DNA of 32,744 nucleotides from a virus: IMG/VR virus record IMGVR_UViG_3300032217_000296, positions 1 to 32,744 of that record; one strand, given 5' to 3'. Numbering within the stretch: position 1 is the stretch's first letter; every line of letters begins with the position of its first letter. The notes under the pieces are model-generated. The model ran no database searches, was not told the origin of the DNA, and saw nothing but the letters and a program-made list of their open reading frames with translations. The translations under genes and the position numbers were made by a program. Of the stretch, positions 1 to 32,744 are shown piece by piece.

Positions 1-592
1 CAAATTGCTTCTTTTCAGTCTTTAATTTACCCTTATAGTTGTTTTGTATCTGATTATCTAGAGCAGCACTCACTACAGTTATTTCATAGTCTGTAATTAC
101 ACCCTCTTCAATAGCCTGTTCAATTGTATAAGTAGCCAATACTGCTAATCCAAGCTCACTAATCAATGTTTTCTCTGTCCAGCTAGATAATGTACCTGTT
201 AATCCTAACACTTTGGTACATGTTAGCTCCTTTACAGCCTCTATTTGGGCTTCCGAGAGCAAATGTATCTCATCTAGTATTATAAGGTCATAAAAGCCAG
301 CTGTGTGCTTTTTAAGAGACAAATGAGTAGTGTAAGTAATATTCTGATTCTTATACTTCCTAGCTTCAAAATCTGCTTCCCAAGCTCCTTTAATCTTTAA
401 ATCAGGATACGCAATTAGAATGTTGATATCATCATCTAGTTTCTCCAGGATGTTGATAGTCGTATATATCTTACCAAATCTAGGACATAGATTAAGGATA
501 CCAAATTTCCCATGCTTTAACCATATATCAGCAAATTCTGCTTGTCTCTTATCCCTCAAAGTAGGCAGGCTTTTCAATTGGTTTTTTGCCAT
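1..592 (-). CDS. SF2 DEAD/DEAH-type helicase, N-terminal part (cut by the window edge)
   Basis: This is an ATP-dependent superfamily 2 nucleic-acid helicase or translocase, the last gene seen in the leftward replication block. I translated about 197 residues from the ATG at 592. Motif I is CPRFGKIY (residues 36-43), motif II is LIILDEIH (103-110) and motif III is LGLTGTLS (129-136), correctly ordered and spaced for RecA-like domain 1. The helicase C domain lies beyond the left edge. Motif I reads GKI where GKT or GKS is expected, which is odd for an ATPase. The start overlaps the upstream gene by 44 bases, and I chose it because helicase-like sequence (KHGKFGILNLCPRFGK) begins soon after. Helicase class is fairly sure; a role in replication or recombination is inferred from the neighbouring DnaB-like and PolB genes. 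Confidence 0.8.
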   Translation of the reverse strand, partial: MAKNQLKSLPTLRDKRQAEFADIWLKHGKFGILNLCPRFGKIYTTINILEKLDDDINILIAYPDLKIKGAWEADFEARKYKNQNITYTTHLSLKKHTAGFYDLIILDEIHLLSEAQIEAVKELTCTKVLGLTGTLSSWTEKTLISELGLAVLATYTIEQAIEEGVITDYEITVVSAALDNQIQNNYKGKLKTEKKQF

Positions 593-761
593 GATTTAGT
601 ATTGTTGTAAATGACCAAAATAGATATTCTATATTAATAGCTATATATGGATCATGTTTCTGTATATTGTTCATAATGCTCACTGTAGGAAATAATACCA
701 CTTGCCACCAATGGTCTTTACTATTAGGTAGGGTGTTATATGTTTTTATTTGTATATTCAT
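549..761 (-). CDS. small conserved phage protein, unknown function
   Basis: A 70-residue protein with a KDHWWQVVLF segment (about 15-24) and an aromatic stretch IEYLFWSFTTI (44-54). I recall similar small proteins (HWWQ near the start, a later LFWS) from other Bacteroidota phages, but cannot assign a function. It starts two bases after the DnaB-like helicase stop and its 3' end overlaps the SF2 helicase start by 44 bases, so it is probably translated from the same message as both helicases. There is no signal peptide and no metal-binding cysteine cluster. The aromatic segment is too short and polar to call a membrane helix. Confidence 0.6.
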   Translation of the reverse strand: MNIQIKTYNTLPNSKDHWWQVVLFPTVSIMNNIQKHDPYIAINIEYLFWSFTTILNHGKKPIEKPAYFEG

Positions 762-762
762 T

Positions 763-1827
763 TTATTTATTTAAGAAAAAACTTTTGTTTGTTATGGAGA
801 AATAATCATCATCCAGCATGTCTCTTTGCTTTGGTAACTCTTTAAACATACCAATTTGACCAAGGAAGCCTAAGCCTATTCTAACATCATCCTCACCATA
901 ACTATTTTTAATTAGTCTGAGGGATCTAAAATACTTAGCACCAAATTCATCTCTTAGTTTGTTTAAATCATAACCAGATGGGTCCTCCACTTTATATCTC
1001 ATAGGATCAAATAAGGCTAGTACCACATCAGCATCATTCTGTGTAGATGAGCTATCAGCAAAATCTTCTAGTTGTGGTTCAACATCACCATTCTTTAGTC
1101 TCATTGGACTAGAAATGTCTCTATTAAACTGACTAACTACCACTGGACTATATCCATAGAAGTCTCTAGCATATCTCAACTCATCACTCATCTTATCAAT
1201 TGCCTGCTTTTTGGTAGGTTGAGCAGTTGTAGTCTTTAACAAACCAATGTGATCTATTACAACTAGTGTAACTTCATTCTCATTGTTTGGAATATATACC
1301 TTGTTAAACTGATCTAACTGTTCTATTCTACCATTAGCTTCAGCATGAGCTTTTAGCTCTTTAGCAATACCAACTGGGTTCTCTGGTCCACCAATTATGG
1401 TAATGGTCTCTTTCATCTTTTCAGCATAGTCTTCATACATTAAGAATAGATCATGCTCATCTTTGGTCATCTTCTCAGTCCAGCCTAATAGTTTAGGTAC
1501 AGGGATAATATATCCTTCATCCATAAATATCTTTCTACTAATCCATTTGGCTAACTTGTATGTACCACTTCTCTCCATGGAGCGATAGATGATCTTAAGT
1601 TTAATGTCTGTAGTGTTTGCTTTGCTTATATACCAATCAAATGGATTAAGTACATATGCATCATCAATAAATGATGTTTTACCAGAACCAGTTAAACCTC
1701 CTACTAATGTGTACATAGATTTCCTAATACCAATATATCTATTAAGCCTATTAAAGCCCATAGGTATACCGTTATTACGTCCATCCATTCCACTTTGTAC
1801 TTCTTTTTTTAGATTGTCAAAACTCAT
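763..1827 (-). CDS. DnaB-like replicative DNA helicase (RecA-fold domain)
   Basis: The likely replicative helicase: a hexameric RecA-fold ATPase that unwinds the fork for the phage polymerase. Visible motifs are Walker A GLTGSGKT (44-51), a RSMERS segment near residue 85 that fits the catalytic-glutamate motif, Walker B VVIDH (189-193), and a DnaB-type motif SQFNRD (232-237) followed by DADVVLALFDP. At 354 residues it is shorter than bacterial DnaB (about 470) because the N-terminal primase-interaction domain is absent, as in several phage helicases. It begins with a four-base ATGA overlap with the replisome-organizer-like gene just upstream, suggesting coupled synthesis of helicase and loader. 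DnaB family is sure; that it is the main fork helicase is inferred. Confidence 0.9.
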   Translation of the reverse strand: MSFDNLKKEVQSGMDGRNNGIPMGFNRLNRYIGIRKSMYTLVGGLTGSGKTSFIDDAYVLNPFDWYISKANTTDIKLKIIYRSMERSGTYKLAKWISRKIFMDEGYIIPVPKLLGWTEKMTKDEHDLFLMYEDYAEKMKETITIIGGPENPVGIAKELKAHAEANGRIEQLDQFNKVYIPNNENEVTLVVIDHIGLLKTTTAQPTKKQAIDKMSDELRYARDFYGYSPVVVSQFNRDISSPMRLKNGDVEPQLEDFADSSSTQNDADVVLALFDPMRYKVEDPSGYDLNKLRDEFGAKYFRSLRLIKNSYGEDDVRIGLGFLGQIGMFKELPKQRDMLDDDYFSITNKSFFLNK

Positions 1828-2450
1828 ATGTCAGTACCTCCTGTAATAATTGGTTTTTCTACAATTGTTTTACCTTCTCTAATCAATTCAATGAAAGGTT
1901 CAAAACTTCTTTGATTTAAATATGTTAAAGAATTCTGCATAAATGTAAGTCTATTAGTCTTAGTCTTTGTAGAGTTCTCTTTCTTTTGTAGCACTTCATA
2001 GTTGAGGGCTGCTATCATTTCTTTGATAGTATATTCACCCTCAGCTAGAATGCTATTTAATTTTACTTTACAGTCTTCTTTCTTAACTCGCATACTTCTG
2101 GTACCTGTAAACTCCTGTTTCTTATGTGTAAATGTATCAGTGCCTGGATAAACTTTCCACCACTCATCAAAATCGTTAGAGACTGTTTTGCTCTTAACTA
2201 ATTTAGTTTCAGGTGTACCTTCTTCATCTAGAAATCCTAATACAGATTTACCAATAACAGTTATTTTAAAGTTTTCTGATAGTAAACCTTTTCTTCTAAC
2301 TGTCTGACATAAGACTCTCATCTTTTGATCAGAGCACATAGTTTCTACATCTATACCTTCTTCAGCAAGCTTTAAGAAATATAACATGTCTAATGTATAA
2401 CCAGCTTTGATTATTTCCTCAAAATGGTAATGTGTTATGTTTATATTCAT
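1824..2450 (-). CDS. putative replisome organizer / helicase-loader-like protein
   Basis: A 208-residue protein probably linked to replication initiation. The N-terminal 75 residues (TLDMLYFLKLAEEG, then VRRKGLLSENFKITVIGK) look like a winged-helix fold. The second half carries FDEWWKVYPGTD (93-104) and, near the C terminus, RLTFMQNSLTYLNQRSFEPF. This recalls the C-terminal region of phage replisome organizers and loaders, where a W..YP motif is followed by helices ending in a W- or F-rich motif. It lies directly upstream of, and overlaps by four bases, the DnaB-like helicase, the usual place for a loader. The fold assignment is by pattern only; an origin-binding or loading role is inferred from context. 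Confidence 0.5.
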   Translation of the reverse strand: MNINITHYHFEEIIKAGYTLDMLYFLKLAEEGIDVETMCSDQKMRVLCQTVRRKGLLSENFKITVIGKSVLGFLDEEGTPETKLVKSKTVSNDFDEWWKVYPGTDTFTHKKQEFTGTRSMRVKKEDCKVKLNSILAEGEYTIKEMIAALNYEVLQKKENSTKTKTNRLTFMQNSLTYLNQRSFEPFIELIREGKTIVEKPIITGGTDI

Positions 2451-2619
2451 GTAGCTTATCTAATACGTTATCTTTATCTATTACTATTATCTCTGCAGGC
2501 TCTCTGATTGCTCTTTGAAACTCCTGCTCTAATAGCATTTGTTGCTCACACAAATATACAAAATCTTTAAGCGATTCCCTCTCCCAATCTTGATTTATTT
2601 CCAGGTTTTTCATTTTCAT
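2419..2619 (-). CDS. small helical protein, unknown function
   Basis: A 66-residue, charged, mostly helical-looking protein (WERESLKDFVYLCEQQM, then LLEQEFQRAIREP). It overlaps the Cys-rich gene upstream by 53 bases and the organizer-like gene downstream by 32 bases, so it is embedded in the same leftward message. A second ATG two codons in (MKNLE) could be the true start. Nothing identifies a function. The heavy overlaps are the main reason for caution, but without this gene a stretch of the operon would be empty. Confidence 0.45.
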   Translation of the reverse strand: MKMKNLEINQDWERESLKDFVYLCEQQMLLEQEFQRAIREPAEIIVIDKDNVLDKLHEYKHNTLPF

Positions 2620-2818
2620 GTTTTTGATTATTCCAAAAGAAAGGACAACTTAATGTTACTACACCAAGATGTGAATGATATTCATCAAACATCATGTTTA
2701 GTTTGTATGGAGGATCTTTAAAATATGTTTGATTTAATTCATCAGGTTTTACTGTATATCTATGGCAGTTTAGTCTTAATAGACAAGATCCACCTTTGCA
2801 ACATGAAATGTCTGGCAT
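2567..2818 (-). CDS. small Cys-rich protein, probable metal binder
   Basis: An 83-residue protein starting MPDISCCKGGSCLLRLNCHRY. The spacing C-C-x3-C-x5-C-x-R-Y plus a later SCPFFW cysteine looks like a small zinc- or iron-sulfur-type site. I recall this layout (MPDI, a Cys cluster, then a PPY and C-x-FW near the end) from other Bacteroidota phages, with no known function. An upstream in-frame ATG at 2863 would add 15 residues. I prefer 2818 because the remembered family begins at MPDI and because an A/C-rich leader (AAACAACAAAAACAAAC) stands directly before it, as for many genes of this block. The C-terminal tail overlaps the next gene. Confidence 0.55.
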   Translation of the reverse strand: MPDISCCKGGSCLLRLNCHRYTVKPDELNQTYFKDPPYKLNMMFDEYHSHLGVVTLSCPFFWNNQKHENEKPGNKSRLGEGIA

Positions 2819-2914
2819 GATTGTTTGTTTTTGTTGTTTAAAATAAGGATGTTTACCTATCATAGGTTATTTGTTTTAGATATTTTATCGTATATATACG
2901 GATATATACGTATA

Positions 2915-3478
2915 TTATTCTGCTGCGTAACCAAAGAATATCCACTCACCATCTCTTTCAGTTGTAGACTTCTTATATGTTATCTTGGCTACTGTAGGAT
3001 CAGATTTGATTAAAACCTTACGCATTATAATCTTTGTAGAGCTTTGTGTTTTCTCTGTATATGCTCTAGCCATTTTAACAGCATCACCCTTGGTTACACA
3101 TGAAGCTATCACTCTATCTTCATAGAAGTTCTCCACCTCATATTTAAGAACCCATTGCTTGGTACCAGGTGTAACTACATGTTCCACTTGTGACTTAGTC
3201 TTGTTCTTATTACCTACAGGCTGTACAACGCATATAGCTGAACAATCACGTTTATTCATATTGTGACTATCAAATCTATCACGTATATAAGCAGATACAT
3301 CATTAAACTTACTTTTCTTATATGCTTCTGTTTCATCTCTAAATCCATGTGTAGTACTAATTGTACCATTGTATCCATCTTGACTACCATATTCACGTTC
3401 AGCTTCTTCACAAGCTCTGTTATATGCTTCTTGTGCTGTTTTACCAATACTTCTTACTTCAAATTGACATGCTCCCAT
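2915..3478 (-). CDS. conserved Bacteroidota-phage protein (MGACQF family), unknown function
   Basis: A 187-residue soluble-looking protein. The N terminus has a recognisable layout: MGACQF, then GKTAQEAYNRACEEAEREYG and YNGTISTTHGFRD (residues 37-49). I recall the same order (MGA..F, GKTA.EAY, YNGTIST..GF.D) in several Bacteroidota phages and plasmids, without an assigned function. GKTA is not a Walker A motif here because the glycine-rich loop before it is missing. The start is unambiguous: MGACQF follows the A-rich leader AAACAAATAATT, and the upstream gene stops two bases earlier. No membrane segment or catalytic triad is evident. Confidence 0.6.
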   Translation of the reverse strand: MGACQFEVRSIGKTAQEAYNRACEEAEREYGSQDGYNGTISTTHGFRDETEAYKKSKFNDVSAYIRDRFDSHNMNKRDCSAICVVQPVGNKNKTKSQVEHVVTPGTKQWVLKYEVENFYEDRVIASCVTKGDAVKMARAYTEKTQSSTKIIMRKVLIKSDPTVAKITYKKSTTERDGEWIFFGYAAE

Positions 3479-3480
3479 AA

Positions 3481-3645
3481 TTATTTGTTTAAATGTAAAT
3501 AAATTTCATACATTATACTAACTAAAATTGTTAATAGTATGCTAATAATTGCTACAAAAATAAAAGCTCTTTCTTTAGGGCTTTGTTCATTATCTTCTTC
3601 CCACATTACATCGTTGGGATCTCTATCATTGTTATATATTGCCAT
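3481..3645 (-). CDS. small single-pass membrane protein (54 aa)
   Basis: A short ORF starting MAIYNNDRDPNDVMWEEDNE. After an acidic N-terminal 20 residues comes one hydrophobic segment, AFIFVAIISILLTILVSIM (about 27-45), then a short tail YEIYLHLNK. The charge pattern does not settle its orientation. It fills the gap between the MGACQF gene and the next gene with two-base spacings on both sides, the spacing usual in this operon. No function can be assigned; small membrane proteins of this sort in phages can be inhibitors, superinfection factors or holin-like, but nothing here singles one out. Confidence 0.55.
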   Translation of the reverse strand: MAIYNNDRDPNDVMWEEDNEQSPKERAFIFVAIISILLTILVSIMYEIYLHLNK

Positions 3646-3647
3646 AA

Positions 3648-3902
3648 TTAATTTTTAATGCGTAATCCAAATTGTAAATCAAACCAATTAAATGTATCTT
3701 CAGCTCTTTGTTTTCTACACTTAAATACCTTTTTAATAAGAGGAATTGCATAAACTTTAAATGCATCATGTTGTTCCTGTGTCATGGTCCATTTACTGTA
3801 CCATTCTCTTGTCATATGTGCTTCTTGCATAGACTTATCTATCATACCTAATTGATAATCAAGTAGATGATCTGCTATGTTTTCTCTATTTATCTTTGCC
3901 AT
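3648..3902 (-). CDS. small conserved phage protein, unknown function
   Basis: An 84-residue, basic, helical-looking protein. The central part reads MTQEQHDAFKVYAIPLIKK and ends in a CRKQRAEDTFNWFDLQFGL segment. I recall very similar endings (a TF.WF.L.FGLR tail) in other Bacteroidota phages, where they are only listed as hypothetical. It overlaps the upstream gene by 17 bases and is followed two bases later by the small membrane-protein gene. No motif supports a function. Confidence 0.6.
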   Translation of the reverse strand: MAKINRENIADHLLDYQLGMIDKSMQEAHMTREWYSKWTMTQEQHDAFKVYAIPLIKKVFKCRKQRAEDTFNWFDLQFGLRIKN

Positions 3903-4116
3903 AGTTTTCTAGTTCTTTTCTAACATTCATCCAATGGTTAAGAATATGTGCTGGGCACCAATGAGTTATAGTTTCTATTGTCTTATCTACAGAAAGAATT
4001 GCTGTAGATTTAGCTATCAATGTAACTTTATCCATATTTATTTCATGTCCCATTGAAGCTAGTACAGCTAATGAGAATTCAGCAATCATAAAATTTGCTT
4101 GTTGTTTTGCTTCCAT
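3886..4116 (-). CDS. small protein, unknown function
   Basis: A 76-residue protein with a helical N-terminal half (KQQANFMIAEFSLAVLASMG) and a C-terminal segment HWCPAHILNHWMNVRKELENYG. It begins on a TAATG junction with the gene upstream and overlaps the gene downstream by 17 bases, so it is part of the same leftward message. Histidines and a cysteine cluster in the HWCPAH region, which is too little to call a metal site. No family recognised. Confidence 0.5.
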   Translation of the reverse strand: MEAKQQANFMIAEFSLAVLASMGHEINMDKVTLIAKSTAILSVDKTIETITHWCPAHILNHWMNVRKELENYGKDK

Positions 4117-4292
4117 TAGATTCTTTTAATTATATAATCATTAAATTTGTCTATATCAAACTTACTATCAATAGCTTCAAAGAACTTCTTATAAGCCCAA
4201 TAGTAATCTGATGCTGTTGGATATCTATGTCCATTAGCTATGCAATCATCTATTACTAGATCTGCAGCTATTTTAAATTGTGATTTGCCCAT
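4116..4292 (-). CDS. small protein (58 aa) between PolB and the next gene, unknown function
   Basis: A short ORF starting MGKSQFKIAADLVIDDCIAN and containing GHRYPTASDYYWAYKKFF. It is joined to the DNA polymerase gene on one side and to the next gene on the other by one-base TAATG overlaps, which strongly supports it being real and translationally coupled. The composition is acidic and aromatic with no cysteine cluster or membrane segment. No family or function recognised; position alone suggests a replication-associated accessory role. Confidence 0.55.
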   Translation of the reverse strand: MGKSQFKIAADLVIDDCIANGHRYPTASDYYWAYKKFFEAIDSKFDIDKFNDYIIKRI

Positions 4293-6244
4293 TAGAATAA
4301 ACTCATTTGATTAGGGTTAACAATAATTTTTCTCTTTCTACCTGCAAACTGTATCTTATCAATGATACGCTCTGCTTTCTCTATGTAATAGTCATAGTTT
4401 ACATTATCTAATGGATGGTCTTTGCTTAGTTTGTTACAAACATGCATTACCCATTCACCAGCTTCAACCTGACTAGCATCAGCTGCATTAGTAGTACACT
4501 CAGGATTCTTAATTTTCATTAGTTTCTCTCCTGTGTTAGATACATAATATCTGATGAGTTTATTATATACAGTTACCTTGCCTGCTTGTGTTCCTTCATA
4601 ATGAAAGTTGCTACTAGCTTTCTGCCTAAGGCAAAAGTCATAAATATTTGTGTGATTGCGAATGGTATCAGCCACAGGCACATCATTAACAAAGAAATGC
4701 TCCAATGCAATAGGCACAATACGAGCACTCTTATTCTTGTGTAACTCAAAATCCGTGAGAAAGTCACCTTTCTTTTTAATTTCACCATCTGTTTTAATTG
4801 CTAAATAGTCATTTACTGTGCTGAATATAATCTTCTGATAGTCTGTACGTTCTAGTTCATAGCTAGTTAGTTCCATCCACCATTTGTTTATCTCATGCAT
4901 TTTGTATGTGTCACTCTTTTTCAGAAAAATGGTGACACCATCTGTATTTGCAGATATAATATTTATACCAGCTAGTTCATATGCTTCGATCAACATCATT
5001 AAGCTTAGCTCACCTGTAATAGTGGTAAACATAGTTAGTTGTCTGTCATAGATCCAGTTCTGCATGTCAGATGATTTACCATACACTGAATTAACTGCAA
5101 GTTTTAATGCACCAACTATACCCTTAATCTTCTTATCTGTTTTAGCTAGTGGTTTGAGTTCCAACCTTTTATCAAACATTGCTTTATAGCCACGTAAGAA
5201 TTCTTTACCCAAGTGCTGAGGGTATCTACCATTGCTAATAATGATAGCAGGATAATAACTAGATACATCCCAATCAATAATTTTATTTTCATCATCAGCT
5301 TCAAATATTTTAGGTTTGTTCTCTGTATGTAAACCACCTTTCATAAATGAATAGGTGTTACCATAGAATTCAATAGACTCTTTAAAATCATCCTGTAACC
5401 CAAACACATTCTTCTTCATTCTCTTTAAGAATGCTTTAAGCTCTGGTGTCTGGAATTCCACATAATGAGCAATACAATTACTCATTTTAATTTCCTTTCT
5501 GAAATATCCTTTCTTTGGTAATTCACTATATATAATACCTTTCTCTTGGCAATAATACTTCTTAATCATCTCATCACCTATCTTACTATCTGAATAGTTA
5601 AGACACGGTATACCAAACTCAGCTTCAATATCTTGTCTTAGCTCAATTTGATTGTTACCTTTGTATAATGGATGTTCAGTTTCACCAATAGTTACTAAAT
5701 AGAATTCATAGGTAGCATATATATCATTACGACAATAATCAATAGTTAGTTCTATTTCATCATCAGTCATGTTAGTTTTGGTATGGTGAATAGGCATCTC
5801 TTCAATGTTCTCCAGATCCATCTCAAACTCTAATCGTTTTAATGATACTCTTCTGTTCTTATTGTCATAATGATGCACCTTAAACAAATCTATTTGCTTA
5901 AAGCTTAACCATTCTTCTTTAAATTCAGGGAATACATCAAAGTTAGCATCATGAATAATATCTGCAGCTTTCTGAGCAATCATTGCACAAACTTCTAATG
6001 CACTTTGTTCATGCCAACCATTATGATTACGTATGATCCACTCAACTACTTGAGCATCAAAGCGTAAGTTATTATAGCCAACAAAATAGTGATCTGGATG
6101 TGCTTCTATGAATCTAACAAATGAGTCTATTTGATTTGTATTCTTGCTAACCTGGAACTCATGCCACTGTTGTGTCTCAGGATTATATAAACATACAAGA
6201 AACAGCTCCTGCATTGTTTCTATGTCATAGATGAGTACATTCAT
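4292..6244 (-). CDS. family B DNA polymerase with 3'-5' exonuclease
   Basis: The phage replicative polymerase. The proofreading domain shows Exo I DIET (7-10), Exo II YNNLRFD (57-63) and Exo III YCRND (170-174). The polymerase domain shows motif A DVSSYYP (326-332), motif B KLAVNSVYG (381-389), motif C ANTDG (432-436) and a KKKGDF segment further on that fits the KxY-type motif. At 650 residues it is small for the family, nearer the protein-primed enzymes in size than cellular PolB, but I see no clear TPR1/TPR2 insertions and would not claim protein priming. Motif C has Asn-Thr-Asp instead of Asp-Thr-Asp; the second, usually essential, Asp is kept. Crassvirales are known to carry either PolA or PolB, and this one is PolB. 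Confidence 0.92.
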   Translation of the reverse strand: MNVLIYDIETMQELFLVCLYNPETQQWHEFQVSKNTNQIDSFVRFIEAHPDHYFVGYNNLRFDAQVVEWIIRNHNGWHEQSALEVCAMIAQKAADIIHDANFDVFPEFKEEWLSFKQIDLFKVHHYDNKNRRVSLKRLEFEMDLENIEEMPIHHTKTNMTDDEIELTIDYCRNDIYATYEFYLVTIGETEHPLYKGNNQIELRQDIEAEFGIPCLNYSDSKIGDEMIKKYYCQEKGIIYSELPKKGYFRKEIKMSNCIAHYVEFQTPELKAFLKRMKKNVFGLQDDFKESIEFYGNTYSFMKGGLHTENKPKIFEADDENKIIDWDVSSYYPAIIISNGRYPQHLGKEFLRGYKAMFDKRLELKPLAKTDKKIKGIVGALKLAVNSVYGKSSDMQNWIYDRQLTMFTTITGELSLMMLIEAYELAGINIISANTDGVTIFLKKSDTYKMHEINKWWMELTSYELERTDYQKIIFSTVNDYLAIKTDGEIKKKGDFLTDFELHKNKSARIVPIALEHFFVNDVPVADTIRNHTNIYDFCLRQKASSNFHYEGTQAGKVTVYNKLIRYYVSNTGEKLMKIKNPECTTNAADASQVEAGEWVMHVCNKLSKDHPLDNVNYDYYIEKAERIIDKIQFAGRKRKIIVNPNQMSLF

Positions 6245-6363
6245 TATTTATATGTTTTAATGTATTCTTTAATACACCATTTAATCATGTCCCATAGATA
6301 ATATCTTTGTTCTGATTTAGGTAATTTATGTAAAGACTCATAAAAGGTAAAATATTTATTCAT
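6244..6363 (-). CDS. very small protein (39 aa) upstream of PolB
   Basis: A short ORF MNKYFTFYESLHKLPKSEQR, ending WCIKEYIKTYK. Its stop overlaps the DNA polymerase start by one base (TAATG), suggesting translational coupling. Basic and aromatic, probably helical. Support is positional only; it could be a leader peptide for the polymerase gene rather than a functional protein. Confidence 0.4.
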   Translation of the reverse strand: MNKYFTFYESLHKLPKSEQRYYLWDMIKWCIKEYIKTYK

Positions 6364-6373
6364 AATTAGAAGT

Positions 6374-6685
6374 TTATTTCTTATTTACTGCTTTTGTAGC
6401 TTTCTTAACAGGTTTTTTGTCTGTTTTAGAACTATATTTCTTTTTTAGAGGAGTAAGTAAATCTTCTTTGTTTTCAAGAGCTGTAAGTAATGCAGCACTA
6501 ATTATACTCATTAACTTTTTATCTTCTCCTAATATACTAACTAATGCAGCACCAAGTCCTGCACCATTATCTAAATCATCATTATATATTACATCTACAT
6601 TATTACCATGTACATTAATAAATAAATGAGCTCTAATATCTGCCATCTTAAAATCTTTACTTTTTACATTTTGAGTCTTTGCCAT
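6374..6685 (-). CDS. small protein with Lys-rich tail, unknown function
   Basis: A 103-residue protein with a mixed N-terminal domain (DIRAHLFINVHGNNVDVIY), a hydrophobic middle helix (AALVSILGEDKKLMSIISAALLTALE) and a lysine-rich tail of about 20 residues (KKYSSKTDKKPVKKATKAVN). The basic tail suggests nucleic-acid contact. It follows a TTAAAAACAAAACAAC leader of the type seen across this block and overlaps the gene upstream by 29 bases. No family recognised. Confidence 0.55.
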   Translation of the reverse strand: MAKTQNVKSKDFKMADIRAHLFINVHGNNVDVIYNDDLDNGAGLGAALVSILGEDKKLMSIISAALLTALENKEDLLTPLKKKYSSKTDKKPVKKATKAVNKK

Positions 6686-6893
6686 GTTGTTTTGTTTTTA
6701 AATGCCTTCCTAATGAAGGATTATTCTGAAGAGATATTTCTCTATTATCTAATATCCATATATCTCCATCATCCATAGCACATGTAAATAATACGTAATG
6801 CTCTTGAGAATAATCTATCACTAGAAAAGCGTACCCTTTCATACCATCAGTTTTCCTGGTTATTGGTATCATCGGATTTAATTGAATAATCAT
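6657..6893 (-). CDS. small conserved phage protein, unknown function
   Basis: A 78-residue protein starting MIIQLNPMIPITRKTDGMKG, then AFLVIDYSQEHYVLF and GDIWILDNREISLQNNPSLG. I recall phage proteins with the same order (IQLNP.IP at the start, an ID..EH segment, then a W...N..I....N...GR ending), commonly encoded near replication genes and uncharacterised. It overlaps the neighbouring genes on both sides (47 and 29 bases). The C terminus is Lys-rich. Confidence 0.55.
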   Translation of the reverse strand: MIIQLNPMIPITRKTDGMKGYAFLVIDYSQEHYVLFTCAMDDGDIWILDNREISLQNNPSLGRHLKTKQHGKDSKCKK

Positions 6894-6984
6894 TGTCTTG
6901 GTTTGTATTATTAATGGGTGCGTTTATCCACTCTGTGATAATCCACACCCATACTAATAATACAAAGATAATAAAATATATCAT
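6847..6984 (-). CDS. small N-terminally anchored membrane protein (45 aa)
   Basis: A short ORF beginning MIYFIIFVLLVWVWIITEWI, a clear hydrophobic anchor of about 16 residues, followed by a polar, Asn- and Asp-rich tail (NNTNQDNDYSIKSDDTNNQ). The start shares a four-base ATGA overlap with the stop of the gene upstream, and the 3' half overlaps the following gene. The coupling and the sharp anchor/tail contrast support a real small membrane peptide. Function unknown. Confidence 0.5.
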   Translation of the reverse strand: MIYFIIFVLLVWVWIITEWINAPINNTNQDNDYSIKSDDTNNQEN

Positions 6985-7211
6985 CCTTTGTAACTTTTAT
7001 ATCTGATAAATCTTTCATTCCATTCATCAGAAGGTGTGTAAAAATGCTTACCATACTTTAGCTGTAATCTAGATAGAGCTAATTGACGTTTCTTCTCTGC
7101 AAATAATGCATTGATGAAGTTATTAACTGCCTGATTTACAGGTTGATAGTTCTCGTAAACTAATACATGTCTCCATGCATAATTTTTGCTAGATGCTACT
7201 AGTGTTGCCAT
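6981..7211 (-). CDS. small basic protein, unknown function
   Basis: A 76-residue protein, MATLVASSKNYAWRHVLVYE, followed by a helical region rich in Gln, Asn and Leu (VNQAVNNFINALFAEKKRQ) and a basic aromatic C terminus (DEWNERFIRYKSYKG). It follows the leader AACACAAACACAC and ends on the ATGA junction with the small membrane-protein gene. No metal ligands and no membrane segment. No family recognised. Confidence 0.5.
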   Translation of the reverse strand: MATLVASSKNYAWRHVLVYENYQPVNQAVNNFINALFAEKKRQLALSRLQLKYGKHFYTPSDEWNERFIRYKSYKG

Positions 7212-7229
7212 GTGTGTTTGTGTTATTGG

Positions 7230-7541
7230 TTAAAAATATAATCTTATGTGATCTTGGAACATTTCAGCTCTTTTAGGAGTGAAATCAAATGAAAAGCCCT
7301 TTGGTAAATCTAATGCACCTTGTGGCCTATCTTTTCTTATTTCTCTTACTTTTCTACCTGCTATAGGATTAGCTATATTCTTAATTTGATATAATTTAAA
7401 TCCTAACGCTTGTTCTGTTCTATTCATTACAGTTGTTAACTCTCTAGCTGTAGCAGCTACATTGTTATTGTTCTTTAATAAACACTTTTTTGCTTTGTTT
7501 AATTCTGGTGTAGTCCAGAATATTAATTCTCTTTTAGGCAT
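7230..7541 (-). CDS. putative Myb/HTH-like DNA-binding protein
   Basis: A 103-residue basic protein. The N-terminal half, FWTTPELNKAKKCLLKNNNN, then VAATARELTTVMNRTEQALG, has a Trp-started helix, a loop of asparagines and an AR.L..RTEQAL recognition-helix pattern. This resembles the compact three-helix domains (SANT/Myb or GcrA-like) used for DNA binding. The C-terminal half (GRKVREIRKDRPQG) is strongly basic. One base separates it from the methyltransferase-like gene upstream. DNA binding is an inference from pattern; it could instead be an RNA-binding or structural helix bundle. Confidence 0.45.
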   Translation of the reverse strand: MPKRELIFWTTPELNKAKKCLLKNNNNVAATARELTTVMNRTEQALGFKLYQIKNIANPIAGRKVREIRKDRPQGALDLPKGFSFDFTPKRAEMFQDHIRLYF

Positions 7542-7542
7542 T

Positions 7543-8082
7543 TTAGTTGATTTTAGCTATGCAACACATTGCTGATGTGTCACAATAGGGTGTGTAAATG
7601 TATTTGTTTCTATTATTTGTTGTAAACAGAGTATGTTTAATTGGTTTCTGTTTCTCAACATATGACACTATTTTCTCTTTACGAGCTTTGAAGAACTCTT
7701 TGATTGTGAATTCTACACCAGCTCTCAATGAGAAGGTCATAATGAAGTTATCTTTGAATTTGGCTATATGTTCATTTAATGTATAAACAGTAGCACAATA
7801 ATCAAGATCGTATAATGTTTTAACTCTATCAGGCTCAGCTTGTAATATATTACCAAATCTCATGCGTACAGGATGTTTAGTTTGCATCATTTGGTGCATT
7901 AGTACATTAGGTGTATTCTCCCATATTTCTATGTCTTTATAACCTTTTGATTTACACCATTTTATGTACTCATTGATATTTGGTCCAGCCAGTCCTACAA
8001 TAGAATTACATTTAAAGAATGAGAATAAGAATTCTCTCACTGCATGTTTGTTAGCAGCATCTAGATAAGTTGCTTTAGTCAT
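7543..8082 (-). CDS. putative SAM-dependent methyltransferase-like (Rossmann) protein
   Basis: A 179-residue protein with a possible class I methyltransferase layout: a glycine-rich turn IVGLAGP (28-34), then an acidic strand KDIEIWE (49-55), an RMRFGNILQAEP segment (about 73-84) and YDLDYCATVY (91-100) where the catalytic motif IV would fall. The C-terminal half is basic (FKARKEKIVSYVEKQK). The substrate cannot be read from sequence. It is the first gene downstream of a hairpin at 8104-8139 and a TAGATTTG element, so it may start its own transcript. The assignment is weak because the second half of the canonical fold would have to be short; it may be a degenerate or non-catalytic relative. 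Confidence 0.4.
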   Translation of the reverse strand: MTKATYLDAANKHAVREFLFSFFKCNSIVGLAGPNINEYIKWCKSKGYKDIEIWENTPNVLMHQMMQTKHPVRMRFGNILQAEPDRVKTLYDLDYCATVYTLNEHIAKFKDNFIMTFSLRAGVEFTIKEFFKARKEKIVSYVEKQKPIKHTLFTTNNRNKYIYTPYCDTSAMCCIAKIN

Positions 8083-8103
8083 TTGTTTTTGTTTTAGATG
8101 TGA

Positions 8104-8139
8104 AAATAAAAAAAGCTCCCCAGTTTTATCTGAGGAGCT
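8104..8139 (-). terminator. intrinsic terminator-type hairpin, leftward
   Basis: Read on the minus strand, a 10-bp stem (AGCTCCTCAG with CTGGGGAGCT, one G-U pair) closes a six-base loop and is followed by TTTTTTTATTTT. It lies 20 bases after the stop of the upstream gene and 22 bases before the next start codon. The G-U pair is only a pair on the minus strand, which supports that orientation. Confidence 0.8.
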
Positions 8140-8147
8140 CTAACACA

Positions 8148-8155
8148 CAAATCTA
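8148..8155 (-). promoter_or_regulatory. TAGATTTG promoter-like -7 element, leftward
   Basis: Matches the Bacteroidota -7 consensus TAnnTTTG on the minus strand, but no TTTG stands at the -33 distance. If active, transcription would begin almost at the first base of the hairpin at 8139, making that hairpin the 5' end of the message for the methyltransferase-like gene. Weak on its own; see the similar arrangement at 9065. Confidence 0.3.
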
Positions 8156-8159
8156 CCAA

Positions 8160-8372
8160 CTAACCAATATGTATAATCTTTTTATCATATGTTAAACTAA
8201 CTTTGTATTCCTTGCACCACTCATCAAAGGTTAGTCTTTCTAATGGTGTTACAGTAGATCTTAATTTAACTGTGATTTTAGGTCTTTCTTTCTGTTCTTT
8301 ATTTTTTTTGTAGAACAGTTCTAATACTTCTTTCATATGTTCTATGTTTTGATTGTTATTATTCTGGATCAT
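8160..8372 (-). CDS. small basic protein, unknown function
   Basis: A 70-residue protein. The open frame extends further upstream, but that part is a shadow of the acidic gene's tail (Met- and hydrophobic-rich, in another frame), so I place the start at MIQNNNNQNIEHMKEV, overlapping the upstream stop by 14 bases; the ATG at 8336 (MKEVLELFYKK) is an alternative. The body has a basic helix (FYKKNKEQKERPK) and a C-terminal segment LTFDEWCKEYKVSLTYDKK. A terminator hairpin follows the stop, ending this message. No family recognised. Confidence 0.5.
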   Translation of the reverse strand: MIQNNNNQNIEHMKEVLELFYKKNKEQKERPKITVKLRSTVTPLERLTFDEWCKEYKVSLTYDKKIIHIG

Positions 8373-8991
8373 TGTCTGTTTTATCTTTAGGGTGATCAAA
8401 TGGCCATTCATCTTCAGATGTAAAACCTGCACCATCATATTCAGGCTCATCATCCATATCATCCCAATCATCTTCATCCTCTAATCCATCATCTAATGTA
8501 ATATCCCAATCATCAGATGATTTCTCCATTGGTATACTAAGCGTAACTTTCTCCATATATATTATTGGAATGGCTATTTCTTCACCATCTTCATCAATAG
8601 ATATATTAACTTCTATATCTATTGAACCATCATAGTTCTCTAATATGAAATTATAATCACTAACTTGTATATCTCTGAGTGTACCTTCTTCACCCTCTTC
8701 ATATTCAGCTCCTGGTTCATCATCCCACCAACCTATCACTTCAGGTTTGGCTAGTATGTTTGCAGCAGCATCAGGGTTTGATGTGACACTATATATATGT
8801 GGTTCAACAGGCCATCCATTGATCAATATATATGATTCTGTATCTCTTGGAACTTCTGTAAGCTCAAACACTTGATAATATTCTATATTTGTCTTGAGTT
8901 TACGCATACTAATCTTTCTTAAGAATAACATGCCTTCTTCTAGTTTTAATGGTATATATGATTGAAATACCAATTTTGCTTCTATGAACAT
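8359..8991 (-). CDS. acidic-tailed protein, unknown function
   Basis: A 210-residue, very acidic protein. The first 150 residues look like a beta-rich domain (YYQVFELTEVPRDTESYILI, then IDIEVNISIDEDGEEIAIPI). The last 60 residues are dominated by Asp, Glu and Trp (DDWDITLDDGLEDEDDWDDM) and end KDKTDNDPE. An acidic tail behind a compact domain is typical of single-stranded-DNA-binding proteins and of DNA mimics, but the usual SSB tail (DDDIPF-like) is absent. It follows a hairpin and a TAAATTTG element at 9065, and its leader is CACTAAAAACAAACAAAA. Function not assigned. Confidence 0.55.
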   Translation of the reverse strand: MFIEAKLVFQSYIPLKLEEGMLFLRKISMRKLKTNIEYYQVFELTEVPRDTESYILINGWPVEPHIYSVTSNPDAAANILAKPEVIGWWDDEPGAEYEEGEEGTLRDIQVSDYNFILENYDGSIDIEVNISIDEDGEEIAIPIIYMEKVTLSIPMEKSSDDWDITLDDGLEDEDDWDDMDDEPEYDGAGFTSEDEWPFDHPKDKTDNDPE

Positions 8992-9014
8992 TTTTGTTTG
9001 TTTTTAGTGGTGAG

Positions 9015-9050
9015 TAAAAAATAGAGCCCTGCTAGGGGAAGCAGAGCCCT
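9015..9050 (-). terminator. intrinsic terminator-type hairpin, leftward
   Basis: On the minus strand an 11-bp stem (AGGGCTCTGCT with AGCAGGGCTCT) closes a six-base loop and is followed by ATTTTTT. Two of the pairs are G-U and exist only in the minus-strand RNA, which fixes the direction. It sits directly after the stop of the 45-codon gene and 23 bases before the acidic protein's start. Confidence 0.8.
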
Positions 9051-9055
9051 AATAA

Positions 9056-9193
9056 TCAATAACCCAAATTTACTAAATCTTTCTCATTAGCCTCAACAAA
9101 TACTATTCCTTTAATAGGTGTTGCTTCATATATAAATGTAGCAAGGTCTTTAAATACATAATACTCTCTGGCTGTTAGTTTGATGATCTTCAT
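9056..9193 (-). CDS. small protein (45 aa), unknown function
   Basis: A short ORF beginning MKIIKLTAREYYVFKDLATF, with IYEATPIKGIVFVEANEKDL following. It looks like a compact alpha/beta peptide with no membrane segment. It lies between the two-helix membrane protein gene and a terminator hairpin. The TTAATGCTATATTA repeat stands directly before its ATG (on the opposite strand), so its leader is part of that repeat. The sequence is coding-like, and without it this 150-base stretch would be unexplained. Confidence 0.5.
   Translation of the reverse strand: MKIIKLTAREYYVFKDLATFIYEATPIKGIVFVEANEKDLVNLGY
9065..9072 (-). promoter_or_regulatory. TAAATTTG promoter-like -7 element, leftward
   Basis: Matches TAnnTTTG on the minus strand just inside the 3' end of the 45-codon gene. 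A TTTG lies 24 bases upstream, a little further than the usual 19-21. As at 8148, the element stands a few bases before a hairpin, so the hairpin at 9015-9050 would be at the 5' end of the acidic protein's message. Weak evidence. Confidence 0.3.
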
Positions 9194-9194
9194 G

Positions 9195-9208
9195 TTAATG
9201 CTATATTA
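9195..9208. repeat. TTAATGCTATATTA 14-bp repeat, copy 1
   Basis: One of three identical intergenic copies (also at 11187-11200 on the other strand and at 18303-18316), with a shorter 12-base match at 9992-10003. It contains the dyad TAAT-N5-ATTA, so it could be bound by a dimeric regulator. This copy fills the gap between two leftward genes. Confidence 0.55.
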
Positions 9209-9502
9209 ATGTGTGTGTAAATTGTCAACCCATTGTTGATATACATCCTTCAATGGACCATTTTTAAGCTCTTTCATACAGTCATCATGACCTTGGAAGT
9301 AGCCAATAAATTGAATATCTCTAATGAACTCCTTAAAAAGGAATATAGCTATTAATACAAATGCTGTCCATACTAATGAACCAAGTGCTAATGTCTCAAG
9401 TGAAGGCTCTTTAAAGCCAAACATATATATTAACGTAAAGAACGCTAACATACTAAATAATATACCTCCATATAGAGGTATATATAATGTGAATTTCTTC
9501 AT
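9206..9502 (-). CDS. two-helix membrane protein, unknown function
   Basis: A 98-residue protein with two hydrophobic segments, GGILFSMLAFFTLIYMFGF (about 12-30) and LALGSLVWTAFVLIAIFLF (38-56), separated by a short acidic loop and followed by a polar cytoplasm-like tail (KEFIRDIQFIGYF, then QGHDDCMKELKNG). The size and hairpin topology fit several phage membrane proteins, including class II-type holins, but the long soluble tail and its position at the start of the leftward block argue against a lysis role. It follows the large non-coding region; the leader is AACAAACACACAATC. Function not assigned. Confidence 0.55.
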   Translation of the reverse strand: MKKFTLYIPLYGGILFSMLAFFTLIYMFGFKEPSLETLALGSLVWTAFVLIAIFLFKEFIRDIQFIGYFQGHDDCMKELKNGPLKDVYQQWVDNLHTH

Positions 9503-9551
9503 AACTGATTGATTGTGTGTTTGTTAATAAAAATGTGTTAAAATATATTCC

Positions 9552-9559
9552 TACCTTTG
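9552..9559 (+). promoter_or_regulatory. TACCTTTG promoter-like -7 element, rightward
   Basis: Identical to the -7 element of the rightward promoter at 11249 and one base different from that at 27495. No well-spaced TTTG lies upstream (the nearest is 28 bases away). It points into the structured non-coding region, with an expected start near 9566, so it is a candidate promoter for a plus-strand RNA there. Confidence 0.4.
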
Positions 9560-9579
9560 GTTAATATTAAAGGCTAATG

Positions 9580-10094
9580 ACAGAGATATATATTATCCCT
9601 CTGTACTCAGATGTAATAAGATAGATATACCTGTTACAATGATCATAAGCCTGTAGTAACACCCTTATATAAGAGTGCACTTTCTCATCTTATGATTGTA
9701 TATCTAAACATCTTATTACATCTGTCTATCCTTGGGAAATAGAAATGGTACATTAAATATATCTCGTAGACAAGAATAATCCAAACGTGCATAGGTTTCT
9801 ACAGTTGACGATTGTTCTGTCCCAGGAGATATATATATGATAGACAATAGTGGCACGATTACTAAACCATATTAGAGCAGTTCATGTATATAACAGCCTA
9901 AACTTTATATATCTCTAATATAGAACATAGTCTTTCTATTAGAAGAGTACCAATCTTCTGTTTGTCTTTAACTATTATCTATCAATGTTATTTAATGCTA
10001 TATATATTGTATTGAGAACATATAATAGCTTGTTTGAAAATAGTGTTATATATCTGTGAGAGGTTCTACAGCATTTCTCATTTGCATGACAGAT
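9580..10094. ncRNA. candidate large structured non-coding RNA
   Basis: No ORF on either strand is convincing between 9503 and 10181, but inverted repeats tile it. P0: ACAGA 9580-9584 with 9600-9604, plus GATA/TATC inside. P1: a perfect 15-bp stem 9608-9622 with 9710-9724, containing nested helices 9623-9629/9699-9705, 9637-9640/9695-9698 and 9644-9649/9689-9694, and an apical hairpin 9660-9677. P2: 9757-9765/9826-9834 with a branch 9766-9769/9799-9802. P3: 9838-9851/9971-9984 (13 of 14 pairs), enclosing hairpins 9869-9921, 9920-9939 and 9941-9959. P4: 9997-10029. P5: 10052-10057/10089-10094 with GAGA/TCTC inside. The size and multibranched plan recall the ornate large RNAs of phages (ROOL, GOLLD), but I see no proof of membership. 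Strand is undecided: a TACCTTTG element points rightward, while some mismatches become G-U pairs only on the minus strand. Confidence 0.5.
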
Positions 10095-10137
10095 GAATAA
10101 ATCCCACCCTAAAGTCACAATATGACCCACCCATATA

Positions 10138-10174
10138 TATAATAAAGACTCTACCCAATTAAGGATAGAGTCTT
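10138..10174 (-). terminator. hairpin terminator of the 134-aa gene, leftward
   Basis: On the minus strand a 12-bp stem (AAGACTCTATCC with GGGTAGAGTCTT, one G-U pair) closes the loop TTAATT and is followed by TATTATATATA. It begins seven bases after the gene's stop. The U-tract is interrupted by A, so efficiency is uncertain, but the stem is strong and the G-U pair supports the leftward direction. Confidence 0.65.
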
Positions 10175-10181
10175 ATTAGCA

Positions 10182-10586
10182 TTAGATGCTTGCGTTAGCA
10201 AAAGCACTAATGTCTGCTTCAGTCAAACCAAGCTCTTTAACGCTCTTATTGAAATGAGCAGTGGCTTCAGCTTCTAATGTTTTGCTTTCATTAGCAGCAG
10301 CGAACATTGCATCTTTAGTTAAGTAAGCACTCTTTGCAGTGTTTCTCTTAACTAACACTAATGTTCCGTCAGCATTAGTTTGAGGAGTTTTAGTTCCTAC
10401 AATGAACGGAGTGATTTCTGTTTCTTCAGCAAGCAAGTAGAATGGGAATTTAACAGGTTGGTCTTTAGTAAAGCCTAAAGATTCCATAATTCTTCCTGCA
10501 ACGAAAGTTCTTGCACCGTCTGCTGTGTAAGCACTAAAGTTTCCACCTTCACTGAAGTTTCCACTTTGAATTGATAACTTTTTCAT
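10182..10586 (-). CDS. abundant small phage protein, unknown function
   Basis: A 134-residue protein, MKKLSIQSGNFSEGGNFSAY, with a Gly/Ser-rich N terminus, a beta-rich middle (VKFPFYLLAEETEITPFIVG) and a helical C terminus rich in Ala and Glu (SKTLEAEATAHFNKSVKELG). Codon use differs from its neighbours: AAC, TTC, TAC and GAC are frequent, as in the major capsid gene, which suggests high expression. It is a single-gene unit: a long leader with hairpins ahead of it, a poly-A-rich translation start (CTAAAAAAAAAG) and a terminator behind. As the first gene leftward of the origin-like region it may be made early and in quantity. A DNA-binding or host-takeover role is a guess; no family recognised. 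Confidence 0.6.
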   Translation of the reverse strand: MKKLSIQSGNFSEGGNFSAYTADGARTFVAGRIMESLGFTKDQPVKFPFYLLAEETEITPFIVGTKTPQTNADGTLVLVKRNTAKSAYLTKDAMFAAANESKTLEAEATAHFNKSVKELGLTEADISAFANASI

Positions 10587-10831
10587 CTTTTTTTTTAGTT
10601 TTAATTGTGATTAATTAGCAACTGGGGGATGAGACCCACTTGCCAATTGTTACAGGGGGTTGTGATATGGAGTAGCCTACTCTCCCTTGGATATAACCCC
10701 TATGGGTATATGTAAAAAAATTTTTTTCTCAATGACAATAGTTCCACATGGAACCTTCCACATAAGAGTCTGACATCCAGTGTGTTAAGCGACTAATGTG
10801 TTAATTGTCCAATGGGCCCATGTTAAATGTT

Positions 10832-10941
10832 TGCATGAATTTTTCCAAACTTTCATGCACGTGTGTCCAGTTTTATCAATCAATAACTGGACGTTTGTCA
10901 ATCAATAGCTTTACCCAGCCTTACGTATTGTCAAGCTATTG
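10832..10941. repeat. three tandem perfect inverted repeats
   Basis: TGCATGAA (10832-10839) pairs with TTCATGCA (10852-10859) around a 12-base loop. GTCCAGTT (10865-10872) pairs with AACTGGAC (10885-10892), also around 12 bases. CAATAGCTT (10903-10911) pairs with AAGCTATTG (10933-10941) around 21 bases. The spacing of five to ten bases between units and the equal loops of the first two look designed rather than accidental. Confidence 0.7.
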
Positions 10942-10950
10942 CTTTACATA

Positions 10951-11005
10951 TTGTTCACTTTTCCCCTCTGTTCACGTATTCGTGAACAAGCTTTATTTGT
11001 GAACG
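10951..11005. repeat. symmetric four-copy GTTCAC/GTGAAC dyad (iteron- or operator-like)
   Basis: Hexamers stand at 10953 and 10970 (GTTCAC) and at 10982 and 10999 (GTGAAC). Start-to-start distances are 17, 12 and 17, so both pairs share one centre of symmetry near 10978.5. The inner pair also forms a seven-base stem, GTTCACG-TATT-CGTGAAC. Flanks agree with a TGTTCACG-like site. This is the form expected of a binding array for a replication initiator or a dimeric repressor. Confidence 0.65.
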
Positions 11006-11072
11006 TAATATCCGTTATAACACCCATACTAGCTTTTGATTGTCCCTTATATGACACATTATAGTAGTTGAG

Positions 11073-11081
11073 TTATCCACA
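11073..11081 (+). promoter_or_regulatory. DnaA-type box TTATCCACA
   Basis: A perfect match to the consensus bacterial DnaA box, followed at once by an AT-rich tract (ATTTTAAAAATAAATTTG) that could serve as an unwinding element. It is the only such box I noticed in the region. It suggests, but does not show, that host DnaA helps start phage replication here. Confidence 0.5.
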
Positions 11082-11186
11082 TTTTAAAAATAAATTTGTT
11101 TATATCCTAAGAACCCCCTTAACTTTGGGGAGTGTGGGTGGGGAAGGATTATACAAGCTTATATACAATGGATAATAAATAGTGCA

Positions 11187-11200
11187 TAATATAGCATTAA
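11187..11200. repeat. TTAATGCTATATTA 14-bp repeat, copy 2 (minus orientation)
   Basis: Exact reverse complement of the copies at 9195 and 18303. It lies between the origin-like elements and the rightward promoter, oriented toward the leftward block. Confidence 0.55.
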
Positions 11201-11225
11201 GTAGTTTAAATAATTAATATAGTTA

Positions 11226-11256
11226 TTTGTTAGTCAATAGAATATGCATACCTTTG
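11226..11256 (+). promoter_or_regulatory. Bacteroidota-type promoter of the rightward block
   Basis: TTTG at 11226-11229, a 19-base spacer and TACCTTTG at 11249-11256 fit the Bacteroidota housekeeping consensus TTTG-N19-21-TAnnTTTG exactly. The expected start near 11262 leaves only about six bases before the ATG at 11269, so the first rightward message would be nearly leaderless. Confidence 0.75.
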
Positions 11257-11268
11257 TTTTAATTATAT

Positions 11269-11631
11269 ATGGAAACAGCCAACAAAAAGAAGATCATAGT
11301 TCAAAGACTTAAGAAGTCTGTAGAAGATAGTTATGCTTCAGCTGAGAAGTATTATAGTCTATTGTCTACAGTGAATGACTTAAAGCTTACAACAAGAGAG
11401 ATACAGCTTATAGCTTTTGCTGCTATAAAAGGCAACATCTCCTATGCCAATATCAGGGCGGAATTCTGTTCCAAATACGAATCCTCGCCACCCACAATTA
11501 ATAACATGATTTCCAAGCTCAAGAAGATGGGAATATTAATTAAGGATGGGACAAAGATAAAGGTGAATCCTATGATCATTCTAAACTTTGATAACGATCT
11601 AGTTTTAGATATAAGGATAGTACATGGATAA
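11269..11631 (+). CDS. conserved crAss-like winged-helix-type protein
   Basis: First gene of the rightward block, 120 residues. After a basic helical N terminus (ANKKKIIVQRLKKSVEDSY) comes LTTREIQLIAFAAIKGNISY, then SPPTINNMISKLKKMGILIK and a short beta ending. Helix-turn-helix followed by a two-strand wing is the likely fold (SPPTINNMISKL as recognition helix), so DNA binding is plausible. I recall closely similar TREIQLIAF..IKGNISY proteins just before the IHF-like gene in other crAss-like phages. A near-leaderless start behind a strong promoter suggests early expression by the host polymerase. The stop overlaps the next gene by eight bases. Confidence 0.65.
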   Translation: METANKKKIIVQRLKKSVEDSYASAEKYYSLLSTVNDLKLTTREIQLIAFAAIKGNISYANIRAEFCSKYESSPPTINNMISKLKKMGILIKDGTKIKVNPMIILNFDNDLVLDIRIVHG

Positions 11632-11977
11632 GCCAATCAGCATGTCCGTCAAGGACTACCTAATCAGAACACTAGCTGTTAAGATTCTTACAAGTGAGAA
11701 AACTATAGAGGCTGTCATCAACCACCAATTTCAATCAGCTAATGAAGCAATGGATTTGCATAATAGCATAGAGATAAGTGGGTTTGGTAAATTCTTTTTT
11801 AATGATAAGAAGGCAACCAAAAGAGTTAACGCATTGATTGCCAAGAAGTTAGCATTGGAAAACATACTAGCAGATGATACAAGCTCTGAACAAAAGAAAA
11901 ACTCAGCAAGGGTTACATTAGATAAAACCCTACCTTTGATAGAATCATTAACTACAAAGTCTAGACATGAAGATTAA
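11624..11977 (+). CDS. IHF/HU-like DNA-bending protein
   Basis: A 117-residue protein related to the bacterial IHF/HU family, small dimeric proteins that bend DNA. Visible are an N-terminal helical part (VKDYLIRTLAVKILTSEKT, then IEAVINHQFQSANEAMDLHN) and the core strand segment IEISGFGKFFFNDKKATKRV (about 50-69), which matches the GFG-F-v-x-x-R-x-A region. The usual proline-tipped arm is not obvious and the C-terminal third is an extra charged helix. IHF-like genes near the packaging genes are a known feature of Crassvirales. It could act in packaging, replication or nucleoid remodelling; the exact role is open. Confidence 0.7.
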   Translation: MDKPISMSVKDYLIRTLAVKILTSEKTIEAVINHQFQSANEAMDLHNSIEISGFGKFFFNDKKATKRVNALIAKKLALENILADDTSSEQKKNSARVTLDKTLPLIESLTTKSRHED

Positions 11978-12272
11978 CTTTTCCCAAATATATGAGGGTT
12001 GGAAGAATAACCTATTCCCTTCAGCAGATATGAAACCTCTTATTGAGGAGACAGCTAAGGATAGAATGGAAATTTGTAACAGTTGTTCCTATCATTCAAA
12101 GAATCACAGCACTGCCAGACCTGATGATCATTGTACTCATTGTGGATGTACATTAGTAGCTAAGGTGAGATGCCTATCTTGTGCATGTCCTTTAGAGGTT
12201 CCAAAGTGGTTAGCTGTAATAGATTCAGTTGATAAGGAGCACGAAATTAAAAATGCTATTAATGGAAAATAA
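11967..12272 (+). CDS. zinc-ribbon-type protein
   Basis: A 101-residue protein. Cysteines fall in three paired clusters: CNSCSYH (37-43), CTHCGC (56-61) and RCLSCACPL (68-76), ending in PKW, with a His between. Two zinc sites, or one ribbon plus extra ligands, are likely. I recall this C..C....C.HCGC.L..K.....C.C..PKW layout as a conserved small gene of crAss-like and other Bacteroidota phages. It overlaps the IHF-like gene by 11 bases. Zinc binding is well supported; the partner (DNA, RNA or protein) is unknown. Confidence 0.6.
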   Translation: MKINFSQIYEGWKNNLFPSADMKPLIEETAKDRMEICNSCSYHSKNHSTARPDDHCTHCGCTLVAKVRCLSCACPLEVPKWLAVIDSVDKEHEIKNAINGK

Positions 12273-12525
12273 CACAGTGACTATACAGAAGATTCCTCTT
12301 AATAATTTTATTGATGTATTAATTGATCTATATAATAGAGGAGTGGATTTTATTGATATTGTGGGAACACAAGGAGAAGATAAAGATTACATGGGAATAA
12401 CCTTTTCAAGTGACTATATGTCTGAAGAGGCAATAGATAATTTTGAAAATGACCCAATGATAATAACAAAAGAAGATATAACTAATCATAAGTTGTCTGA
12501 GAAGGACATAAATGATCTAATATAA
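12262..12525 (+). CDS. small acidic protein, unknown function
   Basis: An 87-residue protein starting MENNTVTIQKIPLNNFIDVL, with LYNRGVDFIDIVGTQGEDKD and an acidic C-terminal half (NFENDPMIITKEDITNH). The open frame extends to 12229, but those residues lie inside the zinc-ribbon gene, so I take the ATG at 12262, overlapping it by 11 bases. Probably a compact alpha/beta fold. No family recognised. Confidence 0.5.
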   Translation: MENNTVTIQKIPLNNFIDVLIDLYNRGVDFIDIVGTQGEDKDYMGITFSSDYMSEEAIDNFENDPMIITKEDITNHKLSEKDINDLI

Positions 12526-12530
12526 ATAAC

Positions 12531-12815
12531 ATGAGTAGTAAGAATTACTATAATCAAGTGATACACACTCTACAAGAACTACATAAGAACTATCCAACAT
12601 ATAATTTAGGTAGACATCTTGCAACAGCTCTTGATGAATATGGTGATACATGGGGAATAACAGATAAAGAACTAGCTTTTGCTTTAGATAAGTACAAGTC
12701 ACAACTAGATATGGATGTACCTCATACAGATGAATCTGAGATTGATAGGATAATAAAAGATGGAATGGACCTTGATAACATTTTAAAAGAGGAGGATCAA
12801 GATGGCGACTTCTAA
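12531..12815 (+). CDS. conserved crAss-like small protein ahead of TerL, unknown function
   Basis: A 94-residue, acidic protein: MSSKNYYNQVIHTLQELHKN, YPTYNLGRHLATALDEYGD, then TDKELAFALDKYKSQLDMD and a long acidic tail. I recall nearly the same YN.V...L..LH..YP.YN.GRHL..ALDEYG phrase in other crAss-like genomes at this position. It overlaps the next gene by 14 bases. The packaging-cluster location suggests a role in DNA packaging or late control, but no domain supports a specific activity. Confidence 0.6.
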   Translation: MSSKNYYNQVIHTLQELHKNYPTYNLGRHLATALDEYGDTWGITDKELAFALDKYKSQLDMDVPHTDESEIDRIIKDGMDLDNILKEEDQDGDF

Positions 12816-13134
12816 GAAAGCACTACTTATAGAATATGAGTTGGAGTTTCTAGAAATGAAACTACAAGAACTAAAGGAATACATACAAGCTAATCCTTTT
12901 TCTTCTTTAGCTGATAGAATGGCTTGGAAGGAAACAAAAGGTGGAGGAGCTATTCCTATTTGTATAGCTAATAAGGAAGCACAAAGAAAAGACCTTACAC
13001 AGGCACTTAAAGATTATGCTGAGATATTACGTACAGTAGATAGCATGAGAGAGAAAGAAGAATCTAAAGTGGAAGTGAGAGGTAAAGGTGATCTATCAGG
13101 AGCTGCTGAAGACTTCCTTAAAAATAGAAAATGA
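12802..13134 (+). CDS. coiled-coil protein directly upstream of TerL (possible small terminase)
   Basis: A 110-residue charged protein: an N-terminal helix (ALLIEYELEFLEMKLQELKE), a turn region around WKETKGGGAIPICI, then a second long helix (EAQRKDLTQALKDYAEILRT). It ends four bases into TerL, with a TGATAACT junction. Small terminase subunits often stand here and are helical oligomers, but I see no helix-turn-helix DNA-binding domain, so TerS is only a positional guess. Coupled translation with TerL is likely. Confidence 0.45.
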   Translation: MATSKKALLIEYELEFLEMKLQELKEYIQANPFSSLADRMAWKETKGGGAIPICIANKEAQRKDLTQALKDYAEILRTVDSMREKEESKVEVRGKGDLSGAAEDFLKNRK

Positions 13135-15173
13135 TAACTACAATACAGAGCATTGATTATAAAGACTGGTTTATAAATCAAAAGCGTATCCCTAGTAAGG
13201 ATAGCCAAGAATATAAGGAGTTCTTTGACTTCCATAAAGACTTGTGTATCAATGGTGCTATGGTAGGTGGGGTTTATATTAACCCCTTTTTATATTGGCA
13301 CCTTAATATGTGGCATACAGAGGTAGATATAATAGATGATCGTGGTAGAATTTCACAGAAATATGCTAACCCATTTCTAAGAGATAATGAGTGGGTGATT
13401 ACCAATGAGATAGATAGAGCTCAGAATGAAAAGAAAGGACTAGTTATTCTAGGTATTAGACGTTTAGCTAAATCTGTTATAGAAGCATCCTATGTATCAT
13501 GGGGAGCAACCTTTGATGAGAACTCACAGAACATTATTGCTGGTTTGAATGCACCAGATATAAAACTGATTACAGATAAGATAGATAAAGGATTAAACTT
13601 CCTACCTGAATATTGGAGATGGCAGAGAATTGAGGATAACTGGAAGAATCAAGTGACATTAGGTGTTAAAACAAAGTCAGGAGAAAGGATTCCTTTTTCT
13701 TCTATTCTTATTCGTAACTTAGATGAGGGTAATAATGAGGAAGCAATTGCAGGTACAAAACCACGTAAATTAATTATAGATGAGATTGGTAAAGGTAATT
13801 TCCTTAGAGGCTTACAAGCTGCTATTCCAGGTTTCACTACACCTTATGGATGGGGATGTTCTCCAATTCTTACTGGTACTGGGGGTGATATGAAGAAATT
13901 CATGGATGCCAAATCATTAATGTTTGACGTAGATAACTTTAACTTCCTTACATATAACAATGAAAAAGATACATCTAGAATGCATGGTCTATTCATTGGA
14001 CATAAGTATAGGATGGAAGCTAAAGAAGATTCTACATTAGGAGCTTTTCTAGAGGAACCTACTAGTTCTGAATTACATAATGTAAAGATGCTAGTATCTA
14101 ATTTTGAAAAGGCTACCAAGATAACTAATGATAACCTAGATAGACTTAAAAAGGCTGGAGATAGGATAGCATATTTAAAGGAGAAGATGTACTACCCACA
14201 AGAGGTAGATGATATATTCTTGAATGAGGATACAAACATCTTTGATATTGAATCAGCTAAGAGACAAAAGTTTAGATTATTACAACAAGAGCGTACAGGT
14301 ACTCCTGTAGTTTTGTTTAATGATGAAGGAGTAATAAAGCATGAATTCACAAACAAACTTCCTATAACTAACTTCCCTCTGAAGAATAGTGATATGAAAG
14401 ATGCTCCTATAGTGATATATGAATTTCCTGTAGAAAATCCTGCATATGGATTATATACAGCAGGTGTCGATCCTTATAGACAAGGTAAGTCTGCATATAG
14501 CTCCTCATTAGGGGCAGTTTATATTTATAAACGAATGCATGATCTTACAGGTGAGAAATATCAAGATATGTTCGTAGCTTCGTATGTAGCTAGACCTGAT
14601 AAGAAAGAAGTATGGGAAGAACAAGCTAGATTGTTAATTAAATATTACAATGCTAGAACACTGTGTGAGAATGATGATATATCCTTTATTGAATATATGA
14701 AAGCTAAAGGAGATGCTCATTATCTAGAGAAACAACCTCAATGGTTAATGGAGATTGTTCCTAACACAACAGTTAAAAGAGAATATGGAATACATCGTTC
14801 ATCTGATAAGATAATTAATTATCTTCATGTGTGCTTGAAGAAGTATCTAGAAGAGAGTATAGTAAAAGAAAAAGATGATGATGGTAATGTGATAAGAGAG
14901 ATATTAGGTGTGACAAAGGTATTTGATCCTGTATTACTAGAAGAAGTAATACAATATAATGATCAAGGTAACTTTGACCGTATTGTGGCTGCAGAGTTAG
15001 CAATAGCACAAGCATTAAAGATGGACCCTATCATGGGTAAGATTGGTGGTTCAGGAGATGATAGAGTGAAAGCAATGTTTCAAAAGAAACAAGGAAATAT
15101 ATTATTTACAGATTCAAGAGGAGGAATGTTTGGCAATACTCCTAAGAAATATAAACGTAAACTGTTTACATAA
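13131..15173 (+). CDS. terL: terminase large subunit (ATPase and nuclease)
   Basis: The packaging motor: it translocates DNA into the prohead through the portal and cuts concatemers. The ATPase domain shows a Walker A-type GIRRLAKS (108-115), Walker B LIIDE (214-218) and the coupling motif TGTGGD (248-253). The RNase H-like nuclease domain shows AGVDPY (444-449, metal-binding Asp 447), a CENDD segment (512-516) and a late acidic position in QGNFDRIVAAELA. At 680 residues it is in the usual range for Crassvirales. The Walker A has Ala where Gly normally precedes the Lys. The stop overlaps the next ATG by one base (TAATG). Confidence 0.9.
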   Translation: MITTIQSIDYKDWFINQKRIPSKDSQEYKEFFDFHKDLCINGAMVGGVYINPFLYWHLNMWHTEVDIIDDRGRISQKYANPFLRDNEWVITNEIDRAQNEKKGLVILGIRRLAKSVIEASYVSWGATFDENSQNIIAGLNAPDIKLITDKIDKGLNFLPEYWRWQRIEDNWKNQVTLGVKTKSGERIPFSSILIRNLDEGNNEEAIAGTKPRKLIIDEIGKGNFLRGLQAAIPGFTTPYGWGCSPILTGTGGDMKKFMDAKSLMFDVDNFNFLTYNNEKDTSRMHGLFIGHKYRMEAKEDSTLGAFLEEPTSSELHNVKMLVSNFEKATKITNDNLDRLKKAGDRIAYLKEKMYYPQEVDDIFLNEDTNIFDIESAKRQKFRLLQQERTGTPVVLFNDEGVIKHEFTNKLPITNFPLKNSDMKDAPIVIYEFPVENPAYGLYTAGVDPYRQGKSAYSSSLGAVYIYKRMHDLTGEKYQDMFVASYVARPDKKEVWEEQARLLIKYYNARTLCENDDISFIEYMKAKGDAHYLEKQPQWLMEIVPNTTVKREYGIHRSSDKIINYLHVCLKKYLEESIVKEKDDDGNVIREILGVTKVFDPVLLEEVIQYNDQGNFDRIVAAELAIAQALKMDPIMGKIGGSGDDRVKAMFQKKQGNILFTDSRGGMFGNTPKKYKRKLFT

Positions 15174-15358
15174 TGGCAATTATAAGATATACAAAAGACG
15201 CAACAATTAGGTATGCCTACTTAAACATCTTTCCAGACCAGTTTAAAACTGATAAGGAAAAACAAGATGAGAGCTGGATAAAGAATACAATGGACTACTT
15301 TGCAAACAAAGCTTATGCTGAGTATGTAAAGAACAGAGATACATTTGTTAAAAACTAA
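15173..15358 (+). CDS. probable N-terminal piece of the portal gene, ended by an in-frame TAA
   Basis: A 61-residue ORF that starts on the TAATG junction with TerL and reads MAIIRYTKDATIRYAYLNIF, then DESWIKNTMDYFANKAYAEY. It is in the same frame as the portal ORF. After its TAA (15356-15358) the frame stays open through eight codons (DLVKGILS) into the portal's annotated ATG (MEDFYQ). From memory, portal proteins of crAss-like phages carry a continuous WI..T.DYF...AY......F..NYDLV.G.L...DFY segment here, which would match if TAA stood for a Tyr codon. So this is most likely one gene of about 861 codons broken by a nonsense change or sequencing error. An independent small protein is the alternative. 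Confidence 0.6.
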   Translation: MAIIRYTKDATIRYAYLNIFPDQFKTDKEKQDESWIKNTMDYFANKAYAEYVKNRDTFVKN

Positions 15359-15382
15359 GACCTAGTTAAGGGAATATTAAGC

Positions 15383-17758
15383 ATGGAGGATTTCTATCAA
15401 GAACCTCAAGTAAGAAGTTTTACAGATGTACTTACAGCAGACTTACAACTTCCATCATATGTAAAGATGTATTCAATTATTACAACTCCACTTAATGAAC
15501 TAGTTGGAGAGATTAGTAAAAGACCTGATGCATTTCGTGTAAAAGCTTTTGATGATGATAGTAAGTCTGAGGAGTTAGAATTTAAAACAGGTATATTACA
15601 AGAGTTTGTAATGAACCAAGCTAAACAAAAGATTCAAGAGAAAGCTGCATTACAAGGGGAAGAGATTAATGATGAAGATTTACAAAAGATGACAATGGAT
15701 GAAGTTAAGGATGAATTAGATTCTTATACATCTACTGCTGAGAAATGGGCTAATCATATATTGACTTGTCAGAAAGCTGAGTTTGTGTTGAAAGAAAAGT
15801 CTGAAGATGCTTTTAGAGATATGTTAATTTCTGCTAGAGAGTTCTATCATATATATGAGGATAACTCAAAGCTTGGATTTAATGTAGAGGTAGCTAACCC
15901 AAAGAATACTTGGTTCTTAACTACACCAGATAGAAAATATATTTCAGATCCTACAGGTAGAGCACAAGGAGCATATGCTGCTGGTATTGTACAGGTTATG
16001 GAACTATCTGAAATTATTGAGTCTATTCCTGATTTAACTAAAGATGAAATAGATCATTTACGTAGTTCATTACAAGACTATGGTTTGATTAATGTACGTG
16101 AATCTAATCTTGGTAATCCTGATGCTATTCCTGGTCAAGACTCTGTAATGTATGATACATTTGATCCATTAGTCTTACAAACTAGAATGATCATTGAATC
16201 AGAAATGAAAGAAAACAATGATGGATTAAAAGACTTCTTAGGTCTTACATCTAATGTTTCTTCATTTGGTTATAAGTATGTTGTAGTTAGATCTTATTGG
16301 ATTTCTAAAAAGAAAATAGGTAAGTTAATATATTTAGATGAGATGGGTAATGAGCAATCTTTACTTGTAGATGAGCAGTATAAGTCTGGAACTATTCCTA
16401 CACAACAATCATTAGAATGGGGATGGATTAATGAATGGTATCAAGGTATTAAAATTGGTCCAGATATTTATCATATTAAACCTTATAAGTTATTAAACTA
16501 TTGTCATATTATAGGATTGGTTCATGAGGTTAAAAATACAGAAGCTAAGAGCTTAGTAGACTTAATGAAACCTTTCCAAGTTCTTTACAATGTTTGTATG
16601 AATCAATTATACAAGCTTTTAGAGAAAGAGGTAGGTAAAGTTTACTTAACATCTATCAGACATATTCCTATTCCTAAAGATGGTGATGCACAGGATGCAT
16701 TAGATATATGGGAGATGGAAGCTCGTAATAGAGGTGTAATGTTTATTGATGATAGCCCTGAGAACCTTAAATCTCCTTCTAGCTTCAATCAATTTAGAGA
16801 TATAGATCTTACACGTACTCAAGAGATACAGTCTCGTTATAACCTTGCTATGCAGCTTAAAAACGAATGTTGGGAATTGATTGGTATGTCTAAGCAAAGA
16901 TTAGGATCTATATCAGCTAGTGAATCAGCTACAGGAACTAATGCAGCTATTTCTCAATCATATTCTCAAACAGAACCTTTGTTCGTAGCACATGAATACG
17001 TATTAGGTCAATTATACCAAGCAATTATAGATGCTGCTTTATATACAGAAAGTCAAAAACCTCAATCTACTATTTCTTACATTACATCTTCAGGAGAATC
17101 TGCATTTGTACAAGTGAATGGTGCTGATCTTAAGTTCCGTGATCTTAAAGTGTTCTTAACTAATAGACCAGAAGATCAAAAAATGTTTAATGAAATCAGA
17201 GGATTATCTCAAGCTGTTATACAAAATGGTGGTAGTTTACATGATGTTATTGAACTATACTCTACTAACTCTGTACGTCAAATGAAGAAGGTATTTAAAA
17301 CCCTTAAGGAAAGACAAGAAGATTTAGAAAACCAAAAAATGCAACAACAACAGCAACAATTAGAGCAACAACAACAACAAGCTCAAGCTCAAATTCAAGC
17401 TGCACAACAAGCACAACAAGAGAAGATGGCTCATGATGATTATCAAAATGAGTTAGATAGAATCAATAAAGTTCAAATAGCTATGATTGCTGCTGAGTCT
17501 AAAAGTGGTCCTCTATCTGATTTAGATAGAAGTGGAACTGCTGATGTATTAGAAACCAGCAAGTTATCACATGATCAAATGAAAGCTGCTAAAGATTATG
17601 AAATTAAAATGGCTCAATTACAAAGTCAGACTAAACAGTCTAATGATAAATTAAGAGTTGAGATGGAAAAATTAAAAGTGGCTAGAGAGAATCAAGCAAA
17701 TGATATTAAGGTAGCTGAAATAAATGCTAGAAACAGAGCTAATAAAAAAACTAAATAA
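15383..17758 (+). CDS. portal protein
   Basis: The dodecameric portal through which DNA is packaged and ejected. Family assignment rests on the start of the conserved body (SFTDVLTADLQLPSYVKMYS, then PLNELVGEISKRPDAFRVKA), the size of 791 residues, and the position after TerL and before the scaffold. The body is alpha/beta (the crown and wing), followed from about residue 650 by a Gln/Ala-rich tract (QQQQQQLEQQQQQAQAQ) and a long charged coiled-coil tail ending KVAEINARNRANKK. The natural start may lie upstream, at 15173, if the intervening TAA is not a real stop; as it stands, translation would have to restart at this ATG, which has no obvious leader of the A/C-rich kind. Confidence 0.85.
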   Translation: MEDFYQEPQVRSFTDVLTADLQLPSYVKMYSIITTPLNELVGEISKRPDAFRVKAFDDDSKSEELEFKTGILQEFVMNQAKQKIQEKAALQGEEINDEDLQKMTMDEVKDELDSYTSTAEKWANHILTCQKAEFVLKEKSEDAFRDMLISAREFYHIYEDNSKLGFNVEVANPKNTWFLTTPDRKYISDPTGRAQGAYAAGIVQVMELSEIIESIPDLTKDEIDHLRSSLQDYGLINVRESNLGNPDAIPGQDSVMYDTFDPLVLQTRMIIESEMKENNDGLKDFLGLTSNVSSFGYKYVVVRSYWISKKKIGKLIYLDEMGNEQSLLVDEQYKSGTIPTQQSLEWGWINEWYQGIKIGPDIYHIKPYKLLNYCHIIGLVHEVKNTEAKSLVDLMKPFQVLYNVCMNQLYKLLEKEVGKVYLTSIRHIPIPKDGDAQDALDIWEMEARNRGVMFIDDSPENLKSPSSFNQFRDIDLTRTQEIQSRYNLAMQLKNECWELIGMSKQRLGSISASESATGTNAAISQSYSQTEPLFVAHEYVLGQLYQAIIDAALYTESQKPQSTISYITSSGESAFVQVNGADLKFRDLKVFLTNRPEDQKMFNEIRGLSQAVIQNGGSLHDVIELYSTNSVRQMKKVFKTLKERQEDLENQKMQQQQQQLEQQQQQAQAQIQAAQQAQQEKMAHDDYQNELDRINKVQIAMIAAESKSGPLSDLDRSGTADVLETSKLSHDQMKAAKDYEIKMAQLQSQTKQSNDKLRVEMEKLKVARENQANDIKVAEINARNRANKKTK

Positions 17759-17760
17759 TT

Positions 17761-18291
17761 ATGTTTGATAAACTGGTTGAACTATTAACCAATTGGTGGA
17801 TTGAAATAAAGCCAATAGTTATAATCAGGGATTACGAAGAAGCAGTGTTACTCAGGTTTGGTATCTTTAAAGGGGTACTTAAACCTGGGTTACATTTCAA
17901 GATACCTATGTTTGATGAGGTGATAGATCAACATGTTGTTGTTACCACATTAAGCTTGGATGCTCAATCTTTATATACTAAAGATAAACAAAACATAGTT
18001 GTCAAGGGTTTAGTTAAATATAGAATATCAGATGTTAAAATATTCTTGCTTGAGGTGTATGATGCACAGGATGCTCTATCAGACATGTCTTCAAGTATTA
18101 TAAAAAATGTTATTATGTCTATGACACTAGATGAGTGTACAGATTCTGAATTAGATAACACTCTTACAAAGAAAGTTAGGGTAGAAGCTAGGAAGTGGGG
18201 GGTTGAAGTTCAACAAGTTACCCTTACAGATATAGCACCAATAAGAAGCATTAGGCTTATAAATGACAATTTTATTAACAAATTGGATTAG
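17761..18291 (+). CDS. stomatin/prohibitin (SPFH/Band 7) domain protein
   Basis: A 176-residue SPFH-domain protein. The domain starts with VIIRDYEEAVLLRFGIFKG (about 20-38), LKPGLHFKIPMFDEV (40-54), then VVTTLSLDAQSLYTKDKQNI and VVKGLVKYRISDV. The later part, LSDMSSSIIKNVIMSM and VEARKWGVEVQQVTLTDIAP (about 143-162), completes the fold. The N terminus is amphipathic (LVELLTNWWIEIKPIV) and may associate with membrane, but is not a clean transmembrane helix. SPFH proteins form large rings at membranes and can restrain proteases such as FtsH or HflB. Its place between portal and scaffold, two bases after the portal stop, makes a role in capsid assembly at the membrane or protection from host proteolysis possible; neither is shown. 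It ends in TAG. Confidence 0.85.
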   Translation: MFDKLVELLTNWWIEIKPIVIIRDYEEAVLLRFGIFKGVLKPGLHFKIPMFDEVIDQHVVVTTLSLDAQSLYTKDKQNIVVKGLVKYRISDVKIFLLEVYDAQDALSDMSSSIIKNVIMSMTLDECTDSELDNTLTKKVRVEARKWGVEVQQVTLTDIAPIRSIRLINDNFINKLD

Positions 18292-18302
18292 AGTAAAAAA
18301 TA

Positions 18303-18316
18303 TTAATGCTATATTA
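18303..18316. repeat. TTAATGCTATATTA 14-bp repeat, copy 3
   Basis: Third identical copy, ahead of the scaffold gene. Directly after it a hairpin (TAATGGC at 18333-18339 with GCCATTA at 18355-18361) occupies the rest of the 120-base gap. In this place it could be part of a late promoter or operator. Confidence 0.55.
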
Positions 18317-18411
18317 TATTAAATAATGGCCTATATAGTGCTCTATCTCTTTGCCATTAAGTAAATGTAATATACTTTTACTAATCGAAACCAATTAAAA
18401 CTCAACTACAT

Positions 18412-19680
18412 ATGGCCGAAAATCTAGATAGTCCATCATTTGGAAACTTTAGTATTGAAAATACTATGGAAATGGGATTGGGTAATCAGGAACTTTTAAG
18501 TGACTTATTTGCCCCTGAAACATCAACTGCGAATCCTGACGATTTACAGGATATTAAAAAAGATGAAATCCCTACCAATGATGCAAAAAAGGTAGCTGCT
18601 CCTAAAGCAGCAAATGTACCAGCTTCTACAGAAGATGATACAGAAAAGAAAGATGCAGGAACAGCTATTCAAGACTTCTTATTAGGTGGTGATTCAGATG
18701 ATGAATCCACTGAAGAAGACAATGAACCAGCTCCTGCTAAAACTACTAGTAAAGAAAAAGAAACAACATCTGAGGATAATGAAGAAGGTGAAGTAGAAGA
18801 AAGTAGATTTACTGCTTTATCTAAAGACCTATTCAAACTTGGTGTTTTCTCTAAAGAGGATGATGAAGAAGATGCTCCTATTAATACTCCTGAGGAATTC
18901 TTAGAAAGATTCCAAGCAGAGAAAAAGAAAGGAGCTATTGAGGTTGTAAATAACTTCATTGGTCAGTTTGGAGAGGATTATCAAGCAGCATTTGATGCTA
19001 TCTTTGTAAAAGGTGTTGATCCTAAAGAATATTTTGGTACATATGGAGCTATTCAGAGTTTCTCTGAAATGGATCTAGCTCAGGAAAACAATCAGATAGC
19101 TGTTATCAAACAAGCTTTAACTGATCAAGGTTTTGAACCTGAGGATGTTACAACAGAAATAGAGAGACTTAAAAACTATGGTGATCTTGAATCAGTAGCC
19201 GCTAAACACCATAAAGTCTTAATTAAAAAAGAAAGTGCTAAGCTTCAGCAGATGGAGCAACAAAGAAGTGAAGAATTACAACAACAACAAGCTGTTAAGC
19301 AACAATACTATCAGAATGTACAATCAGTATTGCAAGATAAGTTAAAAGCTAAAGAGTTTGATGGTATTCCACTTAACCCAAAATTGGCTGGTGAACTACA
19401 AGATTTCCTCCTTACAGATAAGTATAAAACAAATTCTGGTGAAACATTAACAGACTTTGATAAAACTATCTTGGAGCTAAAACGTCCTGAGAATCATGAG
19501 AAGAAAGTAAAGCTTGGTCTATTATTAAAAATATTAGAAAAAGATCCTACTCTATCTACAATTCAAAAGAATGGTCTTACTAAAAAGTCAAATGAGTTAT
19601 TTGGTGAAGTAGCTAGACAAGCTAATAAAAGTGCAGTGAAATCTTCTAAACCTGCTAGTTCTACTTCATGGTTTGCATAA
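18412..19680 (+). CDS. acidic scaffold-like protein
   Basis: A 422-residue, low-complexity, acidic protein directly ahead of the major capsid gene, the normal position of a scaffold. The first 140 residues are disordered and rich in Asp, Glu, Thr and Ala (LGGDSDDESTEEDNEPAPAK). A helical middle (SRFTALSKDLFKLGVFSKED, FGEDYQAAFDAIFVKG) leads into a Gln-rich coiled coil (KLQQMEQQRSEELQQQQAVK, about 277-296). The C terminus is basic and Ser-rich (VKSSKPASSTSWF), as in scaffolds whose tail contacts the capsid protein. No protease domain is visible. Function is inferred from place and composition. Confidence 0.7.
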   Translation: MAENLDSPSFGNFSIENTMEMGLGNQELLSDLFAPETSTANPDDLQDIKKDEIPTNDAKKVAAPKAANVPASTEDDTEKKDAGTAIQDFLLGGDSDDESTEEDNEPAPAKTTSKEKETTSEDNEEGEVEESRFTALSKDLFKLGVFSKEDDEEDAPINTPEEFLERFQAEKKKGAIEVVNNFIGQFGEDYQAAFDAIFVKGVDPKEYFGTYGAIQSFSEMDLAQENNQIAVIKQALTDQGFEPEDVTTEIERLKNYGDLESVAAKHHKVLIKKESAKLQQMEQQRSEELQQQQAVKQQYYQNVQSVLQDKLKAKEFDGIPLNPKLAGELQDFLLTDKYKTNSGETLTDFDKTILELKRPENHEKKVKLGLLLKILEKDPTLSTIQKNGLTKKSNELFGEVARQANKSAVKSSKPASSTSWFA

Positions 19681-19715
19681 ACAATTTATATAACAAAAAT
19701 TAAAAAAATAACAAA

Positions 19716-21269
19716 ATGGCAATTCAAACAATTCCAGGTTTAACTGGTTTTACTTACGCAAGAGTCGCTTCTATGGATAAGCGTGCTGTAGGTAAACTTA
19801 CAGATTCTAACCACTTGGAAAGCTTTCACTCTACAGAGCCAGCTGATTATGATAAAAAGATTATCAGCTTGTATACTCAGAGTTCTCTTTACAGTAATGA
19901 TTTCTTAGACATGATTAACAAGTCTACTCCTTACTATATTGATAACAATAGTGATGCTTGGAAGTGGCAGGTAGCGGTTCCTTATAAGTTCCCAAAAATC
20001 ATTGACATTCCAAATGCTACTTTAGCTTTAAGCAAGCCAGGTATTGATGGTCAAGAATTCCAAGCTGTATTGGATACTAATGAGTTTTCTAAGAACGCAA
20101 TTGTTTCTGTAGGTTCTCGTCAGTATGGTCCAAGATTCTATGTAATCAAAGATCCTCAACCATGGAATGCTGGTTTCTTATACACTTTCAATTTAATTAC
20201 AGATAATCCTCAAGTGGATTTCGTAAGCCCTGTGTTCTTACAAACTGGTATTGAATTAGAATTAGTTGATGCTGCTATTGGTGAGTTCGATCAAGACTTA
20301 TTAGGTCTTCCTCGTTTGGGTGAGCAAATCACAATGTTTGAATCTTTAGGTTCTGCATATGGTTATGAGCACAAGATCACTGAGTGGGCTGATGACAAAA
20401 TGATGAGAGATGCTTCTGGTAAGCCTTTAGATATCTTGGTTTATGCTCCACAAAGACGTAACCAATTACCTTTAACTCGTAATGATGTTAAGTGGGAACC
20501 ATTTATTGAGTTCTGGATGCGTAAGTCTATGTTAGAATTAAAAGTTAAGCGTATGATCTGGGCTAAGCCTGGTACCGTGAAGACTAGTGGTTCTAAGCAA
20601 GAATTAAAAAGAACTTCTGCTGGTGTTTACCACAGAATGAGAAATAACGGTAACTTAGTTCAATACAACCGTGGAGAATTCACTGCAAACTTGATTCGTT
20701 CTGTGTTTGGTGATTTATTCTACAGACGTGTGGATGTTAAGGATCGTAGAGTTAAAATGTACACTAACGAAGCTGGGTTTGATGTGTTCCAACAAGCTTT
20801 GAAGAATGATGCTTTAAATTCTGGTTTAACTTTCATGGCAGATAGCGGAAATCGTTACATGCAAGGTGAAGGACAGCATATCACTTATAACTTTGCATTT
20901 GATGCAATGGTTACTCGTGAGACTGGTCGTGTTGAGTTGATTCACTTGAAAGAGTTGGATTTACCTCAAACAAACTTAGAATTTGGACAAAACAAAAAGT
21001 CTACTCCAGTATTTATGGTATTTGATGTTAGCCCAATGAGCGATGGTTCAATGATTAACAACATCAGAGAAGTACGTATGAAAGGAGCTCCTTCTATGAC
21101 ATGGGGTTATATCGATGGTACTCGTCACCACTTAGGTTTTGCTAAGTCTCAAGGTATGAGTTCTGCGAACAAATTCCCTGGATATGAAATTTGGATGAAA
21201 GATCGTTGTGATGTTTTCATTGAAGATTTATCTCGTACAGTTTTAATTGAGGAAATACCACAATTCTAA
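19716..21269 (+). CDS. major capsid protein (HK97 fold, crAss-like)
   Basis: A 517-residue protein behind the scaffold gene. It has the length and layout of Crassvirales major capsid proteins, and a few segments look conserved to me (FHSTEPADYDKKIISLYTQS near residue 37, QPWNAGFLYTFN around 151, and the EIWMKDRCDVFIEDLSRTV ending). Codon use shifts toward CGT, AAC, TTC and AAG compared with the neighbouring genes, as expected for the most abundant virion protein. The leader is A-rich (AAAAATTAAAAAAATAACAAA) with no Shine-Dalgarno. The HK97 fold is taken from the family, not read from sequence. A structured intergenic stretch follows. Confidence 0.85.
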   Translation: MAIQTIPGLTGFTYARVASMDKRAVGKLTDSNHLESFHSTEPADYDKKIISLYTQSSLYSNDFLDMINKSTPYYIDNNSDAWKWQVAVPYKFPKIIDIPNATLALSKPGIDGQEFQAVLDTNEFSKNAIVSVGSRQYGPRFYVIKDPQPWNAGFLYTFNLITDNPQVDFVSPVFLQTGIELELVDAAIGEFDQDLLGLPRLGEQITMFESLGSAYGYEHKITEWADDKMMRDASGKPLDILVYAPQRRNQLPLTRNDVKWEPFIEFWMRKSMLELKVKRMIWAKPGTVKTSGSKQELKRTSAGVYHRMRNNGNLVQYNRGEFTANLIRSVFGDLFYRRVDVKDRRVKMYTNEAGFDVFQQALKNDALNSGLTFMADSGNRYMQGEGQHITYNFAFDAMVTRETGRVELIHLKELDLPQTNLEFGQNKKSTPVFMVFDVSPMSDGSMINNIREVRMKGAPSMTWGYIDGTRHHLGFAKSQGMSSANKFPGYEIWMKDRCDVFIEDLSRTVLIEEIPQF

Positions 21270-21274
21270 CAACC

Positions 21275-21371
21275 CTAAGGATAGTATCCTTAGACCGACA
21301 TCCTTAAAAAAGATGTTTCATAAAACCGAGAAGAATTCCCCCCCACTCCTCAAAAGTGGGGGAGTCTTCTC
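21275..21371 (+). terminator. tandem stem-loops after the capsid gene
   Basis: Three hairpins in a row: CTAAGGAT-agt-ATCCTTAG (21275-21293); ACATC/GATGT (21298-21316); and a strong GC-rich one, GAGAAGA (21328-21334) with TCTTCTC (21365-21371) around CCCCCACT/AGTGGGGG (21340-21347/21355-21362). None is followed by a U-tract, so they may protect or pause the capsid message rather than terminate it. Confidence 0.5.
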
Positions 21372-21376
21372 AAACA

Positions 21377-21434
21377 CAGATGGATGAGTTTAGGCTTCAT
21401 GCCTCACTGCATCACCTTCGATGGTAACCATCTG
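21377..21434 (+). ncRNA. possible three-way-junction RNA element
   Basis: A closing stem CAGATGG (21377-21383) with CCATCTG (21428-21434) encloses two hairpins: AGT-tt-AGGC-ttcat-GCCT-c-ACT (21387-21408) and CATC-accttc-GATG (21410-21423). This is a compact three-way junction ending 29 bases before the next ATG. It is not a tRNA (no D- or T-arm pattern) and lacks the hammerhead core. It could act on translation of the next gene or on message processing. Confidence 0.4.
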
Positions 21435-21462
21435 CAAATAAACCAAACAAAAACAACTACAT

Positions 21463-22431
21463 ATGGGTAAGATAGGAAAGATCTCCACTTTAAAAAAGGA
21501 GTATAATAACTCTCAGTTACAAACTATGCAAGGTGGACTTGCTATGAAAGGCTTAACAAGAATTCCTGGTACAGGAGTATTTAAGTATCCGTATAAGGAA
21601 CTTGATGGTCAGTACAGAACAGGACTTGATCCACAAGCTTCATATATTAGAAGAATTCAAGATAATCTAGAAAGAGAACTAGAAGTTGAAAGAGTAACTA
21701 ACTTACGTAAGAAACTTGAAGCTGCTTTAGGTGATATTGACTTAAGTCCAAGATCTCAATTTTGGAACTATGGTTTATCAACTTCAACAGATGATGTTCT
21801 TCACGTACAACCAGTAAAGCTTATGGATGGTGATAATTATTTTGATTTCACTAATACATTACAAGAATTAGCTTTCTCATGGTTAAGAGTACATCCTACT
21901 ATTGCTTCTAGCTACCAAGCTTGGGAGCGTGGTGAATTTCCTGCAGATATACAATTCTATGTGGCTGATGATGAGATTGAGAATGCAGTCGTCTTCAAAA
22001 AGAAACAACTTATCAATAAAGCTATTGTTAAGTTTGATTCTATGACTCCTGAGAAGAAGAAGAAAGTTGCAAGACTTTTAGGTCTTCCTGTCACTGAAGA
22101 TACTAAAGAAGAAGTTGTATATAACCAAGTAGATAACATGTTGAAACAAACAGAGTTTAAAAATGGTAAATACCAAGGTTTAAATCCTGTAGAAATCTTT
22201 AATAGATTTGCTGACATGAAGGAAAACTTATTACATATCAAAGACTTAGTAAAACAAGCACTTACCCATTCAGTTTATAGAACAAAACCTAATGGTAAGA
22301 TTTACGAAGGTGAATTTGAAATAGCAAGCGATGAAGATGATTTAGTTAAATTCCTTGCAAATGAAGACAATCAAGACCAACTATTAACATTAGAAGGTAA
22401 ATTGAAAACTAAAAAATTAGCATCTGTATGA
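21463..22431 (+). CDS. conserved crAss-like virion protein after the capsid gene
   Basis: A 322-residue protein with a basic N terminus (MGKIGKISTLKKEYNNSQLQ), a helical region IRRIQDNLERELEVERVTNL (about 62-81), a mixed domain (SPRSQFWNYGLSTSTDD; then FSWLRVHPTIASSYQAWERG) and a C-terminal helical domain. The start follows the leader AACCAAACAAAAACAACTACAT. It overlaps the next gene by four bases (ATGA), so the two are coupled. In crAss-like phages the genes just after the capsid encode head and connector parts; which one this is cannot be read from sequence. Confidence 0.55.
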   Translation: MGKIGKISTLKKEYNNSQLQTMQGGLAMKGLTRIPGTGVFKYPYKELDGQYRTGLDPQASYIRRIQDNLERELEVERVTNLRKKLEAALGDIDLSPRSQFWNYGLSTSTDDVLHVQPVKLMDGDNYFDFTNTLQELAFSWLRVHPTIASSYQAWERGEFPADIQFYVADDEIENAVVFKKKQLINKAIVKFDSMTPEKKKKVARLLGLPVTEDTKEEVVYNQVDNMLKQTEFKNGKYQGLNPVEIFNRFADMKENLLHIKDLVKQALTHSVYRTKPNGKIYEGEFEIASDEDDLVKFLANEDNQDQLLTLEGKLKTKKLASV

Positions 22432-23159
22432 TCCCAGTAGATAGTTTATTATATAAGATTGATCAGAAACTAAATAAACTATCAACTAACGAGCATCAAC
22501 AAATTAACCTAGAAGACAAAATCCTAGCTTTAAATGAGGCTCAGATTAAGCTTATAAAGCAAAAGGTTGATGGTCAAAATACGGTATCTGGTTTAGGTCT
22601 CGATGCTTTTAAAAAGCGTTATGAAGATCTCCAAAGTTTGGTGGTAACTTATAATCACCAACCATTAGATTTAGAATTGATGAATGCTGAGTTAAATCAA
22701 TGGAAAGCAAATATACATCTCTTAGACCCTGACTACATGTTCTACATTGATAGTTATGTAATAGCAGATAAGGGAAGATGTACAGGTAGAAAGATTTGGA
22801 TTAATAGAGATTTGGCTAAACATGGTGATATTCAATTCATTTTGAATAATGATCATTACAAGCCCTCTTTTGAATACCAAGAGACATTTAACTTTCTATC
22901 TTCTGATGAGATAAGTGTATTTACAGATGGTACTTTTATACCAAAGCAAATATTCATATCTTATATGAGATATCCTCAATACATTAATAAAGAAGGATAT
23001 ATCATGCTAGATGGGGAACCATCATATGATCAGAATTGCGAATTAGAAACATACTTAGAAGATGAACTTTTAGATTTAACAGTTGAAAGTTTAGCTATGT
23101 ATACAGAAAACATGTCTGCAGTTCAAACTGCTCAAATGAGAATACAGACAAACGAATAA
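22428..23159 (+). CDS. putative head-tail connector protein
   Basis: A 243-residue protein. The N-terminal third is a long charged helix with LEDKILALNEAQIKLIKQKV. The middle carries LDPDYMFYIDSYVIADKGRC and NRDLAKHGDIQFILNNDHYK. The C-terminal part has EISVFTDGTFIPKQIFISYM followed by a terminal helix LEDELLDLTVESLAMYTENM. A beta domain ending in a strand pair and an L-x-x-E-hydrophobic helix is typical of head-tail connector and ring proteins, and similar to the ring-like proteins further downstream. The assignment is by pattern and position, so treat it as likely connector rather than a named part. Confidence 0.5.
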   Translation: MIPVDSLLYKIDQKLNKLSTNEHQQINLEDKILALNEAQIKLIKQKVDGQNTVSGLGLDAFKKRYEDLQSLVVTYNHQPLDLELMNAELNQWKANIHLLDPDYMFYIDSYVIADKGRCTGRKIWINRDLAKHGDIQFILNNDHYKPSFEYQETFNFLSSDEISVFTDGTFIPKQIFISYMRYPQYINKEGYIMLDGEPSYDQNCELETYLEDELLDLTVESLAMYTENMSAVQTAQMRIQTNE

Positions 23160-23186
23160 CTTTTTACAATTTAAAATAAAAAACAA

Positions 23187-24353
23187 ATGGCAGATTTTTC
23201 TCTAACCACGCTCTTTGTATCTCCAGTAGGAAACACACTCCCTAGCTCTGGATCTACTCAGAATTTGACCCCAGGTCAATTTGGTATATTCAAAAATGAT
23301 TATACTTATGCAACAGCAGGTAATATTGCTGCTGCTCCTTATTTCTACGTTGCTCAAGGAAGAGTAAACACCTATCTTCAAGGATCTAAAAGATCTGATA
23401 AGATTGCTGGTGCTTTAAATTCTGGAGGTAATGGTAAATCAAATGTTACAGAATGGTACAAAGTTACAGGATCTCCTGTTGCTGCGAATCAAGTAACTGA
23501 AGTAGTTAACTTCAATGTTAAGCCAGGTGAAATTATCACTTTGACTTTACGTGCTTTCTCTAGCTACATTAACACATTGTACTTCAATGGTTTCACTCGT
23601 TCAGTAACAGTAAACGCTCCTTGCTTAGCATGTGGTGGTGATCCTTGTTCTGATGTAGATGTACCAGAATTAATTGATCGTTTGATCTATCAATTGAGTT
23701 TAAAAGCTCCAGGTAACAACCCTGACAACATTAGCTTTAGTACTTTCTATCAATTCCAAAGAATTGGTGATGATCAAAATGCAAAATTAGTTATTAGTGG
23801 TAAGCCATTAACTCAATATGGACAGCCTTGTGATGTTGCTGCATTCCCTTGGGAGTATGACCGTATGTGGTTCCGTACTTTCATCTATGCTGGACCTGCT
23901 ACAACTGCTGACTTTATTGTTGCTGATCCTTGTAACGTAGTTGCTGAACCAGTTGTTACTCAACGTAGTTCTTATGTTGCTGGTACTTCTGCTGAGATTC
24001 AACAATTAGAAAAGAACTTCTATAGCTACCAAGCTGGATATTTGAAGCATCTTTATAGAATGGTTGGTTATAACGAAAACTTTGAAAGCTGGGTAACTAC
24101 TGGTACAACTTATGATACCTTCTACATCAAGTTTAATGATTATGACAAATCAGCTTACCAATGGGGTGACTATATTTATGAAGATGCAACTGTAATTATC
24201 GCTGTTCCACAAGCTCAAACAAGTGCAGTTAATGCAATCTTGGCTGCTGCTTTAGGTGCTGCTGAAAATGAAAGTGCTCCTATCACTTCTACTACAAGCA
24301 CTACAACTACTGTATGGCCTAGTACTTCAACAACAACTACTCAGATCCCTTAA
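23187..24353 (+). CDS. probable auxiliary capsid / decoration protein with Thr-rich tail
   Basis: A 388-residue, beta-rich protein, MADFSLTTLFVSPVGNTLPS, with small-residue and aromatic content typical of virion surface proteins (YFYVAQGRVNTYLQG, PGEIITLTLRAFSSYINTLY). A cysteine cluster, CLACGGDPC (about 147-155), and a second Cys pair follow. The C terminus is a Ser/Thr-rich, flexible tail (TSTTSTTTTVWPSTSTTTTQ). Codon use is capsid-like (CGT, AAC, TAC, TTC), suggesting high copy number, and a terminator follows. I take it as the auxiliary (head) capsid protein by expression signs and position; it could also be a head-fibre anchor. Confidence 0.55.
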   Translation: MADFSLTTLFVSPVGNTLPSSGSTQNLTPGQFGIFKNDYTYATAGNIAAAPYFYVAQGRVNTYLQGSKRSDKIAGALNSGGNGKSNVTEWYKVTGSPVAANQVTEVVNFNVKPGEIITLTLRAFSSYINTLYFNGFTRSVTVNAPCLACGGDPCSDVDVPELIDRLIYQLSLKAPGNNPDNISFSTFYQFQRIGDDQNAKLVISGKPLTQYGQPCDVAAFPWEYDRMWFRTFIYAGPATTADFIVADPCNVVAEPVVTQRSSYVAGTSAEIQQLEKNFYSYQAGYLKHLYRMVGYNENFESWVTTGTTYDTFYIKFNDYDKSAYQWGDYIYEDATVIIAVPQAQTSAVNAILAAALGAAENESAPITSTTSTTTTVWPSTSTTTTQIP

Positions 24354-24380
24354 GGAGTAAAGGTAGTTATCATATAACCT

Positions 24381-24430
24381 ATGCCAGAGGGTGAGAGGAT
24401 TAATTCTCAAATCCTCTGGCATTATTATTT
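24381..24430 (+). terminator. intrinsic terminator after the decoration-protein gene
   Basis: A perfect 10-bp stem ATGCCAGAGG (24381-24390) with CCTCTGGCAT (24413-24422), with GAGA/TCTC inside, runs into TATTATTTT. The CCTCT arm can instead pair with a second AGAGGAT at 24394-24400, giving a competing hairpin. The element covers the first codons of a longer open frame, which shows that the true start of the next gene is at 24439. Confidence 0.75.
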
Positions 24431-24438
24431 TAAAGAAC

Positions 24439-24999
24439 ATGACTTTAGATTTTTTAGTAATTAATACATTTAGCACAAGAACATTAGGAATAGCAGATAT
24501 ATCAACTTATGATACTAATCCTCCTGTAGTAGTTGCTCCTACAATGGAAATTACTATTCCTGGATATACTGTTCCTGTTTCTATTCCATTCATTCCTTTA
24601 GACTTCAATGTTTATAATTCTATTACATTAGGACTTAATAATTTTGCAGGAGGTACACAACCTCTTCCAGATGGTGTGTATTTCTTAAAGTATTCTGTTT
24701 CACCTGCATATTTAAACTATACAGAGAAAAACATAATGCGTACAGAAAGAATACAAGAGAAGTTTGATAATGCATTTATGAAGCTTGATATGATGGAATG
24801 TGACTTAGCTATTAAAAAGCAATCAAAAGTAACTCTTAATAGTATTTACTATATGATCCAAGGGTCAATAGCTGCTGCTAATAACTGTGCAATAGATACA
24901 GCTAATACACTATATATACAAGCAGACAATATGTTAAATAATTTTATTAGTAACAATTGTGGTTGCTCTGGAAATAATTATCAAATCAACTTCGTTTAA
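24439..24999 (+). CDS. conserved crAss-like virion protein with Cys tail
   Basis: A 186-residue protein starting MTLDFLVINTFSTRTLGIAD. The first half is beta-rich with Pro and Thr (MEITIPGYTVPVSIPFIPLD) and has the ring-protein-like phrase GVYFLKYSVSPAYLNYTEKN. The second half is helical (RIQEKFDNAFMKLDMMECDL, then IKKQSKVTLNSIYYMIQGSI) and ends in NNCGCSGNNYQI. The open frame extends upstream to 24391, but that part is the terminator hairpin, so I start at 24439 behind TTTTAAAGAAC. Probably a connector or neck component; the exact part is not assigned. A three-cysteine ending recurs nearby. Confidence 0.55.
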   Translation: MTLDFLVINTFSTRTLGIADISTYDTNPPVVVAPTMEITIPGYTVPVSIPFIPLDFNVYNSITLGLNNFAGGTQPLPDGVYFLKYSVSPAYLNYTEKNIMRTERIQEKFDNAFMKLDMMECDLAIKKQSKVTLNSIYYMIQGSIAAANNCAIDTANTLYIQADNMLNNFISNNCGCSGNNYQINFV

Positions 25000-25000
25000 C

Positions 25001-25144
25001 ATGGCAAACTGTAAAGACTGTGGCATAAAAGTAGGATGTGGATGTCAATTAATTAATGGCTTATGTTCAGCATGTTATCATGCTGCTGTAAAAGCAAATC
25101 AAAGAATTAAAGATGTTATCACCAAGATTAACCGACTGTATTGA
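25001..25144 (+). CDS. tiny Cys-rich zinc-ribbon-like protein (47 aa)
   Basis: Starts MANCKDCGIKVGCGCQLING, continuing LCSACYHAAVKANQRIKDVI. The six cysteines C-x2-C-x5-C-x-C-x6-C-x2-C fit a compact zinc knuckle followed by a basic helix. The open frame runs further upstream (24959), but the leader TTTAAC before this ATG and the stop of the previous gene two bases earlier make 25001 the better start. Zinc binding is likely. Being placed among virion genes, it may be an assembly factor or virion component. It overlaps the next gene by 32 bases. Confidence 0.55.
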   Translation: MANCKDCGIKVGCGCQLINGLCSACYHAAVKANQRIKDVITKINRLY

Positions 25145-25379
25145 GTGTGCTAGTATACCTGCACTTTTAGAGGATATTAATTTGAAGCTAACAGCACTAG
25201 CAGTTAGTCAATATAATAATATTATATTCTCATTGAATAATTATATCCCAGGTGAGGTAATTGGCGATCTATTAAATTATAAACAAATATTAACATATAA
25301 ACAATGTAATCCCAGTTACTGTGAACCATTTACAGTAAAAATGATTGCTAGTAGAGTTATATTGTTAATTAATAAATAA
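25113..25379 (+). CDS. small conserved phage protein, unknown function
   Basis: An 88-residue protein: MLSPRLTDCIECASIPALLE, DINLKLTALAVSQYNNIIFS, then NYKQILTYKQCNPSYCEPFT and a terminal IASRVILLINK. I recall the layout (C..C..I, a helix ending YNNI, an LL.YK.IL..K..NP.Y segment, then a V..L ending) as a small gene near collar genes in Bacteroidota phages. Four cysteines may pair with those of its neighbours. It overlaps the previous gene and lies seven bases before the fibre gene. Function unknown. Confidence 0.55.
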   Translation: MLSPRLTDCIECASIPALLEDINLKLTALAVSQYNNIIFSLNNYIPGEVIGDLLNYKQILTYKQCNPSYCEPFTVKMIASRVILLINK

Positions 25380-25386
25380 GTAAAAA

Positions 25387-26499
25387 ATGTCTTGCGATAG
25401 TTGTTATAACGGATGTGTAGAAACTATATCTGATGAGTGTGTTAGATATACAGGAATAAATTATGCTGCATTAGGTGTTGAAACAGGAGACAATTTAGTT
25501 TCTGTTGAACAAGCTATAATGAATGCTTTAGTTCCTTTATTAACTGGTGTAGGAGATGGTATTACACTTAGTGCAGGAGATGTATGTGCATTAGTTACTG
25601 GTTATCTTACAGCAGGTTTAACTCATACATCTAAAGATTGGATTAAAGCTCTTTCCAAAGGAGAATGTAGTTTACAAGCACAGATTGTAGCTATTAACAA
25701 TACATTAAATATACTTAATGCTGATTATTCAATTGGATGTCTTACAGGAGTAACAGCCTCTTCTGACACTCATGCTATTTTACAAGCTGTTATTACAAAA
25801 CTTTGTGCAGTTGCTAGTGACCTAGTTGCTTTTGAACTTAATGTAAATAGTAACTATGTAAAGCTTGCTGATTTAAATGCTCTAATTGCGGCTTATTTAG
25901 CTGAGCAAGTTGGTTCTACCCAACAGTACACAAAGATGGTTCCTTACACAGCTGTGGAGTATTATGGACCATTGACAAACTTTGATACTACTGGTAGAGG
26001 ATTAGTTAATCTAGGATGGGATAAAGTGTATTTATGTAATGGAAATAATAATACTCCTGATAAAAGAGGTAGAGTTGGTGTAGGTGCTATTGTAACTCCT
26101 GGAGTTACAGGTCCTCCATTAGATGATGAAGTAAATCCTATATATAGTAGTGGTAATCCAAATTATGCTTTATATTCAACAAATGGTGCAAACCTTGTAG
26201 AATTAACTGTTCAAAATTTACCTTCCCACACGCATGGAGCTACAGCCACTGCAACATCTACTGTAACAGATCCTGGTCATACTCACTATGCAGGACATAC
26301 TCCTATAGGTTGGTCAAGTTCAGGAAGTGTTGGTGTATCAACTGATCTTCCACAAAATATTCAAACTACACGTTCTACAACAGGTATTAGTGTATCTACA
26401 TCAGTAAGTGTAATAAATACTTCTGTAGGTAGTGGTACAGGTCATAATAATATTCAACCAGTTCTTGCTACTTATTATATTATGTATATTCCTTCTTAA
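25387..26499 (+). CDS. head- or tail-fibre protein with tail-collar domain
   Basis: A 370-residue fibre-type protein. A Cys-rich start (MSCDSCYNGCVETISDECVR) leads into a YTGINYAALGVETGDNL module (21-37), then a repeated beta/Leu-rich shaft. The C-terminal third is a phage tail-collar domain: DKVYLCNGNNNTPDKRGRVG (212-231), NLPSHTHG (277-284), DPGHTH (295-300) and HNNIQPVLATYYIMYIPS (353-370). His-x-His pairs here bind metal in related fibres. It forms a likely trimer that decorates the head or tail. The N-terminal module recurs in the next gene, so it is probably the virion anchor. Confidence 0.75.
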   Translation: MSCDSCYNGCVETISDECVRYTGINYAALGVETGDNLVSVEQAIMNALVPLLTGVGDGITLSAGDVCALVTGYLTAGLTHTSKDWIKALSKGECSLQAQIVAINNTLNILNADYSIGCLTGVTASSDTHAILQAVITKLCAVASDLVAFELNVNSNYVKLADLNALIAAYLAEQVGSTQQYTKMVPYTAVEYYGPLTNFDTTGRGLVNLGWDKVYLCNGNNNTPDKRGRVGVGAIVTPGVTGPPLDDEVNPIYSSGNPNYALYSTNGANLVELTVQNLPSHTHGATATATSTVTDPGHTHYAGHTPIGWSSSGSVGVSTDLPQNIQTTRSTTGISVSTSVSVINTSVGSGTGHNNIQPVLATYYIMYIPS

Positions 26500-26518
26500 T
26501 ATTTAAACTTTTTATAAA

Positions 26519-26779
26519 ATGGCTTGTCTTCCTTGTGAACCTTGTTACTCTGCTTATTATCATCCTGTTGCTGTTGGATGTAGCAATACTATGGTGACAT
26601 CAAATAATACATATTATATTGGTCCAAACTTACCAAACTCAGGTGTTGCAAGTGGAGATTGCTTAACATTAGCGTTAGAAAAAATAGATAATAATTTAAG
26701 TGCTGCATCTTTATTAACAGCAATTGCAGCAAATCCAACATTAAAAGCACAGTTTTGTGCAATTGTGAATGACTGTTAA
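26519..26779 (+). CDS. short paralog of the fibre N-terminal anchor
   Basis: An 86-residue protein, MACLPCEPCYSAYYHPVAVG, containing YIGPNLPNSGVASGDCL (33-49). This aligns residue for residue with the anchor module of the preceding fibre protein (shared Y-x-G-x-N-x5-G-V-x2-G-D-x-L, then a helix with I and L spacing). It lacks any shaft or collar. It may be an anchor-only capping subunit, or what is left of a second fibre gene after loss of its tip. Cysteines at both ends (C..C..C and FCAIVNDC) suggest a cross-link or metal site. Confidence 0.55.
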   Translation: MACLPCEPCYSAYYHPVAVGCSNTMVTSNNTYYIGPNLPNSGVASGDCLTLALEKIDNNLSAASLLTAIAANPTLKAQFCAIVNDC

Positions 26780-26790
26780 AACCAACAAAA

Positions 26791-27351
26791 ATGACAGTAT
26801 TAATAACATTAACTACAGCAGGTAGTAATACAGGACCTTTTAATTTATATTCAGATGCAGATGGGTTCTCAACAATAATTACATCTGGTATATCTAGAGC
26901 TGATTTACTAGCTGGATATGAGGCAATTCTTCCAACTGGAACAACAGAAGTTCTTTTAAGATCTGCAGGACCTTGTAATTCAAGTTTATATTTAATAGTA
27001 TCAGGTGCTCCTACAACATCAACTACAAGTAGTACATCTAGCACTACAAGTTCTTCAAGTACAACACCTAACCCAGATGTATATTATTTAGCTCAAAAAG
27101 GAAGATATGCTAAAACTGATGGATGTCCTTTAAATGTAGTGCTAAGAATATACTTAAATGCTTCTGATTATGCATTATTTGTAGCCAATGGTTACTCATT
27201 TGCAGGACTTGGAGGAGGTGGTCCTACAACTTGTACAGCAATTGCTAGAAATCAAATAGGTAATTCTATCACTGCTTTATTCTATGATTTACAGAATATA
27301 TCATGGAATCTTTCAAATGGTGTGTTTACCTACTCTCAATTTCAATGTTAA
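26791..27351 (+). CDS. two-domain virion protein with Ser/Thr-rich linker
   Basis: A 186-residue protein: an N-terminal beta domain (MTVLITLTTAGSNTGPFNLY, then ISRADLLAGYEAILPTGTTE), a linker made almost only of Ser and Thr (TSTTSSTSSTTSSSSTT, about 76-92), and a C-terminal domain with paired cysteines (DGCPLNVVLRIYL; FTYSQFQC). The first domain (MTVLITLTTAG....GPF.LYS..DGF) is one I recall in other Bacteroidota phage structural proteins. It is likely a surface protein or fibre adaptor. A tandem hairpin and intrinsic terminator follow, so it ends a transcription unit. Confidence 0.55.
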   Translation: MTVLITLTTAGSNTGPFNLYSDADGFSTIITSGISRADLLAGYEAILPTGTTEVLLRSAGPCNSSLYLIVSGAPTTSTTSSTSSTTSSSSTTPNPDVYYLAQKGRYAKTDGCPLNVVLRIYLNASDYALFVANGYSFAGLGGGGPTTCTAIARNQIGNSITALFYDLQNISWNLSNGVFTYSQFQC

Positions 27352-27387
27352 GATAATAAAAACCTTGGTTGTTGGTTTCCAAGGTAT

Positions 27388-27420
27388 CCCCTGGCCTTTC
27401 TAGGCTGGGGGTTTTTGTTT
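27388..27420 (+). terminator. strong intrinsic terminator with preceding hairpin
   Basis: A 10-bp stem CCCCTGGCCT with AGGCTGGGGG (two G-U pairs) closes TTCT and is followed by TTTTTGTTT. Just ahead lies another hairpin, ACCTTGG (27362-27368) with CCAAGGT (27379-27385). It ends the fibre unit. Confidence 0.85.
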
Positions 27421-27470
27421 AAAGTATAATCAAATTAGTTATTTTCATTAATTAAATTAGTTAGCATATT

Positions 27471-27502
27471 TTTGGGAATATCAAAAATAGTTCATACCTT
27501 TA
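27471..27502 (+). promoter_or_regulatory. Bacteroidota-type promoter of the tail unit
   Basis: TTTG at 27471-27474, a 20-base spacer and TACCTTTA at 27495-27502 fit the TTTG / TAnnTTTG consensus with one change (final A for G). The expected start near 27508 leaves about 20 bases before the ATG at 27529, and the inverted GGTAA/TTACC pair in that leader could be an operator. Because the promoter overlaps an earlier in-frame ATG at 27472, that ATG is not the start. Confidence 0.65.
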
Positions 27503-27528
27503 CGGTAATTTTAACCAAATTTACCTAT

Positions 27529-28779
27529 ATGTCTGCAAACCAAACTCAATTGGAACAACTACAACAGATGCTACACTGGAAAAAATCAAAGAAGTATTAT
27601 GCTGAAAAGCTAGGAATTACAGAAGATGAGGTTGATGAATTACTTACAGATATTAGGAAAGCAGATGTGATTGAGACTGAAGCAGAACTTGGAAACTATA
27701 TAGCAGATTTAGAAGATACAGTGGTTAAATTTACGGAGGATCTAATTAAAGGTACAGGTGAGGTAATAGCTAATGTAGGTGAGGAAATTAAGAGTTTAGA
27801 TGAGCTTATAGAGAAATGTAAGATAGATACAGACAAATGGGACATAACTAAATATGTACAGAATTTTTGGGGAAATGCAGGTAATCCACGCTGGCAGGTT
27901 AAAGCTTGGTTAGGTAAGAAGAAAGAAGAACAACTATTTCAAGATAACTTTATAGACTTCTTAGGTTCATATAAACCTATAAGTCAATCAGTTATGAGCC
28001 CTAAGGTTGACTTTGGTAAACCAAAAGGTATGTTAGTTATTAACAAACAAGACTCTCATATAAATAAATATGATATTGATGGTAATAATGATATATCTAA
28101 TAGATTAGCTCATATCATGTACAAAGTGGAATTGATTGCTAATCAAGCACAACTCTCAAATAACCTAGAGAAAATTACATATATTATTGGTTCTGATGAA
28201 TTCAATAGTGAATTCAATGGAATGACAACTAAAGGAACTCCTCAAACTAATACACATACATATCAAACATCTTTTGAATATATCTGTGGACATGAAGTGT
28301 TAATGATTACAATGTTATTACAATATGCTGAATATGTTAATGTTGTATATGTAGCAGGTAATCATGATGAGTATGTAGGTTGGCATATGGTCAATTGGTT
28401 ACAAACTTACTTTAGAAATACAGAAAGATTAACATTTGATGTAAGTCCTAAGTATAGAAAGTATATAAGCTATGGTAAATCAGCATTGATGTTTAATCAT
28501 GGAGATGCTATTAAACCTGCAAAGCTTGCTGGATTATTTCCAATAGAATATAGAGAAGGATGGTCTTATCATCAGAACTTTTATATATTCACAGGGGACA
28601 AACACCATGAAGTGAGTCATGATTTCAATGGTATTAAATTTTACCAAATTCCAGCATTCTCTAATGCTAAAAGTCTTTGGGATGACAAAAATGGTCACAC
28701 TATGTCTAAAGCAGAAGCAACAGGCTTTCTAATAGATGAGGAAGATGGAATAACAAATATATTCAAACAGTATTTATAA
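27529..28779 (+). CDS. calcineurin-like metallophosphoesterase with N-terminal HTH
   Basis: A 416-residue two-metal phosphoesterase. The motifs are in order: DSH (175-177), GSDEFN (221-226), GNHDE (277-281), FNHGD (322-326) and GDKHH (356-360), all the ligands needed for two metals. The first 45 residues look like a helix-turn-helix (KKYYAEKLGITEDEVDELLT), then a helical linker. I take the start at MSANQ because the promoter lies over the earlier ATG. Metallophosphoesterases occur at this position in other Crassvirales; substrate unknown, possibly a nucleotide or DNA 3' end. It ends on TAATG with the next gene. Confidence 0.85.
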   Translation: MSANQTQLEQLQQMLHWKKSKKYYAEKLGITEDEVDELLTDIRKADVIETEAELGNYIADLEDTVVKFTEDLIKGTGEVIANVGEEIKSLDELIEKCKIDTDKWDITKYVQNFWGNAGNPRWQVKAWLGKKKEEQLFQDNFIDFLGSYKPISQSVMSPKVDFGKPKGMLVINKQDSHINKYDIDGNNDISNRLAHIMYKVELIANQAQLSNNLEKITYIIGSDEFNSEFNGMTTKGTPQTNTHTYQTSFEYICGHEVLMITMLLQYAEYVNVVYVAGNHDEYVGWHMVNWLQTYFRNTERLTFDVSPKYRKYISYGKSALMFNHGDAIKPAKLAGLFPIEYREGWSYHQNFYIFTGDKHHEVSHDFNGIKFYQIPAFSNAKSLWDDKNGHTMSKAEATGFLIDEEDGITNIFKQYL

Positions 28780-29510
28780 TGGCAACATTAAGGAAAATGG
28801 TTTCAGATGTGCGTTCAATGCACAAATTATTAACGACAGATAATCTTATCACTGATAGGGTTATTGCTGCTGAAATCAAGAACAACACATTTTTATTGGT
28901 TAAACGTGAAACAAATCTCAGAAGACTTTGGGCTACTGATACTGTATTCACTACTATTCCATGTTTAGAAATGATAGAGGTTCCTATTTCTGAATGTTGT
29001 AATTATGTTGATCCTTGTAATGTAGCTAGAACTAGTTTTAAATTACCTCGTATATCTGAAGGAAACTATCAATATCTTATTCAAGGAGTTTGGTCTATTA
29101 ATGCTCTAGGAGGAAATGGTAAAAGATTTAAAGAGATTACAATTAATAGATATTTAAATCTATTAAAACTTCCTATTATAAAGAATGAACAATATTATTG
29201 GATAGCTAATGGTTATCTATATATAAACAATCCTTTATTAAAAGCTGTTAGAATAGCAGCGTTTTTTGAAGAAGATGTTCCTAATGAGATTATGTATCCA
29301 GCATGTGGATGTGGACCAACTCCTACAGTTTCTAATGAAGATTATTGTATGAACCCATTAGACAAAGAATTTGGATGTCCAGGATATTTAGAAAAACAAG
29401 TTTTAGAATTAACATCTCAAAAGTTATTAAATACATATTTTAGAATTAAAACAGATCAAACTTTTGATGGTATTGATGGACAAGCAGTCAATACAAAACC
29501 AACCAACTAA
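28779..29510 (+). CDS. putative ring / neck protein
   Basis: A 243-residue, beta-rich protein: MATLRKMVSDVRSMHKLLTT, then NNTFLLVKRETNLRRLW and TTIPCLEMIEVPISECCNYV. The middle has ISEGNYQYLIQGVWSINALG, and a Cys-rich segment (YPACGCG; CMNPLDKEFGCPG) precedes a terminal helix KQVLELTSQKLLNTYFRIKT. A connector-type helix at the end and placement between the phosphoesterase and two more tail genes fit a ring protein of the crAss-like neck. It starts and ends on one-base TAATG overlaps, so it is translationally coupled. Which ring it is cannot be told. Confidence 0.6.
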   Translation: MATLRKMVSDVRSMHKLLTTDNLITDRVIAAEIKNNTFLLVKRETNLRRLWATDTVFTTIPCLEMIEVPISECCNYVDPCNVARTSFKLPRISEGNYQYLIQGVWSINALGGNGKRFKEITINRYLNLLKLPIIKNEQYYWIANGYLYINNPLLKAVRIAAFFEEDVPNEIMYPACGCGPTPTVSNEDYCMNPLDKEFGCPGYLEKQVLELTSQKLLNTYFRIKTDQTFDGIDGQAVNTKPTN

Positions 29511-29986
29511 TGCGTATTAAGATAGACTGGAGAAGTGCTAGTAAAGAAAACTACAATAATTTCTGTAAAAAGAATCCCACTATAAAAATCACATTTGATG
29601 AGTGGAGAAATATTGTATATTCTTACAATGAATTTTTCAAGAACTATATATTAGAAACTGGAGAGAAAGCCAGATTGCCTTTTGGCTTTGGTGAATTTTC
29701 AATTAATAAAAAGAAGAGAAGAAAACTAAAAGATATAGATGGTAAAGAGTATATTAACTTACCTGTAGATTGGCAAAGAACCAAAGAAAAAGGAAAGATG
29801 ATATATAATTTTAATTATCATACAGAAGGTTATTTTTTTGGATGGCAATGGTTTAAAGAGTCAACTAGATTAAAAAATGTAAATCTATGGTACTTTAAAC
29901 CATCTCGTACAACCTCAAGATTACTATCTCACTACATAAAAACCAACGACAAATATCAACATATTTATCGTGAATGGAAAAAATAA
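29510..29986 (+). CDS. conserved crAss-like tail-block protein, unknown function
   Basis: A 158-residue, strongly basic and aromatic protein: IDWRSASKENYNNFCKKN, ITFDEWRNIVYSYNEFFKNY, ETGEKARLPFGFGEFSINKK and then GYFFGWQWFKESTRLKN. The phrase LPFGFGEFSI resembles the IHF GFG core only superficially. The many Lys, Arg and Trp residues suggest nucleic acid or virion-surface contact. It begins on a TAATG overlap with the ring-like gene and lies five bases before the next. I recall a gene of this kind at the same place in other crAss-like genomes, uncharacterised. Confidence 0.55.
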   Translation: MRIKIDWRSASKENYNNFCKKNPTIKITFDEWRNIVYSYNEFFKNYILETGEKARLPFGFGEFSINKKKRRKLKDIDGKEYINLPVDWQRTKEKGKMIYNFNYHTEGYFFGWQWFKESTRLKNVNLWYFKPSRTTSRLLSHYIKTNDKYQHIYREWKK

Positions 29987-29991
29987 ATTAA

Positions 29992-30966
29992 ATGTCATAC
30001 TATTACAAGTACAACTTTATTTCTCCTGAACCTGTATATTCTACAGTTAAAGAGGAACTAAAAAGCTATTTTGATACAGGAGCTGTAGATGATTTGCTTT
30101 TCCCTACTTACTTAGACAAATGTCTAAAGAAGCTAGGTAGGGCAACTTATGTTATTGCTGAGCAACCTTTATATATTGAAGATTTTCAAGCTAGACTTCC
30201 AGACAATTTTGTTGCTGTAAGAGAAGCTTGGATGTGTACAGAGATTCCTCAATATCCATATCAAACAGCTAATTCATTATATACTCAAGCTGCTTCTCAA
30301 ACAACTATACAGATTGCTCCATTAACTATTGGAGGAACTCCTTGTGTAAATCCTGTTTGTCAAAACCCAGCATGTGATGGAACTTGTATGCCTGAGATTA
30401 TACAAGCTGTATATAAAACTAATCAATCAGTAGCTAGATCATATCAACAAGAATATTTACTTAAACCAGGTAATATATCTGCAAGAGGTAATTGTGATGT
30501 AGAATATACTAATGCTTGGCAGTTTACAGAATATGCTCCTCCTCTACATGAATTCACTCCAGGTTCTGCAGGATATGATTCATTTGATATTAGAGATAAT
30601 AAATTTGTTACTAATTTCAGAAATGGAATAGTTCATTTGATATTTTATGTTACAGAGTATGATGGTATTGGAAATCAAATGATTCCTGATAACTATCGTA
30701 TTAGAGAGTTTGTAGAAGCATTTATTAAGTATAAGGTGTTTGAAACATTGTCTAATCAGTTAACTGATGAAACCTTTGCACAGATACAACAGAAGCTACA
30801 AAGATATGAGCAAATGTCTAATGAGGCATTTATCATGGCTGATATTGAGATTAAGAAGCAAACTCCTTGGGAGAAGCAAAGAAGAATCAAGAATGACTTG
30901 AATAGATTCAACATGTACGAATTACCAAATAGAACTAACCGATATGGCTGGAGAAGAAACAACTAA
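29992..30966 (+). CDS. putative ring protein next to the muzzle (P22 gp4-like)
   Basis: A 324-residue connector-like protein. The N-terminal helix region (VKEELKSYFDTGAVDDLLFP) leads to an all-beta part (PDNFVAVREAWMCTEIPQYP), a Cys cluster (CVNPVCQNPACDGTC, about 118-132) and the ring-type C-terminal core FDIRDNKFVTNFRNGIVHLI, then FYVTEYDGIGNQMIPDNYRI. The final helix (YKVFETLSNQLTDETFAQIQ) ends the fold. Position just before the muzzle-like gene matches ring protein R1 of the crAss001 neck, and fold and order recall P22 gp4. The name is by analogy. It overlaps the muzzle-like gene by 23 bases. Confidence 0.65.
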   Translation: MSYYYKYNFISPEPVYSTVKEELKSYFDTGAVDDLLFPTYLDKCLKKLGRATYVIAEQPLYIEDFQARLPDNFVAVREAWMCTEIPQYPYQTANSLYTQAASQTTIQIAPLTIGGTPCVNPVCQNPACDGTCMPEIIQAVYKTNQSVARSYQQEYLLKPGNISARGNCDVEYTNAWQFTEYAPPLHEFTPGSAGYDSFDIRDNKFVTNFRNGIVHLIFYVTEYDGIGNQMIPDNYRIREFVEAFIKYKVFETLSNQLTDETFAQIQQKLQRYEQMSNEAFIMADIEIKKQTPWEKQRRIKNDLNRFNMYELPNRTNRYGWRRNN

Positions 30967-32744
30967 TATTAGGCAGGAAAATAATTCTGCACGTAGTGGT
31001 ATGAACTCGGATATGTCTATTGGACAAATTCCTAAAGGTACTCTTACGTATGCATTAAATGGTGCTGTAGAAAACTTTGACTCAAACTCTGTTAATTATC
31101 AGAATGAGCCAGGTAATGAATTATGCCTAAACTTCCCTCAAAGCTTTCATCTTATTGGAGAGCACTTTATTCCAGAAAAAAATAAACATATATTCTTCTT
31201 GACTAATCCTGAAACAGGAGCTTCTCAGATTGGATATATGGATAATAATGACTGTGTCTACCACATGTATGTGGAAGGGGCATGTCTTAACTTTAATATT
31301 AATAATCCAATTCATAAAGCTGTTCATAAGATTTCTAATTGCACAACTGAGGTTTATTGGACAGATGGTCTTAATCCTAGAAGATATATAGATTTAAATA
31401 ATAAACCATATATTACAACATTTACAGATGGTGTTATTTGTGACCCAGTTGTAACAGAAGTATTAGATTGTAACAAATTAAATATTCAACCTAACTTTAG
31501 TATTCCAGAACTATCTGTAGTAAATATAGTTAATGGTGGAAACTTAATTGCTGGTACATATCAGTTTGCTATTCAGTATGCTAATGCTACAGGTGGTGGA
31601 TATACATCATATTATAGTGTAACAAATCCAACACCTCTTGCTAATCCACAACTTACAACTGCTGATTTTAATTATCCAGTGGGTAGATCTATTGTATTAA
31701 ATGTTAAGGATTTAGATATTACAGGATATTTTCAATATTATAATGTAGCTGTAATTAAAACAATAAATGATATTACATCTGTAGAGTTAATAGGAACATA
31801 TTTTATTGATGGTATTTCAAAACAAATAACCTATACAGGACAAGATGTAACTCCAGTTCCTCTTGTTATTGCTGATATATTTGAAAAGTTTCCATACTAT
31901 GAAATTGCTCAAGATTTAACAGCTGTTAGAGATATATTAATATGGGATAATCTTACTTCTATTGATAGAATTAATTACCAGCAAATAGCTAGTGGTATAA
32001 CTCTTCAATGGCAAACATATAAGATTCCTAATACAGAAACCTATGCAGATGCATTAAATGCTACAAACTTAAGAGGCTATCTTAGAGATGAGGTATATGC
32101 ATTTGAAATAGTATTTTTACTAAAGAATGGTAAACAAACTGATGGCTTTCATATTCCTGGTAGACCTAAGACAGCAGATGATGAGTTTCCATATATACCT
32201 ATGTCAAATCCTGACTTTGTAGGAAATCCAAGTCATGGAGATTCTAGTGAGTATTGGGAGATATATAATACAGGATCTGTAGTTGGAGATATAGGTGGTC
32301 CTAGTATTGGAAATGCAACACCATACCAATATGGTAATTTTGCATATTGGGAATCTACAGAACTTTATCCATGTAATACAGCAGTTTGGGGAGACCTTGC
32401 TGATACACCAATTAGACATCATAAGTTTCCTGATGTATTAGTTTCTCCTATATTTCAAACTCCTGATCCAACTTATAATCCTGATGGAACATATGCTCCA
32501 ATTATGCAGAATGATTCTGTATTTCCAATTGGTGTTAAATTGAATGTACAGCAAGTTGCTCAATTAATAAATTCATCAAATCTTCCACAACAACAAAAAG
32601 ATGATATTATTGGATTTAAAATTGTAAGAGGAGATAGAGCTACAAATAAATCTATTGTAGCTAAAGGTATGTTAAGAAATGTAGGTAAATATGAAAGAGA
32701 AGGAACAGAATACTACTATCCTAACTATCCATATAATGATCTTG
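30944..32744 (+). CDS. muzzle / tail stabilization-like protein, N-terminal part (cut by the window edge)
   Basis: An open frame of at least 600 codons, running off the right end. It starts MAGEETTNIRQENNSARSG, then IPKGTLTYALNGAVENFDSN and continues as a long beta-rich virion protein (AIQYANATGGGYTSYYSV; GFKIVRGDRATNKSIVAKGM). Short segments such as GFKIVRGDR and IAKG I recall from the large tail protein of crAss-like phages, the muzzle or stabilization protein that follows ring R1 and surrounds the tail tip. The start ATG at 30944 overlaps the preceding gene by 23 bases; an ATG 19 codons further on is possible. Length of the whole protein is not known from this window. Confidence 0.7.
   Translation, partial: MAGEETTNIRQENNSARSGMNSDMSIGQIPKGTLTYALNGAVENFDSNSVNYQNEPGNELCLNFPQSFHLIGEHFIPEKNKHIFFLTNPETGASQIGYMDNNDCVYHMYVEGACLNFNINNPIHKAVHKISNCTTEVYWTDGLNPRRYIDLNNKPYITTFTDGVICDPVVTEVLDCNKLNIQPNFSIPELSVVNIVNGGNLIAGTYQFAIQYANATGGGYTSYYSVTNPTPLANPQLTTADFNYPVGRSIVLNVKDLDITGYFQYYNVAVIKTINDITSVELIGTYFIDGISKQITYTGQDVTPVPLVIADIFEKFPYYEIAQDLTAVRDILIWDNLTSIDRINYQQIASGITLQWQTYKIPNTETYADALNATNLRGYLRDEVYAFEIVFLLKNGKQTDGFHIPGRPKTADDEFPYIPMSNPDFVGNPSHGDSSEYWEIYNTGSVVGDIGGPSIGNATPYQYGNFAYWESTELYPCNTAVWGDLADTPIRHHKFPDVLVSPIFQTPDPTYNPDGTYAPIMQNDSVFPIGVKLNVQQVAQLINSSNLPQQQKDDIIGFKIVRGDRATNKSIVAKGMLRNVGKYEREGTEYYYPNYPYNDL

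Follow-up and report, generated by a model that had tools for sequence, protein, structure and literature searches.

We asked what a gene-free gap in a phage genome encodes, and on which of its strands. The gap lies in a window of 32,744 nt, which is the whole of a 32.7 kb viral record and belongs, by its gene content, to a crAss-like phage. By terminase, Leptolyngbya phage Lbo-JY46 is the closest named phage (41%), and the Cellulophaga phages phi17:2 and phi4:1 come next (32%). The genes for terminase, portal and major head protein are on the plus strand and run rightward; the minus strand, read leftward, carries the genes for DNA polymerase and a DnaB-like helicase together with many small ones. 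Between two ORFs of this strand lies the gap (9503-10181), in which there is no ORF of at least 60 aa. An initial annotation had seen in it a dedicated structured RNA, possibly of the ROOL or GOLLD kind or of a new large class.

Most of the predicted secondary structure is indeed there. The perfect 15-bp stem is exactly as described; a stem near 9757/9826 was confirmed, and so was the long 14-position stem with hairpins inside it. The comparison with dinucleotide shuffles that had been suggested gave z=-4.1 on the plus and -4.8 on the minus strand for 9580-10094. By segment, the values (plus/minus) were -4.5/-5.0 for 9597-9755, -4.9/-4.2 for 9756-9835 and -4.0/-2.7 for 9836-9985. The fold of 9986-10135, where two further closing hairpins were said to extend to 10094, is no better than chance (z +0.3 on plus, -1.1 on minus). 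Since the signal is strong in the first three segments and absent from the last, we consider the structure real over about 9597-9985. Because an inverted repeat can fold whichever strand is read, the strand cannot be told from energy alone.

A blastn search of the gap against phage records gave no match, and relatives were therefore reached via neighbouring proteins and motifs. Thirty-two loci were fetched with a protein query from ORF 11269-11631. The search with the protein of ORF 10182-10586 gave no pattern-confirmed relative; homologues of this ORF were detected by tblastn in the collected loci. When the gap was compared by blast with all loci, short conserved blocks appeared in constant order. 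DNA-pattern scans over 2.9 million viral contigs then returned over 119 stretches that contain block B, and the exact pattern of block D in 83 contigs, normally one per locus. Block A (CCCUCUGYACUCA on the plus strand), which was not in the search pattern, stands upstream of B in 127 of 142 B sites. In total, 125 distinct copies of the core were collected, and 47 trimmed cores were aligned (alignment A1). This pattern-based collection makes some of the invariances partly circular; the results on the A block, covariation, P1, strand and terminase are not touched by it.

As far as the sequences of relatives indicate, the gap is a chain of separate modules and not one domain, because relatives keep the modules and differ in spacing and intervening content. 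This bears directly on the proposal of one large ornate RNA transcribed rightward. The size, the multibranched fold and the folding excess would suit a ROOL- or GOLLD-like RNA, and both are, like the present case, phage intergenic structured RNAs. On the other hand, the modules are separate and differently spaced in relatives, the strand is the wrong one (see below), and the conserved core is a ribozyme-like unit of 60-240 nt; conserved-unit size, strand and organisation thus all differ from ROOL and GOLLD. Their covariance models gave no match at gathering threshold in the window and none at E<10 over 9500-10185 on both strands. The Rfam search as a whole found no family at E<10 except meaningless matches to snoRNA, miRNA and CRISPR-repeat models. 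We regard a single RNA of this kind as hardly conceivable. The features that we distinguish instead are collected in Table 1.

Table 1. Coordinates of the features of the gap and of the two genes that flank it.
Feature	Position	Strand	Remarks
Twister-type ribozyme (predicted), whole	9597-9755	-	5' UAA 9755-9753, 3' GAGGG 9601-9597; 125 copies, R1 match
Predicted cleavage site U9755/A9754 (5'-U|AAUGUACC...)	9754-9755	-	UAA invariant; equivalent to twister U-A site (PMC5408937)
P2, 5' strand UGUAC	9748-9752	-	pairs with GUACA 9606-9602
P2, 3' strand GUACA	9602-9606	-	covariation, pairing
P4 hairpin UCUAU-UUCCCAAGG-AUAGA	9725-9743	-	stems 9743-9739/9729-9725, loop L4 9730-9738
T1 pseudoknot, L4 side CCC	9734-9736	-	CCC/GGG 100% compatible
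GAGGG, putative catalytic G 9601, then AGGG	9597-9601	-	GGG 9599-9597 = T1; same in Rfam Twister-P5
Extra arm at P5 position	9608-9724	-	15-bp stem 9608-9622/9710-9724 and inner helices; length highly variable among copies
First gene downstream of ribozyme	9206-9502	-	98 aa; head of replication-side gene block; ORF table
Gene upstream of leader	10182-10586	-	134 aa; homologues at same place in relatives
Hairpin module E	9757-9834	-	internal loops CCUGGGACA/UGUCUACGAG and CGUCAACUGU/GCACGUUUGG
Locally structured stretch	9836-9985	-	14-position stem 9838/9971 enclosing hairpins
Element C	about 9997-10029	-	GCUAU...AUAGCAUUAA; small ORF follows directly in relatives
Element D	10103-10141	-	UUAUAUAUAUGGGUGGG-N16-GGGUGGG
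Terminator-like hairpin	10147-10172		between ORF 10182-10586 and leader; same place in relatives
Hairpin F	9554-9573	-	conserved inverted repeat between ribozyme and downstream gene

The most strongly conserved module comprises blocks A and B, which, according to the alignment, form a pseudoknotted three-way junction. Its minus-strand consensus reads UAA-UGYAC-CA-nn-[P4 5 bp]-UUCCCAAGG-[P4]-[arm]-A-GURCA-GAGGG, and our covariance model R1 matches the core of the window on that strand. That the gap holds a dedicated structured RNA was borne out by the compensating changes between relatives. In the 47-sequence alignment, 94.3% of the cells in paired positions are paired, and cells changed on both sides number 195, compared with 58 +/- 8 in shuffles; in slid registers pairing falls to 30-52%. 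Helix P2 is 100% paired in this alignment and covaries at pairs 3 and 5. Among all 125 copies, pair 3 is C-G in 100, U-A in 23, C-A in one and U-G in one, and pair 5 likewise switches between C-G and U-A. All five pairs of P4 covary (96.6% paired in the alignment), with up to four pair types per pair among the 125 copies, and so do all nine pairs at the base of the arm (87.9% paired). Full modules are 62-237 nt long, and almost all of this variation is in the arm.

The loop L4 reads UUCCCAAGG in 124 of 125 copies, and its CCC always faces GGG; since both are near-invariant, the full compatibility of T1 comes without independent support from covariation. UAA is invariant in the 47 aligned copies, partly by construction, because the search pattern for B contained these letters.

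The functional strand is the minus strand. The initial annotation had left the strand open with a leaning to plus, and three independent counts point the other way: the downstream gene is on the element's minus strand in 95 cases and opposite in 3; non-Watson-Crick cells are of the G·U type 32 times on the minus and 7 times on the plus strand; and of the modules, 94 have the lower fold energy on the minus strand, 23 on the plus strand. Moreover, in all 22 phage records in which both could be located, some of them with terminases of only 25-35% identity, the element is on the strand opposite to terminase (compared by hand). A reading of the motif as a three-way junction of the plus strand was rejected, since the neighbouring genes, the energies and the G·U counts all favoured minus. 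Nor is there support for a rightward transcript starting at the TACCTTTG of position 9552, given the strand and the lack of conservation of this octamer: the supposed promoter lies in hairpin F, on its other strand, and relatives have CGCCTTTG or ACCTTTG there.

The same counts bear on a role at the level of DNA, for example as a replication origin or as an N4-like hairpin promoter for a virion RNA polymerase, which would also conserve inverted repeats. The element sits at the boundary between early and late gene blocks, D contains AT-rich TATATATA and GGGTGGG repeats, and early crAss-phage genes are transcribed by a virion RNA polymerase in a manner that resembles phage N4 (PMC10136315). Yet the non-Watson-Crick cells are strand-asymmetric, as an RNA would give, and copies occur at various intergenic sites, one to two per record. 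For the core we therefore hold a DNA element to be very improbable; for D, C and F such a role is possible.

What kind of RNA is the core? The definition of a twister ribozyme asks for P1, P2 and P4 (P0, P3 and P5 are optional), for two pseudoknots, for cleavage at a U-A site and for a catalytic guanine; P1 can be missing without loss of cleavage (PMC5408937). A scan for a twister-like loop led to loci with seven Rfam Twister-P5 calls, whose aligned letters are GCAGAGGG / UAAUGC-G-GCA / GUCCCAAGCC. The counterparts in the phage element are RCAGAGGG / UAAUGY-A-CCA / UUCCCAAGG; 23 of 29 letters are identical (binomial P about 1e-9). The active-site words stand in the topological order of twister, open at P1 (type-P1 order). 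The element shares with the twister clan (CL00120: twister-P1 RF03160, Twister-P5 RF02684) the UAA with the U-A site, the UGC/GCA side of P2, the loop L4 UCCCAAG on P4, GAGGG, the T1 pseudoknot and a short P1 in the expected register.

To test the P1 that twister predicts, we scored runs of at least three pairs directly flanking UAA and GAGGG per register against expectation. They occur in register 0,0 in 24.6% of copies (9.9% expected, z about 6), in register 1,1 in 26.2% (7.4% expected, z about 9) and, on the same diagonal, in register 2,2 in 16.4% (7.0% expected, z about 4). Off the diagonal there is mild enrichment at 3,0 only (12.3% vs 6.7%) and none in the other registers. A cruder test that allowed any register gave no signal. 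The support for P1 is thus statistical, and the window's own P1 is weak.

There are also several differences from the annotated twisters, in which P5 is present in 1% and P3 in 78% (PMC6154101). The phage element lacks P3, and nearly all of its copies carry an arm at the position of P5, an architecture that is rare. It is AT-rich, its P1 has only 2-4 bp, its P2 apparently has 5 bp instead of 4, and L4 ends in AAGG opposite CC where twister has AAGC opposite GC. The apparent fifth P2 pair, C8-G55, covaries in three copies. For the second pseudoknot, T2, CC opposite GG could pair; position 8 covaries with position 55 of P2, not with L4.

The Rfam models do not detect the element. The twister models gave no match at E<10 in the window and in two compact copies, and in none of 32 phages did RF03160 match the element at E<=1. 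The cut-off of this model is very strict (67.2 bits), and it likewise fails to call two cores of twister-like, type-P1 form (L312 and L315). Conversely, R1 at E<=1 matched neither these two cores nor the Rfam-called twisters of L313 and L314. The Rfam-called twisters are circularly permuted. With no match between R1 and the Rfam twisters, the case for homology is built on the active-site letters, the topology and the P1 test rather than on a profile match. As a side observation, about 4 kb of the viral contig L314 (5662-9745) contain six ribozymes that Rfam calls Twister-P5.

A structured leader that controls early genes and does not cleave, its twister fold being shared or convergent, has to be considered here. 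A compact pseudoknotted three-way junction conserved ahead of genes on the same strand is what a riboswitch-like or protein-binding leader would look like, and the extra P2 pair, the uncertainty about T2 and the missing Rfam twister match could be taken the same way. Conservation, though, falls exactly on the active-site letters of twister (UAA, GAGGG, UCCCAAG), and an excess of P1 pairs is seen in the register that twister predicts. A gene-specific switch is, in addition, unlikely because the downstream genes are not conserved. We therefore consider a non-cleaving leader improbable, and very probably the core is a twister-type self-cleaving ribozyme on the minus strand within an early-unit leader that fills the gap. 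Cleavage itself we infer from the likeness to twister.

We then looked at how the element is distributed. Of 48 phage records, 38 contain one or two matches to R1 each; the carriers include close relatives (terminase 76-88%) and distant crAss-like phages (25-35%). There is about one copy per genome, at various intergenic sites. The element has the same placement in many distantly related freshwater phages. In Leptolyngbya phage Lbo-JY46, of which 30 kb were examined, no convincing copy was found (E=0.43). Among cellular genomes, an exact-pattern search of one genome per species (84,980 species) gave 45 matches, 44 of which were due to chance or coding sequence; the one real match is on a 4.6-kb contig of a freshwater MAG, with a perfect P4 and the conserved letters around it. 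In the literature searched, which did not extend to subscription papers, we found no report of twister in crAss-like phages.

The gap is most likely the leader of the minus-strand early or replication transcription unit of this crAss-like phage. Its start is probably marked by D, to judge from the position of D just downstream of the place of the 3' end of ORF 10182-10586. D has the general form UUAUAUAUAWGGGUGGG-N10-26-GGGUGGG, although its strict letters are partly a construct of the search pattern; it may form a G-quadruplex or act as an initiation signal. The stretch between C and E is replaced in four relatives (L098, L103, L089, L093) by a small ATG-initiated frame. Module E was also found in at least four other loci, L100, L333, L334 and L346, on the early strand (opposite to terminase) where this could be checked, and folds with z=-3.5 to -5.2; apart from the window these four are the real ones, most pattern matches to E being coding coincidences. 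The internal loops of the E hairpin are invariant (AAUCGUCAACUGU / CACGUUUGG). For the protein encoded at 9206-9502, downstream of the leader, there was no PHROG match; its sequence suggests a likely membrane protein. The tRNA and tmRNA scan of the whole window found none.

How would a ribozyme act in this leader? An early polymerase would transcribe leftward from about D, and the ribozyme would fold while the leader is being transcribed and cut between U9755 and A9754. The cut would leave two RNAs: an upstream leader RNA made of the D-C-middle-E modules, with a 2',3'-cyclic phosphate at its end, and a downstream mRNA that would keep the folded ribozyme as its structured 5'-hydroxyl end. Such an end would resist 5'-dependent decay. 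We see about even chances that processing and stabilising early mRNA is what the cut is for. The downstream gene differs between phages, the protein of 9206-9502 having one weak homologue, which argues for a general role in processing or stability rather than for control of a single gene.

In relatives, but not in the window, L4 carries a further conserved domain, placed between P4 and UCCCAAGG. It has the form GUGGAUAURAAGACU-UCUUA...UAAGA-UGURAAACCAC-(A)CUGAUUA...UAAUCAG-(U)C. Its 5' sequence was found by scanning at 43 distinct places; at 38 of these a twister 5' end stands immediately before it. In the 30 copies that could be resolved, P4 still pairs and varies. The second helix of the domain covaries, even in length, with a matched A/U extension in 13 copies, and an asymmetric internal loop is invariant. 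In the loci scanned with Rfam, there was no match at the domain. Examples are L089 3025-3330, L154 8245-8470, L304 12512-12710 and L431-L476; about 40 phages are involved.

The L4 domain may be a natural sensor, which would make the whole a candidate aptazyme, or a stabilising peripheral domain. A truly allosteric domain could sense a ligand or a protein and switch the cleavage of early transcripts. That these phages carry a distinct twister subclass whose members include natural allosteric ribozymes is a doubtful proposition at this stage. The established example of a naturally regulated nucleolytic ribozyme is glmS, and the variants with the L4 domain are candidates for the same category. 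To our knowledge, few biological roles of twister ribozymes have been described. Here, what is predicted to be a divergent twister occupies a single strategic position, at the early gene block, as a fixed feature of an abundant freshwater crAss-like lineage and of relatives with terminase identities of only 25-35%, and Rfam annotation does not see it. With this element, one can test concretely how a phage might use a small ribozyme: for leader processing, for protection of mRNA 5' ends or as a regulated switch.

Other small ribozymes of phages provide a comparison. The theta ribozymes of gut phages are also small and self-cleaving, are widespread in Bacteroidota phages and have been proposed to process phage RNA; they have an HDV fold and are located at tRNA 3' ends (PMC10879173), whereas the element described here has a predicted twister fold and heads the early block. 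Hatchet ribozymes (RF02678), which have another fold and do not occur in the window, were found at Rfam level on the same strand as the twister element in three contigs that carry it (L122 6387-6553, L131 191-325 and L146 46-208). One of these contigs, L131, also has a tmRNA (Rfam 62.7 bits) and tRNAs at 8424-8820. The strongest clustering of the element itself was seen in the phage contig L169, with three twister-like copies within 1.3 kb (3715-4985).
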